A stretch of DNA of 64,000 bases from Acuticoccus sediminis (GTDB lineage: Bacteria > Pseudomonadota > Alphaproteobacteria > Rhizobiales > Amorphaceae), in contig NZ_QHHQ01000004.1 of the NCBI RefSeq assembly GCF_003258595.1, positions 1-64,000 of the forward strand, read 5' to 3'. Of the stretch, positions 1 through 64,000 are shown in pieces; within the stretch, counting starts at the first letter, position 1; each line of letters starts with the position of its first letter. The notes under the pieces are model-generated. The model made no database searches and was not told the origin of the DNA. It was given only the letters and a program-made list of their open reading frames with translations. The translations under genes were made by a program, and so were the position numbers.

Positions 1-74
1 CGCTGATCTCCTCATCCGAAGACCAGCAGGTCCCTTCCGTAGCTTACAGCCCTGTCCGATTTTTCGGGAGCACC

Positions 75-470
75 TCACTCTCCCCGATCGGCTTCTTCGA
101 GGAGCCTCCCCATGTCCGGATCCTTGTAAAGATCCTCCAACGGCCCGTGGCCGCCCGGAATGACCACGGCCCCGTAGGTCGCGGCCGAGACATCCGAAAG
201 TCGCAGCGTCGACCGCAGACACGGGGCTAGGGCTTCAAGATAAGCCTTGAAGCGCGCTGCGTCCGGACCGACGAACTCCTGATTGAGGCTGTCGGGGTCA
301 GGGACCGGCGTCATCCCGCCCGGCGTGGCCACATCCACCTCTTGTCCAGCCGCGACCAAGACCCGGTGCATGTTGATAAGCTCCTCGGCCCAAAACCCGG
401 CCGGAGCCAACGTGCCATCCGCTCGCATCCAGTGATCCGCCGCAGACAGAACGATCAGGATCTTGCCCAT
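75..470 (-). pseudogene. DJ-1/PfpI family (type 1 glutamine amidotransferase-like) protein, 3'-truncated
   Basis: The 131 codons from MGKILIVLSAAD cover the N-terminal half of a DJ-1/PfpI protein of the HSP31-like group. Visible are the strand-loop MGKILIVLS, the ATPGG segment and the IPGGHGPLEDL motif near residue 115. The family normally continues with the nucleophile elbow (a CHGP-type Cys) directly after this point and reaches about 220-230 residues. Here the frame stops after LEEADRGE, so the catalytic Cys is missing. None of the three minus frames in bases 1-74 restores a recognisable C-terminus. I read it as a fragment cut by rearrangement. The longer upstream frame to base 869 has no recognisable content. 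Confidence 0.7.
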
Positions 471-983
471 GCGCCGCCTTGCTGGTTGGCCTCGGCTCAC
501 GTGTCCCGCAAGCTGCAATCGCCTGCAGACCTGCGGCGCGTCCACCGGCGCGGAAGCGATCTTGCTAGCTGACCACGACGAGCTGCGAGACGTGCTCCGA
601 CAGTGATGGGCGCACAGATTAGCACGCGGAACCGACAGCGCGGTTATATGGGTTGGTACAAACAATATGGGCCGCCAACGCGTGCCCGGTCCCCACCGTC
701 CGCCTGGTTCTGCGGAAGACGAGCCACAACCCATTCTCTCCCGCCTGGCGGGATTGAGGCTGACCAGCAGTCGATGGCGATCCGGGATGACCCACGGGCG
801 GCGGCGCTTCAATACAAGAGCCGAAGAGTCGGCCGCCGCTCCTTGACGACACTTGCCGTTCGAAGCCACCCCTCCGATTTACACGCTATTGCCCGATATT
901 ACCGCACACGTTCACGAGTAGGCTTCAATGCGGAAGATCTATCGCCTTCTATCTCCACAAGAGCAAACAAATGGAGATACGGT
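471..983. other. 513-bp stretch without a supported gene
   Basis: Open frames exist on both strands, including an upstream extension of the AlpA-like frame from 603. None has a convincing ribosome binding site or a recognisable domain. It probably holds the promoter regions of the DJ-1 fragment and the AlpA-like gene. No strong hairpin was seen. Confidence 0.5.
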
Positions 984-1253
984 ATGAGCGCTGCCCCGCA
1001 TGTCACCCGAAGGACAATTCGGCGGCAGCAGTTGCGCGAGATTGTGCCGCTTGCCGACAGCACGATCTACGACATGGAGCAGCGCGGAGAATTCCCACAG
1101 CGCTTCTATCTCACCTCGCGATGCGTCGTCTGGGACTTAGCAGAGGTCGAGGCTTGGCTCGACGCTCGACGCCGTGCCACTAGGGCTAATGCTGTTAAGC
1201 GCGCTCCAAGCCCCGACGTTAGATTGCGCCGTTCGCGACCCGTCAAACTCTAG
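984..1253 (+). CDS. AlpA-like excisionase/transcriptional regulator
   Basis: An 89-residue protein with the AlpA/MerR-like winged-helix pattern: RRQQLREIVPLADSTIYDM, a short turn, EFPQ, then VVWDLAEVEAWLDARR near residues 60-75. AlpA proteins bind DNA next to P4-type integrase genes and act as excisionase or activate integrase expression. The start at 984 is chosen because GGAG (974-977) lies a few bases upstream and the homology begins there. The frame is open back to 603 but that part looks random. The gene converges on the integrase and their 3' ends overlap by 11 bases (1243-1253). The tail after residue 75 is basic and variable. Confidence 0.75.
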   Translation: MSAAPHVTRRTIRRQQLREIVPLADSTIYDMEQRGEFPQRFYLTSRCVVWDLAEVEAWLDARRRATRANAVKRAPSPDVRLRRSRPVKL

Positions 1254-2499
1254 GCTCCAACTCAAGCATTTCCATCGTGGCGGGGAGCAGCGTCGGAACA
1301 TACTTCCGCCCCAACACCCACGCGTCCACCAAATTCGACCACTCCTGCATCATATGCCGGCGTTGATGCTCATATTCCGCCTTGTTGTAGATGCCACGCG
1401 ACGACCTTCCGTCCTCGTGCGCCAAGCACTTCTCGATCCAGTCGCTGTTGAAGCCGAGCTCATTCAACAGCGTCGAGCCAGTGCGACGTAGATCGTGAAC
1501 AGTGAAGGGTTCGAGTGGCAGCCCCTCCTTTTTCGCTCTGACAACGACTGCGGTCGTAATCCGGTTGAACGTCGCCCGCGACATGGGCGCGTCAGCGTCA
1601 TATCGCGACGGAAGGACATAGCGCGAATTGCCTGCGCAGGTTTTCAGCGCGATGAAGATGTCGACGGCCTGCTGTGACAGATAGACGTTGTGCGCCTTCG
1701 ACCGCTTCATTCGCTCCTTGGGTATCGACCAGACGGCGTTCTCGAAATCGACTTCGTCCCACGTCGCATCTTGCAGCTCGCTTTTCCTGACCATCGTTAG
1801 GAGGAAGAGCTTCATTCCCAGCCGTATAGTCGGCAGGGTCGGTACATGCTCGAGCTGTCCGAGCATGACGCGGATCTCCGCAGGAGATAGCGAACGATCC
1901 TTCGGTACGAAGGTCGCGATAGACGCCGGCCCAACTTCATCCGCTGGGTTGGCTACCTTCTCGCCATGTAAGATCGCGAACGCAAAGATCAGCTTGACGA
2001 TATCCCGCACATGCACAGCGGTGGCTGGAGCGCCGCGATCCTTCACCTTCCCGCACATCATGCGGAGATCGTCAGGCGTGATCTCCGTCAGAAGCCTGTT
2101 TCGAAACGTTGGCAGGACGTCGCGCTCGTAGATCGAGCGGCGCATGGCGCGCGTGCTGTCTGCCATGCGCGACTCCTGGAACCACTTCTCGCCGAACTCG
2201 CCGAACCTCTTCGCCTCCTTCAGTCGGCGTTTGTCGTGCTGCTTCTCTTGAGCGGGAGACCGTCCTTCGGAAATGGCGCGCTTCGCATCGATCAGCTTCT
2301 CGCGAGCCCTCGCAAGCGAGAGGCCATCTGAGCCGTATCGGCCGAGCGTCAGCGTCTCGCGACGTCCGTTGAGGCGGTAGTCGTACCGGAATACGATCGC
2401 CCCGGACGGCTGCACCACAACGTACATACCGTCACGATCGCTCACCTTGTACAATTTCTTCTGCGATCTCAGCGCCTTAATCGCAGTGTCAGTCAGCAT
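1243..2499 (-). CDS. Tyrosine site-specific integrase (P4 type, DUF4102 arm-binding N-terminus)
   Basis: A 418-residue phage/island integrase that would catalyse integration and excision at the guaA 3' end. Residues 1-90 form the DUF4102 arm-type DNA-binding domain (LYKVSDRDGMYVVV, LGRYGSDGLSLARAR). A SAM-like core-binding domain follows at about 100-190. The catalytic domain shows Arg in MVRKSEL (about 235), HDLRR (about 345), LAHEDGR (about 368) and the nucleophile Tyr in RGIYNKAEY (about 379), so all key residues are present. Start 2499 is preferred over the longer frame to 2541 because GGAGG sits 7 bases upstream. The promoter side faces guaA and carries repeated ATACCGTC boxes. It looks intact and potentially active. 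Confidence 0.92.
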   Translation of the reverse strand: MLTDTAIKALRSQKKLYKVSDRDGMYVVVQPSGAIVFRYDYRLNGRRETLTLGRYGSDGLSLARAREKLIDAKRAISEGRSPAQEKQHDKRRLKEAKRFGEFGEKWFQESRMADSTRAMRRSIYERDVLPTFRNRLLTEITPDDLRMMCGKVKDRGAPATAVHVRDIVKLIFAFAILHGEKVANPADEVGPASIATFVPKDRSLSPAEIRVMLGQLEHVPTLPTIRLGMKLFLLTMVRKSELQDATWDEVDFENAVWSIPKERMKRSKAHNVYLSQQAVDIFIALKTCAGNSRYVLPSRYDADAPMSRATFNRITTAVVVRAKKEGLPLEPFTVHDLRRTGSTLLNELGFNSDWIEKCLAHEDGRSSRGIYNKAEYEHQRRHMMQEWSNLVDAWVLGRKYVPTLLPATMEMLELEPRV

Positions 2500-2817
2500 G
2501 AGTGCCTCCAAAACCGTCTTAAAAGCGGGGAGAGGCGCCAATTATACCGTCAGGCAAAAACAGGCGGCGCTGGAAGCATGATTCCTCTTGAGAATCAGCC
2601 TGTTAACACCAAAAACAATACCGTCATCAGCTCTCTCAGCCGTGACGGTATAGCGAAATTCTCGATGGAACAAGTTGGTCCATACCGTCTGTTATACCGT
2701 CAAATCGGAGCACTGCCCCTCGATAGACGGCGATAGATGGCATCTCAATTAGGCCGATATTCCAATGGGTTGAAGCGTATCGGAGCGTACAAACGGATAC
2801 GGCCGGAGGGGCAAAAA
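2500..2817. other. Integrase-guaA intergenic region (att arm)
   Basis: 318 bases without a gene. Besides the ATACCGTC boxes there is a short direct repeat CGATAGA (2721-2727 and 2731-2737). It must also contain the integrase promoter, and probably the guaA transcription end replaced by integration. Confidence 0.55.
2543..2702. repeat. Five ATACCGTC boxes in the integrase promoter / att region
   Basis: TATACCGTCA occurs at 2543-2552 and 2693-2702, AATACCGTCA at 2617-2626, CATACCGTCT at 2681-2690, and an inverted TATACCGTCA at 2643-2652. Five 8-bp matches in 160 bases between an integrase gene and its attachment site is the arrangement expected of arm-type integrase sites or of AlpA/Xis operators. 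Which protein binds is inference. Confidence 0.65.
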
Positions 2818-2838
2818 TCATTCCCACTCGATCGTGCC
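2818..2838 (-). other. Candidate attachment core in the guaA 3' end
   Basis: The last guaA codons (minus strand GAGTGGGAATGA ending at 2818) directly abut the island. Insertion at this site usually regenerates the guaA end, so the core should be repeated at the island's far end. That copy is outside the window, so the exact core cannot be defined here. Confidence 0.5.
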
Positions 2839-4365
2839 GGGGGGCTTGGAGGTGACGTCGTAGACGACGCGGTTGACGCCGCGCACCTCGTTGACGATGC
2901 GCGAGGCGACGCGGCCGAGGAACGTCACGTCGAAGGGGTAGATGTCGGCGGTCATGCCGTCGGTGGACGTCACCGCGCGAAGGCCGAGCACCTTCTCGTA
3001 GGTCCGCGCGTCGCCCATCACGCCGACGGTCTCGACCGGGAGCAGCACCGCGAAGGCCTGCCAGATCCGGTCGTAGAGCCCGGCGGCGCGGATCTCCTCG
3101 ATGAAGATCGCGTCGGCGCGGCGCAGCACCGCCAGGCCGTCGCGGGTGATGGCGCCGGGGCAGCGGATCGCGAGGCCCGGTCCGGGGAACGGGTGCCGGC
3201 CGACGAACGTCTCGGCGAGGCCCAGCTCCCGGCCCAGCGCACGCACCTCGTCCTTGAAGAGGAGGCGCAGCGGCTCGACGAGCTTGAGGCCCATCCGCTC
3301 CGGAAGGCCGCCGACGTTGTGGTGGCTCTTGATGGTGACCGAGGGGCCGCCGGTCGGCGACACGCTCTCGATGACGTCGGGGTAGAGGGTGCCCTGGGCG
3401 AGGAAGTCGCCCTTGACCGCCTTCGCTTCCTTCTCGAACACCTCGACGAAGAGGCGGCCGATGGTCTTGCGCTTGACCTCGGGGTCGGTGACGCCCTCGA
3501 GCGCATTCAGGAAGGTCTCGGAGGCATCGACCTTGTTGAAGATGACGTCGTTGCGGCCGGCGAACATCGTCTCGACCTGCTCGGCCTCGTTCTCGCGCAG
3601 GAGACCGTGGTCGACGAAGATGCAGGTGAGCCGGTCGCCGATGGCCTCCGCCAGGAGCACGGCGGTCACGGTGGAGTCGACGCCGCCGGAGAGGCCGCAG
3701 ATCACGCGGCCGTCGCCGACCTGCTCGCGGATCCTGGCGATCGCCTCCTCGCGGAAGGCGGCCATCGTCCAGTCGCCGGTGGCCCTGACGATGCGGCGCA
3801 CGAAGGACTCGATGAGACGCGCGCCGTCCGGCGTGTGGACCACTTCCGGGTGGAACATCAGCCCGTAGGCGCGGCGCTCCTCGTTGGCGATGATCGCGAA
3901 CGGCGCGCCGGGCGAGCGGGCGACCACCTCGAAGCCGGGCGCCGGCTCGACGACGCGGTCGCCGTGGCTCATCCATACGGTGTGCGTCTCGCCGGGGGAC
4001 CAGATGCCCTCGATCAGCGGGCTGTGGCCGACCACCTCGATCTCGGCGCGGCCGAACTCGCGATGGTCGCTCCCCTCGACGCGGCCGCCGAGCTGGTCGT
4101 TCATCGCCATCTGGCCGTAGCAGATGCCCATCAGGGGCACGCCGGAGTCGTAGATCTCCTGCGGGGCGCGCGGCGATCCCTCCCAGTGGGTGGATGACGG
4201 GCCGCCGGAGAAGATCACCCCGCTCGGCTTGTGTTCGGCAAATGCGGCGGCCGCTTCCTGGTACGGTGCGACCACGGAAAACACCCCCGCCTCGCGCACG
4301 CGACGTGCGATGAGCTGGGTGACCTGAGAACCAAAATCGACGATGAGGATCGTGTCGTGCGCCAT
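2818..4365 (-). CDS. guaA: GMP synthase (glutamine-hydrolysing)
   Basis: Converts XMP to GMP with ATP and glutamine-derived ammonia in the cytosol, the last step of guanine nucleotide synthesis. The 515-residue product has the class I GATase domain first, with nucleophile Cys82 in MGICYGQ and the His/Glu pair in FHPEV. The ATP-pyrophosphatase P-loop SGGVDST follows, and the C-terminal dimerisation domain ends in PPGTIEWE. Length and ends fit the family. Start 4365 ([12 protein letters not shown]) is chosen because the family begins there; the upstream extension to 4428 is unlike it. The intact C-terminus shows that the adjacent island did not damage the gene. Confidence 0.97.
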
Positions 4366-4485
4366 GGCCTCTATTGGCACAGTCCGGCGCGATCCACCAT
4401 CGTCCGTCAACGCATTCCGGATCCTCATCCCCGCTCCGTGCGCGGGACGCGTGGCGCATGCTCCGCGGCGGGTGCCGGGGCCGTC

Positions 4486-5343
4486 TCAGCCCGCCCGGTT
4501 GACCCAGCGCGCGGCGCGCCAGAGGTCGATCTGGGTCCGCCAGACCGCCGGTTGCGGCTCGGAAAGCGGAGCGCGGGCCGCTAGCGCGAGGTGCCGCCGC
4601 GCGGCGAGTGCCGGGAGGAACGCGGCGCGGGCGGCCGGCGCCACCCCGGCGATGTGCTCGCGCATGGCCCGATGCGCGGCCTCGCCGTGCCCGGCGACGG
4701 CCGACGCGGCTCTGCCGGCCCCCTCCGGCAGGCGGCCGGCGGACATCGAGGCGCCCTGCTCCTCGCCCGTCGCTTCCCGCCAGACGCTGGACGGCACGAG
4801 GCTGACCCCGCGCGCGAACCGGCGCGGCACGCTCGACGCCACGTCCGCCGCGGCGAGGACGACGCCGGCGTACCCCGCGGCGGTCCCGGCGCTGCGGGCG
4901 GCGGCGAGGCCGTCGTCCGCCCCCAGCGCGTCGACGCAGAGCGCCATGGCGGCGAGCTGGACGAGCGCGCCCTGCCCTTCGCCGGCATAGCCGTCGAAAT
5001 CGTCCCAGCTCGCGAGCGGGTCGGCGTAGAGGTCGTGGATGAAGGCCTCGCTGACGGCGCAGAGCGTCTCCAGCGGCCAGCGGTAGCGCTCGGCCCCCTG
5101 TCGCAGGTGATCGACGAGCGGGACGGAGCGGCCGGCGCCGTACCCCTCGTTGCGGATCGCGTCGCGCCACCACTGCAGGCGGATCTCGGCCGCCATCGGG
5201 TCGGACACGGTCTCGACGATGCGCTTCAGCTCGAGGCGGTAGGCGGCGAGGGCGTGGAGGGCCGGGCGCGTCGGCTCGGGTGCGAAGAGCGCCGCGAGCC
5301 AGCGGGTGCGGTCACCGTCGCGGACCGCGTCTTCGATCCCCAT
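4486..5343 (-). CDS. Squalene/phytoene synthase-family protein, NDUFAF6-like
   Basis: A 285-residue protein of the isoprenoid synthase fold, visible from AAYRLELKRIVETVSDP, RLQWWRDAIRN, LYADPLASWDDFDGYAGEGQGALVQLAA and WRTQIDLWRAA. The DDxxD diphosphate-binding motifs of real squalene/phytoene synthases are not seen, as in mitochondrial NDUFAF6, a complex I assembly factor that keeps the fold without the chemistry. It is the last gene of the yajC-secD-secF-Mth938 string, and its start overlaps the preceding stop by one base (TGATG). The context argues for a role in membrane protein or complex I biogenesis rather than carotenoids or hopanoids; no other terpenoid gene is near. Function is inferred. 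Confidence 0.82.
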   Translation of the reverse strand: MGIEDAVRDGDRTRWLAALFAPEPTRPALHALAAYRLELKRIVETVSDPMAAEIRLQWWRDAIRNEGYGAGRSVPLVDHLRQGAERYRWPLETLCAVSEAFIHDLYADPLASWDDFDGYAGEGQGALVQLAAMALCVDALGADDGLAAARSAGTAAGYAGVVLAAADVASSVPRRFARGVSLVPSSVWREATGEEQGASMSAGRLPEGAGRAASAVAGHGEAAHRAMREHIAGVAPAARAAFLPALAARRHLALAARAPLSEPQPAVWRTQIDLWRAARWVNRAG

Positions 5344-5729
5344 CAGTCGACAGCGATCAAGGCCGCCGCGACCCGCCGCTCCTCCGATATCATGACGTTG
5401 AAGGTGCGCACGGCGGCGCCGGTGTTCATCGTGTCGAACCGGACGCCCTGTGCCCGCAACGCTGCCGCGGACGGTCCGCCGAGCGGGAACGGCACCGTGC
5501 CGACCCCCACGAGCAGAACGTCGATCTCGCCGCGCTCCTCGATGACGCGGGCGAGCGACTCGGGCGTGATGTCGGCCGCCTCCGCCGGAGCCCAGCCGTA
5601 GATGCCGGACGGGACGCACAGGAGCGACCCGCGATGGCTCATCCCGGCGAAGCGGAAGCCACCGTTGCCGTAGGCATCGATGGGTGCCCGCCCCGGGAAG
5701 TGGGCGTCGCGGATGACGAGGCCAGTCAT
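5343..5729 (-). CDS. Mth938-like domain protein, NDUFAF3 homologue
   Basis: A 128-residue single-domain protein matching the Mth938/NDUFAF3 family: IDAYGNGGFRFAGMSHRGSLL at the N-terminus, the LLVGVGTVPFPL strand-loop near residue 75, and VRFDTMNTGAAVRTFNVMISEERRVAAALI at the C-terminus. The human relative NDUFAF3 assists assembly of the complex I Q-module in mitochondria. Start and stop each overlap the neighbours by one base (secF upstream, the NDUFAF6-like gene downstream), so all are co-translated. No catalytic motif is known for the family. Confidence 0.85.
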   Translation of the reverse strand: MTGLVIRDAHFPGRAPIDAYGNGGFRFAGMSHRGSLLCVPSGIYGWAPAEAADITPESLARVIEERGEIDVLLVGVGTVPFPLGGPSAAALRAQGVRFDTMNTGAAVRTFNVMISEERRVAAALIAVD

Positions 5730-6694
5730 CAGGCCGGCGTCGGCTCCGCGTCGCCGGCCGGCTCGCCGTCGTCGGCCTCGTCCTCCTTGCCGCCGCCGGA
5801 CGCACGGCCCGGGCGCAGGTGCAGCGTGATGAGGAGCGGCGCCGCGATGAAGATCGACGAGTAGGTGCCGACCACGATGCCCCAGATCATCGCGAACGTG
5901 AACGAGCGGATCACCTCGCCGCCGAACACGAACAGGGCCGCCAGCGCGAGCAGCGTCGTGATGGAGGTCATCAACGTGCGCGACAGGGTCTGGTTGATCG
6001 ACAGGTCGATGAGCTGCGGCATCGGCATGCGCTTGTAGCGCCGCAGGTTCTCACGCACGCGGTCGTAGACGACGACGGTGTCGTTCAGCGAGTAGCCGAC
6101 GATGGTCAGCACCGCCGCGATGGATGTGAGGTTGAAGTCTAGCTGGGTCGCCGAGAACAGACCTATGGTCAGGATCACGTCGTGCATCGTGCAGAGCACG
6201 GCGCCGACGGCGAAGTGCCACTCGAACCGCAGCCAGATGTAGACCATGATCGCGATCAGGGCGACGACGACGGCGATGATGCCGGCCTGCGCCAGCTCGC
6301 CGGAGACGCGCGGCCCCACGACCTCGACGCGGCGGAAGTCGGCGTCGTTGCCGTAGAGCTCGCGCAGCTGCATCACCGCGAGCTGCTGCGCCTCGTCCCC
6401 GCCGGGCTGCTCCTCGACGCGGATGAGGATGTCCGTCGGCTCCCCGAACTCGACGATCTGGACGTCGCCGAGGCCGAGCTGGCCGACTTCCTGGCGGATC
6501 TCCGAGATCGGCCGCACTTCGTGGAAGCGCAGCTCCACCATGGTGCCGCCCTGGAAGTCGATGCCGTAGTTCATCCCCACGAGCGCGAAGAGGGCGAGGG
6601 AGAGGATGCAGCCGATGGCCGAGCCGATCATTGCCGGCACGCGCCAGCGCATGAAGGCGATCTTGGTGTCCGTGGGAAGGGAGAGTCGTTTCAT
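5729..6694 (-). CDS. secF: Protein translocase subunit SecF
   Basis: A 321-residue inner-membrane RND-type subunit that works with SecD to drive late protein export using the proton motive force. Seen are the first membrane segment after MRWRVPAMIGS, the conserved GIDFQGGTMVEL, a periplasmic domain to about residue 125, and five further membrane segments with GYSLNDTVVVYDRVREN and LSINQTLSRTLMTSITTL. The tail (DEADDGEPAG) is acidic. It starts three bases after secD and overlaps the Mth938-like gene by one base. Confidence 0.96.
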   Translation of the reverse strand: MKRLSLPTDTKIAFMRWRVPAMIGSAIGCILSLALFALVGMNYGIDFQGGTMVELRFHEVRPISEIRQEVGQLGLGDVQIVEFGEPTDILIRVEEQPGGDEAQQLAVMQLRELYGNDADFRRVEVVGPRVSGELAQAGIIAVVVALIAIMVYIWLRFEWHFAVGAVLCTMHDVILTIGLFSATQLDFNLTSIAAVLTIVGYSLNDTVVVYDRVRENLRRYKRMPMPQLIDLSINQTLSRTLMTSITTLLALAALFVFGGEVIRSFTFAMIWGIVVGTYSSIFIAAPLLITLHLRPGRASGGGKEDEADDGEPAGDAEPTPA

Positions 6695-6697
6695 GGC

Positions 6698-8326
6698 TTA
6701 CACCGGCACTTCGGTCGGGCGGCGGCGGCGAACCCACATCGCCACCATCAGCCGCGTGAACAGGAACGCCGTGAAGATCGTCGTGAGAATGCCGATCGCC
6801 AGCGTGACGGCGAAGCCGCGGACGGGGCCGGATCCGAGCTGGAACAGGATGACCGCCGCGATGAGGGTCGTGACGTTGGCGTCCAGGATGGTGGCGAAGG
6901 CCCGGCTGAAGCCCGCGTCGATCGCGAGGATCGGACTGCGGCCGGCGCGCCCCTCCTCCCGGATGCGCTCGTAGATCAGCACGTTGGCGTCCACCGCCAT
7001 ACCGATCGTCAGCACGATGCCGGCGATGCCCGGCAGCGTCAGCGTCGCCCCGAGGAGCGACAGGAGTCCCAGGATGAGGACGACGTTCACGACCAGCGCG
7101 ACGTTCGCGATCACGCCGAAGAAGCCATAGACCAGCACCATCGACGCGGCGACGAGCACGGCGCCGACGATGGCGGCGGTCTCGCCGGCGGCGATCGAGT
7201 CGGCGCCGAGGCCGGGGCCGACGGTCCGCTCCTCGACCAGCGTCAGGGCGGCGGGCAGCGCACCGGCGCGCAGCAGGACCGCGAGGTCGTTGGCCGACTG
7301 GACCGTGAAGGAGCCGGAGATCTGACCGGCGCCACCGCAGATCGGCTCGCGGATGGAGGGCGCGGACACCACCTCGTCGTCGAGGACGATGGCGAACGGG
7401 GTGCGCGACGGCGCCTCGCGGGTGGTCACGTCGCAGAAGCGCCGTGCGCCGCCCGTGGTGAGGCGGAAGGTCACCACCGGTTCGTTGGTCTGCTGCTGGA
7501 AGGCGGGCTGGGCGTCGGTGAGGTCCTCGCCGGTGATGAGCGGCGCCTCGTCGACGACGTAGGGAACGCCCGGCTCGGCCTCGTTGTCCTCCGACGTCAT
7601 CAGCAGCATCTTGCCGGCCGGGGCGCGGCCCCGCTGCAGAACGTCAGTGGGGTTCACCGAGGTGTCGACCAGGTGGAAGGTCAGCTGCGCGGTGGTGCCG
7701 ATGATCGCCTTGAGCTGCTCCGGATCACCGCCCGGCGCCTCGACGAGGATGCGGTCGTCGCCCTGGCGCTGGATGTTCGGCTCGGTCGTGCCGAGCTCGT
7801 CGACGCGGCGGCGCACCACCTCGATGGACTGGTCCACGATGGAGCGCACGCGCTGGGCGAGGCCCGCCTCGGTGAACTGCAGCCGCATCAGGCCGTTGTC
7901 GGACTGGGAGAACTCGAACTCGTTGACGCCGCCCTGGGTGAAGACGCCCTGACCGAGCGGGTTCAGGAGCTGGCGCAGCCGGTCGGCGGCCTCGTCGATC
8001 CGCGTGTTGTCGCGGATCCGCACTTCGACGCCGTCGCTGACGACGCCGAGGCCCGTGTAGCCGATCCGGGGCTCCTTCAGGAGCGCCTCACGCACCTCGT
8101 TGGTGACGGTGCGCAGTCGCGTGTCGATGTAGTCTTCCTGATCGACCTGGTAGAGCAGGTAGGCACCGCCCTGCAGGTCGAGGCCGAGGACGATGCGCTC
8201 CTTCGGCAGCCACGATGGCAGCGGCGCCATCCACGAGCGGGGGACCAGATTGGGGATCACCGCCGCCACGCCGAGGATGACGACGAGGACGATGGAAATC
8301 GTCTGCCAGCGTGGGAAGTGCAGCAT
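6698..8326 (-). CDS. secD: Protein translocase subunit SecD
   Basis: A 542-residue partner of SecF in the inner membrane. It has an N-terminal membrane segment (ISIVLVVILGVAAVIP), the signature VLGLDLQGGAYLL, a large periplasmic region with the P1 head, and a C-terminal five-helix block with GMAVDANVLIYERIREE. Its start overlaps the yajC stop by one base (TGATG). Length is slightly below that of E. coli SecD and normal for alphaproteobacteria. Confidence 0.96.
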   Translation of the reverse strand: MLHFPRWQTISIVLVVILGVAAVIPNLVPRSWMAPLPSWLPKERIVLGLDLQGGAYLLYQVDQEDYIDTRLRTVTNEVREALLKEPRIGYTGLGVVSDGVEVRIRDNTRIDEAADRLRQLLNPLGQGVFTQGGVNEFEFSQSDNGLMRLQFTEAGLAQRVRSIVDQSIEVVRRRVDELGTTEPNIQRQGDDRILVEAPGGDPEQLKAIIGTTAQLTFHLVDTSVNPTDVLQRGRAPAGKMLLMTSEDNEAEPGVPYVVDEAPLITGEDLTDAQPAFQQQTNEPVVTFRLTTGGARRFCDVTTREAPSRTPFAIVLDDEVVSAPSIREPICGGAGQISGSFTVQSANDLAVLLRAGALPAALTLVEERTVGPGLGADSIAAGETAAIVGAVLVAASMVLVYGFFGVIANVALVVNVVLILGLLSLLGATLTLPGIAGIVLTIGMAVDANVLIYERIREEGRAGRSPILAIDAGFSRAFATILDANVTTLIAAVILFQLGSGPVRGFAVTLAIGILTTIFTAFLFTRLMVAMWVRRRRPTEVPV

Positions 8327-8667
8327 CAGTCGTTCGCCGCAGCCGCCGGTTCAGGCTTCGCGCGAACTTCCGTGATCGTGCTGCGCACGACGCGGACGGG
8401 CTCGTTGTCGCCGAATTTGATCTCGATCTCGTTGTCGTCGACCACCTTCGTCACCTTGCCGATGAGTCCGCCGGCGGTGACGACCGTGTCGTTGCGCTTC
8501 AGCGCGGAGACCATCGCCTGGTGCTGCTTCATCCGCTGCCGCTGCGGGCGGATGATCAGGAACCACATAATAACGAAGATCAGCAGGAACGGGGCGAGCT
8601 GAACGATGAAACCAGCGCCACCACCTGCGCCGCCGGGAGCCTGCGCGAAGGCTTCTGTGATGAACAT
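8326..8667 (-). CDS. yajC: Preprotein translocase subunit YajC
   Basis: A 113-residue single-span membrane protein of the SecDF-YajC complex. The helix APFLLIFVIMWFLIIRPQRQR is followed by the cytoplasmic KQHQAMVSALKRNDTVVTAGGLIGKV domain. Start 8667 (MFITEAFAQ) is chosen because YajC proteins start this way; the open frame to 8961 is spurious. It heads the five-gene yajC-secD-secF operon, so its promoter lies in 8668-8929, divergent from folK. Confidence 0.95.
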   Translation of the reverse strand: MFITEAFAQAPGGAGGGAGFIVQLAPFLLIFVIMWFLIIRPQRQRMKQHQAMVSALKRNDTVVTAGGLIGKVTKVVDDNEIEIKFGDNEPVRVVRSTITEVRAKPEPAAAAND

Positions 8668-8929
8668 GACGAACCTTATGATCGGATGGCCGCGCGAACG
8701 AAAGCGCCCGGCTTCGGGTTTTGCCGGAGTTAGACGTTCCGCACAGCGATTGCAACGCGGGCGCGGCAAGCTGCGCCAGTTGAACCGCAGGTCGACCGGT
8801 CCGGACACCACTCCCGGACGGATCCGTCCACAGGACAAGCCATCGGCCCCCTCCATGACCGGTAGGGATTTGATCCGACGCGCCGGACGGTTATGTGGGG
8901 GGCTCGTCAGGAAGACATGGAGACAATCG

Positions 8930-9412
8930 GTGCCCGTGGCCACCCTCGCGCTCGGCAGCAATCTGGGCGAGCGCGCGGCGATGCTCGACCGGGCGGAAGC
9001 CGCATTCGCGGACCTTCCCGCAACGGTCCTCGCCGCGTCCTCCCGCCACGTGACGCCGGCACTCCTGCCCCCCGGCGCGCCGCCCGACTGGAATATCGCC
9101 TATCTCAATTCCGTGGTGCAGATCGATACCGAGCTCTCGCCGCTGGCGCTGCTCGACGGCATCAAGGGGATCGAGCATGCGCTCGGCCGACGTCCCGGCC
9201 CGCGCTGGTCGCCGCGCCTGATCGACATCGACATCCTCGCCTACGGCGACGCGGTCATCACGACCGAGCGGCTGACGATCCCGCACCCGGAGATCGCCGC
9301 GCGGCTCTTTGTCCTGCGCCCCTGGTCGGAGATCGACCCGGGCTGGCGTCACCCCGTCACGGGCGTCAGCGTCGAGGAGATGCTGTCGGTGCTGGAGGCC
9401 GAGCGGGCGTGA
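8930..9412 (+). CDS. folK: 6-hydroxymethyl-dihydropterin pyrophosphokinase (HPPK)
   Basis: A 160-residue enzyme that transfers pyrophosphate from ATP to 6-hydroxymethyl-7,8-dihydropterin in folate synthesis. Seen are ALGSNLGER at the start, YLNSVVQIDT, the signature RWSPRLIDIDILAYGD, and IPHPEIAARLFVLRPWSEIDP. The GTG at 8930 is preferred because GGAG lies about 8 bases upstream and the fold begins immediately after; an in-frame ATG at 8855 would add 25 unlike residues. It overlaps folP by four bases (GTGA). Confidence 0.92.
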   Translation: MPVATLALGSNLGERAAMLDRAEAAFADLPATVLAASSRHVTPALLPPGAPPDWNIAYLNSVVQIDTELSPLALLDGIKGIEHALGRRPGPRWSPRLIDIDILAYGDAVITTERLTIPHPEIAARLFVLRPWSEIDPGWRHPVTGVSVEEMLSVLEAERA

Positions 9413-10209
9413 CGAAGATCGTCGGCATCCTCAACGTCACCCCCGATTCGTTCGCCAACGCGCGCCACACGCTGGCGCCCGACGCGGCGATCGCCGAGGC
9501 GCAGGCGCAGCTCGTCGCGGGCGCGGACGTGATCGACGTCGGCGCCGAATCGACACGGCCGGGCGGCGTCGAGGTCACGCCGCAGGAGGAGTGGGCCCGC
9601 CTCGCCCCCTGCCTGCCGGAGATCATCCGCCTCGCCCGCGAGCACGGGGCCCTCGTCAGTGTCGACACGCGCAACCCGGCGACGGCCGAGCGCGCGATCG
9701 GGGCGGGAGCGGACTGGATCAACGACGTCGGCGGCACGGGTCCGGAGATGGCCACGGTGATCGCGGCCGCCGATCCGCGCGTTTCCCTCGTCCTGATGCA
9801 CGCGGTCACCGTGCCGGTGGTGCCGGGCCGCACGCTGCCGCCGTCGACCGACATGATCGCCTTCATCACCGACTGGTTCGCGCGCCGCCTGACAGAGCTC
9901 GCCGCGGCGGGCGTCGACCCGTCGCGCGTGATCCTCGACCCCGGCATCGGCTTCGGCACCACGCCGCGTCAGGCCTTCGACATCGTCGCCCGCCTGCCGG
10001 AGCTGCGCGCCCTCGGCCGCCCCGTATTCGTCGGCCACTCGCGAAAGTCCTTCATGAAGTGCATCACCGACGCGCCGGCGCCGGAGCGCGACGACGTGAC
10101 CCTCGCCCTCTCCGGCGTGATGCTGCTGCACGGGGCGGACTTCCTGCGCGTGCACAACGTCGCGCGCCACGTCGCGCTTCGGGACCGGCTGGCGCGCGTC
10201 CCGGCTTGA
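9409..10209 (+). CDS. folP: Dihydropteroate synthase
   Basis: A 266-residue TIM-barrel enzyme that joins the pterin pyrophosphate from FolK with p-aminobenzoate. Visible are NVTPDSF (9-15), VGAESTRPGG, SVDTRN, WINDVGG, DPGIGFG (177-183) and GHSRKSF (209-215). Two canonical positions differ. The Lys after DPGxGFG (Lys221 in E. coli, which contacts the pterin) is Thr184, and the LMHMxG loop is LMHAVTVP. The GTG start overlaps the folK stop. folB, often in this cluster, is absent from the window. Function is likely, but the Thr184 change deserves checking. Confidence 0.88.
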   Translation: MTKIVGILNVTPDSFANARHTLAPDAAIAEAQAQLVAGADVIDVGAESTRPGGVEVTPQEEWARLAPCLPEIIRLAREHGALVSVDTRNPATAERAIGAGADWINDVGGTGPEMATVIAAADPRVSLVLMHAVTVPVVPGRTLPPSTDMIAFITDWFARRLTELAAAGVDPSRVILDPGIGFGTTPRQAFDIVARLPELRALGRPVFVGHSRKSFMKCITDAPAPERDDVTLALSGVMLLHGADFLRVHNVARHVALRDRLARVPA

Positions 10210-10342
10210 CCGCCCGCCCCGGCGAGGCGCAGGAGACGCGGGGCGCGACATAATGCGCCCCCGACGTTCCAGCCGACCCCGTCCGACCCTGCCCCGCCCG
10301 AACCTGCCACCTGACCCTGCCATAGCCGAGACTGCCCCTGCG

Positions 10343-11191
10343 ATGACGAACGACGCTCTTACCGACCGCCTCGACCGGCTGATCGCGATCATGGAGCGCA
10401 TGGCGCCTCCCGCGACCCCGGCGCCGGACTTCGACAGCGCGGACGCGTTCCTGTGGCAGGCCGAGGCCGGCGGGCGCCTCATGCCGGTGCCGAAGGTCAG
10501 CCGCGTCGGCCTCGGCGCGCTCAAGGGCATCGACTCCAACCGCGATCTCCTGCTGGAGAACACGCGCCGCTTCGCGAAGGGGCTTCCGGCCAACAACGCC
10601 CTCCTGTGGGGCGCGCGGGGCATGGGCAAGTCCTCCCTGGTGAAGGCCGTCCACGCCGAGATCGACGGGCTGAAGCTCGTCGAGATCCACCGCGAGGACA
10701 TCGCCGCCCTCCCCGCGCTCATGAGCGTCCTGCGACCGGCGCCCTACCGCTTCGTCATCCTCTGCGACGACCTTTCGTTCGACGCCGGCGAGACGTCCTA
10801 CAAGTCGCTGAAGGCGGTGCTGGACGGCGGCATCGAGGGCCGGCCGGAGAACGTCCTCTTCTACGCCACGTCCAACCGCCGCCACATCCTGTCGCGCGAG
10901 ATGGTGGAGAACGAGCGCGGCACGGCGATCAACCCGGGCGACGCGGTGGAGGAGAAGGTCTCCCTGTCGGACCGCTTCGGCCTCTGGCTCGGCTTCCACC
11001 GCTGCACCCAGGACGACTACCTCGCCATGGTGAACGGGTATGTCGCCGCGTTCTCGATCCCCGTCGAGGCGGACGAGCTGCGGCGGGACGCGCTGGAATG
11101 GGCGACGACGCGCGGCTCGCGCTCCGGCCGCGTCGCCTGGCAGTACGTGCAGGACCTCGCCGGCCGCACCGGCACCTCGATCCAGCTCTGA
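10343..11191 (+). CDS. DUF815 family P-loop ATPase
   Basis: A 282-residue AAA-type ATP-binding protein of the DUF815 family; its biological role is not established. Seen are the leader RLDRLIAIMERM, LKGIDSNRDLLLENTRRF, the Walker A GARGMGKSS near residue 95, the Walker B-like FVILCDDLSF, YKSLKAVLDGGIEGRPENVLFYATSNRRH, and sensor-like SDRFGLWLGF. The start is uncertain: the frame opens at 10253, but the extra 30 residues (RPRPTLPRPNLPP) are low-complexity, so I use the ATG at 10343. It converges on nlpD across a strong terminator. Related genomes keep this gene near yajC-secDF. Confidence 0.82.
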   Translation: MTNDALTDRLDRLIAIMERMAPPATPAPDFDSADAFLWQAEAGGRLMPVPKVSRVGLGALKGIDSNRDLLLENTRRFAKGLPANNALLWGARGMGKSSLVKAVHAEIDGLKLVEIHREDIAALPALMSVLRPAPYRFVILCDDLSFDAGETSYKSLKAVLDGGIEGRPENVLFYATSNRRHILSREMVENERGTAINPGDAVEEKVSLSDRFGLWLGFHRCTQDDYLAMVNGYVAAFSIPVEADELRRDALEWATTRGSRSGRVAWQYVQDLAGRTGTSIQL

Positions 11192-11275
11192 CCCTACGGC
11201 GGCCGCCGGGCCCGGCCCTTAGCCCTGCGCCATGGTCCGGCTGGGGCGGGCACCGGGGCGAGCCTCTCCCCATGA

Positions 11276-11297
11276 CGCGCTCCCCTTCGGGAGCGCG
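11276..11297 (+). terminator. GC-rich hairpin downstream of the DUF815 gene
   Basis: Nine-bp perfect stem CGCGCTCCC / GGGAGCGCG with a CTTC loop, without a T-run. It may assist the stronger hairpin that follows. Confidence 0.4.
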
Positions 11298-11316
11298 CGA
11301 TGGCCGCGAAAACTGA

Positions 11317-11348
11317 AAAAGGCGCCTTCCGTGGGGAAGGCGCCTTTT
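11317..11348. terminator. Bidirectional terminator between the DUF815 gene and nlpD-like gene
   Basis: Perfect 14-bp stem AAAAGGCGCCTTCC / GGAAGGCGCCTTTT with a 4-base loop. The A and T ends let it work for both converging genes. Confidence 0.85.
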
Positions 11349-11373
11349 CGTTTCCGGCCCTGTCGCGCGGCGG

Positions 11374-12663
11374 TCAGGCGCCGGCGAGGTGGGGAAGCGG
11401 ATCGACGGGCGTTGAGTTGCGGCGCAGTTCGAAGTGGAGCTGGGGCTGGTCGACGGAGCCGGTGTTGCCCACCGCCGCGATCGTCTGGCCACGCTGCACG
11501 GTGTCGCCGCGCGAGACCTTCAGCTCGGAATTGTGGGCGTAGGCGGAGACCCAGTCGCCGTCGTGCTGGATCAGGATGAGGTTGCCGTACCCCTCCAGCT
11601 CGTTGCCGGCGTAGATGACCTTGCCGTTGCCGGCGGCGTGCACCGGGGTGCCGGACGGGGCCGCGAGGTTGATGCCGTCGTTCCGCTCGCCCGAGGCCTG
11701 CTTGCCGAAGCCGACGATGATCGCGCCGCGAAGCGGCCACGCGAAGCCGGACGCGGACTGGCTCGGCGCGGGCTGCGTCGGGGCCGGCGCGGCCGGCGCG
11801 GCCGGCGTGCTCGCCTGCGGCGCGCTGGTGACGGGCGCGGTGGGCGCCGGCGCGGCGTCGATGCGCTGCTGCGGCTCGGCCATCGCGACCTGCGTCTCGG
11901 GCTGCGGCTGGGCCGGCTGCTTCGCGGCGACCTGCGCATTGCCCAGGCCGCCGGGGCCCGGGATGCGCAGCACCTGGCCGGAGCGGACGTAGGCGTCGGG
12001 GCTCATGCCGTTCGCCTCGGCGATCGCGGTGTGCGACACGCGGTAGGTGCGGGCGATGGAATAGAGCGTCTCACCGGGCTGCACGGTGTGGCTCTGGTTG
12101 GCGGCCTGCTCGTTGAGGGTGCGCGGCGGTGTGCCGAGGCTCGCCTGCTGCTGCACGCTCTCCTGCGGGGAGCCGGAGACGTCCGGGATCGAGCTCGGCC
12201 CCATCGCCGGGGTCAGGTTCGGCTGGTCGACCCGCACGTAGGTCGGGATGATGATGCGCGAGCCCGGCCGGACGTCGAGCGGGTTGGACAGGCGGTTCGC
12301 CTCGAGGATCACGTCGACGGGGACGTTGAAGCCCTGCGAGAGGGTGTCCACCGTGTCACCGGCCGACACTTCGACGATCGGCGCTCCCTCGACCGTCCAG
12401 CCGCGGGCGCGCAGCGAGGCCGGCGTCGTGATCGGCTGCGATGAGACGGGCGTCACCATCGCCTGCTGACCGTTGAGGGGAGTGAGGTCGCTCGACTCGA
12501 TCGGGTTGGTCGCCGTCTCGGGCGGGTTGTTGGCCGCGAACAGGGACGCTCCGGGGACGCGCACGGAATCGCTCGAGCACCCGGCCATCAACGCGGCAAC
12601 CCCGACCACCACGCTCAGATTGATTGCAGTTTTGCCGAGGCCGCCCGTTGCCCATCCGCGCAT
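11374..12663 (-). CDS. nlpD: NlpD-like lipoprotein: two LysM domains plus M23 peptidase domain
   Basis: A 429-residue envelope lipoprotein. The signal has a lipobox LMAGC near residue 27, after the hydrophobic INLSVVVGVAALMA. LysM 1 (VSAGDTVDTLSQGFNVPVDV) is near residue 105 and LysM 2 (HTVQPGETLYSIARTYRVS) near 190. A Pro/Ala/Gln-rich linker then leads to the M23 domain (GDTVQRGQTIAAVGNTGSVDQPQLHFELR). The His of HFELR is present. The first zinc-site segment reads GERNDGINLAAPSGTPV, with Asn where active M23 enzymes have His. That suggests an amidase activator like E. coli NlpD rather than a peptidase. A GGAAGG site precedes the ATG at 12663. Confidence 0.87.
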   Translation of the reverse strand: MRGWATGGLGKTAINLSVVVGVAALMAGCSSDSVRVPGASLFAANNPPETATNPIESSDLTPLNGQQAMVTPVSSQPITTPASLRARGWTVEGAPIVEVSAGDTVDTLSQGFNVPVDVILEANRLSNPLDVRPGSRIIIPTYVRVDQPNLTPAMGPSSIPDVSGSPQESVQQQASLGTPPRTLNEQAANQSHTVQPGETLYSIARTYRVSHTAIAEANGMSPDAYVRSGQVLRIPGPGGLGNAQVAAKQPAQPQPETQVAMAEPQQRIDAAPAPTAPVTSAPQASTPAAPAAPAPTQPAPSQSASGFAWPLRGAIIVGFGKQASGERNDGINLAAPSGTPVHAAGNGKVIYAGNELEGYGNLILIQHDGDWVSAYAHNSELKVSRGDTVQRGQTIAAVGNTGSVDQPQLHFELRRNSTPVDPLPHLAGA

Positions 12664-12810
12664 GACTCGCACCCTTCCGCGCCCAGAAAACACGGGGGTA
12701 TATGGAAGCTTTCGACGTTACCGAGGTCTTAATTGGACCCGCCGAATGCTGCCGGTTGGGGCCCTTTCGAAGCTTCGGCGCGGATCATGTTCCTGCCTGT
12801 TGCTATGGTG

Positions 12811-13461
12811 TCACAACCGGCCGGCGATCCCCGGGACGAGAGGTACGAAACGCACATCCGCGATGTGCTCCCCGACCAGCCCCTCGCCCGCCTTGCGACA
12901 CTTGAGGAGCTCCTGAACCATCCCCTCCGCGCCGACCGGCGCGACGAGAATCCCTTCAGGAACAAGCTGCTCGACGAGCGCCTCCGGAACGGCGGCCGCC
13001 GCGGCGGTGACGATGATGCGGTCGTAGGGCGCGTGCTCCGCCCAACCCTCGTGACCATCGCCGACGAGGAAATCGACGTTGTCGAGCTTGAGGACGGAAA
13101 GCCTCTCGCGCGCAAGATCGGAGAGCAGGCGGTAGCGCTCCACCGAATAGACGTGACCGGCGAGGCGGGCGAGGATCGCCGTCTGGTAGCCCGACCCGGT
13201 GCCGATCTCGAGGACGCGGTCGTTGGGGCCGAGCTCGAGCGCCTCGGTCATCTGCGCGACGACCGCGGGCTGGGAGACCGTCTGGCCGCACTCGATGGGC
13301 GCGGCGCGGTCGGCGTAGGCGAGCGCCTTGTGCTCGGCCGAGAGGAAGAGGGAGCGCGGGACCGACTCCAGCGCCGCCAGGACCTTGTGGCCGGCAACGT
13401 TCTGCCGGCGCAGGTTCATGGCGAGCTCGGCCCGCGCGATGGCCTCCTCCTCGGGGGTCAT
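12811..13461 (-). CDS. pcm: Protein-L-isoaspartate O-methyltransferase
   Basis: A 216-residue SAM-dependent repair enzyme that methylates isoaspartyl residues in damaged proteins. Seen are VPRSLFLS, the family segment [28 protein letters not shown], the SAM-binding loop [15 protein letters not shown], and [21 protein letters not shown]. The ATG at 13461 overlaps the serS stop by four bases (ATGA). surE, which commonly sits between serS and pcm, is missing. Confidence 0.95.
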
Positions 13462-14735
13462 TTGGCGTCGATGCGCTCGAAGCCGGTGTACGGCACGAGC
13501 ACCTCCGGAACGCGGACCGAACCGTCCGCCTCCTGGTAGTTCTCCATCACCGCGATCAGTGCCCGCCCGACCGCCACGCCCGAGCCGTTCAGCGTGTGGA
13601 CGAAGAGCGGCGAGGCGTCCGGCTCCGGCCGGTAGCGCGCGTTCATTCGCCGGGCCTGGAAGTCGCCGCAGACCGAGCAGGACGAGATCTCGCGGTAGGT
13701 GTTCTGCCCGGGCAGCCACACCTCGATGTCGTATGTCCGGCGCGCGCCGAAGCCGAGGTCCCCGGTGCAGAGCGTGACGACGCGGTAGGCAAGGCCCAGC
13801 GCCTGGAGCACGGCCTCTGCGCAGCCGGTCATCCGCTCCTGCTCGTCGAGCGACTGCTCGGCGGTGGTGACGGACACCATCTCGCACTTGGTGAACTGGT
13901 GCTGGCGCAGCATGCCCCGCACGTCGCGGCCCGCCGAGCCGGCCTCGGAGCGGAAGCACGGGGTCAGCGCCGTCACGCGCAGCGGCAGCTGGCGCCCGTC
14001 GAGGATCTCGCCGGCGACGAGGTTGGTGAGCGGCACCTCGGCGGTCGGGATCAGCCAGCGCCCGTCGGTCGTCCGGAAGAGGTCATCGGCGAACTTCGGC
14101 AGCTGGGCCGTGCCGAACACCGCCTCGTCGCGCACCAGCAGCGGCGGGGAGACCTCGGTGTAGCCGTGCGCCTCGGTGTGCCTGTCGATCATGAACTGGC
14201 CGAGCGCGCGTTCCAGCCGGGCGAGCTTGCCCGTCAGCACGGTGAAGCGCGAGCCGGCGAGCTTGCCCGCCCGCTCGAAGTCCATCAGGCCGAGCGCCTC
14301 GCCGATGGCGTCGTGCTCCCTGACCTCGAAGTCGAACTTCGGCGGCTCGCCGACGCGGCGAAGCTCGACGTTGGCGTCCTCGTCCTCGCCCACGGGGACG
14401 TCTGCGAGGACCATGTTGGGGAGCGCCGAGAGCTCGGCGTGCAGGCGCTGCGTGACGTCACGCTCCTGCTCCTCGCCGGTCTGGATGGTGGTCTTCAGCT
14501 CGGCCACCTCGCCGATGAGGCGCTGGGCCTCATCCTCGTTCCTGGTGGCCTTGGCCTTGCCGATGGCCTTGGACGCGGCGTTGCGGGCCGTCTGCGCGTC
14601 CTGGAGGCGGGAGACGATCGCGCGGCGCTCGTCGTCCAGCTCCAGAAGGCGGGACGCCGCTGGCGGGGCTCCTCGCTTGGCAAGGGCGGCGTCGAAGGCG
14701 TCCGGTGCGTCCCGGACTACGCGAATGTCGAACAT
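13458..14735 (-). CDS. serS: Seryl-tRNA synthetase
   Basis: A 425-residue class II aminoacyl-tRNA synthetase. The N-terminal antiparallel coiled-coil arm covers about residues 30-105 ([17 protein letters not shown] to [11 protein letters not shown]). Motif 2 is seen in [24 protein letters not shown], and motif 3 near the end in [15 protein letters not shown]. Length and ends are normal. First gene of the serS-pcm-nlpD group. Confidence 0.97.
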
Positions 14736-15014
14736 GATCTGGCTCGGCTACTTTGGTGTCGCCCCTCTTAACGAGTGGACGGGACCGGCTCCAGACCAAG
14801 AATGCCCCACGGCGCAACATCCGTGCCACCGGATATGCCAATTCCGCCGATTGCATCGTCCGTTGACGCCGTGGACCGGCGAGGCCACCCTGATCCCGGC
14901 CCAGCGGATAACGTGGGTCATTCATCCCCTCACGCCAACCCTTCGGTTCGGCGCGACAAGCCCATACGCCACGTCTGTCCCGGTCTGGGCGGCCGGCGCC
15001 AGACGAGTTGCTTC

Positions 15015-16070
15015 ATGGACCTCACCGTCCCAACGATCTTCGACGGCCATAACGATGTGCTCTCCCGCCTCGCCGGCGGCGGACGGGCGGCCGCAGCCAA
15101 CACCTTCCGTTCCGGCGCCGGCCACATCAACCTGGAGCGCTCGCACCTCGGCGGCTTCGGCGGCGGCTTCTTCGCGGTCTGGATCCCCTCCTCCGGTGGC
15201 GGCACGGTCGACTTCGACGCCATGACCAAGCCGCGTTACAGCGTGCCGCTGCCGCCCCCCGTGGCGCAGCCGGAGGCGCTCGAGGCCGCGATGCGGCAGG
15301 TCTCCATCCTGATGGCGCTCGAGGAGGCGGACGAGCTGAAGATCTGCCGCACGGCGGGCGAGATCGAGGCGACGCTCGGCACCGAACGTCTCGCCGCGAT
15401 CTTCCACATCGAGGGCGCCGAGGCGATCGACCGGGACCTCGCGGTGCTGGACGTGCTCCATGCGGCGGGCCTGCGGTCGCTGGGACCGGTGTGGAGCCGG
15501 CCCAACCGGTTCGGCCACGGCGTCCCCTTCCGCTTCCCCTCCTCGCCCGACACCGGGCCCGGCCTCACGGAGGACGGCCTGCGCCTCGTCGACCGGTGTC
15601 TCGAGCTCGGCATCATGGTGGACGTCTCGCACCTCAACGAGGCCGGCTTCTGGGACGTGGCGAAGCGCACCACGAAGCCGATCGTCGCCACCCACTCCAA
15701 CGCCCACGCGATCACGCCGACGGCGCGCAACCTGACCGACCGGCAGCTCGCCGCGGTCGCCGAAACCGGCGGCGTCGTCGGGATCAACTTCGCCTCGGCG
15801 TTCCTGCGCGAGGACGGGCGGATGGAGGGCGACGTGCCGCTCGCCACCGTGCTGAAGCACATCGACCACCTCATCGCCATCCTGGGCGAATCGGGCCTGG
15901 CGCTCGGTTCGGACTATGACGGCGCCCTCGTCCCGCACGCCCTCGACGGGGTGGAGCGCCTGCCCAACCTGCGCCACGCGATGCGCGAGCACGGCTACGG
16001 CGAGGCGCTGATCGCCCGGATCTGCCACGGCAACTGGGTCGACGTCCTCCGCCGCACCTGGGGCGCCTGA
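15015..16070 (+). CDS. M19 family membrane dipeptidase (renal dipeptidase-like)
   Basis: A 351-residue zinc amidohydrolase-fold dipeptidase. Metal ligands can be placed: HND at 12-14, Glu in FHIEGAEAI, His in MVDVSHLNE, His in ATHSNAHAI, and Asp in LGSDYDG. Members cleave dipeptides, sometimes with a D-residue at the C-terminal position. Start 15015 is chosen because IFDGHNDVL begins the family; the upstream frame to 14775 is compositionally random. No signal peptide is seen, so a cytoplasmic enzyme is likely. It precedes a dipeptide-type ABC importer on the same strand, 424 bases away, a sensible functional partner. Confidence 0.9.
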   Translation: MDLTVPTIFDGHNDVLSRLAGGGRAAAANTFRSGAGHINLERSHLGGFGGGFFAVWIPSSGGGTVDFDAMTKPRYSVPLPPPVAQPEALEAAMRQVSILMALEEADELKICRTAGEIEATLGTERLAAIFHIEGAEAIDRDLAVLDVLHAAGLRSLGPVWSRPNRFGHGVPFRFPSSPDTGPGLTEDGLRLVDRCLELGIMVDVSHLNEAGFWDVAKRTTKPIVATHSNAHAITPTARNLTDRQLAAVAETGGVVGINFASAFLREDGRMEGDVPLATVLKHIDHLIAILGESGLALGSDYDGALVPHALDGVERLPNLRHAMREHGYGEALIARICHGNWVDVLRRTWGA

Positions 16071-16494
16071 CCGCGCCTCCGCCTCCCGGCGAGGCTCCCC
16101 CGAGAGGCCGGACCGCACCCGGCCTCCATACCGCCCGTTCCCCACGAGGCCCGTTCTCCACAAGGCCCGTTCTCCACATCGCCGCCTCCGGGCCCGTGCG
16201 GCGCGCGGTCGCATACCCGCATGCCTCGCATCGGCGGCCGCGATACGCGCGCGGCGTGCATCGCCGCGCCTGATGCTTTCACTTATCGCGGGCTGGAACA
16301 TCGCTTGCACGCGAACGTCCTCCAGGGCCGCACTCCTGCCGCAATGCTTACGGTTTCACGGGGCTTGCGATGCCGGACCGCACCCCGCTTAACTTATGGC
16401 GGCCGGCAGACCGCGCTCTGCGGAGCGTCAGGCACAACCGGCCGCACAACACATGGGCTCGCGCTGCACCACCAGCGCAGAATGAGGGAAGCAC
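16071..16494. other. 424-bp intergenic region upstream of the peptide transporter
   Basis: No gene found. It contains a 16-base tandem repeat and probably the promoter of the ABC operon. Confidence 0.5.
16134..16181. repeat. Three tandem copies of a 16-base unit
   Basis: CCCGTTCCCCACGAGG, CCCGTTCTCCACAAGG and CCCGTTCTCCACATCG follow each other without gaps. Function unknown. Confidence 0.7.
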
Positions 16495-18087
16495 ATGAGA
16501 AATCTTCGCGCGCTCCTGGCCGCGGCTGGAGTCGCCACGCTCGCCGCGGCGAACCCGGCGCTCGCGGCGACGCCGGACGACATGCTGGTCATCGCCAACC
16601 GGATCGACGACATCGTCTCGCTCGACCCGGCCGAGACGTTCGAGTTTGCCGGCAACGACGTGAACCGCAACGTCTACGGCCGCCTCGTCAACTTCGACCC
16701 GGCCGACCTCGATGCCGGCTACCAGCCCGACATCGCCGAGAGCTGGAAGGTCTCCGAGGACGGCACCGCCATCACCTTCACCATCCGTGACGGGATGACC
16801 TTCCACTCCGGCAACCCGGTCCGCGCCGAGGACGTCGCCTTCTCGCTCGCGCGCGTCATCAAGCTGAACCTCACGCCCTCGTTCATCCTCAGCCAGTTCG
16901 GCTTCACGCCCGAGAACGTCGACGAGAAGATCACCGTCGACGGCAACACGGTGACCCTCGCCTTCGACGCGCCGTACGCCGAATCGTTCGTCCTGAACTG
17001 CCTCACCGCCGGCGTCGGCTCGATCGTCGACAGGGAGCTGGCGATGGAGCACGAGGTCGACGGCGACCTCGGCCACGACTGGCTGAAGACCAACTCGGCC
17101 GGCTCCTACGCCTACAAGCTGACCAACTGGCGCCCGTCCGAGGCGGTCACGCTGGAGGCGAACCCGGACTTCTACCTCGGCGAGCCGGCGATGAAGCGCG
17201 TGATCGTGCGCCACATCTCCGAGAGCGCCAACCAGCGCCTGCTGCTGGAGCGGGGCGACATCGACGTCGCGCGCAACCTCAACCCGGAGGACGTCTCCGG
17301 CATCGAGGGCGCGGACGCCATCAAGGTCGTCGACGAGCTGCGCGGCCGCATCATGTACGCGAGCTTCAACCAGAAGAACGAGTTCAGCACCAATCCGAAG
17401 GTCGTCGAGGCGCTGAAGTACGCGGTCGACTACGAGGGCATGGTCAACTCGTTCCTGAAGGGCCAGTGGACCATCCACCAGACCTTCCTGCCGCAGACCT
17501 ACTTCGGCGCGCTCGACGAAACGCCCTACAGCTTCGACCTCGAGAAGGCGAAGTCGCTCATCGAGGAGGCGGGGGTGACCACGCCGGTCACGCTCGGCCT
17601 CGGCGTCCGGGACGCGCAGGAGCGCATCGAGATCGCCCAGTCGATGCAGAACACGCTGGGCCAGCTCGGCATCAACCTCGACATCACCGTCGGCACCGGC
17701 GCGCAGACGCTGGGCAAGTACCGTGCGCGCGAGCTCGACGTCTACGTCGGCGAGTGGGGGCCGGACTATCCGGATCCGAACACCAACGCGGCGACCTTCT
17801 CGTCCAACCCGGACAATTCGGACGCGGCGAACGCCACCGGCATCCTCGCCTGGCGCAACGCCTACGACCCGGGCGAGCTGACCGAGATGACGAAGGACGC
17901 GGTGCTCGAGAAGGACACCGAGAAGCGACGCCAGATGTACCAGGAGATCCAGCAGAAATTCCTCGAGACCGCCCCGTTCGTGATCATGTTCCAGAAGATC
18001 GAGCAGGCGGCGATGCGTGACAACGTCGAGGGGCTGTCGCTCGGCCAGGCGATCACCTCCGCGGCGTACTGGAAAGTCAGCAAGTAG
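16495..18087 (+). CDS. Dipeptide/oligopeptide ABC transporter substrate-binding protein
   Basis: A 530-residue periplasmic SBP_bac_5 protein. The Sec signal peptide (MRNLRALL...ANPALA) ends near residue 25. The family pattern follows: SLDPAETFEFAGNDVNRNVYGRLVNFDP, LAESWKVSEDGTAITFTIRDGMTFHSG, NPVRAEDVAFSLAR, then the C-terminal lobe with YVGEWGPDYPDPNTNAATF. First gene of a five-gene operon. The permease start codon follows its stop directly. Substrate class (peptides, possibly opines or other small cations) is inferred from family only. Confidence 0.9.
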   Translation: MRNLRALLAAAGVATLAAANPALAATPDDMLVIANRIDDIVSLDPAETFEFAGNDVNRNVYGRLVNFDPADLDAGYQPDIAESWKVSEDGTAITFTIRDGMTFHSGNPVRAEDVAFSLARVIKLNLTPSFILSQFGFTPENVDEKITVDGNTVTLAFDAPYAESFVLNCLTAGVGSIVDRELAMEHEVDGDLGHDWLKTNSAGSYAYKLTNWRPSEAVTLEANPDFYLGEPAMKRVIVRHISESANQRLLLERGDIDVARNLNPEDVSGIEGADAIKVVDELRGRIMYASFNQKNEFSTNPKVVEALKYAVDYEGMVNSFLKGQWTIHQTFLPQTYFGALDETPYSFDLEKAKSLIEEAGVTTPVTLGLGVRDAQERIEIAQSMQNTLGQLGINLDITVGTGAQTLGKYRARELDVYVGEWGPDYPDPNTNAATFSSNPDNSDAANATGILAWRNAYDPGELTEMTKDAVLEKDTEKRRQMYQEIQQKFLETAPFVIMFQKIEQAAMRDNVEGLSLGQAITSAAYWKVSK

Positions 18088-19200
18088 GTGTCGATCGCCG
18101 ATCGCGCGGGCGGGGGGGAGAGCCCCCTCGCCTCGTCACCGGGCGGCCCGTCGCACCGCGCCGCAAGGCCGGAGCGGCGCCGGATCGTGCCCCGCTGGAT
18201 CGTCCGCCTCGCCTCGGGCGTCGGCACGATCGCGGTCACGCTCCTCGGCCTCCTCTTCGTCACCTTCATCATCGGCCGCCTGATGCCGATCGACCCGGTC
18301 CTCGCCGTCGTCGGCGAGCGCGCCACCCAGTCGACCTACGATCAGGTCTACCGCGAGATGGGCCTCGACCAGCCCGTCATCGTCCAGTTCCTCTACTATC
18401 TCCGCGACGTCCTCTCCGGCGACTTCGGCCGCTCCACCACGACGGCGCATCCGGTCATCGAGGACATCGCGCGCGTCTTCCCCGCGACGCTTGAGCTCGC
18501 GACGCTGGGCACGCTCATCGGCGTCCTCGTCGGCGTGCCGCTCGGCGTGCTGGCGGCGGTCAAGCGCGGCTCGCTGGTGGACCAGATTGCGCGCGTGCTG
18601 GCGCTCGTCGGCTACTCGGCGCCGATCTTCTGGCTCGGCCTGCTGGCGCTCAACGTGTTCTACGGGCAGCTCGGCTGGGTCGCCGGGCCGGGGCGCGTCT
18701 CCATCTTCTACATGGACCTCGTGCCGCCGGTGACGGGTCTGGTCCTCGTCGATGCCATCCTCGACGATAACTGGGACGTCTTCTGGGACGCGCTCAGCCA
18801 CATCATCCTTCCGGCCTCGCTGCTGGGTTACTACTCGCTCGCCTACATCTCCCGCATGACGCGCTCCTTCATGCTGGAGCAGATGTCGGCGGAATACGTC
18901 ACCACCGCGCGGGTGAAGGGCGTGCCGGAGTGGCGCGTCATCTGGGGGCACGCGTTCGCCAATATCCGCGTGCAGCTCATCACCGTGATCGCGCTGTCCT
19001 ACGCCGCCCTTCTGGAGGGCTCGGTGCTGACCGAGATCATCTTCGCCTGGCCGGGACTCGGCAACTATATCGCCACCGCCCTGCTGTCGGCCGACCTCAA
19101 CGCGGTGATGGGCGGGACGGTCGTGGTGGGCTGCGTCTTCGTCTGCCTCAACCTCTTCGCCGACTTCCTGTACCGCTTCTTCGACCCGAGGGCGCGCTGA
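18088..19200 (+). CDS. Dipeptide-type ABC transporter permease (DppB-like)
   Basis: A 370-residue inner-membrane permease. The N-terminal 33 residues are charged and unusual (GGGESPLASSPGG...). A membrane segment (IAVTLLGLLFVTFIIGRLMP), the family GLDQPVIVQFLYYLRDVLSGDFGRS, and the BPD_transp_1 domain with the EAA-type loop EYVTTARVKGVPEWRVIWGHAFAN follow. The GTG at 18088 directly abuts the upstream TAG. A later start is possible, because the first 33 residues look non-conserved. Confidence 0.9.
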   Translation: MSIADRAGGGESPLASSPGGPSHRAARPERRRIVPRWIVRLASGVGTIAVTLLGLLFVTFIIGRLMPIDPVLAVVGERATQSTYDQVYREMGLDQPVIVQFLYYLRDVLSGDFGRSTTTAHPVIEDIARVFPATLELATLGTLIGVLVGVPLGVLAAVKRGSLVDQIARVLALVGYSAPIFWLGLLALNVFYGQLGWVAGPGRVSIFYMDLVPPVTGLVLVDAILDDNWDVFWDALSHIILPASLLGYYSLAYISRMTRSFMLEQMSAEYVTTARVKGVPEWRVIWGHAFANIRVQLITVIALSYAALLEGSVLTEIIFAWPGLGNYIATALLSADLNAVMGGTVVVGCVFVCLNLFADFLYRFFDPRAR

Positions 19201-20117
19201 TGGCCGCTGACAACGCCTCCTCCTGGCGCGCCTGGCTGCTGACCGACGCGCCCCACTCGCGCCTGCAGGCGCGCCTGTCCACGATGTACACCGGGTGGCT
19301 CGCCTTCCGCTCCAACCGGCTGGCGATGGTCGGGCTCGGGATCCTGCTGCTCCTCATCCTCGTCGCGGCGTTCGCGCCGTACGTGGCGCCGGACAGCCCG
19401 TTCTCGCAGAACCTCTCCAACCGCCTCCAGCCGCTCGGCGCCGAGGGGCATGTCCTCGGCACCGATTCGCTCGGCCGCGACATCCTCTCGCGCATCATCT
19501 GGGGCGCGCGCATCACGCTGGTCATCGTCGCGCTGGTCGCCGTCATCGCGGCGCCCATCGGGCTGCTGGTCGGCACCGTCGCGGGCTACTTCGGCGGCTG
19601 GCTCGATGCGGTGCTGATGAGGATCACCGACATCTTCCTCGCCTTCCCGCGCCTCGTCCTCGCGCTCGCCTTCGTGGCGGCGCTGGGGACGGGGATCGAG
19701 AACGCCATCATCGCGATCTCCATCACCGCCTGGCCGCCCTATGCCCGCATCGCCCGGGCGGAGACGCTGACGATCCGCCACCAGGACTTCATCTCCGCGA
19801 TCCGCCTTCAGGGCGCGGGGCCGATCCGGATCATCACGCGGCACATCTGGCCGCTGTGCATCTCGTCCCTCATCGTGCGGGTGACGCTCGACATGGCGGG
19901 GATCATCCTCGCGGCGGCCGGTCTCGGCTTCCTCGGCATGGGGGCGCAGCCACCGGCACCGGAATGGGGGGCGATGATCTCCGAGGGGCGGCGCTTCATC
20001 CTCGACTACTGGTGGGTGGCCGCGGTGCCGGGATTTGCGATCTTCCTCGTGTCGCTCGGCTTCAACCTCCTGGGTGACGGCCTGCGCGACGTCCTCGACC
20101 CGAAGGATGCGAAATGA
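19200..20117 (+). CDS. Dipeptide-type ABC transporter permease (DppC-like)
   Basis: A 305-residue second permease. Seen are the first membrane segment (MVGLGILLLLILVAAFAPYVAP), HVLGTDSLGRDILSRIIWGARITL, and the EAA loop IRHQDFISAIRLQGAGPIRIITRHIWP. The ATG at 19200 overlaps the stop of the preceding permease by one base. Confidence 0.93.
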   Translation: MAADNASSWRAWLLTDAPHSRLQARLSTMYTGWLAFRSNRLAMVGLGILLLLILVAAFAPYVAPDSPFSQNLSNRLQPLGAEGHVLGTDSLGRDILSRIIWGARITLVIVALVAVIAAPIGLLVGTVAGYFGGWLDAVLMRITDIFLAFPRLVLALAFVAALGTGIENAIIAISITAWPPYARIARAETLTIRHQDFISAIRLQGAGPIRIITRHIWPLCISSLIVRVTLDMAGIILAAAGLGFLGMGAQPPAPEWGAMISEGRRFILDYWWVAAVPGFAIFLVSLGFNLLGDGLRDVLDPKDAK

Positions 20118-20968
20118 CCCTCCTCGACGTCGAAAACCTCACCGTCACCTTCCCCACCCGGACGGGCACGTTCGAGGCGGTGCGCGGGACGACCTTCTCG
20201 CTCGGCAAGGAGCGGCTCGGCATCGTCGGCGAGTCGGGGTCCGGCAAGTCGATGACCGGGCGGGCGATCCTGCGCCTCATCCGGCCGCCCGGCGTCGTCA
20301 CCGCCAGCCACATCCGCCTCGGCGACGAGGACCTCCTCGGCAAGTCGGAACGGCAGATGCGCAGGATCCGCGGCGAGCGGATCTCGATGGTGATGCAGGA
20401 CCCGAAGTTCTCGCTGAACCCGGTCATGACGGTCGGCGACCAGATCATGGAAGCCTACCGCCTGCACGAGAAAGGCGGCCGGCGCACCGCGCGGCTCCGT
20501 GCGCTGGAGATGCTGGAGGCGGTGCAGATCCGCGATCCGGAGCGCGTCTTCCGCGCCTACCCGCACGAGGTGTCGGGCGGCATGGGCCAGCGCATCATGA
20601 TCGCGATGATGCTGATCCCCAATCCCGAGATCCTGATCGCCGACGAGCCGACGTCCGCGCTCGACGTCTCGGTCCAGCAGGAGGTGCTGGCGATCATGGA
20701 CCGCCTGGTGCGCGACCGCGGGATGGGGCTGATCTTCATCAGCCACGACCTCAACCTCGTCGCCTCCTTCTGCGACCGGGTGCTCATCATGTACGCGGGC
20801 CGCATCGTCGAGACGCTGCGGGCCGACCGCCTGCACGAGGCCGAGCACCCCTACACGCGCGGCCTCCTCGGCTCGCTCCCCCGGCTCGACGCGCCGACCG
20901 ACCACCTGACGGTCCTGAAGCGCGATCCCGCCTGGCGCGACGCTCCGTCCGTGGAGGGCCGGGCATGA
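20114..20968 (+). CDS. Dipeptide-type ABC transporter ATPase (DppD-like)
   Basis: A 284-residue ATP-binding subunit: Walker A GESGSGKS near residue 38, Q-loop VMQDPKFSLNPVMTVGDQI, signature VSGGMGQR, Walker [15 protein letters not shown] and the switch His in FISHDLN. The C-terminal RADRLHEAEHPYTRGLLGSLP belongs to the oligopeptide-transporter ATPase extension. It overlaps both neighbours by four bases (ATGA). Confidence 0.94.
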   Translation: MTLLDVENLTVTFPTRTGTFEAVRGTTFSLGKERLGIVGESGSGKSMTGRAILRLIRPPGVVTASHIRLGDEDLLGKSERQMRRIRGERISMVMQDPKFSLNPVMTVGDQIMEAYRLHEKGGRRTARLRALEMLEAVQIRDPERVFRAYPHEVSGGMGQRIMIAMMLIPNPEILIADEPTSALDVSVQQEVLAIMDRLVRDRGMGLIFISHDLNLVASFCDRVLIMYAGRIVETLRADRLHEAEHPYTRGLLGSLPRLDAPTDHLTVLKRDPAWRDAPSVEGRA

Positions 20969-21723
20969 TCGCGCTCGACGTCGCCGACCTCGACGTCTGG
21001 TTCGGACACGGGGAGGACCGGGTCGACGCCGTCCGGGGCGCCAGCTTTTCCGTCGAGAAGGGCGGCTCGTTCGGTCTCGTCGGCGAATCGGGGTCCGGCA
21101 AGTCCACGGTGCTGCGGGCGATCACGGGGCTGGCGCCGGCATGGTCGGGCTCGATCATCGTCAACGGCAAGCCGCTGGGGGCGACGCGGGACCGGACCTT
21201 CTACGGGACGGTGCAGATGGTGTTCCAGGACCCCTACGCCTCGCTGCATCCGCGCCATTCGGTCGACAAGGTGCTGAACGAGACGCTGCGGCTGCACGGG
21301 ATCAGGGACACCAACCGGCGCATCCCGGAGTTGCTGGAGCAGGTCGGCCTCGGCCCCTCCTTCCGCTTCCGCTACCCGCACCAGCTCTCGGGCGGGCAGC
21401 GCCAGCGCGTCGCCATCGCGCGGGCGCTGGCGCCGGAGCCGTCGATCCTGCTGCTGGACGAGCCGACATCGGCGCTCGACGTCTCGGTGCAGGCGGAGAT
21501 CCTCAACCTGCTGACGGACCTGCGGCGCGAGCGGGGCCTCACCTACGTGATGGTCAGCCACGACCTGTCGGTCGTCGGTCACATGACGGAGAAGGTGGCG
21601 GTGATGAAAGGCGGCGAGATCGTCGAGGTGATGGACGTCGCCGCGATGCGGGCGATGACGCCGAGCCATCCCTACACGCGCCACCTCCTGGAGGCGTCGC
21701 TCGGCTACAAGCGGGCCGGCTGA
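20965..21723 (+). CDS. Dipeptide-type ABC transporter ATPase (DppF-like)
   Basis: A 252-residue partner ATPase: Walker [11 protein letters not shown]-loop [19 protein letters not shown], signature LSGGQRQRV, Walker [16 protein letters not shown]-loop VSHDLSVVG. It is shorter than DppF of enterics and lacks most of the C-terminal extension. Last gene of the operon; a strong hairpin follows. Confidence 0.94.
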
Positions 21724-21751
21724 GCGCCCGCCCCACCGGGGCGGCCGCTGA

Positions 21752-21781
21752 CGTGGCGGCGCGAGGAAACGCGCCGCCGCG
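21752..21781 (+). terminator. Hairpin after the peptide ABC operon
   Basis: A 12-bp stem with one G:T pair (CGTGGCGGCGCG / CGCGCCGCCGCG) and a 6-base loop. There is no T-run, so termination is plausible but not certain. Confidence 0.55.
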
Positions 21782-21907
21782 TTCCCCCTCGGATCGTGGA
21801 ACCCCGCGCCAGACAATAAGCTGAAAGATGCGCCGGCGGCAGTGTTCGAGCGCCGCGTGACGTGGACCGCCCGAGAGGGAGGCGAGGATTTCCCACGCCG
21901 CCGAGGC

Positions 21908-22492
21908 TCAGATGGCGGTCAGCGTCCAGTCGACGATTTCGAGGGCGGCCTGGCGGGCGGCGGCGTTCATGCCCTCCGCCGCACTCTCCACGTCGTCGCT
22001 GCCGATCGGCACGGCGGCGTCGAAGACGCGGGTCCGCAGGACGCGGCCGTCCGAATCGTTCAGGAGTTTCACCGCGACTTCGACCCGCGCGCGATTGCCT
22101 TGGTAGGTCTCCACCTGGAACGCACGGACCTCGGTCACGACCTGATAGTTGATCAGGAGGCTCTGCCCCGGCAGGCCCACGGCGTGGACCCGGCCGGAGT
22201 TCTCGAACGTGTCGAGCAGGATGCGCTGCAGCACCTTCGGCGCCGCGTCCTGGTAGGCCACCTTCGGATAGTAGGCGAGCGTGAGCGCGGTCGGCTTGAC
22301 CGCGATCTTCGCCGTCGAGAGCGCCTCCAGCGCACGGGGCTCCGGCACCAGGATCTGCGCCGTGGTGCCGCTGGCCACCGCCGGATTGGGCAGCGCCGTC
22401 AGTTCGTAGATCGCCTCGACCTTATCGCCCCCGGCACACCCGATGAGGGCGAGCACGAGCGCCAGCGAAGCAACAGCGCGTACTCTCCTCAT
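21908..22492 (-). CDS. ABC-type transport auxiliary lipoprotein of the Mce/Mla operon
   Basis: A 194-residue lipoprotein with a lipobox (LALIGCAGG) around Cys19. It has the ABC_trans_aux/PqiC-like pattern: YELTALPN, ILVPEPRALEALSTAKIAVK, YYPKVAYQDAAPKVLQRILLDTFENSG, and LLINYQVVTEVRAFQVET. Relatives sit at the outer membrane and partner MCE proteins. The ATG overlaps the stop of the giant MCE gene by four bases (ATGA). Last gene of the operon. Confidence 0.85.
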   Translation of the reverse strand: MRRVRAVASLALVLALIGCAGGDKVEAIYELTALPNPAVASGTTAQILVPEPRALEALSTAKIAVKPTALTLAYYPKVAYQDAAPKVLQRILLDTFENSGRVHAVGLPGQSLLINYQVVTEVRAFQVETYQGNRARVEVAVKLLNDSDGRVLRTRVFDAAVPIGSDDVESAAEGMNAAARQAALEIVDWTLTAI

Positions 22493-25400
22493 CGGCGCTG
22501 CGGCGAATACCGCGGAGCGTTGTCACCACCGAAGATGATGCGGCTTGGGTCTCGGTCAAAACTCGACACGGCACTCTCGATGGATCTCAAGGTACTACGA
22601 CCTTGATTGATGAGGGCCCTCAGATCGTCAAGGCCGCTCTGGCTGAACCTCGAAAGGCCGTTAGCGATTTGGCCAGCGCGTGGCGCAAATGCAGCAGCAA
22701 CCTGCTCAATCGAGGCCGTTGCCTCATTCACACCATTGAAGACCCGCTGCACCTCGCCGCCCAGGACGGCGTTCGCACGGTCGACCAGCGTGCCGAGCTT
22801 GTTGGACGCGTTCTCGACGTTGACCGAGATCCGCTTCACCCGGTCGAGCACCTCCTGCACGAGGCCGTTCTCGCCGTCGGCCCCGTCGAGCGACTGAGTG
22901 ATCTGCTCGGCCGACTGGACCACGTCGTCGATGGCCTTGCCGATGGCGTCGGTGCGGGACCCGACCGCCGTCGCCACCTTCTGCGCGTTGTCGAGGATGC
23001 CGTTGATCGCGCTCGTGTTGATGGAGGCGACCGTGTCGGCGACCCCGTTGGCCGCGCGCGAGACGGACTGGACGATGCCGTCGATCGACGGCGCCTGGTC
23101 CCGCAGCGCCCCCGCGAAGGTCGACACCGAATCGATGGCGGAGCTGATCTCGTCCGCCCGGGCCGAGACCGCCGCCGCCACCTGGTCGATGCGCCGCGAG
23201 GCGTCGCCCACGGTGGAGACGATCTGCGAAACGTTCTCGCGCTGGTCCGACAGCGTGAGGGTCACGTCGCGCACGTTGGTCATGATGGCGCGGACCATCA
23301 CCGGATCGACCGCCGTCACGACCTCGGTGACCGCGTCGACCACCGGGTCGAGCTGTCGGCGGAGCGCCGGCAGCGTCGCGGTGAACGTCTTCACGTCCGC
23401 CACCGCGCTGTTGGCGGTGTCGATCGCCTCGGTGATCGTGCCGAGCTGGCCACGCACGCGGCCGGTGATCTCGGCAACGTCGTCGGCGGCGACGCCGGCG
23501 GTGGCGATGAAGTGCTGCACCTGCGGGGCGCTCGCGCCCAGCGTGTCGGTCAGCGTCTTGGCGCTGGCGACGATGTCGCTGATCGCCTGAGGATCCACCG
23601 CCTGCAGCACCGCCGAGACGTTCTCCACGCCCGGCTGCAGCGTTTCAGCGTAGCCCGGGAGGGTGTCGGCGAAGGTGCGCGCCGAGGCGACCGCGGCGCG
23701 CGCGTCGTCGATCGCGCCCGTCACCTGCGGCATCTGCGCCGAAACGGTCGCCGCGATCTGGCGCGCGTCCGCCGCCGTCCCGTCGACGTTGGCGATGATG
23801 GAGCGGACGTTCTCGGTCTGGCCGACGAGCGTCTCCGTCATCGACTTCACGTCGCTGACGATGCCCTGCACGGCGGTCGGATCGATCGCCGAGAGGACGG
23901 CGGAGACGTTCTCGATGCCGGGCTGCAGGGTCGTCGCGAACTCCGGCAGCGACTGGGCGAAGACGCGCGCGTCGGCGACGGTGGCCGCCGCGTTGTCGAT
24001 CGCGCCCTCGATCGCCGGCATGCGGGCCGCGACCGACGTCGAGATCGTTTCCGCATTGCCGAGCGTGCTCTCCGCCGACGTGATGATGTGGTCGATGGAG
24101 CCGGTGCGGTTGCTGATCGTGTCGGCGAGCGTGCGCACGCTGCCGACGATGCCCTCGACCGCGGTCGGATCCACCGCCGACAGAGCGGCCGAGAAGTTCT
24201 CGATCCCCGGCTGCAGCGAGGCGACGAGCTGGGGCGCCGCGTCCGCCGCCTGGCGGGCGCTGGCGATCGCCGCGGTGGCGTTGTCGATGGCGGTGCCGAT
24301 CTCGGTGCGGCGCGCCGCCACCTGCTCGATGATCACGCGCGCATCGGCGGCGACGGAGTTGGCGTCCGCCACCACGCCTTCGACGCGGTTGACGATCCGC
24401 TCCACCGCCGGTCCCTGCCCGGCGAGCGTCGCCGTCAGATCCTCGACATTGGCGACGATGGCGTCGATGGCGGCCGGGTCGATCGCCGACAGGGCGTCGG
24501 CGACATTCTGGATGCCCGGCTGCAGCGCGTCCGCCATCTGCGGCAGCTTGTCGGTCGTCTCGCGGACGCTGGCGATGGCGGCGGTGGCGTTGTCGATCGC
24601 CGTGCCGATCGCCGGCATGCGCTGGGCGACGGCCGAGGAGATCGCCTCGGCGCGCTGCGCGGTGCCGTTGGCCGAATCGATGAACTGCGAGATCGCCTCG
24701 TTCTTGCCGGCGATGGTCTGGGTGAACGATTCGACATTGGAGACGACGGCGTTGATGCGCGTCGCGTCGACCGCCCGCACCGTGGCGGCGGCGTCGCTGA
24801 GCAGCGTCTCGGCGCTGGTGACGAGCTTCGGCGCGCCCTCGGACGCCTCGCGCAGGTTGGTCACCATCTGCGCGGCCTGATCGAGCGTCGTGCCGATCGA
24901 TTCGCTGCGGGCGCTGAGGATCGCGGTCACGCTGTCGATGCCCTTGGCGGCGTCGGTCGCGGAGGCGACGAGGCTCGCGACGTTCTCCGACTGCCCGGCG
25001 AGCGTGGAGGTGACGGTCTGGACGTTGTCGACGATGCCGGTGACCTTCTCCGGCGTCACCGCGGCCGCGGCCTTGCTGAGGTTCTCGATCACCGGGGCCG
25101 CAGTCTGGACCGCGCCGCGCGCGTCGGCGATCAGGCTGGAGGCGTCGGTGATCGCCTGGTCCAGCGAGTCCTTGCGCTGGGCGATGACGTCGGTGATCGA
25201 GGCGACGTCGGTGCTGATGCGCGAGGCGTTGTCGATGAGGTTGCCGATGGCGTCCGAGCGGTCGGCGAACGCCGTGCTCGAGGTCGCCACGTTGGTCAGG
25301 ATCTTCGTGATCGTCCCGGCGTCGATCGTCCGGACCACCTGGTCGGCCGCGGCGACCGCGTCGTTCAGCGTGTTCGCGGTGTCGCTCAGGCGGGTGATGA

Positions 25401-26193
25401 TGCCGCCGACATTGTCGATCACCGTGCCGGCCTTCTGGCCGAGCTGCGGCAGCTCGCCGGTGAAGCTCTCGACGTTGCCGACGATGGTTGTGACGCGAGA
25501 CGGGTCGATGGCGGCGAGGATGCCGTTGGCGTTCTCGACGACGCCGGCGATCTTCGGCGCGGCCTCACCGATCGCGGAGGCGGCGTTGGAGAAGTCCGTC
25601 ACCATAGCCGGGATCTGCGGCGAGGCCTGGGCCAGGTTGTCGGTGATCGTGCGGACGTTCTGGACGACGCCGGACAGGTTCCCCTGGTTCTCGTCGACGA
25701 GCTGGCGCACCGAGCCCAGCGTGGAATCGAGCCGGCCGAGGACGCTCTGCAACGTGTCCAGCACGTTGGTGAAGGCGCTCGTCGCGGCCTGGAGGGTCGG
25801 AACCTTGTCCTCCTTCTCGGCCGCCTCGAAGATCGATTCGCCCGTGCCGCCGACCAGCGAGACGTAGGCGACGCCCGTCAGCCCCTGCGAGGCGAGCTGG
25901 GCCTGCGTGTTGACCTTGATCGGCGCGGAGGGGTTCACCCGCGTGATCGCGATGACGTTGTCGCCCCCTTCCGGCGGAAACTCGAGCGAGGTCACCTCGC
26001 CGATGCGGATACCGTTGAAGTAGACGCCCGCGCCCGTCGACAGACCCGTCACCGCCTCGGGGAAGATGATGCGCAGCGCCTCGGTCGCGCCACTGCCAGA
26101 GGACCGGTAGAGCCACCAGAGCGAACCGAACGCCCCTGCGAGGACGACGAGCACGAAAATGCCAATCGCGACGTAGTTGGCACGGGTTTCCAT
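22489..26193 (-). CDS. Giant MCE-domain protein with about ten 96-residue helical repeats
   Basis: A 1234-residue periplasmic subunit of the Mce/Mla lipid transporter. One membrane anchor lies at residues 7-30. A single MCE/MlaD domain follows at about 38-115 (FPEAVTGLSTGAGVYFNGIRIGEV, LASQGLTGVAYVSLVGG). The remaining 1100 residues are Ala/Val/Asp-rich helix. A (V/I)DPxx(V/I)xx(I/V) motif recurs at residues 230, 291, 380, 476, 572, 675, 771, 867, 963 and 1059. LQPG-like motifs stand 15 residues before it in the later copies. Spacings are mostly exactly 96. The tail ends FGGDNAPRYSPQRR. MlaD-type proteins are typically 150-450 residues, so this length is exceptional. It starts 49 bases after the ATPase gene. 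Confidence 0.9.
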   Translation of the reverse strand: METRANYVAIGIFVLVVLAGAFGSLWWLYRSSGSGATEALRIIFPEAVTGLSTGAGVYFNGIRIGEVTSLEFPPEGGDNVIAITRVNPSAPIKVNTQAQLASQGLTGVAYVSLVGGTGESIFEAAEKEDKVPTLQAATSAFTNVLDTLQSVLGRLDSTLGSVRQLVDENQGNLSGVVQNVRTITDNLAQASPQIPAMVTDFSNAASAIGEAAPKIAGVVENANGILAAIDPSRVTTIVGNVESFTGELPQLGQKAGTVIDNVGGIITRLSDTANTLNDAVAAADQVVRTIDAGTITKILTNVATSSTAFADRSDAIGNLIDNASRISTDVASITDVIAQRKDSLDQAITDASSLIADARGAVQTAAPVIENLSKAAAAVTPEKVTGIVDNVQTVTSTLAGQSENVASLVASATDAAKGIDSVTAILSARSESIGTTLDQAAQMVTNLREASEGAPKLVTSAETLLSDAAATVRAVDATRINAVVSNVESFTQTIAGKNEAISQFIDSANGTAQRAEAISSAVAQRMPAIGTAIDNATAAIASVRETTDKLPQMADALQPGIQNVADALSAIDPAAIDAIVANVEDLTATLAGQGPAVERIVNRVEGVVADANSVAADARVIIEQVAARRTEIGTAIDNATAAIASARQAADAAPQLVASLQPGIENFSAALSAVDPTAVEGIVGSVRTLADTISNRTGSIDHIITSAESTLGNAETISTSVAARMPAIEGAIDNAAATVADARVFAQSLPEFATTLQPGIENVSAVLSAIDPTAVQGIVSDVKSMTETLVGQTENVRSIIANVDGTAADARQIAATVSAQMPQVTGAIDDARAAVASARTFADTLPGYAETLQPGVENVSAVLQAVDPQAISDIVASAKTLTDTLGASAPQVQHFIATAGVAADDVAEITGRVRGQLGTITEAIDTANSAVADVKTFTATLPALRRQLDPVVDAVTEVVTAVDPVMVRAIMTNVRDVTLTLSDQRENVSQIVSTVGDASRRIDQVAAAVSARADEISSAIDSVSTFAGALRDQAPSIDGIVQSVSRAANGVADTVASINTSAINGILDNAQKVATAVGSRTDAIGKAIDDVVQSAEQITQSLDGADGENGLVQEVLDRVKRISVNVENASNKLGTLVDRANAVLGGEVQRVFNGVNEATASIEQVAAAFAPRAGQIANGLSRFSQSGLDDLRALINQGRSTLRSIESAVSSFDRDPSRIIFGGDNAPRYSPQRR
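22803..25596 (-). repeat. Internal 288-bp (96-codon) repeats in the MCE gene
   Basis: Residues about 200-1130 hold ten degenerate repeats. DP-type motif spacings are 61, 89, 96, 96, 103, 96, 96, 96, 96; each deviation from 96 is a multiple of seven. Copies starting at residues 660, 756 and 852 are the closest to each other. Confidence 0.85.
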
Positions 26194-26242
26194 CAGTGAG
26201 CCCTACTCGTTATGCGGCGGCCGGCCGCGACAGACTGAAACA

Positions 26243-27136
26243 TCATTCAGCGTCCACGAACCGCCCGCCGCGGACGCCGCGGAAGTATTCGCGAACCCAG
26301 GGGTGGTCGTAGTCGATCAGGTCCTGGACCGGGCCGTTGACGATGACACGCTTGTCGGCAAGCACCGCCACGCGGTCGCACACGTTCCACAAGGAATCGA
26401 GGTCGTGGGTCACCATGTAGACGGTGAGCCCGAGGGTATCGCGCAGGCCCGCGATCAGGTCGTCGAAATTGGCCGCGCCGATCGGGTCGAGCCCCGACGT
26501 CGGCTCGTCCACGAAGAGGAGGTCCGGGTCGAGCGCCAGCGCGCGGGCGAGACCGGCGCGCTTGATCATGCCGCCCGACAGCTCGGAGGGGAGCTTGTCC
26601 GCCGCGTTGCGGGCGAGGCCGACCATGTCGATCTTCATCAGCGCCAGCTCGTCCATGAGCTGCTTGCTCATGTTGGAGCCCTGCTCCTTCATCGGCACCT
26701 GGATGTTCTCCTTCACCGTCAGCGAGGAGAACAGCGCGCCCATCTGGAAGAGGACGCCGTAGCGGCGGTTGAGGAGCGCGCGCTGCGGTACCGACAGCTT
26801 GTCGACGTCCTCGCCGAAGAGGCGGATGGTGCCGGAATATTTCGGCACCAGGTCGAGGATGGTGCGCATCAGCACGGACTTGCCCTGTCCCGAGCCGCCG
26901 ACGAAGCCGAGGATCTCGCCGCGCCGCACGTCGAGGTTCAGGTTCTTGAACACCGTGAAGGAGCCGAAGCGGACCTCGACGTCGCGCACCTCGATGACGT
27001 GCTCGTCGGTCGGCTGGACGTGCTTCAGACCGTCGTCCTCCGCGGCCCTGCCGTGATGCGCGGGGACCTCGGTGACCCGCCGCGTCCCGTCCGGCAGGGT
27101 CTCTTCCATCGGGGCGGTATCGTCTTCGTCGCTCAC
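26243..27136 (-). CDS. Mla/Mce-type ABC transporter ATP-binding protein
   Basis: A 297-residue MlaF-like ATPase. A 45-residue acidic N-terminal extension is followed by IEVRDVEVRFGSFTVFKNLNL, Walker A GGSGQGKSV, the Q-loop FQMGALFSSLTVKENI, signature LSGGMIKR, Walker B LLFVDEPTSGLDP and H-loop VTHDLDS. FQMGALFSSLTV is typical of lipid-transport ATPases. Start is GTG at 27136, overlapping the permease stop by one base. Confidence 0.93.
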   Translation of the reverse strand: MSDEDDTAPMEETLPDGTRRVTEVPAHHGRAAEDDGLKHVQPTDEHVIEVRDVEVRFGSFTVFKNLNLDVRRGEILGFVGGSGQGKSVLMRTILDLVPKYSGTIRLFGEDVDKLSVPQRALLNRRYGVLFQMGALFSSLTVKENIQVPMKEQGSNMSKQLMDELALMKIDMVGLARNAADKLPSELSGGMIKRAGLARALALDPDLLFVDEPTSGLDPIGAANFDDLIAGLRDTLGLTVYMVTHDLDSLWNVCDRVAVLADKRVIVNGPVQDLIDYDHPWVREYFRGVRGGRFVDAE

Positions 27137-28302
27137 TAGATCCCCACTGCCGCGAAGAAGACGGCGAACAGGCCGTCAACGACGATCACCAGGAAGATCG
27201 CCTTCACCACCGAGCTCGTCGTCTGACGGCCCAGCGATTCGGACGACCCGCCGACCTTCAGGCCCTCGGAGCAGCCGACCAGACCGATGATGAGCGCCAT
27301 GAACGGCGCCTTGGCGATGCCGACCCAGAACTCCAGCGGCGTCACCACCTCGTTCAGCCGGCGCAGGAAGACGTCCGGCGAGATGCCGAGGTTGCTCCAC
27401 GAGATGAGCATCGCCCCGATGATGGCGGCGATGTCCGACAGGAAGGCGAGGAGCGGCAGCGCGAGGATGAGCGCGATGAGGCGCGGCACCACCAGCACCT
27501 CGACCGGGTCGAGGCCGAGCACGTTGAGCGCGTCGACCTCCTCGCGCATGCGCATCGAGCCGATCTCGGCGGTGAACGCCGAGCCGGAGCGGCCGGCGAC
27601 GAGGATCGCCGCGAGCAGCACGCCGAGCTCGCGCAGGATGAGGATGCCGGACATGTCGACGACGAAGATCGTCGCGCCGAACGAGGACAGGTAAAAGCCG
27701 CCCTGCTGCGCCACGATGAGGCCGACGAGGAAGCTCATCAGCATGACGATCGGCACCGCGCCGCGGCAGGCCCGGTCGAAGTGCGACAGCACGGAGATGA
27801 CGCGAAGGCGCGAGAAGTGCGAGAACACCGTCGACAGGCGGAAGCCGAACACCCCCAGCATCGACAGCAGGTTGACGAAGTCGTGCCCGATGCTGACCGT
27901 GCTCTGGCCGACGGAGCTGAGGCAGCGGACGATGGCCGGCGGCTGGCGCGGCCGATCGAGAAGCTGCGGGATGTGGTTCTCGATCTCGTCGAGCAGGAAT
28001 TCCATGCGCTGGCTGACGTTCGCCAGCTTGACGCGGTTGCCGACGAACTCGGCCCGTGCCCGCTCGCGATGGATGATCCAGGCGCCGGCGGTGTCGGCGG
28101 TGGTCACGTTGCCGAGATCGAACGTCACCTCCGCCGCGTGCTGCCCCCGACCGGGCGCGGAGAGAGGATCGAGCGCCTTGATGGCCCGTTCCGCCGAATC
28201 GGCACCGCTCACCGTCCAGCTGCCGCCGAAGGTGGCCGTGAATTTGTCGCCGTCGTGGTCGACTTTGACCGATGGCGTCGGGGATGGGGCCTGCGCGTCC
28301 AT
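27136..28302 (-). CDS. STAS-MlaE fusion: lipid ABC transporter permease
   Basis: A 388-residue protein. Residues 1-130 form a STAS-like domain (VTFDLGNVTTADTAGAWIIHRER). The MlaE permease domain follows, with its amphipathic entry helix, VPIVMLMSFLVGLIVAQQGG, the ELGVLLAAILVAGRSGSAFTAEIGSMRMREEVDAL loop and the conserved C-terminal segments. In Mla of E. coli the STAS protein MlaB is separate; fusion to the permease is common in alphaproteobacteria. First gene of the four-gene operon; the promoter must lie in 28303-28464, divergent from dgcN. Confidence 0.92.
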   Translation of the reverse strand: MDAQAPSPTPSVKVDHDGDKFTATFGGSWTVSGADSAERAIKALDPLSAPGRGQHAAEVTFDLGNVTTADTAGAWIIHRERARAEFVGNRVKLANVSQRMEFLLDEIENHIPQLLDRPRQPPAIVRCLSSVGQSTVSIGHDFVNLLSMLGVFGFRLSTVFSHFSRLRVISVLSHFDRACRGAVPIVMLMSFLVGLIVAQQGGFYLSSFGATIFVVDMSGILILRELGVLLAAILVAGRSGSAFTAEIGSMRMREEVDALNVLGLDPVEVLVVPRLIALILALPLLAFLSDIAAIIGAMLISWSNLGISPDVFLRRLNEVVTPLEFWVGIAKAPFMALIIGLVGCSEGLKVGGSSESLGRQTTSSVVKAIFLVIVVDGLFAVFFAAVGI

Positions 28303-28464
28303 CTTCTCGTCTTTTGCGTGCTCGTTTTAGGTGGTAGCTCCACAAGGCGGTTTCGTCACCAGCAGTCGGCCGATACCGATGCAGCGTCTCGCGGAGTGCT
28401 GCACAATGGCATCATGTCGGCACTGGGTGAAAAGTCCGCAAAGATCAAAGAGGAATAGGCGTCT

Positions 28465-29475
28465 ATGGAACTCGAACGCCCCTATCTGTTGTTTCTCGGC
28501 GACGTTCCGGACGCGCTGGCCGCCAAGACCGGTCTCGGTATCGTCGATTGGCGGCGCGATTGGTGCGTGGGTCAGTGGCGCCTGCCGAACTGCAAGGCCG
28601 ACGCCAAGCTCCCCGAGATGAATGCGACGGACGCCGCCGCCGCGGGCGCCAAGACGATGATCGTCGGCGTCGTCAACGCGGGCGGTGTCCTTCCGGATCA
28701 CTGGATCGCCTCCATCGTCGAGGCGCTGGAGGCCGGGCTCGACGTCGCGAGCGGGCTGCACAAGCCGCTCGCCAGCGTGCCGGCCATCGCCGAGGCCGCG
28801 GCCAAGACCGGCCAGCGGCTGCTCGACGTTCGCATCTCCAAGCAGAGCTTCGCTACGGGCAAGGGCAACAAACGCTCCGGCAAGCGCCTCCTGACGGTCG
28901 GAACCGACTGCTCCGTCGGCAAGAAGTATACCGCGCTCGCACTTGAAGCCGGCATGAATGCCAAGGGCTTCGACGCGACATTCTGCGCCACCGGGCAGAC
29001 CGGGGTGTTCATCTCCGGCCGGGGCGTCGCCATCGACGCGGTGGTCGCCGACTTCATCTCCGGTGCGGCCGAGTGGCTCACCCCGGCGACGGAGCCGAAC
29101 GCCTGGCAGATCGTCGAGGGTCAGGGCTCGCTGTTCCACCCGTCCTTCGCCGGCGTGTCGCTCGGCCTGCTGCACGGTGCGCAGCCCGACGCCTTCGTCG
29201 TCTGCCACGAACCGACCCGCACCAAGATGCGCGGCGTCGAGACCCCGCTGCCGACCATCGGCGAGGTGATCGAGGCGACGATCGCGATGGGCAAGCTGAC
29301 CAACCCGGCGATCAGGCCGGTCGGCATCGCCGTCAACACCGCCGCGCTCGACGAGGGAGAGGCACGGGCGATGCTCTACTCGGTTGCGACGGAATACAAC
29401 CTGCCGACGATCGATCCGGTCCGCTTCGGGGTCGACCCGATCGTCGACGCCCTCGCCGCGGAGTATCTCGCGTGA
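28465..29475 (+). CDS. dgcN: DgcN-type N-acetyltransferase (DUF1611), D-glutamate metabolism
   Basis: A 336-residue DUF1611 protein. The N-terminal YLLFLGDVPDALAAKTGLGIVDWR and RLPNCKADAKLPEM pattern is followed by a P-loop-like LLTVGTDCSVGKKYTALAL and ATGQTGVFISGRG. In marine proteobacteria the pair DgcN/DgcA converts D-Glu to N-acetyl-D-Glu and then to the L-form (established for that family; transferred here by similarity and by the dgcA neighbour). Stop and dgcA start overlap by one base. Confidence 0.88.
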   Translation: MELERPYLLFLGDVPDALAAKTGLGIVDWRRDWCVGQWRLPNCKADAKLPEMNATDAAAAGAKTMIVGVVNAGGVLPDHWIASIVEALEAGLDVASGLHKPLASVPAIAEAAAKTGQRLLDVRISKQSFATGKGNKRSGKRLLTVGTDCSVGKKYTALALEAGMNAKGFDATFCATGQTGVFISGRGVAIDAVVADFISGAAEWLTPATEPNAWQIVEGQGSLFHPSFAGVSLGLLHGAQPDAFVVCHEPTRTKMRGVETPLPTIGEVIEATIAMGKLTNPAIRPVGIAVNTAALDEGEARAMLYSVATEYNLPTIDPVRFGVDPIVDALAAEYLA

Positions 29476-30452
29476 TGCAGCTCACCGCTCGCGCCGAAGA
29501 GTTCCCGATCGCCGGGGTGTTCTCGATCTCGCGCGAGCGGCGCACCATCGCCCGCGTCGTCGTCGCGATGATCACCGACGGCACCTTCACGGGCCGCGGC
29601 GAGTCCGTGCCCTACCCGCGCTACGGCGAGTCGGTCGAGGGCGTCGTCGGCGACATCGAGGCGATGGCCGAGAAGGTCGCCGCCGGGCTCACCCGCGAGG
29701 AGCTTCAGGAGGCGATGGAGGCCGGCGCCGCGCGCAACGCCATCGACCTCGCCATGTGGGACTTCGAGGCCAAGCGCAGCGGCCAGCGCGTCGCCGACAT
29801 GGTCGGCCGCACGATGTCGCCGGTGACGACCGCCTATACCATCGGCCTCGGCGAGCCGGACGAGATGGCCGAGGCGGCGGCGGCCGCGAGCGAGCGCCCG
29901 CTGCTGAAGATCAAGCTCGGCCGGCCGACCGGCGACGACAAGCGCATCGCCGCCGTGCGCGCCGCGGTGCCGAACGCGACGCTCATCGTCGACGCCAACG
30001 AGGGCTGGAGCGAGAACAACCTTCTCATCAACATGTCCGCCTGCGCGGCGGCGAAGGTGGCGATGATCGAGCAGCCCCTGCCCTCCCGCCGCGACGGGGC
30101 GCTGGCGACGATCTCCCACCCGGTGCCGATCTGCGCCGACGAGAGCGTCCACACCTCCAAGGATCTCGCCGCGCTGAAGGGCCGCTACGATGCGGTCAAC
30201 ATCAAGCTCGACAAGACCGGCGGGCTGACGGAGGCGCTGAAGGCCGTGGCCGAGGCCGAGCGTGTCGGCCTCAAGGTGATGGTGGGGTGCATGGTGTCGA
30301 CGTCGCTCGGTATCGCTCCGGCGATGCTGCTGGCACCGGGTGCCGACTATGCCGATGTCGACGGCCCGCTGATGCTGGCCAATGACCGCGACGGCGGCCT
30401 CACCTTCGATGGCTCGACCGTCTACCCGCCCAGCCCCGAACTCTGGGGCTGA
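29475..30452 (+). CDS. dgcA: DgcA-type N-acetyl-D-glutamate racemase (enolase superfamily)
   Basis: A 325-residue member of the dipeptide-epimerase branch of the enolase superfamily. Catalytic features: KIKLG (Lys of the first KxK), metal ligands Asp in LIVDANEGW, Glu in MIEQPLP and Asp in ICADESVH, and the second Lys in AVNIKLDKTGG. Without dgcN this would be called an L-Ala-D/L-Glu epimerase; the overlap with dgcN supports the DgcA assignment. The ATG at 29475 is chosen over the open frame further upstream. Confidence 0.86.
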   Translation: MQLTARAEEFPIAGVFSISRERRTIARVVVAMITDGTFTGRGESVPYPRYGESVEGVVGDIEAMAEKVAAGLTREELQEAMEAGAARNAIDLAMWDFEAKRSGQRVADMVGRTMSPVTTAYTIGLGEPDEMAEAAAAASERPLLKIKLGRPTGDDKRIAAVRAAVPNATLIVDANEGWSENNLLINMSACAAAKVAMIEQPLPSRRDGALATISHPVPICADESVHTSKDLAALKGRYDAVNIKLDKTGGLTEALKAVAEAERVGLKVMVGCMVSTSLGIAPAMLLAPGADYADVDGPLMLANDRDGGLTFDGSTVYPPSPELWG

Positions 30453-30642
30453 GGCGCGCGGCCGCGGCAAGCTGCAGCCGCTCGGCGTACCTGGCCTGCG
30501 GCCTCCGGGACATCTGGCCCGCGACCTCCGGAGAGGTTCCCAATCCTGCCTCCTGCGCTCGATCGTGCGCAGGGTTCCTCGGGCCGGGCGCCCGCACGGC
30601 CGCCCGGCATCCGGGAAGCCGTGCTTCGGCCGGATCGGGGCG

Positions 30643-31632
30643 CTATTCGTCCTCGAGTGCGCGCATCAGCATGGGCGGGTCGACGTTGCCGCCCGACAGG
30701 ACGACCACGACCGTTTCCCCCTTCACGTCGATGAGGCCGCCCAGCAGGGCGGCGAGCGCGATGGCGCCGCCCGGCTCGGTGACGAGCTTCAGCTCGTGGA
30801 AGGCGAAGGCCATCGCCTTGTAGATCAGTTCGTCCGGCACGGCGACGCCCGGCTCGGCGAGGCGCGTCAGTACCGGGAAGGTCAGCTCCCCCGGCTGCTG
30901 CGACAGCAGCGCGTCCGCGATGGAGCCGCCACGGATCGTGTTCGTCTCGCGGTGGCCGCTGCGCAGCGAGCGGGAGGTGTCGTCGAACCCCTCCGGCTCC
31001 ACCGGCTGGCAGACCGCCGTCGGCATGCGCGCCTTGATCGCCGTCGCGATGCCCGACAGCAGGCCGCCGCCGCTCACCGGGACGAGCACCCGGTCCGGCG
31101 AGACGCCGAGGCGCGCGAGGTCCTCGGCCACCTCGATCCCCACCGTGCCCTGCCCGGCCATCACGCCGGGATCGTCGTAGGGCGAGACGAAGGTGGCGCC
31201 GGTCTCGGCGGCGATGTCGGTCGCGATCTTGACGCGGTCGTCGTTCTCGCGGTCGTACCCGACGACCGTCGCGCCGGAGCGGATGGTGCGGGCGCGTTTG
31301 ATGGCGGGCGCGTCGTGCGGCATGACGATGGTGGCCGGGATGCCGGCGACCCGCGCCGCCTCCGCGACGCCCTGCGCGTGGTTGCCCGAGGAGCAGGCGA
31401 CGACGCCGCGCTGGCGCGAGCCTTCCGGCAGCCGCCCGATGGCGTTCGTCGCGCCCCGGAACTTGAACGAGCCGGTGCGCTGCAGGCACTCCGGCTTGAT
31501 GAAGACGCGTGCGCCGACCCGGGTGTCCAGCACGGGGGAGGACATCAACGGCGTATGTACAACCCGACCGGCCAGACGGCTCGCGGCCGCCTCCACGTCC
31601 GCGTCGGTGATCGCAACTGGGGGTTCATCCAT
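30643..31632 (-). CDS. PLP-dependent threonine/serine dehydratase family protein
   Basis: A 329-residue fold-type II enzyme. Schiff-base Lys57 is in TGSFKFRG, the phosphate cradle appears as SSGNHAQG, and a PVSGGGLLSG glycine loop lies near residue 180. No C-terminal ACT domain is present, so it resembles catabolic threonine dehydratase, serine racemase or hydroxyaspartate dehydratases. These cannot be separated by eye. Its start overlaps the stop of the phosphoesterase gene by one base, so the two form an operon, convergent with dgcNA. Confidence 0.85.
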   Translation of the reverse strand: MDEPPVAITDADVEAAASRLAGRVVHTPLMSSPVLDTRVGARVFIKPECLQRTGSFKFRGATNAIGRLPEGSRQRGVVACSSGNHAQGVAEAARVAGIPATIVMPHDAPAIKRARTIRSGATVVGYDRENDDRVKIATDIAAETGATFVSPYDDPGVMAGQGTVGIEVAEDLARLGVSPDRVLVPVSGGGLLSGIATAIKARMPTAVCQPVEPEGFDDTSRSLRSGHRETNTIRGGSIADALLSQQPGELTFPVLTRLAEPGVAVPDELIYKAMAFAFHELKLVTEPGGAIALAALLGGLIDVKGETVVVVLSGGNVDPPMLMRALEDE

Positions 31633-32462
31633 CAGGCAGTGACCGGCTCGTGATCATCGAATGTCACGGGAGCGCCGTAGGTCTCGACATAGCCGATATG
31701 TGACACAGCGCGCCCGCCCTCAATCATATGCACACCGTAGGCCGGAGGCTCCATGACGAGGGCCGGCGGCGTCATTTCATCCAACGCCAGAACCACCTGA
31801 TGCGCAACGCCCGGGATCGCCATCACCGGAACGCCGCCGACTTCGGACACGATCGTGCGGTGCACATGGCCGCAGACGATCCGCACGATGTTCTCGTGCC
31901 GCGCCAGAACCTTGGCGAACGCGCGCGCGTCGGTGAGGCCGATCTTGTCCATGAAGTCGATCCCCACCTGGAACGGCGGGTGGTGCATCGCGATCAGGAC
32001 GGGACCCGAGGTCGCGAGCGTCGCGTCCAGCCAGCGGAGCTGCGCCTCACCCAGTTCGCCCTGGTGCTGCGACTGGTCGGGCGAGGAGACGGACGTGTCG
32101 AGCGCGACGACCGTCACCCCGCCGATCTTGTGCACGTGGCAGGCCTTGCCGGGCACGCACTCCTCGGCGAAGCCGGGGAAGGCCTGGAACGCGTCGCGCA
32201 GGGTCGGGGTCGAGTCGTGGTTGCCCGGAATGACGATGACCGGCACCGCGAAGCGCGACAGCAGCATGGCGGCGCGATTATAGGCATCCTCCTCGCCGAG
32301 GTCGGTGATGTCGCCGGAGACAATCACCGCGTCGATATAAGGGTGCCGGGAATTGATGGCGTCGATGGCCTGGACGACGAAGCGGTCAGTGTCGATCCGC
32401 CCCAGCGTCAAAGTGCCGGGTGGCCTCAGGTGCAGATCGGTGAGTTGTGCAAAGACCGCCAT
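31632..32462 (-). CDS. CpdA-like cyclic nucleotide phosphodiesterase / metallophosphoesterase
   Basis: A 276-residue calcineurin-type enzyme with the full metal-site set: DLH at 8-10, VSGDITD, GNHD, MHHPP and CGHVHR. Organisation matches class III cyclic nucleotide phosphodiesterases such as CpdA (cAMP breakdown), but other phosphodiester substrates are possible. First gene of a two-gene operon with the PLP enzyme. It is divergent from the GT39 gene. Confidence 0.85.
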   Translation of the reverse strand: MAVFAQLTDLHLRPPGTLTLGRIDTDRFVVQAIDAINSRHPYIDAVIVSGDITDLGEEDAYNRAAMLLSRFAVPVIVIPGNHDSTPTLRDAFQAFPGFAEECVPGKACHVHKIGGVTVVALDTSVSSPDQSQHQGELGEAQLRWLDATLATSGPVLIAMHHPPFQVGIDFMDKIGLTDARAFAKVLARHENIVRIVCGHVHRTIVSEVGGVPVMAIPGVAHQVVLALDEMTPPALVMEPPAYGVHMIEGGRAVSHIGYVETYGAPVTFDDHEPVTA

Positions 32463-32511
32463 ATGCGCGCCTCTAGCAGGGCCGCCGTGCGGATGCTACT
32501 GCCGCGTGCGT

Positions 32512-32527
32512 AACACTGTGGAGTGTT
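32512..32527. promoter_or_regulatory. Inverted repeat in the phosphoesterase/GT39 divergent region
   Basis: AACACT-GTGG-AGTGTT, a perfect 6-bp dyad within the 112-bp divergent intergenic region, a candidate operator. Confidence 0.35.
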
Positions 32528-32574
32528 GCATCCCGGCCGATGACCCCGGCTCCCAGTTCCCCTAAGGCCATTCC

Positions 32575-34257
32575 ATGTCGACCCCACCAACAGCGCGCCC
32601 GCACGACGGGTCATCGATCAGTGTTTGGGCCTCGATCGCGCTCGTCCTGCTCGTATTCTTGGCATACGTGCCCGGCTTTGCGACAGTGCCGCCGCTCGAC
32701 CGCGACGAGCCGCGCTACACCCAGGCCACCAAGCAGATGGTGGAGACGGGCGACTACGTCCAAATCCGCTTCCAGGACGCGCCGCGCAACAAGAAGCCGA
32801 TCGGCATCCACTGGCTGCAGGCCGCGGCGGTGTGGGCAAGCGGCGACGGCAACGAGGCCCCGTTGTGGGTCTACCGGATGCCCTCGATCATCGGCGCCAT
32901 CGCGGCCGTTCTCCTCTCCGTCTGGATGGCGCGTGCGTTCCTGCCGCTCGGCGGAGCGCTGATCGTCGGCGGCCTCCTCGGCGCGACGGTCATCGTCGGG
33001 GTCGAGGCGCGGCTTGCCAAGACCGATGCCGTGCTGCTGGCGACCGTCGTCCTGATGCAGGGCGCGCTCGCCCGGGTCTGGCTGCGCGAGGCGAAAGGAT
33101 GGGCCGCGCCGATCGCCTTCTGGGTCGGCCTCGCGCTCGGCGTCCTGGTGAAGGGGCCGATCGCGCCGATGGTGGCGGTCCTCAGCGTCCTCGTCCTGTC
33201 ATGGCGCTCGGGCTGGAGCCTCGTGCCGCGGCTTCGACCGCTCGTCGGCGTCCTCATCCTGGCGCTCATCTGCCTGCCCTGGTTCGTGGCCATCTGGCGC
33301 GCGACCGACGGCGCGTTCTTCGCCAACGCGCTGGGGCGCGACTTCCTCGGCAAGGCCGCGACCGGGCAGGAAGGGCACTGGGCCCCGCCGCTGACGCACG
33401 CTGCGCTCTTCTTCGTGGTCGCCTGGCCGCTGGCGCCGTTCTTCGTCGCGGCCGCGCGCGGCTTCTTCTCCGAGCGGAGCGCCGCGCTACTCTTCGCGGC
33501 GGCCTGGGCGATCCCGAGCTGGATCGTCTTCGAGATCACGCCGACCAAGCTGCCGCACTACACGCTCCCGCTCCTGCCGGCGATCGCGCTCGCCGTGGTC
33601 GCGGTGCTGGGGTCCGCGGAACCGCCCCGGTTCCTGCGCCGCCTGGCGAGCTTCGCGCTGATCGCCACGCCGCTCGGCCTCGTGCTGGTCGCCCTCGCGG
33701 CGCCGGCCTACATCGCGAGCGCGGTCGGCCTGCCGATCAACGTCACCGGGATCCTCTTCTCGTGGGTGACGCCGATCGCGGTGGTGGCGATCGGCCTCGG
33801 CGTCGTCGCCGGCATGTCGCTGTGGCGCGGACGGGCGGCGCTCTCGCTGCCGGTGGTCGGCGCGGGGATCGCCTCCGCGGCGGTGGCGCAGGCGCTGGCG
33901 TGGGGCCTCATCGTGCCCAACATCGCCCCGCTCTGGGTCAGCCCGACCATCGTGCGCACGGCCGACGCCGTCTCCTCCTGTCCGGACCCGCGCATCGCCA
34001 GCGTCGGCGGCTTCAACGAGCCGAGCCTCATCTTCCTCGCCGGGACAGACACCGCGCTCACCGGCCCCGAGGAGGCCGTCGCCCTGGCCGAGAAGGAGTG
34101 CGTCGTCATCGTCTCGCGCGAGCGCACGGTCGCAGGCGTCCGCGCCGCGGCGGAGGCCGCCGGCGTGACGCTCAGGGAGCCGGCGACGGTGACGGGGTTC
34201 AACATCTCCAAGGGCGATCCCGTCCGCCTCACCTTCTTCGTGAAGGAGGCGCCGTGA
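32575..34257 (+). CDS. ArnT-like glycosyltransferase, GT39/PMT family
   Basis: A 560-residue integral membrane enzyme that transfers a sugar from a polyprenyl-phosphate donor onto lipid A or another acceptor at the periplasmic face. The first membrane helix (IALVLLVFLAYVPGFA) leads to the catalytic acidic loop PPLDRDEPRYTQATKQMVETGDYV. About a dozen membrane segments follow, with FEITPTKLPHYTLPLLPA in the family-typical place, and a soluble C-terminal domain. Downstream GT2 and LAB_N genes overlap it, and such a set is usual for a polyprenyl-P-sugar pathway. Confidence 0.88.
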   Translation: MSTPPTARPHDGSSISVWASIALVLLVFLAYVPGFATVPPLDRDEPRYTQATKQMVETGDYVQIRFQDAPRNKKPIGIHWLQAAAVWASGDGNEAPLWVYRMPSIIGAIAAVLLSVWMARAFLPLGGALIVGGLLGATVIVGVEARLAKTDAVLLATVVLMQGALARVWLREAKGWAAPIAFWVGLALGVLVKGPIAPMVAVLSVLVLSWRSGWSLVPRLRPLVGVLILALICLPWFVAIWRATDGAFFANALGRDFLGKAATGQEGHWAPPLTHAALFFVVAWPLAPFFVAAARGFFSERSAALLFAAAWAIPSWIVFEITPTKLPHYTLPLLPAIALAVVAVLGSAEPPRFLRRLASFALIATPLGLVLVALAAPAYIASAVGLPINVTGILFSWVTPIAVVAIGLGVVAGMSLWRGRAALSLPVVGAGIASAAVAQALAWGLIVPNIAPLWVSPTIVRTADAVSSCPDPRIASVGGFNEPSLIFLAGTDTALTGPEEAVALAEKECVVIVSRERTVAGVRAAAEAAGVTLREPATVTGFNISKGDPVRLTFFVKEAP

Positions 34258-35147
34258 GCGGAGGCCGCGACGGACCGAAGCCGGACGACATACCTGCCGC
34301 CACCTTGTCCGGAGCGGCCGGCTTCACTACAGACGGGACCGAACCGCGAACCGATGCGTCCGCGGCCGCTTCGTTCCCGGATCCGTCGATGTCATCCCGC
34401 GCCCCAGAAAGCCCGGTCGTCTCAATTCTGATTCCCGCCAAGGACGAGGCGGGGTCGATCGCGGACGTGCTGCACGAGATCACGGCGTCCTCGCTCGGCT
34501 CGCTCGGCGTCCCGTACGAGTTCGTCGTCATCGATGACGGCTCCACCGACGGGACTGCCAGGGCCGCGCTCGGCGCAGGCCTCCCCAACGTGCGCGTGCT
34601 GCGGCACGAGAAGTCGGGCGGCAAGTCGCGGGCGATCCGCGCCGGCGCGCTGGCGGCCCGGGGCGAGATCCTCGTCACGATGGACGGCGACGGCCAGAAC
34701 GATCCGCAATTCCTCGCCGCGCTGGTGGCTCCGCTCCTAAGCGACCCGGCCGTCGGCATCGTCGCCGGCCAGCGCACGCGCCGGCACGACGGGTGGCAGA
34801 AGAAGTTTGTGTCGAAGGTCGCCAACCGCACGCGCCGCGCCCTCCTCGCGGACGACACGCGCGACACCGCGTGCGGGCTGAAGGCGATGCGGCGGGACGT
34901 CTACCTGACGCTGCCGTTCTTCGACAACAACCACCGCTTCTACCCGGCGCTCTTCATGCGCGAGGGGTGGCGCGTGGGACATGTGGACGTGGCCGACCGG
35001 CCCCGCACCACGGGCCAATCGAAATATGGCGTGCTCGACCGCGCGCTGGTGGGACTGCCCGACCTGTTGGGCATGTGGTGGCTGCGGCGCCGGGCGGCCT
35101 CACGCCCGACCGCGGTCGAGGTAACGCGGGAGTCGGTGGATGGGTGA
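34254..35147 (+). CDS. GT2 glycosyltransferase, dolichyl/undecaprenyl-phosphate sugar synthase-like
   Basis: A 297-residue protein. A 45-residue low-complexity leader precedes the GT-A domain: VVSILIPAKDEAGSIADVL, VVIDDGSTDGTA, the DxD-type TMDGDGQNDP, and TACGLKAMRRDVY. A weak amphipathic C-terminus follows. It resembles ArnC/DPM-type enzymes that make the lipid-linked sugar used by the upstream GT39. The GTG start overlaps the GT39 stop (GTGA). The ATG at 34390 is an alternative that would remove the leader. Confidence 0.87.
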   Translation: MSGGRDGPKPDDIPAATLSGAAGFTTDGTEPRTDASAAASFPDPSMSSRAPESPVVSILIPAKDEAGSIADVLHEITASSLGSLGVPYEFVVIDDGSTDGTARAALGAGLPNVRVLRHEKSGGKSRAIRAGALAARGEILVTMDGDGQNDPQFLAALVAPLLSDPAVGIVAGQRTRRHDGWQKKFVSKVANRTRRALLADDTRDTACGLKAMRRDVYLTLPFFDNNHRFYPALFMREGWRVGHVDVADRPRTTGQSKYGVLDRALVGLPDLLGMWWLRRRAASRPTAVEVTRESVDG

Positions 35148-35472
35148 GTGGTGGTCCGGCCTGGGAACGTGGTTCCACGAGGTCTTCGTCGAGCAGTTCG
35201 ACGTCTGGATCGCGATCGGGTTCTTCGCCCAGGCCATGTTCTCGGCGCGCTTCCTCATCCAGTGGATCGCATCCGAGCGGGCGGGACGGTCCGTCGTCCC
35301 GGTGGCGTTCTGGTTCTTCTCGATCGCCGGCGGCGGATTGCTGTTTATCTACGCCCTGTCGCGCCAGGACCCGGTGTTCATCGCCGGCCAGGGCACGGGC
35401 CTGCTGATCTACGCCCGCAACATCTGGCTGATCGTCCGCGAGCGGAAGTCGGCGCTCGCCAACGCAAGCTGA
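35140..35472 (+). CDS. LAB_N domain membrane protein (lipid-A-disaccharide synthase N-terminal-like)
   Basis: A 110-residue protein of three membrane helices: WIAIGFFAQAMFSARFLIQWIASER, VVPVAFWFFSIAGGGLLFIYAL, and GQGTGLLIYARNIWLI. This is the LAB_N pattern, a SWEET/PQ-loop-like small membrane domain often encoded beside GT2/GT39 sugar-lipid genes. Role unknown. It overlaps the GT2 gene by 8 bases. Confidence 0.88.
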   Translation: MGEWWSGLGTWFHEVFVEQFDVWIAIGFFAQAMFSARFLIQWIASERAGRSVVPVAFWFFSIAGGGLLFIYALSRQDPVFIAGQGTGLLIYARNIWLIVRERKSALANAS

Positions 35473-35474
35473 CC

Positions 35475-35539
35475 GTCCCCGGCCCCGCCGGGGACATTCC
35501 GCCGCGCGGGCGACCCCGGGTCGGAGGCCATTGGCCTCC
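35475..35539. terminator. Two hairpins between the LAB_N gene and metC
   Basis: GTCCCCGG / CCGGGGAC (35475-35482 and 35488-35495) and GGAGGCC-ATT-GGCCTCC (35523-35539) in a convergent gap. No T-runs. Confidence 0.5.
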
Positions 35540-35563
35540 AACCCCCGTCCGACGGGCGGCGGC

Positions 35564-36736
35564 TCAGAGGTGAGCCATTGCCCGGTCGAGGTCCTCGATG
35601 AGGTCGGCCGGGTCCTCGAGGCCGATGTTGAGGCGCACCAGCGGCTCGTCGTCCGGCCAGGCCTTCGCACTGCGGAACTTGTTGACCACCGGCATGGTGG
35701 CGAGGCTCTCGAAGCCGCCCCACGAGGCGCCGATGCCGAACAGCTCGAGGCTGTCGACCATCTTCATGATCTCGTCCTCGGTGCGGCCCTTGAAGGTGAT
35801 CGCGAAGAGGCCTGACGCGCCGTCGAAGTCACGCTTCCACAGGGCGTGCCCCGGGGCGCCCGGAAGCGCCGGGTAGAGCACCTTGCCCACTCGCGGGTCG
35901 GCGTCGAGCCACTCCGCCACGAGGCGCGCGTTGCGCTCGAAATGCGGCATGCGCACGTGCAGCGTACGGGTCCCGCGCAGCGTCGCGTAGACGTCGTCCG
36001 GACCGACGTTCTCGCCCCAGTCGTCCCACGTCTTGCGCACCTTGGCGATCGCCTCGCCGTTGCCCGACACCGTCCCGAGGAGAAGGTCGGAGTGGCCGGC
36101 GATGTACTTCGTCGCGGCGTGGATCGACAGGTCGACCCCGTGCTCCAGCGGGCGGAAGTAGAGCGGCGTCGCCCACGTGTTGTCGATCATCGTCGTCGCG
36201 CCGGCGGCCTTGGCCCGGGCGTTGAGGTACGGGATGTCCGCCACCTCGAAGGTCAGCGAGCCCGGTGCCTCGAAGAACGCCGCCGCCGCCCCTTTTTCGA
36301 GCTCGCGATCAAATGCCGCATGATCGAGCGGGTCGAAGTAGACGACCTCCACCCCGAATCGCCTGAGGAAGCCGTCCGCGAAGCTACGCGTCGGGTGGTA
36401 GACGTTGTCCGTGATCAGGACACGGTCACCCGCGTTGACCGCCGAGGCGAGCGCGACGGTGCACGCGGCGAGCCCGGTCGGCGCCAGAACCGTTTTTTCC
36501 GACCCCTCCAGCTCGTTCATAACGTCGCAGAGCGCGTCGGTCGTCGGCGTTCCCGAACGGCCGTATGTGTATCGCTGCGTGCGCGTTCGTGTTCCTTTGA
36601 CGTTCGGATAAAGCACGGTCGAGGCGTGCACGACGGGCGGATTGATGAATCCGTGGAACGCGGACGGATCGCGGCCCGCGTGCGTCAGCGTCGTCGCAAC
36701 GCGTCGCTTCGGGCGGTGCGCGGTCTCATCGTCCAT
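35564..36736 (-). CDS. metC: Cystathionine beta-lyase (Cys/Met metabolism PLP enzyme)
   Basis: A 390-residue fold-type I PLP enzyme. Schiff-base Lys210 is in SIHAATKYIAGHSD, YTYGRSGTPTTDAL lies near residue 57, MIDNTWATP near 183, and WGGFESL near the C-terminus. Probable reaction: cystathionine to homocysteine, pyruvate and ammonia. Cystathionine gamma-synthase or related lyases cannot be excluded by sequence alone, but IHAATKYI is the MetC-like form. Divergent from aapJ; no methionine riboswitch was recognised in 36737-36905. Confidence 0.88.
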   Translation of the reverse strand: MDDETAHRPKRRVATTLTHAGRDPSAFHGFINPPVVHASTVLYPNVKGTRTRTQRYTYGRSGTPTTDALCDVMNELEGSEKTVLAPTGLAACTVALASAVNAGDRVLITDNVYHPTRSFADGFLRRFGVEVVYFDPLDHAAFDRELEKGAAAAFFEAPGSLTFEVADIPYLNARAKAAGATTMIDNTWATPLYFRPLEHGVDLSIHAATKYIAGHSDLLLGTVSGNGEAIAKVRKTWDDWGENVGPDDVYATLRGTRTLHVRMPHFERNARLVAEWLDADPRVGKVLYPALPGAPGHALWKRDFDGASGLFAITFKGRTEDEIMKMVDSLELFGIGASWGGFESLATMPVVNKFRSAKAWPDDEPLVRLNIGLEDPADLIEDLDRAMAHL

Positions 36737-36905
36737 ACAAAATTCCCCTCAAGGCGTTGGCAGTTCTTCTAGCGTCTGACTATGCTCCGACAAGCCATGC
36801 ACGCTCGTCCGGGTTGTCATGTCGGCGCTCGGCACGAGGCTTGCTTTTGGCGAGCAAACGGATTTCGCGAGTCATCCGTCGCGATCTAAGGAGAGAGCAA
36901 AACAA

Positions 36906-37925
36906 ATGAAACTCACCAAACTGGCGATCGCCGCCGGGGTCACTGGGGTATGTGTTGCCGGCGCGGCGCATGCTGCGACCCTTGATGACGTCAAGGCCCG
37001 CGGTCAGCTTCGGTGCGGCATCAACACCGGTATTCCGGGCTTTGCCTTCACCGACCAGCAAGGCAACTGGCAAGGGTTCGACGTCGCGCTCTGCAAGGCC
37101 GTCGGCGCGGCCATCTTCGGCGAGCCGAAGGTCGAGTACGTGTCGCTGACCGGCAAGACCCGCTTCACCGCGCTCGCCTCGGGCGAGGTCGACATGCTCT
37201 CGCGCAACACCACCTGGACCTACTCGCGCGACACCGACCTCAAGCTCGATTTCGCCGGCGTCAACTACTACGACGGACAGGGCTTCATCGTCCCGAAGGC
37301 CCTCGGCGTGACCTCCGCGATGGAGCTCGACGGCGCGACCGTGTGCATTCAGACCGGCACCACCACCGAGCTGAACCTCGCCGACTTCTTCCGCGCCAAC
37401 GACATGAGCTACGAGCCGGTCCCGATCGAGACGGAGACCGAGGCGAAGGAGAAGTTCCTCGCCAACGCCTGCGACGTCTACACCACGGACGCCTCCGGCC
37501 TGGCGGCGACCCGCTCGTCCTACCCGAACCCGAAGGACTACGTGATCCTGCCGGAGATCATCTCCAAGGAGCCGCTCGGCCCGGCCGTGCGCCACGGCGA
37601 CAACGACTGGGGCGACATCGTCCGCTGGACGCTGAACGCGCTGATCGTCGCCGAGGAGAAGGGCGTCACCGCCGAGAACGTGAAGGACATGGCGTCCGCG
37701 CCGGGTGACGATCCGGAGGTCAACCGCCTCCTCGGCACCGAGGGCGAGTACGGCTCCATGATGGGCCTCGACAAGGACTGGGCCGTCAACGCCATCGCCG
37801 CGACCGGCAACTATGGCGAGATCTTCGACGCCTATCTCGGTCCGGACACGGACATCGGCCTCGAGCGTGGCCTGAACGCGCTCTACACCGATGGTGGCAT
37901 CCTCTACTCGCCGCCGTTCCGCTAA
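36906..37925 (+). CDS. aapJ: General L-amino acid ABC transporter, substrate-binding protein
   Basis: A 339-residue periplasmic protein (AapJ/BztA type). Signal peptide 1-23 ends at GAAHA. Then come TLDDVKARGQLRCGINTGIPGFAF, QGFDVALCKAVGAAIFG, SGEVDMLSRNTTWTYSRD, VCIQTGTTTELNLADFF and DVYTTDASGLAATRSSYPNPKDYVILPEIISKEPLGPAVRHGD. The start at 36906 follows AAGGAG (36888-36893). First gene of aapJQMP; a stable hairpin after its stop fits higher expression of this gene. Confidence 0.95.
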   Translation: MKLTKLAIAAGVTGVCVAGAAHAATLDDVKARGQLRCGINTGIPGFAFTDQQGNWQGFDVALCKAVGAAIFGEPKVEYVSLTGKTRFTALASGEVDMLSRNTTWTYSRDTDLKLDFAGVNYYDGQGFIVPKALGVTSAMELDGATVCIQTGTTTELNLADFFRANDMSYEPVPIETETEAKEKFLANACDVYTTDASGLAATRSSYPNPKDYVILPEIISKEPLGPAVRHGDNDWGDIVRWTLNALIVAEEKGVTAENVKDMASAPGDDPEVNRLLGTEGEYGSMMGLDKDWAVNAIAATGNYGEIFDAYLGPDTDIGLERGLNALYTDGGILYSPPFR

Positions 37926-37939
37926 GCTCAACGGTCGCC

Positions 37940-37967
37940 GGGCGTGGATCCCACCGGGTCCACGCCC
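37940..37967 (+). promoter_or_regulatory. Intercistronic hairpin after aapJ
   Basis: GGGCGTGGA / TCCACGCCC, a 9-bp perfect stem; the 10-base loop can add CCC/GGG. Such hairpins protect the 3' end of binding-protein mRNA or attenuate downstream genes. Confidence 0.65.
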
Positions 37968-37988
37968 GCACCACATCTGGAGACCGGT

Positions 37989-39185
37989 ATGACCGTTGCT
38001 GCCAGTACAGAGACGCCCGCCTTCCGAATAGAAATGCTCTGGCGGGACGAGCGATACCGATCCGGCTTCATCCAGGCGATCACGATGATGATCCTGATGT
38101 TGGCGGTGGCCTGGCTCGTCAACAACGCGGTCGAGAACCTCGCCGCCCTCGGAAAGACTTTTGATTTCGGCTTTCTCTGGCAACCCGCCAACTACGACAT
38201 CAACCAGCGCCTCATCGACTACACGAGCCGCTCCACCAATGCCCGCGCCGCCCTCGTCGGCATCCTGAACACCCTCCTCATCGCCGTCATGGGCTGTGTC
38301 ACGGCCACCGTCATCGGCATCCTCGCCGGCGTCGCGCGCCTGTCCAAGAACTGGCTCGTCGCCAAGCTCATGACGCTCTACGTCGAGACCTTCCGCAACA
38401 TTCCGGTGCTGATCTGGATCCTGCTGACCGCGGCGATCGTCAACACCGCACTGCCCGCCCCGGCCACCTATCGCGGCCTCGAGACCGGGCCGGTCGTCGT
38501 CACCAACCGCGGCATCTACATCCCGACGCCCAACTTCGGCGACGGATCGCTCGTCCTCCTCATCATCTTCGCGCTCTCGGTCGCGGCGATCCTCATGGTC
38601 CGCGCCTGGGCCAACCGACGCCAGGAGGCGACCGGCGAGCAGACGCCCATGCTGTGGATCGGGCTCGGCCTCCTCGTCGTGCCGTCGCTGATCGGCTACA
38701 TCCTCCTCGGCGCGCCGATCACGCTGACGTACCCGGAGCTGAAGGGCTTCAACTTCCAGGGCGGCATCCAGCTGCGCGACTCCCTCATCGCGCTGTGGGT
38801 CGCGCTCTCGCTGTACACGGGCGCCTTCATCGCCGAGATCGTGCGCGCCGGCATCCTGTCGGTCAGCCACGGCCAGTCGGAGGCCGCCTATGCGCTGGGC
38901 CTCAGGCCGAACCGGGCGATGAACCTCGTCATCCTGCCGCAGGCGCTCAGGGTCATCGTGCCGCCGCTGATCAGCCAGTTCCTCAACCTGACCAAGAACT
39001 CCTCGCTCGCCATCGCGGTCGGCTACATGGACGCCACCGGCACACTCGGCGGCATCACGCTGAACCAGACCGGGCGCGAGATGGAATGCATCCTGCTCCT
39101 GATGGGCTTCTACCTCATCGTCTCGCTGCTGATCTCGGCGGTGATGAACCTCTACAACGAACGCGTCCGGCTGGTGGAGCGCTGA
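37989..39185 (+). CDS. aapQ: General L-amino acid ABC transporter permease AapQ
   Basis: A 398-residue HisM-type permease with the AapQ-specific long N-terminus (VNNAVENLAALGKTFDFGFLWQPANYDI). VGILNTLLIAVMGCVTATVIGILAGVARLSKNWLVAKLMTLYVETFRNIPVLI and the C-terminal EAA loop (LSVSHGQSEAAYALGLRPNRAM) follow. The ATG at 37989 matches the family start; the open frame upstream covers the hairpin. Confidence 0.95.
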   Translation: MTVAASTETPAFRIEMLWRDERYRSGFIQAITMMILMLAVAWLVNNAVENLAALGKTFDFGFLWQPANYDINQRLIDYTSRSTNARAALVGILNTLLIAVMGCVTATVIGILAGVARLSKNWLVAKLMTLYVETFRNIPVLIWILLTAAIVNTALPAPATYRGLETGPVVVTNRGIYIPTPNFGDGSLVLLIIFALSVAAILMVRAWANRRQEATGEQTPMLWIGLGLLVVPSLIGYILLGAPITLTYPELKGFNFQGGIQLRDSLIALWVALSLYTGAFIAEIVRAGILSVSHGQSEAAYALGLRPNRAMNLVILPQALRVIVPPLISQFLNLTKNSSLAIAVGYMDATGTLGGITLNQTGREMECILLLMGFYLIVSLLISAVMNLYNERVRLVER

Positions 39186-39186
39186 C

Positions 39187-40494
39187 ATGAGCGACCTTCA
39201 CGCAGAAACCGTGCCCTACGTCGCCCGGACCAGGTTCGAGCCGCAGCCGCCGCCGGTCGCCTCCTCCGGCGTCCTCGGCTGGATGACGCAGAACCTCTTC
39301 TCCTCGATCTCCAACACGATCGTCACCGTCCTCGCGATCGCGCTCATCCTCTACATGCTCCCCGGCATGCTGGAGTGGGCGGTGTTCCACTCGGTCTGGA
39401 ACGCCAGCAGCATCAAGGAGTGCCGCGACATCATCACCGCCTCCTTCGGCGAGGGCGCGACCGGCGCCTGCTGGGCGGTGATCCACGAACGCTTCGGCCA
39501 GTTCATCTACGGCTACTATCCGGTGTCTCTCAGGTGGCGTCCGGACGTCGCCTTCCTGCTCCTCGTCGTCGCGATGGTGCCGGTGCTCTTCCGCACCATG
39601 CGCCCGCTCGCCTACGCGATGGGCGGCCTCCTCGCGATCAAGCTCCTCATCGCGCTCTACGACGTGATGACGGGCGCCAAGGTGGAGGTCCTCACCGGGC
39701 CGACGACGGTTCTCGCCGTCATCGCCGGCATCCTCGCCCTCGTCGTCGGCGGGGAGAAGCAGCGGCCCTACTGGATCTGGTTCACCCTGATCTACCCGGT
39801 GATCGCCTACTTCCTCCTCTGGGGCGGGCTGGTGCTGCAGCCGGTCGACTCCAGCAAGTTCGGCGGCTTCCTGCTGACGGCGGTCATCGGCGTCACCGGC
39901 ATCGCCGGCTCGCTGCCGCTCGGCATCCTGCTGGCGCTCGGGCGCCGGTCGATGCTCCCGATCGTGCGCACGGTGTGCGTCATCTTCATCGAGTTCATCC
40001 GCGGCGTGCCGCTGATCACGCTCCTGTTCGTGGCCTCGACGCTGCTGAACTACTTCCTGCCGCCGGGCACGAACTTCAACATCGTCCTGCGCGTCCTGAT
40101 CATGGTGACGCTGTTCGCATCGGCCTACATGGCCGAGGTGATCCGCGGCGGCCTCGCGGCGCTGCCGAAGGGCCAGTACGAGGCGGCCGACGCGCTCGGC
40201 CTCGGCTACTGGCAGTCGATGCGCCTCATCATCCTGCCGCAGGCGCTCAAGATCTCGATCCCGGGCATCGTCAACACCTTCATCGGTCTCTTCAAGGACA
40301 CGACGCTGGTGTCGATCATCGCCCTGCAGGACCCGCTCGGCCTGATGAAGCCGATCCTCGCCAACTCGACGTGGAACGGCATCGTCTGGGAGCTCTACAT
40401 CTTCATCGCCTTCATGTTCTTCGTCTGCTGCTTTGCCATGTCGCGTTACTCCATGTTCCTGGAGCAGCGCCTCAGAGCCGCCGACCGCCGCTAA
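39187..40494 (+). CDS. aapM: General L-amino acid ABC transporter permease AapM
   Basis: A 435-residue HisM-type permease. It has an N-terminal membrane region with the AapM-type insert (CRDIITASFGEGATGACWAVI), further membrane segments, and the C-terminal permease domain with RGVPLITLLFVAS and ALPKGQYEAADALGLGYWQSMRLIILPQALK. It starts one base after the aapQ stop. Confidence 0.95.
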   Translation: MSDLHAETVPYVARTRFEPQPPPVASSGVLGWMTQNLFSSISNTIVTVLAIALILYMLPGMLEWAVFHSVWNASSIKECRDIITASFGEGATGACWAVIHERFGQFIYGYYPVSLRWRPDVAFLLLVVAMVPVLFRTMRPLAYAMGGLLAIKLLIALYDVMTGAKVEVLTGPTTVLAVIAGILALVVGGEKQRPYWIWFTLIYPVIAYFLLWGGLVLQPVDSSKFGGFLLTAVIGVTGIAGSLPLGILLALGRRSMLPIVRTVCVIFIEFIRGVPLITLLFVASTLLNYFLPPGTNFNIVLRVLIMVTLFASAYMAEVIRGGLAALPKGQYEAADALGLGYWQSMRLIILPQALKISIPGIVNTFIGLFKDTTLVSIIALQDPLGLMKPILANSTWNGIVWELYIFIAFMFFVCCFAMSRYSMFLEQRLRAADRR

Positions 40495-40506
40495 GGAGCC
40501 GACCGC

Positions 40507-41298
<792 letters not shown>

Positions 41299-41328
41299 CC
41301 GGCCAGCGGGCCGCGCGCCTTCGACCCG

Positions 41329-41364
41329 AGCCGGGTGTCGGTCCAGCCGACGCCCGGCTTTTTT
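41329..41364 (+). terminator. Intrinsic terminator of the aap operon
   Basis: A 13-bp stem AGCCGGGTGTCGG / CCGACGCCCGGCT with one wobble, a 5-base loop and six T. Confidence 0.9.
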
Positions 41365-41395
41365 CGTGCGCATCCCGAACCCGCCGGAACCGCAC

Positions 41396-41424
41396 AAAAA
41401 AAGCGGCGGCCCTCCGGCCGCCGC
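41396..41424 (-). terminator. Intrinsic terminator of the minus-strand coiled-coil gene
   Basis: A 9-bp stem GCGGCGGCC / GGCCGCCGC, followed on the minus strand by seven T. Confidence 0.88.
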
Positions 41425-41478
41425 CTGTCCTCGCGCCGCCGGACCTGATGCCCGGCGATGGCAAATCGGGACGAACGG

Positions 41479-42585
41479 CTATTCCTTGGCGGCGTCGCCG
41501 GACGGGGTCTGGAACCGCGCCGTCAGCATCTCCTGCCGGGCCTTGATGTCGCGGTTCTGCTCGATGATCGTCGCCAGCGCGTCGCGGAGCTGGGAAATGT
41601 CGGCGGGCGTGCGGGCGCCGTCTCCGCCACCCTGCCCGTCGAGCTGCTCGAGCCGACGCAGCACGTCGGCCACCACCTCGTCGACATGCTTGAGCTGGCG
41701 GCCGACGTCGGTCACCGTCTCGCGCATCGACCCGGCGAGGACCTCGAGGTCGCGCTTCTGCGCCTCCAGCGTCTTTTCGAGCGTCTGCAGCCGCGCGGTC
41801 ATGGCGGCGACACCCTGGCCGCCCTCGCCTCCGCCCTGCCCGGCCTCGATGGCCGAGCGCAGCGCCTCCAGCTCGCGGTGGTCGATGTCCTGCGAGGAGC
41901 GCAGCCTCGCGACCTCCTCGGCGACCGCCCCCGGCGCCGCGCCGCCGACGGCCGAGCGCAGGGCGTCCGGCGTCATGCGCTCGGTGATCGCCGCGCTGAT
42001 CATCTCCTTGATGCGCGGCAGAAGGCGCTCGTTGATCGCCGCGTTGAAGGTCTCGATGCGCAGGTACTCGTCCAGCACCGGCACCGAACCGTTGCCGGAC
42101 CCCGCCCCCAGCCGCGCCTCGATCATGGCGAGGCGCTCGTTGACGGTCGATTCCAGCTTGGCGATCTGCGCGCCGCGGGCCGCCTTCTCGCGATTGATCA
42201 TCGCGTCGACGCCGGGTCCCGCTCCGCGGTTCTCCACTGGCGGCGGGGTGGCCGGGCGCGCGGTCGCGGCGCTCTCGGTGCGCATGGTCGCATTCTGCGG
42301 CATGCGCTCGCGCGGGGTGAAGCTCACCTCCTCGGCGCGTGGCGTGGTGCGCACGGCGGCCGGCTCGACCGCCCCCTCCCGCCGGCGCCCGATGGTCCGC
42401 AGGCCGAGAAGCAGCACGAGCGCGGCGAGGCCGGTGAGACCGTAGAACGCCGTCTGGACGTCCTGCGTCTCGGCCTGGGAGGCCATGTAGAAGGTCCACG
42501 CGCCGAACAGGACGACAAATATGTTTCCCGGCCAGGGCCAGAGCCCGTGGAAACTCTCGCGGCGGTCACTGCGGGTGAGGGCCAT
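41479..42585 (-). CDS. Unrecognised membrane-anchored coiled-coil protein
   Basis: A 368-residue protein I cannot assign. Two membrane helices lie near the N-terminus (WPGNIFVVLFGAWTFYM and AFYGLTGLAALVLLLGL), joined by a short loop. A Pro/Ala/Thr-rich linker (about 70-135) and a long predicted coiled coil follow (IAKLESTVNERLAMIEARL, VAEEVARLRSSQDIDHRELEALRS, MTARLQTLEKTLEAQKRDLEVL, LKHVDEVVADVLRRLEQL), broken by Gly-rich patches. The ATG at 42585 has AGGA 5 bases upstream; a GTG at 42612 is the alternative. Single gene with its own terminator. Resembles scaffolding or cell-envelope organising proteins in form only. Confidence 0.7.
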   Translation of the reverse strand: MALTRSDRRESFHGLWPWPGNIFVVLFGAWTFYMASQAETQDVQTAFYGLTGLAALVLLLGLRTIGRRREGAVEPAAVRTTPRAEEVSFTPRERMPQNATMRTESAATARPATPPPVENRGAGPGVDAMINREKAARGAQIAKLESTVNERLAMIEARLGAGSGNGSVPVLDEYLRIETFNAAINERLLPRIKEMISAAITERMTPDALRSAVGGAAPGAVAEEVARLRSSQDIDHRELEALRSAIEAGQGGGEGGQGVAAMTARLQTLEKTLEAQKRDLEVLAGSMRETVTDVGRQLKHVDEVVADVLRRLEQLDGQGGGDGARTPADISQLRDALATIIEQNRDIKARQEMLTARFQTPSGDAAKE

Positions 42586-42967
42586 CACGGTCCTGCCTGT
42601 TCGACGTTTCACATCCGATGGGAATGCTTACTCCCTGCCATGGCATCAAACAACGCGGCCTAAATCCCGCGCAGGCGATCGGGCCCCCTGTCCACGACGA
42701 AACGCCACGTGGCCGGTGGACCGCAAACGCCCGCGTTCGCGGGCAGGACGTCGAGCCCTGTTGCTATTGGGCCGCGCACGGGTAGAGACTGTGGGGTCAC
42801 CTGAGCGGTTGAACCATTGTCGATGTCTTTGCGCGCACCTGCCGTTTGCCCGGCCGGGAGAATCTGCGACCGGACGCCGGGCCCGAACCCCGGCCTGCGG
42901 GACGGCGAACCTCGTTCAGCAACGTACCATTTCATTCATCATTTCAGCATTCTGGAGGCGGCGCCCC
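42586..42967. other. 382-bp divergent intergenic region
   Basis: No gene found. It must hold the promoters of the coiled-coil gene (minus) and of the GT-B-like gene (plus). TGGAGG at 42953-42958 is the ribosome binding site of the latter. No clear operator was seen. Confidence 0.5.
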
Positions 42968-44404
42968 GTGCGAGGACGTGAGCCGAAGACGCCCGTGACG
43001 GACACTCCGCCGGGCGACGACACCAAGGGCGGCGGCCGTGCCGTCCCGTCGACGCATACGCAGTCACCGGTGTCCACGCGCAAGCCCGGGCAGCTGTCGA
43101 TCGGCGCGAAGAATCTGTCGCTCGACCCCGTCTGGTCGCAGCCCCCGATCACCGACATCGAGTTCGCGCTGCTGCGCAATGCCGCGCTTCCGGAGGTCGC
43201 CCGCACGAACGGGCTCGACCACGAGATCGTCATCGTCGACCCGTCGACCGACCCGGACGAGCCCGCGCACGACGACCTTGCGATTCGCCTGTGCGAATGC
43301 GCCAAGCGGCTCAGCCTGCGGACCGTCGTCATCGGCCACCGCGACAGCCGCGAGTTCGGGGGCGGCGGCTTCTCCACCTCGCTGACGCGCATCTCCGACC
43401 TCTCGGAGATGCAGCAGGCCGAGGCGTTCGCGGCCGTGCGGGAGCGGATCAGCTGGATCATCTCGGCGACCCGCTTCAGCCGCAAGCGGCACCTCCTGTT
43501 TCCGGTGTGCGACGCCTCGCTCTACGCCATCGTGCTGGAGCTTCTGGCGCAGCAGCCGGCCGCCTCGCGCCCGTTTGTCCACCTCGCGACATGGTGGGAC
43601 GCCGACCAGCTCCCCAACCGCGAGCGATTCGCGACTCTCGACCGGATCGGCTCGGCGATCCACCAGCTCAACAGCGAGCGCGTCTCGACCTTCCTCTACG
43701 CCTGGACGCGGCCGCTGGCGCAGCGGCTCTCCAGCGCGTTCGGCGTCCCGGTCGTGCCGCTCGAGATACCACCGGAGATCAGCCTCGCCGAACCGGGCGA
43801 GACGGCGCCGGGCCGGATCACCATCGGCTACCTCAGCGCCCCGACGGCCGACAACGGGTTCCACAACCTCCCCGACGTGATCCGCGCCGCGAATGCCGCG
43901 CTGCCGAACCCGCGCCAGGTCCGCTTCGTCGTCCAGGTGCGGCCGAACAGCGACGAGTCGCCGCTGCCCGACGAGGTGATCGCGACGCACGCCGCGCTCG
44001 CGTCGATCCCCGACCGCAACGTCTCGCTGATCGACGAGATCCTCGCCCGCCCGGTGTACTTCGCGGCGCTGCAGCAGATCGACGCCCTGTTGCTCCCGAT
44101 CGCGGGACGGCCGGAACACCATTCGGTCGCCGCGCTGCACGCGATGGCCGCGGGCAAGCTCGTCCTGACCCTGGACGGGACGTCGTTTGCGGGAACGGTG
44201 AAGAACCGGGTCCTGTCGGCCCCGGACGCGGATGCGCTCGGCGAGCTGATCAGCCGCACGGCGGAGGACCCGAAGGCCGTGCGCACCGCCGCCAAGCTGG
44301 CGCGGACCACCTACTGGTCCACGGTCCGGCCGTCGCGCATGTTCGCGCAGCTGCTCTATGGTCCGCTCATCATCGGCGGGGCGGAGGGCAGCAGCGCAGT
44401 CTGA
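42968..44404 (+). CDS. GT-B-like (glycosyltransferase) protein, substrate unknown
   Basis: A 478-residue protein. The N-terminal 30 residues are low-complexity. An N-lobe with HEIVIVDPSTD and WIISATRFSRKRHLLFPVCDASLYAIVLELL is followed by a C-lobe resembling GT4-type donor-binding domains: ITIGYLSAPTADNGFHNLPDVIRAA, RFVVQVRPNSDESPLP, and HHSVAALHAMAAGKLVLTLDG. The start is a GTG at 42968 with TGGAGG 9 bases upstream, which decides it against longer ATG frames. The neighbouring manC and GT61 genes suggest a role in surface polysaccharide assembly. Confidence 0.65.
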   Translation: MRGREPKTPVTDTPPGDDTKGGGRAVPSTHTQSPVSTRKPGQLSIGAKNLSLDPVWSQPPITDIEFALLRNAALPEVARTNGLDHEIVIVDPSTDPDEPAHDDLAIRLCECAKRLSLRTVVIGHRDSREFGGGGFSTSLTRISDLSEMQQAEAFAAVRERISWIISATRFSRKRHLLFPVCDASLYAIVLELLAQQPAASRPFVHLATWWDADQLPNRERFATLDRIGSAIHQLNSERVSTFLYAWTRPLAQRLSSAFGVPVVPLEIPPEISLAEPGETAPGRITIGYLSAPTADNGFHNLPDVIRAANAALPNPRQVRFVVQVRPNSDESPLPDEVIATHAALASIPDRNVSLIDEILARPVYFAALQQIDALLLPIAGRPEHHSVAALHAMAAGKLVLTLDGTSFAGTVKNRVLSAPDADALGELISRTAEDPKAVRTAAKLARTTYWSTVRPSRMFAQLLYGPLIIGGAEGSSAV

Positions 44405-44430
44405 TCCGGCGCTGCAGTTTCGCGGGTGGC

Positions 44431-44457
44431 GGCCGGCAATGCGGCAGGCTGCCGGCC
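44431..44457. terminator. Hairpin between the GT-B-like gene and manC
   Basis: GGCCGGCA / TGCCGGCC, an 8-bp perfect stem with an 11-base loop in a convergent gap. Confidence 0.45.
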
Positions 44458-44486
44458 CGGGCGTCAGCCGGGACCGGCCGCCGACC

Positions 44487-45899
44487 TCAGGTGCGGCCCC
44501 ACTCGTCCTGCAGGCGCACGATGTCGTCCTCGCCGAGGTACGAGCCGGTCTGCACCTCGATCACCTCGAGCATGATGCGGCCCGGGTTGGCGAGGCGGTG
44601 GACGCAGCCGAGCGGCAGGTAGGTCGACTGGTTCTCCGACAGGGTGATCACCTTGTCGTCGATCGTGACCTCGGCCGTACCGCGCACCACGACCCAATGC
44701 TCGGCCCGGTGGAAGTGCTTCTGCAGCGACAGCCGCTTTCCCGGCGACACGAACAGGTGCTTCACCTGGAAGCGGGGCCCGTTCATGATCGACGTATAGC
44801 CGCCCCACGGCCGGTTCACCGTCGGCGAGACGTCGACCAGCTCGTTGCGCGCCTTCTCCTTCAGCATCGACACGACGTCCTTGACGTCCTGCGAGCGGTC
44901 CAGCGGGCAGACCAGAATGGCGTCCTCGGCCGCGATGATGGCGATCTTCTCCAGACCGAGCGCCACCACCTCGGCGCGCTGCGAGACGATCAGCGAGTCC
45001 TTCGTCTCCAGCGTCACCGCCTTGCCGCGCACGGCGTTGCCCGAATCGTCCTTCTCCAGGCTGTCCCAGTAGGAGTGCCAGGAGCCGACATCCGACCAGC
45101 GGCAGGAGATCGGCGCGACCACCGCCTTGTCCGTCCGCTCGAAGAGGGCGTAGTCGATCGAGATGTCCGGCGCGGCTTTCCATGCGGCCGCGGCCAGCGT
45201 GACCGTGCCCGGCACCACCGTGGCGCCGTTGACGGCGGAGGCCGCGGCGTCGACGACGTCGGGAACGTAGGCCTTCAGCTCGTCCAGCAGCGCCCGCGCG
45301 CTGAACGCGAAGAACCCGGCGTTCCAGTAGTAGGAGCCGTCGGCGACCATGCGCACGGCGTCTCCCGCGGGCGGCTTCTCGACGAACATCTCCACCGGCC
45401 GGACCAGATCCTCGCTGGCGCCGGCCTTGATGTAGCCGTAGCCGGTCTCCGGATGCGTCGGAAGGACGCCGAAGGTGACCATCTTGCCGGCCCGCGCGGC
45501 GGCGATCGCCGCTTCGACCGCCTTGAAGTAGGATTCGTCCGTCCCGACGAGGTGGTCGGACGGCAGGACGAAGAGAATCGCCTCGGGGTCGTCGCGCAGC
45601 AGCATCTCGGCAGCGGCGGCGATCGCCGGGGCCGTGTTGCGGCTCGACGGCTCGACGATCACCGTCGCGTCGCTCACGCCGATTCCCACGAGGCCGTCGT
45701 CGACCTGGAAGCGGTCGTTGTCACCGCACACGATGATGGGGCGACCGATGCCGTCCATGCCCTGGTGGCGCTGGACGGTTCTCTGGAACAGGCTGTGTTC
45801 CCCGTGCATCGGGAGAAACTGCTTGGGCTTGTCGGCGCGGGACAGGGGCCAAAGCCGCGTGCCCTTTCCGCCTGCCAAGATCACGGGGTAGACCGTCAT
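44487..45899 (-). CDS. manC: Mannose-1-phosphate guanylyltransferase / mannose-6-phosphate isomerase
   Basis: A 470-residue bifunctional type II enzyme that makes GDP-mannose. The nucleotidyltransferase domain starts VILAGGKGTRLWPLSR and continues EPSSRNTAPAIAAAA, LPSDHLV, FVEKPPAG and WSDVGSWHSYWD. The C-terminal PMI cupin contains VNRPWGGYTSI, KRLSLQKHFHRAEHWVVVRGTAEV and ENQSTYLPLGCVHRL. Start 45899 is preferred because GAGGAAGG lies upstream; the frame to 46013 is spurious. Divergent from sqdB. Confidence 0.94.
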   Translation of the reverse strand: MTVYPVILAGGKGTRLWPLSRADKPKQFLPMHGEHSLFQRTVQRHQGMDGIGRPIIVCGDNDRFQVDDGLVGIGVSDATVIVEPSSRNTAPAIAAAAEMLLRDDPEAILFVLPSDHLVGTDESYFKAVEAAIAAARAGKMVTFGVLPTHPETGYGYIKAGASEDLVRPVEMFVEKPPAGDAVRMVADGSYYWNAGFFAFSARALLDELKAYVPDVVDAAASAVNGATVVPGTVTLAAAAWKAAPDISIDYALFERTDKAVVAPISCRWSDVGSWHSYWDSLEKDDSGNAVRGKAVTLETKDSLIVSQRAEVVALGLEKIAIIAAEDAILVCPLDRSQDVKDVVSMLKEKARNELVDVSPTVNRPWGGYTSIMNGPRFQVKHLFVSPGKRLSLQKHFHRAEHWVVVRGTAEVTIDDKVITLSENQSTYLPLGCVHRLANPGRIMLEVIEVQTGSYLGEDDIVRLQDEWGRT

Positions 45900-46117
45900 G
45901 CGATGAACCTTCCTCAGACCGCATTCCCGTAGCAAAAGTAATCGCCCTCGGCCAACCGCCGGGGAGCGTCGGGGCCGGGCTGCATGGCGGCCATTCCACC
46001 CCTTTAACTTCACAGTCGTTTCCGTGTAAGGCCATCTCCTCGTGGTGACGGGTCCCCATCCGCGCGCCGCTCTTTCCCAACCAGGTCGCGCTGACCCTTG
46101 TTCGGAGCAATTTATTC

Positions 46118-47278
46118 ATGGCGAAGATCATCGTCCTCGGCGGTGACGGCTTTTGTGGCTGGCCCACAAGCCTTCACCTCTCCAAGCGGGGTCACGAGGT
46201 CATCATCGTCGACAATCTCTCCCGCCGGAAGATCGACGTCGAGCTCGAAGTACAGTCGCTTACGCCCATCCGGCATCTCTCCGAGCGGCTCGCCGCATGG
46301 AAAGAAGTCAGCGGCCAGACGATCCGCCACGTGAACTTCACGGTCGGCGAAAACTATCACCGCCTCCTGTCGCTCATCATCGAGGAAAAACCGGACGCGA
46401 TCGTCCACTTCGCCGAACAGCGCGCGGCGCCGTACTCGATGAAGACGCCGATGCACAAGCGCTACACGGTGCGCAACAACCTTACGGCCACCCATGACGT
46501 CCTGTGCGCCATCGTCGAGTCGGGAGTCGATGTGCATCTGGTTCACCTCGGAACCATGGGTGTTTACGGCTACGGTACCGCCGGAATGAAAATTCCGGAA
46601 GGCTATCTTCGGATCAAGGTCGACACGGACCATGGCCTTAAGGATCAGGAGATCCTATATCCGGCTAATCCCGGCTCGATCTATCATATGACAAAGACTC
46701 AGGATCAGCTGTTCTTTTTCTACTACAACAAGAACGACAAGGTTAAGATCACCGACCTGCACCAGGGCATCGTCTGGGGCACGCAGACGGACGAGACGTC
46801 GTCCGACGACCGCCTCATCAACCGTTTCGACTACGACGGCGACTACGGCACGGTGCTCAACCGCTTCCTCATGCAGGCGGCGATCAACTACCCGCTGACC
46901 GTCCACGGGACCGGCGGCCAGACCCGCGCCTTCATCCACATCCGCGACACCTGCCGCTGCGTCGAGCTGGCGATCCAGAACCCGCCGCAGGCCGGCGAGC
47001 GCGTCAACATCCTCAACCAGATGACCGAGACCCACCGGGTGCGCGACCTGGCCAGGATGATCGCCGACCAGACCGGCGTCGAGGTCGCCTTCCTCGACAA
47101 CCCGCGCAACGAGGCGCCGGAGAACGAGCTCCACGTCGAGCACGACCGCTTCCTGCACCTCGGCCTCGAACCCATCACCCTGGAGAACGGCCTCATGGCC
47201 GAGGTGACGGACATCGCCAAGAGGTATTCGGATCGGTGCGACCGCACCAAGATCCCCTGCGTCTCGCTCTGGCGCTGA
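46118..47278 (+). CDS. sqdB: SqdB-type NAD-dependent epimerase (UDP-sulfoquinovose synthase-like)
   Basis: A 386-residue extended short-chain dehydrogenase close to SQD1/SqdB, which makes UDP-sulfoquinovose from UDP-glucose and sulfite. The NAD loop is [14 protein letters not shown], and the family-specific [21 protein letters not shown] follows. The catalytic set is Thr146 in LGTMGVYG, Tyr189 and Lys193 in SIYHMTKTQ, then [11 protein letters not shown]. Plant SQD1 uses equivalent Thr145, Tyr182 and Lys186. No sqdA, sqdC or sqdD is in the window, so the sugar may serve a glycan or the rest of the pathway may lie elsewhere. Confidence 0.88.
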
Positions 47279-47288
47279 CGCGGTCACG

Positions 47289-48527
47289 GTGAGCGGAACG
47301 CGGGGCGATCGCCCGGGCCGTCCCGCTCGCCAGGGCCCCACGGGGCCGCAGGAGGCCGGGCCGCTGGAGCGCATCGAGGTGCGCCGGCGCTCGCGCATGG
47401 GCGTCGAGCTCGGCCTCGCCCGCACCGGCAACCCGCACCGCGACCTCACGGTCTCGAAGATCCTCGAGGCCAACCGCCGGACGGGCCGCTATCCGCGGCT
47501 CGCCGGCATCTCCGCCACCGACCTCGCGAGTGAGACGCGCGTCCTCGCCGGGCCGGCGCCGAACCGGTACCACCGGCACCCCATCGCCGCCCCGTTCGAG
47601 GGCACGGGCATCCACCAGCTCCCGTTCGACGACGAGATGACCGAGGCGCTCGTCCTGCGCCGGTTCCACGACGTGGTCCTGGTGCGCGGCGGCGGCTTCG
47701 TGACCATCCTGCGCGGCAACGAGATCGACGACGCCAGCAGCGGCATCGTGATGCGCCAGATGCGGCTGTCGCGCCTCGCCGACGCCATCACGACGATCCC
47801 CCACGCGGCGGTCTGCGACGGACCGCACAAGTCGGGCAACCCGATCCATTTCATCGCCGACCGTCTGACCCGCGGGGTCCTGCTGCACACTCTCGCCGGG
47901 GCACCCGCGAGCGTCATCGCGATCGGCACCGACGAGCAGCCGTTCGCGCGCTTCGCCGCGGCGGCGGTGCATCCGGGCCATATCCACCTCGCCGCCGGCA
48001 CGCCCTACCGGGTGGAGCAGCTCGACGTGCTGAGCACCACCTTCCGGCCGACGGGGCACCCGTTCTGGTACCTTGACGAGACCGTCGTCCGGACGATCGT
48101 CCCCCGACTGCTGGCCGGCGTCCCCGAGCGGGACGGCCCGAAGGCCGTCTACCTAGCCCGCAAGGACACCTCCCGGCGCCCCATGCGCAACGAGGACAAG
48201 CTGATCGCAGCGCTCGAGGCGCATGGCGTGACGACGCTCGTCATGTCGCAACTCGCGCCGGCGGAGCAGCTCGCGGCGGTGCGCGGGGCGGGGCTGGTGA
48301 TCGGCCCGCACGGCGGCGCGCTCACCCACATCCTCGCCGCGCGCCCGGGGACGCGCTTCGTGGAGCTCTTCAACCCCAGTATCGGGACCGCGTCCTTCGC
48401 CGCGCTGTCGCTGGTGTCGGACGCCGACTACACGCCGCTCTTCGGCACGCCCGAGGAGGCCGGCGACGGCTGGACGATCGACGTCGACACCGTCCTCGAC
48501 GCTGCCCTCGGACGCCGGACCGCCTGA
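47289..48527 (+). CDS. GT61 family glycosyltransferase
   Basis: A 412-residue protein with the DUF563/GT61 pattern: FHDVVLVRGGGFVTILRGNEIDD, then HPFWYLDETVVRTI, AVYLARKDTSRRPMRNEDKLIAAL and the conserved GAGLVIGPHGGALTHILAARPGTRFVELFNP near residue 340. Such enzymes act in capsule or O-antigen synthesis. The acidic centre and substrate cannot be read. The GTG at 47289 starts 10 bases after sqdB, so the two are probably co-transcribed. Confidence 0.82.
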   Translation: MSGTRGDRPGRPARQGPTGPQEAGPLERIEVRRRSRMGVELGLARTGNPHRDLTVSKILEANRRTGRYPRLAGISATDLASETRVLAGPAPNRYHRHPIAAPFEGTGIHQLPFDDEMTEALVLRRFHDVVLVRGGGFVTILRGNEIDDASSGIVMRQMRLSRLADAITTIPHAAVCDGPHKSGNPIHFIADRLTRGVLLHTLAGAPASVIAIGTDEQPFARFAAAAVHPGHIHLAAGTPYRVEQLDVLSTTFRPTGHPFWYLDETVVRTIVPRLLAGVPERDGPKAVYLARKDTSRRPMRNEDKLIAALEAHGVTTLVMSQLAPAEQLAAVRGAGLVIGPHGGALTHILAARPGTRFVELFNPSIGTASFAALSLVSDADYTPLFGTPEEAGDGWTIDVDTVLDAALGRRTA

Positions 48528-48536
48528 GGACGGGGC

Positions 48537-49709
<1,173 letters not shown>

Positions 49710-49973
49710 GGCGCTTCCCTCTTGTCCCGGCCGCCTCGCGGCCCTCGTGCCCCGGGCCGCCTCGCGACCCCGTATGATTCCCGGCAGCTCGACAGTCTGT
49801 GTGCTCCTCAGCCGGTCGCGGCGTTCTCCTGTGCCGCACCGTCGCCCCGGCCGCGCGGCGGCCCGACGCGCAAACCGTCGCCGCCTCGCTGCGGGCGTGT
49901 CCGTTCCGCCGCCCGGGTCCGAGCGCGGCATGCGTTGAAATCCGGTCCCCGCGCCGCGGACGCTGGGGCCGAG

Positions 49974-50771
49974 CTAGCCGCCGAAGCGGGCCGGACGCTT
50001 CTCCTTGAAGGCGGCGACGCCTTCCACGAAGTCGGGGTGGCTGCCCGCCTCGCGCTGGAAGGCCCGCTCACGGGCGAGCGCGTCGTCAAACGACGACTCG
50101 CAGGCCGTCCAGGCCGCGTGGCGGATCAGACCGAGCGCCCGGGATGGGCCGGCGGCCAGCCTGTCGGCGATCTCCAGCGCCGTCGCCTCGACCGCGTCGT
50201 CGTCGACGACACGCGTCACCAGACCCCAGTCGTGGGCCTTCTCGGCGGGGATCTTCTCGGCCAGCAGCATCATCTCCATCGCCCGGACGCGGCCGACGGC
50301 GCGGGTGAGCATCCAGGTCGCCCCGCCGTCCGGCACCAGCCCGATCCGCGCGAACGCCTCGAGGAAGTAGGCCGAGCGGCCCGCTACGATGATGTCGCCC
50401 GACATCGCCAGCGACGCGCCGACGCCGGCCGCCGCACCCCGCACGGCGGTCACGAAGGGGATCGGCAGGTCGCGGATCGCCTGCATCAGCGGATTGTATG
50501 TGCGCTCGAGCGCCGCGCCCGTGTCGTGCCCCGGCTGGCCCATGGTCGATTCGCCGGTGAGCTTGGCGCCGGAGCAGAAGGCACGTTCGCCACCGGCGAG
50601 CACCACCGCGCGCGAGCTCTTCGCCGCTGCCTGAAACGCCTTCAGAAGCGCCCGGCCGATGTCCTCGGTCACGGCGTTCATCGTCGCCGGATCGTTGAGC
50701 CGCAGCACCGTGACGTCGCCCTGCTGCTCGACGAGCAGATGGTCCCCACTCACCGCTTCCGCCACAGACAT
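49974..50771 (-). CDS. Crotonase-family enoyl-CoA hydratase/isomerase, PaaG-like
   Basis: A 265-residue crotonase. The oxyanion segment AAAGVGASLAMSGDIIVAG and FARIGLVPDGGATWMLTR are clear. Neither of the two catalytic Glu of true enoyl-CoA hydratase is present; the Asp in VPDGG is where PaaG-type isomerases keep their acid. An isomerase or related activity on an unsaturated acyl-CoA is therefore more likely than simple hydration. The ribosome binding site AAGGGGG lies before 50771. A TTAATT-N6-TTAA box sits just upstream. Confidence 0.85.
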   Translation of the reverse strand: MSVAEAVSGDHLLVEQQGDVTVLRLNDPATMNAVTEDIGRALLKAFQAAAKSSRAVVLAGGERAFCSGAKLTGESTMGQPGHDTGAALERTYNPLMQAIRDLPIPFVTAVRGAAAGVGASLAMSGDIIVAGRSAYFLEAFARIGLVPDGGATWMLTRAVGRVRAMEMMLLAEKIPAEKAHDWGLVTRVVDDDAVEATALEIADRLAAGPSRALGLIRHAAWTACESSFDDALARERAFQREAGSHPDFVEGVAAFKEKRPARFGG

Positions 50772-50782
50772 CAACAGCCCCC

Positions 50783-50798
50783 TTAATTGTCCGGTTAA
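50783..50798. promoter_or_regulatory. TTAATT-N6-TTAA box upstream of the PaaG-like gene
   Basis: TTAATTGTCCGGTTAA, matching boxes at 54597 and 55418. A candidate TetR-family operator. Confidence 0.45.
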
Positions 50799-50817
50799 TG
50801 CATATGTGGTTTCGCAC

Positions 50818-51699
50818 CTATTGCCAAGGCTCGTCCGTCCACCACGGGAAATAGCCCGGCATGTCGGTGCTGACGCGGTCGCTGAACGCGGCGGGGCGCT
50901 TCTCCAGGAAGCTCGCCACACCCTCCCTGACGTCGGCGGAGGCGACGCGCGCGGCAACGCCGCGGCTGTCCACCCGATGCGCCTCCATAGGGCTCGCCGC
51001 ACCCATCATGCGCCACATCATCTGCCGGGTGAGCGCGACGGAGACGGGCGCGGTGTTCTCCGCGATCTCGGCGGCGATGGCGCGCGCCGCCGGGAGCAGC
51101 CCCTCTCCCTGATGCACCGAGCGGACCAGCCCGCTCTCGCGCGCCTCCTCCGCGCCGAAGACGCGGCCGCTGTAGCACCACTCGAGCGCGCGGGAGATGC
51201 CGACGATCCGCGGCAGGAACCATGAGGAGCACGCCTCCGGCACGATCCCCCGCCGCGCGAAGACGAAGCCGTAGCGCGCCGTGTCCGACGCGAGGCGGAT
51301 ATCCATCGCGAGCTGCATCGTCGCGCCGATACCGACGGCCGGTCCGTTGCAGGCCGCGATCACCGGCTTCAGCGACCGGAAGATGCGCAGCGTGACGAGC
51401 CCGCCGCCGTCACGGATCGACGGATCGCTCCAGTCCTCCTTGCCATCCGGCCCGAGCGGCGCACCGGGATTGGCGAAGCCGCGCCCGTTACCGGAGAGGT
51501 CGGCGCCGGCGCAGAAGGCCCTGCCGGCGCCCGTCACGATCACCGCGCGCACCTCGTCGTCCGCGTCGGACATGTCGAAGGCGGCGATCAGCTCGTCCCG
51601 CATCGTGGCGTTGAAGGCATTCAGCTTCTCCGGCCGGCTCAGCGTCACCGTCATGATGCGGTCCGCGGCGTCCACGGCGAGCGTCTCGAAGTCGGTCAT
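50818..51699 (-). CDS. Enoyl-CoA hydratase family protein
   Basis: A 293-residue crotonase. Visible are AFNATMRDELIAAF, GAGRAFCAGADLSG, CNGPAVGIGATMQLAMDIRLAS and FARRGIVPEACSSWFLPRIVG. The Glu of VPEACSSW is a usual acid in this subgroup. The C-terminus has RPAAFSDRVSTDMPGYFPWW. It starts 9 bases after the AMP-ligase stop and its GGAGG overlaps that gene's end, so the two are an operon. Confidence 0.9.
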   Translation of the reverse strand: MTDFETLAVDAADRIMTVTLSRPEKLNAFNATMRDELIAAFDMSDADDEVRAVIVTGAGRAFCAGADLSGNGRGFANPGAPLGPDGKEDWSDPSIRDGGGLVTLRIFRSLKPVIAACNGPAVGIGATMQLAMDIRLASDTARYGFVFARRGIVPEACSSWFLPRIVGISRALEWCYSGRVFGAEEARESGLVRSVHQGEGLLPAARAIAAEIAENTAPVSVALTRQMMWRMMGAASPMEAHRVDSRGVAARVASADVREGVASFLEKRPAAFSDRVSTDMPGYFPWWTDEPWQ

Positions 51700-51708
51700 C
51701 GGGCCTCC

Positions 51709-53277
<1,569 letters not shown>

Positions 53278-53430
53278 GTCCGTTCCCTCCGGGGCGTTAT
53301 CGTCATATCCGGCGGGCCGGATCCTCGCCCGCGCCGTGTGGCGGATGCCCCGTCCGCCGCCGGGCGGGGGCTCCCGCGCCGGCTCGATGCGCGGCACGTC
53401 GGTCGCCGCGCCGATCCCCGGTGACCCGCG

Positions 53431-54573
53431 TCAGATGCTGCGCGCGACCACCTCCTTCATGATCTCCGACGTCCCGCCGTAGATCCGCTCCACCCGCGCA
53501 TCGCGCCAGATCCGGGCGATGGGGTACTCGTTCATGTACCCCGCCCCGCCGTGAAGCTGGAGCGCGGCGTCGCAGATCGTCCAGAGCGTCTCGGTGTGCC
53601 ACAGCTTGGCCGCGGAAGCCTCGACGGCGGTCAGCTTCCCCGCCACGTGGCGCATCAGCGCCCAGTCGAGATGCGCCCAGCCCACCTGCAGCCGCGTTTT
53701 CAGGTCGGCGAGGGTGAAGCGGGTGTTCTGGAACTCGAAAACGGTGCTGCCGAAGGCCGTGCGCCCCTTGGTGAAGGCGACCGCCTCGTCGAAGGCGCGC
53801 TGGGCGCGGGCCTGCGCCATGACGGCGATCGACAGGCGCTCCTGGGGAAGCTGGTTCATCAGCTGCGCGAAACCCTGCCCCTCCTCGCCCAGGCAGTTGG
53901 TGATCGGAACGCGCACGTTCTCGAAGAAGAGCTCGGACGTGTCGGCGGAGTGCTGGCCGATCTTGTCGAGGTTGCGGCCGCGGGCGAACCCCTCGCGGTC
54001 CGCCTCGACCAGGATCAGGCTGATCCCCTTCGCGCCCTTCTCCGGGTCGGTCTTGGCGACCACCACGACGAGGTCCGCGTTCTGCCCGTTGGTGATGTAG
54101 GTCTTGCTGCCGGAGACCTCGTAGTGGTTCCCGTCGCGCCGCGCGACGGTCTTCACCCCCTTGAGGTCGGAGCCGGCGCCCGGCTCCGTCATCGCGATGG
54201 CGGTGATGACGTCTCCCGCGACCATGCCCGGTAGCCAGCGCGCCTTCTGCTCGGCCGAGCCGTAGGCGACGAGGTAGTCGGCGACGATGTCGGACTGGAG
54301 GCCGATTCCGGCGCTCGACCCGGCGTAGGCGAGCTCCTCGCTGACGACGGCATTATACCGGAAGTCGAGTCCCGGCCCGCCGTATTCTTCCGGTACCGTG
54401 GGGCACAGGAGGCCCGCCGCGCCGGCCTCGCGCCAGAAGGTCCGGTCGACGATGCCCTCGTTCTCCCACCGCTCGAGATTGGGGGTGAGGTGGCGGTCGA
54501 ACATCTTTCGGACCGTGGTGCGGAAGGCCTCGTGCTCGCCGTCGTAGGCCCCACGTTCTGCGGTGTCGAGCAT
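53431..54573 (-). CDS. Acyl-CoA dehydrogenase, LCAD-like
   Basis: A 380-residue FAD enzyme that makes 2,3-unsaturated acyl-CoA. FAD/substrate segments ITAIAMTEPGAGSDL and YITNGQNADLVVVVAKT are present. The catalytic base is probably Glu245 in LPQERLSIA, because the C-terminal position that carries Glu in medium-chain enzymes is Gly (RIYGGTSEIMKE). This is the long-chain/isovaleryl-type arrangement. The gene lies directly downstream of the TetR gene on the same strand, with a candidate operator in the 40-base gap. Confidence 0.93.
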   Translation of the reverse strand: MLDTAERGAYDGEHEAFRTTVRKMFDRHLTPNLERWENEGIVDRTFWREAGAAGLLCPTVPEEYGGPGLDFRYNAVVSEELAYAGSSAGIGLQSDIVADYLVAYGSAEQKARWLPGMVAGDVITAIAMTEPGAGSDLKGVKTVARRDGNHYEVSGSKTYITNGQNADLVVVVAKTDPEKGAKGISLILVEADREGFARGRNLDKIGQHSADTSELFFENVRVPITNCLGEEGQGFAQLMNQLPQERLSIAVMAQARAQRAFDEAVAFTKGRTAFGSTVFEFQNTRFTLADLKTRLQVGWAHLDWALMRHVAGKLTAVEASAAKLWHTETLWTICDAALQLHGGAGYMNEYPIARIWRDARVERIYGGTSEIMKEVVARSI

Positions 54574-54596
54574 GCGATCCTCCAGCGCCGGAGGCC

Positions 54597-54612
54597 TTAA
54601 TTACTCGATTAA
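54597..54612. promoter_or_regulatory. TTAATT-N6-TTAA box between tetR and the acyl-CoA dehydrogenase gene
   Basis: TTAATTACTCGATTAA, with TTAAT/ATTAA half-sites. It is immediately followed by a second dyad, TTTAC-TCGC-GTAAA (54613-54626), and a direct repeat TTACTCG (54601, 54614). Confidence 0.5.
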
Positions 54613-54613
54613 T

Positions 54614-55300
54614 TTACTCGCGTAAAGTCGAGTCGTCGACCACCAGGCCGCCCATGATGAGGTCGATCACCTGCCGGGCGTAGGCGCGCCGCAGGTCGTC
54701 GTCGATCTCCTCGATTCCGTGCACGTAGCGCAGCACGTAGCGGGCGGAGAAGATCTGGTCGCATGCACCTATGATTGTGAAGTAGAGGAACTTGGCATCG
54801 ACGTACTTGAACTCGCCGGTCGCGACGCCGTCCTCGATCATCCGCTGGTAGGCCTCGATGATCGGCGCGCAGTAGGACAGCGCGATCTCGCGGGCGGCGG
54901 GCTCGTTCCCGTCGCGCATGACGGCGGTCAGCAGCCGGTTCAGGTACGGCCGGTAGAAGTACATCTTGATGAGCGCCGACAGATGATACTTCATCTTCAG
55001 CGTCGGCCGCAGGTCCATGTCGACGAGGTCGCGCAGTTGGGTCACGGCGTTGGTGAGGTCGCGCTCGAGGAGCGCGAGGACGAGGCCCCGCTTGTTGCCG
55101 AAATAGTACTTGACCAGCGCGGCGTTGACCTTGGCCGTCTGCGCGATGTCGCTGAGGGACACGTCGATCGTGTCCCGCGAGCGCATCAGCGAGCTTGCCG
55201 CCTCCAGCAATTTGTCGCGCGTTGTCGCGGGCGCACCGTCCGACTCGACGGGCGCCCTGCTGCCGATCTCGTCGGGTGCAGTATGATCGTAACTCTCCAC
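54614..55300 (-). CDS. TetR/AcrR family transcriptional regulator
   Basis: A 228-residue repressor. The N-terminal HTH (TRDKLLEAASSLMR...VSLSDIAQTAKVNAALVKYYFGNKRGLVLAL) covers about residues 27-75, after a disordered 25-residue leader. The helical ligand domain (MYFYRPYLNRLLTAVMRDG) follows. The GTG at 55300 is the only start fitting the leader. Flanking acyl-CoA genes and TTAATT boxes suggest it senses an acyl-CoA and controls this cluster; the ligand is unknown. Confidence 0.9.
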   Translation of the reverse strand: MESYDHTAPDEIGSRAPVESDGAPATTRDKLLEAASSLMRSRDTIDVSLSDIAQTAKVNAALVKYYFGNKRGLVLALLERDLTNAVTQLRDLVDMDLRPTLKMKYHLSALIKMYFYRPYLNRLLTAVMRDGNEPAAREIALSYCAPIIEAYQRMIEDGVATGEFKYVDAKFLYFTIIGACDQIFSARYVLRYVHGIEEIDDDLRRAYARQVIDLIMGGLVVDDSTLRE

Positions 55301-55887
55301 GCCTTTAACTTTGCATGCTGGCTGTTTGTCCGCAACGCATCCGGGAGGTCCGCAGGTGCAAGACAGGCAGACGGAATTGACGTGACATGCCGCGCCCCTA
55401 ACCGAACATCGAAGCCGTTAATTGATGGATTGACAGATCGAACTCAACATGGTGAAGAGTCCCATCAATGGCGGCAAAAGATCGCTGGGTACGACCGGCC
55501 GGGAGGGGCCGGCGCTCTTGAAGGAAACGGCCGTGTCTAGGGTTGAGGCTGCGGTTTCGGCATCGGATCAGGGCAAAAAGCGCTGACCACGCCGCAACAT
55601 ACCGCATGCCCCAGGGGGTGGCACCTCATCGCGCTCCAGCGGACACGGTCCGTCAGCGCGTGCGACGGACGTCGAACGTCCCATGGCTGCGCCTCGGTCA
55701 AGAGGACCGACCGAGGCGCACCACGCATCTCGCGAAATTCCCGCATCTTCAACGCCCGTTTGGCAGACGCCGCTCAGTCGCTGCGCCTCGCGTCAGCGGA
55801 CGTCACGGCACCGGCGCGCCCGGGCACTCGTTCCAGACGGCAATCCCGAATCACCCGGGCCGCAACGCACATCCGGAGCGAATCGCA
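55301..55887. other. 587-bp divergent region between tetR and an acyl-CoA ligase gene
   Basis: No supported gene; open frames through it are GC-driven. It holds a third TTAATT box and probably both divergent promoters. Confidence 0.5.
55418..55433. promoter_or_regulatory. TTAATT-N6-TTGA box upstream of tetR
   Basis: TTAATTGATGGATTGA, related to the boxes at 50783 and 54597; placement fits autoregulation. Confidence 0.4.
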
Positions 55888-57483
55888 GTGACCGTTCGGG
55901 CCCACCGCGCCGAAGGGCTGCGGCTGGAGGCGCACCACGGCCGCGTCGTCGCCTGCCGGGCCGAGCGGCTCGCCAACGTCAATGCCCTCTGGCAGGCCGC
56001 GCTCGACGCGAACCGGGACGGCGAGGCCGTCGTCGACGGCGGGGAACGGCTGACCTACGCCGAACTCGACGAGCGAATCGCCCGCCTCGCTGGCGGGCTC
56101 GCCGCCTGCGGCATCGGACCGGGTGACCGCGTCGCGGTGCGGCTCGGCAACTCCGCCGCCTTCGTCGCGCTCGTCTTCGCGATCGCCCGCCTCGGGGCGA
56201 TCCTCGTGCCCATCAACGTGCGCGAGGAGATGGAGGGCATGCGCCATCTCCTCACCGACTGCGGCGCCGCGCTGATCGTCACCGAGGCGGAACACGCCGC
56301 GGCCGTTCCGCCGCCGGCGGAGACCCCGGCCTGCCGGAACCGGTTCTCCATCGGCGCCGCCGACGGCTTTCGCCCGTATCGCGAGCTCGAGGCCGGTGCG
56401 CCGGTCAGGACGGCCGCCCCGGTCCACGAGGACGAGACGGCCGCGATCCTCTACACCTCCGGCACGACCGGCCGCTCCAAGGGGGCGCTCCTCACCCACC
56501 TCGGCATCGTCCATCAGGCGGCGACCTACCGGGAGCTCTTCGCGCTCACGCCTGCCGACTGCACCGTCCTCGTCGTGCCGATGAGCCACGTGACCGGGCT
56601 GATGGCCGGTATCCACGCCACCGTCGCCGCCGCCGGGCGGATCGTCGCCATGCGCACCTTCGACGCGGCCGGCTTCCTCGAGACCGCGGCGCGCGAGCGG
56701 CTGACGTTCACGATCCTCGTCCCGGCGATGTACAACCTCTTCCTGATGCGCGCACGCCTCGCCGACTACGACCTCGGCGCCTGGCGAATCGGCGGCTATG
56801 GCGGCGCGCCGATGCCCGCCCCGACCATCGAGCGGCTCGCCGAGGCCCTCCCCAACCTCAACCTCGTCAACGCCTACGGCGCGACCGAGACGACCTCGCC
56901 GATGACCCTGATGGATCCCTCGGAGACGGCGCGCCGCAGGCTCAGCGTCGGGCTCGCGACGCCGGGCGCCGAGATCGTGGTGATGGACGACGCGGGGCGC
57001 GAGGTGCCCACTGGGGAGACCGGCGAGCTCTGGCACGCCGGGCCGATGATCGTCCCCGGATACTGGAACAACCCGGAGGCGACGGCGCGCGAGTTCGTCG
57101 GCCGCTTCTGGAAGTCGGGCGATATCGGATCGATCGACGCGGACGGGTTCGTCTACGTCCACGACCGCAAGAAGGACATGATCAACCGCGGCGGTTTCAA
57201 GATCTACACCGCCGAGGTGGAGGGCGTGCTGCTGGGCGTTCCGGGCGTGCGCGAAGCGGCGGTGATCGCCAAGCCCTGCATCGTCCTCGGAGAGAGGGTC
57301 CACGCCGTGGTGCATGCGGATGCGGGAGTCACGGCCGATGCGCTCGCCCTCGCCTGTTCGGTCCTGACGGACTATCAGCGGCCGGAGAGCTTCACGTTCA
57401 ACGCCGGGCCGCTGCCGCGCAACGCGAACGGGAAGGTGTTGAAGCGCCACCTGCGCGAGGCGCTCGGCTTCGTGAGCCCTTAG
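55888..57483 (+). CDS. AMP-binding acyl-CoA ligase
   Basis: A 531-residue ANL-family ligase. P-loop YTSGTTGRSKGALLTH is near residue 190, adenine motif NLVNAYGATETTS near 325, then FWKSGDIGSIDADGFVYVHDRKKDMINRGGFKI and the catalytic Lys in NANGKVLKRHLRE. The start is a GTG at 55888 with GGAG about 10 bases upstream; the frame runs open to 55543 without homology. Divergent from tetR; ends at a strong palindromic hairpin. Confidence 0.88.
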   Translation: MTVRAHRAEGLRLEAHHGRVVACRAERLANVNALWQAALDANRDGEAVVDGGERLTYAELDERIARLAGGLAACGIGPGDRVAVRLGNSAAFVALVFAIARLGAILVPINVREEMEGMRHLLTDCGAALIVTEAEHAAAVPPPAETPACRNRFSIGAADGFRPYRELEAGAPVRTAAPVHEDETAAILYTSGTTGRSKGALLTHLGIVHQAATYRELFALTPADCTVLVVPMSHVTGLMAGIHATVAAAGRIVAMRTFDAAGFLETAARERLTFTILVPAMYNLFLMRARLADYDLGAWRIGGYGGAPMPAPTIERLAEALPNLNLVNAYGATETTSPMTLMDPSETARRRLSVGLATPGAEIVVMDDAGREVPTGETGELWHAGPMIVPGYWNNPEATAREFVGRFWKSGDIGSIDADGFVYVHDRKKDMINRGGFKIYTAEVEGVLLGVPGVREAAVIAKPCIVLGERVHAVVHADAGVTADALALACSVLTDYQRPESFTFNAGPLPRNANGKVLKRHLREALGFVSP

Positions 57484-57497
57484 GCCAGGACGTGCGT

Positions 57498-57519
57498 CGG
57501 CAGCACGCGCGTGCTGCCG
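57498..57519. terminator. 22-bp perfect palindrome between convergent genes
   Basis: CGGCAGCAC-GCGC-GTGCTGCCG: a 9-bp stem and 4-base loop after the ligase gene and near the end of the small CPCC gene. No T-run. Confidence 0.6.
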
Positions 57520-57594
57520 CCCGCCGGACCCGCCTCCGTCGGACCGGAGGCGTCACGGCGCGTTCGCCACGAGGTCGGCAGGCCGCCTGAGCGC

Positions 57595-57786
57595 CTATTG
57601 AAGCGTCGCCCAAGCGGGCGGTTCCCCGTTCTCGTCGTCTACATCTCCCTCACCGGCGAATGGTCGGTGGCAGCAGGGGCAGGGCAGACCTCGGAACATG
57701 GAAAGGTCCAGCACCTTCTTCTGCGGAAGAAAGATGATCTTCCCATCGTCGTCGAGACCAGTCTGCAGAGAGCCGAAATCGGACAC
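57595..57786 (-). CDS. 63-residue CPCC protein, function unknown
   Basis: I do not recognise this protein. It starts with GTG at 57786, preceded by AAGGAGG at a spacing of 8 bases, one of the best ribosome binding sites in the window. Features: MSDFGSLQTGLDDDGKIIFL, then LPCPCCHRPF around residues 34-43, and an acidic C-terminus (GEGDVDDENGEPPAW). Cys-Pro-Cys-Cys-His could bind a metal. No membrane segment or signal peptide. It faces an AT-rich stretch with a CTAACGTTAG palindrome about 90 bases upstream of its start. Confidence 0.6.
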   Translation of the reverse strand: MSDFGSLQTGLDDDGKIIFLPQKKVLDLSMFRGLPCPCCHRPFAGEGDVDDENGEPPAWATLQ

Positions 57787-58518
57787 TGGTATCCTCCTTC
57801 AGGTGTCCTTGGCTTCGAAACCCGGCGCGTGCGGTCACCCGATGCCCGAAGCCCACACGGTCCAGCACGCTATCTAACGTTAGAGTGCCAAACCATACGA
57901 TTTGCTTGTATTCGCCGACGTTTTGTCAGAGTTCGTTATACGCTTTGCCAAAAATAGCACAATCTCCTCGCGACGAGGTATTGTAAATATCCAACAGAGG
58001 CAAAAAGGCAGTCGGCAGAATTTCGCCCAAATTGTTGCAACAAGCCGACAATTTTAGCAACCCGGCGCCAAACACTGGGGCGAAAAGCCGATATCGCGCC
58101 TTTTGGACCCGCCCGAAGCCCCCAATTTCGCTGGCGACACCTGGCGTACGGCGGGTTGGTCAGACGATTTGATCATATCAAACTCCGAGTTAGGAGAGTT
58201 CATTCGTTCTCAAATGCACATAAAGGCAATAAATCCAAGGCTGCAATAGCCAATCGCGCAACCAGGGCGATCCGCCGTCAACGGGGCGGCATGCGCGACG
58301 AGACAACCGATGCAACCGATATTACGTCGCCCGATTGTAATGTTTCATCATGCACGAAATAAACATTCGGCCGGCGACATTGGACGTGACGGGTCGATGC
58401 CCGAACCGATGCCCGAACATGCCCGTTTGTCTCAAATTTGCGACAATTGTCCAACAACCCGGCTGTTCGCGAGAAAAACTGCGCGAGCCGGTTGTGCTCC
58501 AGGCCCGACGGGCCCGCC
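57787..58518. other. 732-bp AT-rich stretch without a supported gene
   Basis: Markedly less GC-rich than its flanks. Short open frames (for example 58156-58362 and 58310-58522 on the plus strand) have no recognisable content. It contains the palindrome at 57874 and a weak dyad CCTCG-CGA-CGAGG near 57966. No RNA gene recognised. Confidence 0.55.
57874..57883. promoter_or_regulatory. CTAACGTTAG palindrome upstream of the CPCC gene
   Basis: A perfect 10-bp palindrome 90 bases before the CPCC start, loosely flanked by GCAC and GTGC. A candidate operator for an unknown regulator. Confidence 0.4.
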
Positions 58519-60168
58519 TTAGTCCTCGCCCGCCGCCAGATCGCGCAGACGGGCGCGGATGATTTTCCCGGTGGTCGTCAGAGGCATTTCACTCAGGAAA
58601 TAAACCCGGCGCGGATACTCGTGCGCCGCGAGCCGGTTCTTAACGTGCTGGGCGATCTCGTCTGCGAGGCGGTCGGACGGCTCGTAACCCTCCGCCAGCG
58701 TCACGTACGCCGCCACCACCGCGCCGCGGATCGGGTCGGGCTTGCCGACCACACCAGCAAGTTGCACGGCCGGGTGCGAAATGAGACAATTTTCAACCTC
58801 CGCCGGCCCGATGCGGTAGCCGGCCGAGCTGATCACATCGTCGTTACGACCGACAAATGTGAACCGCCCCGCGTCCCGGGTGCCTCGATCGCCGGTCAGG
58901 AGCCAGCGCCCGTCTGGCCCGTCGACGAACTTCTCCGCCGTCGCCTCGGGGTTATTCCAGTAGCGCAGAAACATGACGGGATCCGGCGACAGGACCGCGA
59001 TCGCCCCCTCCTCGCCATCGGCGAGGATCGCGCCGCTCACCTCGTCGATCACCTCGACCCGGTGCCCCGGAGCGGCGCGGCCCATCACACCCGGCGTCAC
59101 CGCCTCCAGCGCGCTGCAGGAGGAGACCACCATGTTGCACTCGGTCTGCCCGTAGAACTCGTTGATGGTGGTGCCGAAGACCCGCTCGCCCCAGTCGATC
59201 AGCTCCGGGCTCAGCGTCTCCCCGCCGCTCGCCACCGAGCGCAGGGTCAGCGCGAACCGGTCGGCATCCGGCACCAGCCGCATCATCTTCAGCGCCGTCG
59301 GAGGCAGGAAGGCGTTGCGCACCTCCTGCGCGGCCATGAGCCGGAGCGCCGCCTCGCCGGTGAACTTCTCGAACCGGCAGGCGACCACAGGAATCCCGTG
59401 GTGAAGCGCGGGCATCAGCACGTCGAGGAGCCCGCCGATCCATGCCCAGTCCGCCGGCGTCCAGAACCTGTCGCCGTCCTCGGGCATCAGGTTGTGGCTC
59501 ACCTCGACGCCGGGGAGGTGGCCGAGGAGCACCCGGTGCGCATGGAGCGCGCCCTTCGGGTCCCCCGTCGTGCCGGAGGTGTAGATGAGCACCGCCGGAT
59601 CGTCCGCCAGCGTGTCCACCGGCTCGAACGTCACCCGCTCGCCCTCACAGGCCGTGGAGAAGTCCTCGGCGCCCTCGACCGCCCCGTCGATGCAAAGGAC
59701 GACTTCGAGCTCGGGGAGCGCGGCGCGGATCTCGGCGATCCGGGCCGCACCGGCGCGGTTGGTGATCACCGCCCTGGCGCCGGAGTCGCGCAGGCGGTGG
59801 CCCAGCGCGTCGACCCCGAAGAGGGTGAAGAGCGGGATCGAGACGCACCCCAGCTTCGCCGATGCGATGTGGGCGAGCGCCGTCTCGACGCACTGCGGCA
59901 GCAGCACGCCGATGCGGTCGCCCACCTCGCCGTGCCGGCCGACGCCGCGCGCCGCCAGCGCGTGGGCGAGCTGGTTGGAGCGCGCCCTCAGTTCGCCGAA
60001 CGTCGTCGTGGTTGCCGTTCCGTCGGGCTTCGCGTCGATGATCGCCGGCGCGTCGGGAACGCGCTCGGCCCAGCGGTCGCAGATGTCGACGCCGATATTG
60101 TACCGCTCGGGGATCTCCCAGTGGAACGCCTTCTGGAGCTCCTCGTAGGTCTTCACGCGCGGCAGCAC
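58519..60168 (-). CDS. Acyl-CoA synthetase (medium-chain/acetyl-CoA synthetase-like)
   Basis: A 549-residue ANL ligase. The N-terminal FHWEIPERYNIGVDICDRWAE, P-loop YTSGTTGDPKGALHAH, adenine motif INEFYGQTECNMV, GDRGTRDAGRFTFVGRNDDVISSAGYRIGPAEVENCL and the catalytic Lys in TTTGKIIRARLRD are all seen. The layout resembles medium-chain acyl-CoA synthetases, also common in leucine/isovalerate utilisation clusters. It starts 4 bases after the biotin-carboxylase stop, so it belongs to the carboxylase operon. Confidence 0.92.
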   Translation of the reverse strand: MLPRVKTYEELQKAFHWEIPERYNIGVDICDRWAERVPDAPAIIDAKPDGTATTTTFGELRARSNQLAHALAARGVGRHGEVGDRIGVLLPQCVETALAHIASAKLGCVSIPLFTLFGVDALGHRLRDSGARAVITNRAGAARIAEIRAALPELEVVLCIDGAVEGAEDFSTACEGERVTFEPVDTLADDPAVLIYTSGTTGDPKGALHAHRVLLGHLPGVEVSHNLMPEDGDRFWTPADWAWIGGLLDVLMPALHHGIPVVACRFEKFTGEAALRLMAAQEVRNAFLPPTALKMMRLVPDADRFALTLRSVASGGETLSPELIDWGERVFGTTINEFYGQTECNMVVSSCSALEAVTPGVMGRAAPGHRVEVIDEVSGAILADGEEGAIAVLSPDPVMFLRYWNNPEATAEKFVDGPDGRWLLTGDRGTRDAGRFTFVGRNDDVISSAGYRIGPAEVENCLISHPAVQLAGVVGKPDPIRGAVVAAYVTLAEGYEPSDRLADEIAQHVKNRLAAHEYPRRVYFLSEMPLTTTGKIIRARLRDLAAGED

Positions 60169-60172
60169 GGGC

Positions 60173-62152
60173 TCAGTCCTCCGTTTCGAGGGCGAGGAGG
60201 AGCGTGCCCTCCTCGACCTGGTCTCCGGGCGAGACCATGACCTCGGCCACCACGCCGTCGCGCGGCGCGGTCATTGTGTGCTCCATCTTCATCGCCTCCA
60301 GCACGACGAGCGCCTGACCCGTCTCGACGGTGTCGCCCGCCGCGACCCGCACGGCCCGGACGAGACCCGGCATCGGCGCCGCGACGGTGTCGCCGCCCGC
60401 GCCCTCCTCCGCGTGGGCCTCGGCGCTGTAGTGGGCGAAGCGGTAGGCGAGCGTGTCCATGAAGACGGTGACCGCCTCCGCCTCGTGGGCGATCCCGACG
60501 GTCGCGATCCGCTCGCCGAAGGCGATCCGGATGCGGTCGGGGTCGGACCCGTCGACGACGCTGAGCCGGGTGGAACCGGCCGGCGTCTCGACCGTGAACC
60601 GCCCGGCGTCCTCGATGACGGGAACGTCGACGCGCCCGTCCGATCCCTCGAACCGGGCGGCCTGCCGCGCGGCGCCCCAGCTCCGGAAGCCGGCGAGCGC
60701 GGCGAACGGCTCGTCGTCCGCGACCGGCGCCAGACGGCGGAGCTGCGCCAGCGCCGCGACGGCGATCGCCTCCGCCGGCGGCGGGGCCGATGCCGTCAAC
60801 GCCGCCTGATCGCGGCCGATGACGCCCGTGTCGACGTCGCCCGCCGCAAAGCCCTCGTGCGCCGCGAGGCGGGCCAGGAAGGCGACGTTGGTGACCGAGC
60901 CGGCGACGCGCGTCTCGCCCAGTGCGCGGGACAGGCGCGCGAGCGCGCTCGCCCGGTCCGGCCCCCAGACGATCAGCTTGGCGATCATCGGGTCGTAGTG
61001 GGGTGTGATACGGTCCCCCTCGGCGACGCCGGTGTCGACGCGCACCCCCTCCCCGTCCGGCAGCCTCAGCGTGGTGAGCTGGCCGGTCGCCGGCAGGAAG
61101 TCGCGCGTCGCGTCCTCGGCGTAGATGCGCGCCTCGAACGCGTGGCCGTTGAGGCCGACGCCCGACTGGTCGAACGGCAGCGGCTCGCCGCCCGCGACCC
61201 GCAGCTGCAGCTCCACGAGATCGAGGCCGGTGACGAACTCGGTGACCGGGTGCTCGACCTGGAGGCGCGTGTTCATCTCCATGAACCAGAAGCGGTCCGG
61301 CCTCAGGCCCTCCGAGCCGTCGACGATGAACTCGATGGTCCCGGCGCCGACGTAGCCGATCGCCTGCGCGGCCTTCACCGCCGCCTCGCCCATGGCGGCG
61401 CGCATCTCGGCCGGCATGCCCGGCGCGGGCGCCTCCTCGATGACCTTCTGGTGGCGCCGCTGCAGCGAGCAGTCGCGCTCGTTGAGATGGACGACGTTGC
61501 CGTGCCTGTCGCCGAACACCTGGATCTCGATGTGGCGCGGCTTCTCGATGTACTTCTCGATCAGGCAGTGCGGGTCGCCGAAGGAGGACTGGCCCTCGCG
61601 CTGGGCTCCTTCCAGCGCGGCGGCGAAGTCGGCCGGCCTCTCGACCCGGCGCATGCCCTTGCCGCCGCCGCCCGCGCGCGCCTTGATCAGCACGGGATAG
61701 CCGATCCGCTCGGCCTCCCTTTCCAGCGTCTCGGCATCCTGCGCCTCGCCGTGGTAGCCGGGGACGACCGCGACGCCGGCCTTCTCCATCAGCGCCTTGG
61801 CCGCGTCCTTCAGGCCCATGGCCCGGATCGCCGAGGACGGCGGGCCGACGAAGGTGATCCCCGCCGCCTCGACGGCGTCGACAAAGTCCGGGTTCTCCGA
61901 CAGGAAGCCGTAGCCGGGGTGGATCGCATCGGCCCCGGTCAGCCGCGCCGCGGCGATGATGGTGCCGGCCTTCAGGTAGCTCTCGGCGACGGGGGGCGGG
62001 CCGATCGGCACCGCCTCGTCCGCCATCTTCACATGGAGCGCGTTGCGGTCCGCCTCGGAGAACACCGCGACGGTGGCGATCCCCATCCGGCGGGCCGTGC
62101 GGATGACACGGCAGGCGATCTCGCCGCGATTGGCGATGAGGAGCTTCTTCAT
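60173..62152 (-). CDS. Acyl-CoA carboxylase biotin carboxylase/BCCP subunit, MCC alpha-like
   Basis: A 659-residue subunit. The biotin carboxylase domain runs from KKLLIANRGEIACRVIRTARRMGI through the ATP-grasp loop ARAGGGGKGMRRV and FWFMEMNTRLQVEHPVTE. A linker of about 150 residues is followed by the biotinyl domain, with biotin-accepting Lys622 in EAMKMEH and 37 residues after it. It resembles the alpha subunit of methylcrotonyl-CoA carboxylase (leucine breakdown); geranyl-CoA or propionyl-CoA carboxylase are alternatives. Start 62152 overlaps the preceding small gene (ATGA). Confidence 0.93.
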   Translation of the reverse strand: MKKLLIANRGEIACRVIRTARRMGIATVAVFSEADRNALHVKMADEAVPIGPPPVAESYLKAGTIIAAARLTGADAIHPGYGFLSENPDFVDAVEAAGITFVGPPSSAIRAMGLKDAAKALMEKAGVAVVPGYHGEAQDAETLEREAERIGYPVLIKARAGGGGKGMRRVERPADFAAALEGAQREGQSSFGDPHCLIEKYIEKPRHIEIQVFGDRHGNVVHLNERDCSLQRRHQKVIEEAPAPGMPAEMRAAMGEAAVKAAQAIGYVGAGTIEFIVDGSEGLRPDRFWFMEMNTRLQVEHPVTEFVTGLDLVELQLRVAGGEPLPFDQSGVGLNGHAFEARIYAEDATRDFLPATGQLTTLRLPDGEGVRVDTGVAEGDRITPHYDPMIAKLIVWGPDRASALARLSRALGETRVAGSVTNVAFLARLAAHEGFAAGDVDTGVIGRDQAALTASAPPPAEAIAVAALAQLRRLAPVADDEPFAALAGFRSWGAARQAARFEGSDGRVDVPVIEDAGRFTVETPAGSTRLSVVDGSDPDRIRIAFGERIATVGIAHEAEAVTVFMDTLAYRFAHYSAEAHAEEGAGGDTVAAPMPGLVRAVRVAAGDTVETGQALVVLEAMKMEHTMTAPRDGVVAEVMVSPGDQVEEGTLLLALETED

Positions 62153-62505
62153 CGTCTGGCGTCCTGCTCGAGGGGTTGGCCGTTGCACGTGACCAGGGTC
62201 AGCCGTTCTTCCGCGTCCTCGTCCTCGTGTCGGCCGAACCGCAGGATGGCGACCGTATTGACCGTCGGCGAACAGACGAGGGGATCGTCCTCGAGGATCG
62301 GTCGAACCATCTCGAAGAGGGCTTCCGCGTCGTGCGCGTCGAGGTAGAGCGCGCCGCCGCTTCCGTCGGCAGCGATATCGTTGCCGTCGATCTCGCCAAT
62401 CCCGCTCTCCTCCACGACGGGGAAAAGGCGGTCTTCCAGGTCGTCCAGCGCGTCCAGCGTGATGCCGGCGCCGAGGAAGGTCAGGACCAGGACGTGTTCG
62501 AACAT
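62149..62505 (-). CDS. 118-residue acidic protein inside the carboxylase operon, function unknown
   Basis: Not recognised. Very acidic, no membrane segment or signal. Visible elements: FLGAGITLDALDDLEDRLFPVVEESG, GEIDGNDIAADGSGGALYLDAHDAEALFEMVRPILEDDP (an alpha/beta pattern), VNTVAILRFG and VTCNGQPLEQ. It lies 7 bases after the beta-subunit stop and overlaps the alpha-subunit start by four bases, so it is translationally coupled between the two carboxylase subunits. That placement suggests a link to the enzyme or its regulation, but this is only inference. Confidence 0.75.
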   Translation of the reverse strand: MFEHVLVLTFLGAGITLDALDDLEDRLFPVVEESGIGEIDGNDIAADGSGGALYLDAHDAEALFEMVRPILEDDPLVCSPTVNTVAILRFGRHEDEDAEERLTLVTCNGQPLEQDARR

Positions 62506-62512
62506 CGCCGCC

Positions 62513-64000
62513 TCACATCCGGAAGAGGCCGAACCGGGTGTCCGGGATCGGCGCGTTGAGGGTGGCGGCCAGAGACAGGCCGAGCGTGTCGCGCGTCTTC
62601 ACCGGGTCGACGATGCCGTCGTCCCAGAGGCGCGCGGAGGCGTAGAGGGGGTTGGACTGGCGCTCGAACATGTCGATGGTGGGCTGCTTGAAGGCCGCCT
62701 CCTCCTCGTCCGACCATGTGCCGCCGCGCCGCTCGATGCCGTCGCGCCGGACGATGGCGAGAACCCGCGCGGCCTGCTCGCCGCCCATGACGGCGATGCG
62801 CGAGTTCGGCCACGTCCACAGGAAGCGCGGCTGGTAGGCGCGGCCGGCCATGCCGTAGTTGCCCGCCCCGTAGGAGCCGCCGATCAGCATGGTGATCTTC
62901 GGCACCGCCGTGGTGGAGACCGCCGTCACCAGCTTGGCGCCGTGCTTGGCGATGCCGCCCGCCTCGTAGGCCCGGCCGACCATGAAGCCGGTGATGTTCT
63001 GCAGGAAGACCAGCGGGATCTTCTGCTGCGAGCAAAGCTCCACGAAGTGGGCGCCCTTCATCGAGCTTTCCGCGAACAGCACGCCGTTGTTGGCGATGAT
63101 GCCGACCGGAATGCCCCAGATGTGGGCGAAGCCGCAGACGAGCGTGGTGCCGTAACGGGCCTTGAACTCGTCGAAGCGCGAGCCGTCGACGACGCGGGCG
63201 ATCACCTCGCGCACGTCGTAGGGCGTCTTCGGATCGGCGGGGACGATGCCCATGATCTCGGCGGGGTCGTAGTGCGGCGGCTCGGGCGTCGCGAGGACGA
63301 CGGACCCGGGCCGCGGCTGGGCGCGGTTGGCGACCGCCCGGCGCGCGAGCTCCAGGGCGTGGACGTCGTCGGTGGCGAGGTGGTCGGCAACGCCCGAGAG
63401 GCGCGTGTGCACGTCACCGCCGCCGAGGTCCTCCGCCGTCACGATCTCTCCCGTCGCCGCACGCACCAGCGGCGGGCCGGCGAGGAAGATGGTGCCCTGC
63501 CTGGCGACGATGATGGTCTCGTCGCTCATTGCCGGCACGTAGGCGCCGCCGGCCGTGCAGGAGCCCATCACGACGGCGATCTGGGGGATCCCCTTCGCCG
63601 ACATGCGCGCCTGATTGTAGAAGATGCGGCCGAAGTGGTCGCGGTCCGGGAACACCTCGTCCTGGTTGGGAAGGTTCGCCCCGCCCGAGTCCACGAGGTA
63701 GACGCACGGGAGATTGTTCTCCTCGGCGATCTCCTGCGCGCGAAGGTGCTTCTTCACGGTGACGGGGTAGTAGGTGCCGCCCTTCACCGTCGCGTCGTTG
63801 GCGAGCACCATCACCTCGCGGCCCATGACGCGGCCGATGCCGGCGATGGCCCCCGCCGCCGGCACCTCGTCGCCGTACATCCCGTTCGCCGCGAAGAGGC
63901 CGATCTCGAGGAACGGCGAGCCGGGATCGAGGAGCCCCTGCACGCGGTCGCGCGGCAGGAGCTTGCCGCGCTTGAGGTGCCGCTCGCGCGCCGCCTCGCC
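62513..64000 (-). CDS. Acyl-CoA carboxylase carboxyltransferase subunit, MCC beta-like (5' end outside the window)
   Basis: 495 codons before the stop are visible; the frame continues past the right edge ([23 protein letters not shown] near the edge), so about 40 residues are missing. Both crotonase-like halves are present: [61 protein letters not shown] in the first, and [33 protein letters not shown] plus [38 protein letters not shown] in the second. These fit methylcrotonyl-CoA carboxylase beta; substrate remains to be shown. Confidence 0.94.

Follow-up and report, generated by a model that had tools for sequence, protein, structure and literature searches.

The closest described relatives of the locus analysed here are the Mpc systems of Brucella abortus and other Hyphomicrobiales. 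In B. abortus, MpcEFDA co-purifies and MpcD has been modelled as a tube of ~25 nm (Lannoy et al. 2025, PMC12436622). The parts of that report used here mention a 'repeating domain' and length variation among homologues, and within those parts neither a unit length nor a copy number is given (PMC12436622). More generally, published models of MCE bridges match the length of the needle to the width of the periplasm.

We analysed a window of 64,000 nucleotides, positions 1 to 64,000 of contig NZ_QHHQ01000004.1 of the marine bacterium Acuticoccus sediminis. Its minus strand carries four tightly packed genes at 21908-28302, coding for an MlaE permease, an MlaF ATPase, an MCE protein and a PqiC-like lipoprotein. 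The first gene (27136..28302) encodes an MpcE-like permease (PF02405, 237.7 bits) with an N-terminal STAS-like region, residues 34-105 of which match PF13466 STAS_2 with 28.1 bits (E 2.3e-6), just below the cut-off of 29.2. It overlaps by 1 base the gene of an MpcF-like ATPase (26243..27136; PF00005, 105.3 bits), whose top NCBIfam match, MlaF PRK11831, scores 187.3 bits and thus lies below the model cut-off of 441. The MpcD-like MCE protein of 1234 aa follows (22489..26193) and shares 4 bases with the gene of the MpcA/PqiC-like lipoprotein of 194 aa (21908..22492; PF03886, 55.5 bits). The NCBIfam search gave no family name for the lipoprotein. Close to its N-terminus it contains the sequence LIGC, which by its motif we take to be a lipobox. 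As in the Mpc systems of B. abortus and other Hyphomicrobiales, MlaE and MlaF accompany a protein with a single MCE domain and a helical extension, the PqiC-like lipoprotein comes last and no MlaC is found, as far as the excerpted description of those systems goes; a STAS domain is fused to the N-terminus of MlaE in those systems, where the A. sediminis permease has the match just below the cut-off (PMC12436622). Judged by gene content and domain matches, the locus is an Mpc-type lipid-transport operon, a kind already described in Brucella in 2025 (PMC12436622).

Profile searches of the A. sediminis genome (7.76 Mb, 97.25% complete) returned a single match to PF02470, the 1234-aa protein, and a single match to PF03886, the operon lipoprotein. 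By this search, the 1234-aa protein is the only MCE protein found in the genome. In the same 97.25% complete genome, no match to MlaC (PF05494) was obtained at E 0.001 and none to MlaA (PF04333); the Escherichia coli and Caulobacter controls were positive for both profiles. The operon is flanked within the window (14775-18087 and 28465-30452) by genes for an M19 dipeptidase and a family-5 solute-binding protein on one side and by DUF1611 and enolase-superfamily genes on the other; these neighbours could form a cluster for the salvage of dipeptides or murein peptides. An antisense open reading frame of 1198 codons at 22603-26199 on the plus strand was rejected as a gene, since relatives and dN/dS values below 1 back the minus frame, and its openness appears to be a side effect of GC-rich codon use.

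The initial annotation had described a giant single-domain MCE protein at 22489-26193. This description holds: the minus-strand frame encodes 1234 aa with one MlaD/MCE match (PF02470) at residues 42-115, and the protein exceeds the cut-off of the MCE family model TIGR00996 with 179 bits. No second MCE domain was found in the protein besides this PF02470 match, which is followed by about 1070 mostly helical residues. In an AF2 model of residues 1-390, built with 46 relatives, a predicted membrane helix (residues 2-31) precedes a confident MCE fold, the two together covering residues 1-115 (25849..26193, minus strand), and long helices of low confidence follow. The mean pLDDT is 68, ten-residue blocks of residues 1-110 reach 77-97, and the helix prediction beyond residue 190 is of low confidence. 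In a Foldseek search of this model against the PDB, Mce1 of Mycobacterium smegmatis ranks top, followed by MlaD, with PqiB at rank 25. The MCE part is also the most conserved section of the protein. Its dN/dS values (residues 1-150) are 0.07 and 0.15, against 0.20-0.55 in 13 other segments picked as clear counterparts, and all 15 segments compared stay below 1.

The helical part is built of tandem repeats. When residues 201-1180 are compared with themselves, the top offset is 96 (mean BLOSUM62 score 1.01), followed by 192, 295, 391 and 199; the maxima of 300 plain shuffles reach -0.18 and those of 300 shuffles keeping position modulo 7 reach -0.19. The 96-residue self-comparison proposed as a check thus peaks exactly where it was expected, far above shuffled sequences. 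Self-comparison and a repeat HMM together delimit eight contiguous helical units at residues 291-1058 (23020..25323, minus strand), which begin at 291, 380, 476, 572, 675, 771, 867 and 963 and measure 89, 96, 96, 103, 96, 96, 96 and 96 residues. An additional HMM match lies ahead of them at 173-267, out of the 96 step, and scores about as well as the first unit (32.9 versus 32.5 bits); beyond residue 1058 the HMM matches are only fragments. The earlier count of ten repeats was accordingly generous, while the period of 96 stands. Similarly, of the ten places listed as DP-type motifs, six have a literal DP (230, 572, 675, 771, 867 and 963), the others reading DA (291 and 476), TP (380) and NT (1059). 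The unit at residues 572-674 (24172..24480, minus strand) is longer by an insertion of 7 residues, which the two closest relatives share in the same position.

The claim that the repeats keep a heptad register is correct for changes in length, which mostly involve whole heptads (see below), but not for the unit itself: 96 equals 7 x 13 + 5 and is not a multiple of 7. It corresponds instead to 27 helical turns, and the strongest hydrophobic period is 3.56 (96/27 = 3.556), the second being 3.43 (96/28). We read the period of 3.56 as pointing to a near-straight helix with a one-sided hydrophobic stripe, not to a classic coiled coil with a period of 3.5. When the units are averaged, the harmonic of 27 turns comes out strongest, with 0.20 of the power, above the shuffle mean of 0.094 and below the 99.9% shuffle level of 0.225; the phase of the stripe drifts by ~115 degrees from end to end. 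The units share common prolines at columns 2, 52, 76 and 84, which could be genuine helix breaks. An AF2 model of four units, based on only 7 sequences (the query and 6 rows), draws each unit as one helix broken only at the unit junctions. Because of the small alignment and a mean pLDDT of 43, this picture weighs little, and we take from it nothing more than that the repeat region is predicted to be helical.

Long MCE proteins are found in all eight Acuticoccus genomes compared, with lengths of 1038, 1132, 1140, 1232, 1234, 1330, 1508 and 1620 aa, and the 96-residue period rises above shuffles in each of them. The genus is described as having oval cells with one peak end in the part of the account used here (PMC5747140). 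Comparison of the number of repeats among close relatives, which had been suggested as a check, gave 1140, 1234 and 1330 aa for the three closest proteins, i.e. steps of 94 and 96 residues or about one unit each. Their end units correspond across genomes and the middle units differ. A. mangrovi has five similar units in a row, with nucleotide identities between neighbours of 86, 97, 99 and 96%, and in another genome (G005) one neighbouring pair is 94% identical and the next 83%; the near-identical units of A. mangrovi suggest recent duplication. Delimiting units by HMM matches, with degenerate flanks (spacings of, e.g., 61, 68 and 28) left out, gave 67 units in the eight proteins: 52 of 96 residues, nine of 89, five of 103 and one of 114. 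Thus, 66 of the 67 deviate from 96 by either 0 or 7 residues. The exception, in G006, exceeds 96 by 18 residues, or roughly five helical turns. Single HMM columns give some ill-fitting spacings where the HMM alignment is poor, mainly in G006 and Amorphus. The units of odd length number 21, with 15 from Acuticoccus and 6 from Amorphus; in 13 of them the HMM alignment locates an indel of 7 residues, near columns 32-38, 46-47, 58-70, 68 and 72-82; seven have no placed indel and the 114-residue unit is missing 3 columns. The exact positions of the gaps are uncertain, and since they fall at several columns, no single loop seems to absorb them. Taken together, the sequences indicate that lengthening of the MCE middle by whole units and mostly whole heptads is real across the genus: the helical middle has been stretched about sixfold through copies of a 96-residue block, and both ends are of the usual kind. 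In one Acuticoccus genome (G004; L009/L010), the long MCE gene is accompanied by a further open frame, located at a contig edge (G004:C93) and having two MCE matches.

More widely, homologues were collected with the N-terminal alignment, the full-length sequence having given no relative in a scan of genome contigs; 77 of the best 80 of 572 confirmed loci were usable, and locus L056, which had no ORF match, was left out of the comparison. Lengths were counted from M to stop, as open-frame values overstate them (831 becomes 553 aa, 796 becomes 526 aa). In 141 distinct proteins, a sample picked by similarity to the N-terminus of the A. sediminis protein, the longest one outside Acuticoccus has 834 aa. 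In the sister genus, Amorphus (including Amorphus coralli), the protein has 642 aa in both genomes and an 89-residue period. Repeats are not unique to Acuticoccus: in 46 of the 64 sampled proteins of at least 430 aa, a period exceeds the highest value reached by 60 shuffles, and unit lengths vary. The strongest periods outside the genus are 93 (L054), 82 (L198) and 94 (L183). At the other extreme the periods are marginal, and two of these weakest ones (L052 and L058) fall below the shuffle maximum in another comparison with a different offset range. Two genera from a different family within the order (L053 from G135 and L054 from G162) have strong repeats of their own, of 115 and 93 residues, as if repeat expansion had arisen more than once. 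The idea of an order-wide length quantum was dropped, with best offsets differing widely (e.g., 61, 82, 89, 93, 94, 96 and 115). So was a rule that length equals 5 modulo 7 (offsets of 110 or less), which was seen before it was tested and which describes 20 of 27 proteins outside Acuticoccus; counted by distinct lengths overall, it applies to no more than 5 of 12. In Lysobacteraceae (Xanthomonadaceae), all 14 homologues among the best 80 of 572 loci are exactly 308 aa long, in a set that otherwise ranges over 247-1620 aa (L116, L122, L123, L131, L132, L135, L138, L139, L145, L149, L150, L151, L166 and L168).

The C-terminus is the second conserved end. Its last 20 residues follow the pattern (N/D)PxRxIFGG, continued by a short Arg-rich Pro-x-Tyr tail, and this tail (residues 1214-1234, RDPSRIIFGGDNAPRYSPQRR; 22492..22554, minus strand) is kept in all eight Acuticoccus proteins. 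Among the 77 usable loci of the best 80 of 572, all 57 that have a lipoprotein gene show the full tail and none of the 20 without one does, 18 of these 20 retaining the FGG core. Here, presence of the lipoprotein means a match to the A. sediminis lipoprotein in the fetched locus DNA (phmmer, E 0.01), the tail pattern was widened once after inspection of these same 77 loci, and the species are related, so that loci are not independent. With the same pattern, 64 further non-identical loci gave 53 of 62 with the lipoprotein and 0 of 2 without it. Of the nine misses, five end in Pro-x-Tyr or similar by eye, L180 and L181 are without an aromatic residue, L222 is without a tail and L186 seems truncated. 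All 22 proteins that have no lipoprotein alongside are short (247-306 aa), and 75 of the 119 lipoprotein-bearing ones would have a spacer above 30 nm if it were one helix. We infer that the tail may be the element that docks on the lipoprotein. In a locus from a Hyphomicrobiales MAG (Centralia_MAG_73, L133:1264-2412), one reading frame runs from an MCE domain through a very short piece of helix-like sequence directly into a PqiC-like lipoprotein domain, with neither needle nor tail. The fusion suggests that the MCE protein and the PqiC-like lipoprotein act together; it could also have arisen by deletion or from faulty assembly.

On sequence and by analogy, the 1234-aa protein is probably MpcD, a subunit of an ABC lipid transporter of the Mpc type, forming a hexameric tube-like bridge that docks on the lipoprotein and has grown by units and heptads; the bridge itself is likely. 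By analogy with MlaD, PqiB, Mce1 and Brucella Mpc, six copies would form an MCE ring on the MlaE/MlaF transporter of the inner membrane, their helices would form a hydrophobic tube, the tails would dock on a ring that the PqiC-like lipoprotein makes at the outer membrane, and phospholipids would move between the membranes under control of the ATPase. The tube would lengthen by in-frame tandem duplication of whole units together with gain or loss of whole heptads, proposedly because such steps leave the hydrophobic stripe facing the lumen. What complicates this scheme is length. At 0.15 nm per residue, and with about 160 residues deducted for both ends, a spacer of one straight helix would measure 161 nm in A. 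sediminis (the initial figure of 160 nm was thus right), 219 nm in A. mangrovi and 132-219 nm across the eight Acuticoccus proteins. A straight tube of 161 nm is about five times as long as a periplasm of ~30 nm is wide, and our preferred guess is that it fits by a strongly bent or oblique course.

The initial annotation had concluded that the repeats must fold back or bundle. This is unsupported: the HMM places 7-residue indels at several positions and close relatives differ by plus or minus one unit, and either observation agrees with helices running the same way throughout. Folding back at each junction, with the units as straight legs of ~14 nm in an antiparallel bundle of about periplasm height, would suit the order of size of the periplasm and the AF2 helix breaks at the unit junctions, although that model has low confidence. 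It clashes with the single-unit steps between 1140, 1234 and 1330 aa, because an extra leg would put the tail, conserved in all eight proteins, at the other membrane, and we regard it as highly improbable. A compact column escapes this objection. If each unit formed its own helical hairpin or short bundle, starting and ending in the same direction, units could stack solenoid-like within 25-30 nm; the Mpc bridge would be kept, only its middle not being a straight-helix tube, and the C-terminus would arrive at the outer membrane whether the number of units is odd or even. The length problem would disappear, and the prolines at columns 52, 76 and 84 with a glycine at 85 could mark turns. The spread of the placed indels (13 of 21), however, reveals no single hairpin tip, residues gained or lost in one leg would put it out of step with its partner, and AF2, albeit at pLDDT 43, drew one helix per unit. 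We consider this arrangement possible but unlikely. With both one-unit zig-zags and hairpins within units fitting poorly, we tentatively propose helices running in the same direction, in a tube that would be bent or lie flat.

Alternatively, length may hardly matter. A flexible helical rope could simply hold the lipoprotein near the MCE ring, its units piling up by slippage and drift, in line with rapid change, a wide range of copy numbers and the relaxed constraint outside the MCE part (dN/dS up to 0.55 versus 0.07). Such a slack tether is, in our view, rather unlikely, given that the units stay in frame and nearly all have either 96 residues or 7 more or fewer, that dN/dS is below 1 in every segment compared and that long forms are kept by 8/8 genomes. 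For the bridge we favour, an improbable, more specific form would be a continuous lipid tube of ~130-220 nm running obliquely or along the envelope and linking distant inner- and outer-membrane sites, with its length set in steps of ~14 nm by the copy number of the 27-turn unit. Drawn as one straight helix, the spacer would be longer than 30 nm in 75 of the 141 distinct homologues sampled and longer than 130 nm in all eight Acuticoccus proteins. For much of the family, therefore, the needle cannot be pictured as straight unless the tube departs from an upright course. With its eight different lengths and conserved ends, Acuticoccus offers a natural series in which the needle question can be tested within one genus.

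Among known structures, mycobacterial Mce1 (8fed/8fef) is the best match, sharing an MCE ring and a helical needle on an ABC transporter; the TM-score is 0.27 across the whole low-confidence model, and the Mce1 chains have 310-399 modelled residues. Mce1 is not known to have a PqiC partner. It further differs in being a heterohexamer (PMC12436622, in the parts used). PqiB likewise has a helical needle, which is held by the PqiC lipoprotein ring (PMC10897342, as excerpted), but contains three MCE domains and works with PqiA instead of an ABC transporter (PMC12436622), as opposed to the one MCE match in A. sediminis. LetB/YebT also spans the periplasm, but there it is the MCE domain itself that is repeated, seven times (PMC12436622), whereas here the repeat is of helix only. 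Mla of the E. coli type uses the MlaC shuttle and MlaA, neither of which was matched in the A. sediminis genome. Closer in design is the elongated MlaD of Veillonella parvula, with an MlaEFD core, one MCE domain, a long helix and a proposed transenvelope tunnel (PMC10665443). That protein has 419 aa, with about 150 helical residues and a C-terminal beta-barrel; the portion of the account used here describes neither MlaA or MlaC nor a lipoprotein partner (PMC10665443). The A. sediminis protein continues in helical units to residue 1058 and terminates in a short tail. By title and abstract, a search of the open-access literature, with few subscription papers or preprints, found no paper reporting repeat units in Acuticoccus or giant MCE proteins of this genus. 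The proposal of a new type of lipid-bridge stalk survives in part: a stalk is the best reading and its extreme length is real, but the Mpc kind has already been described (PMC12436622). Whereas Brucella MpcD has 331 aa in the excerpted description (PMC12436622), the A. sediminis protein has 1234 aa, eight clear tandem units and one-unit steps between species. The kind is known; what is new is the size and its origin by whole-unit growth.
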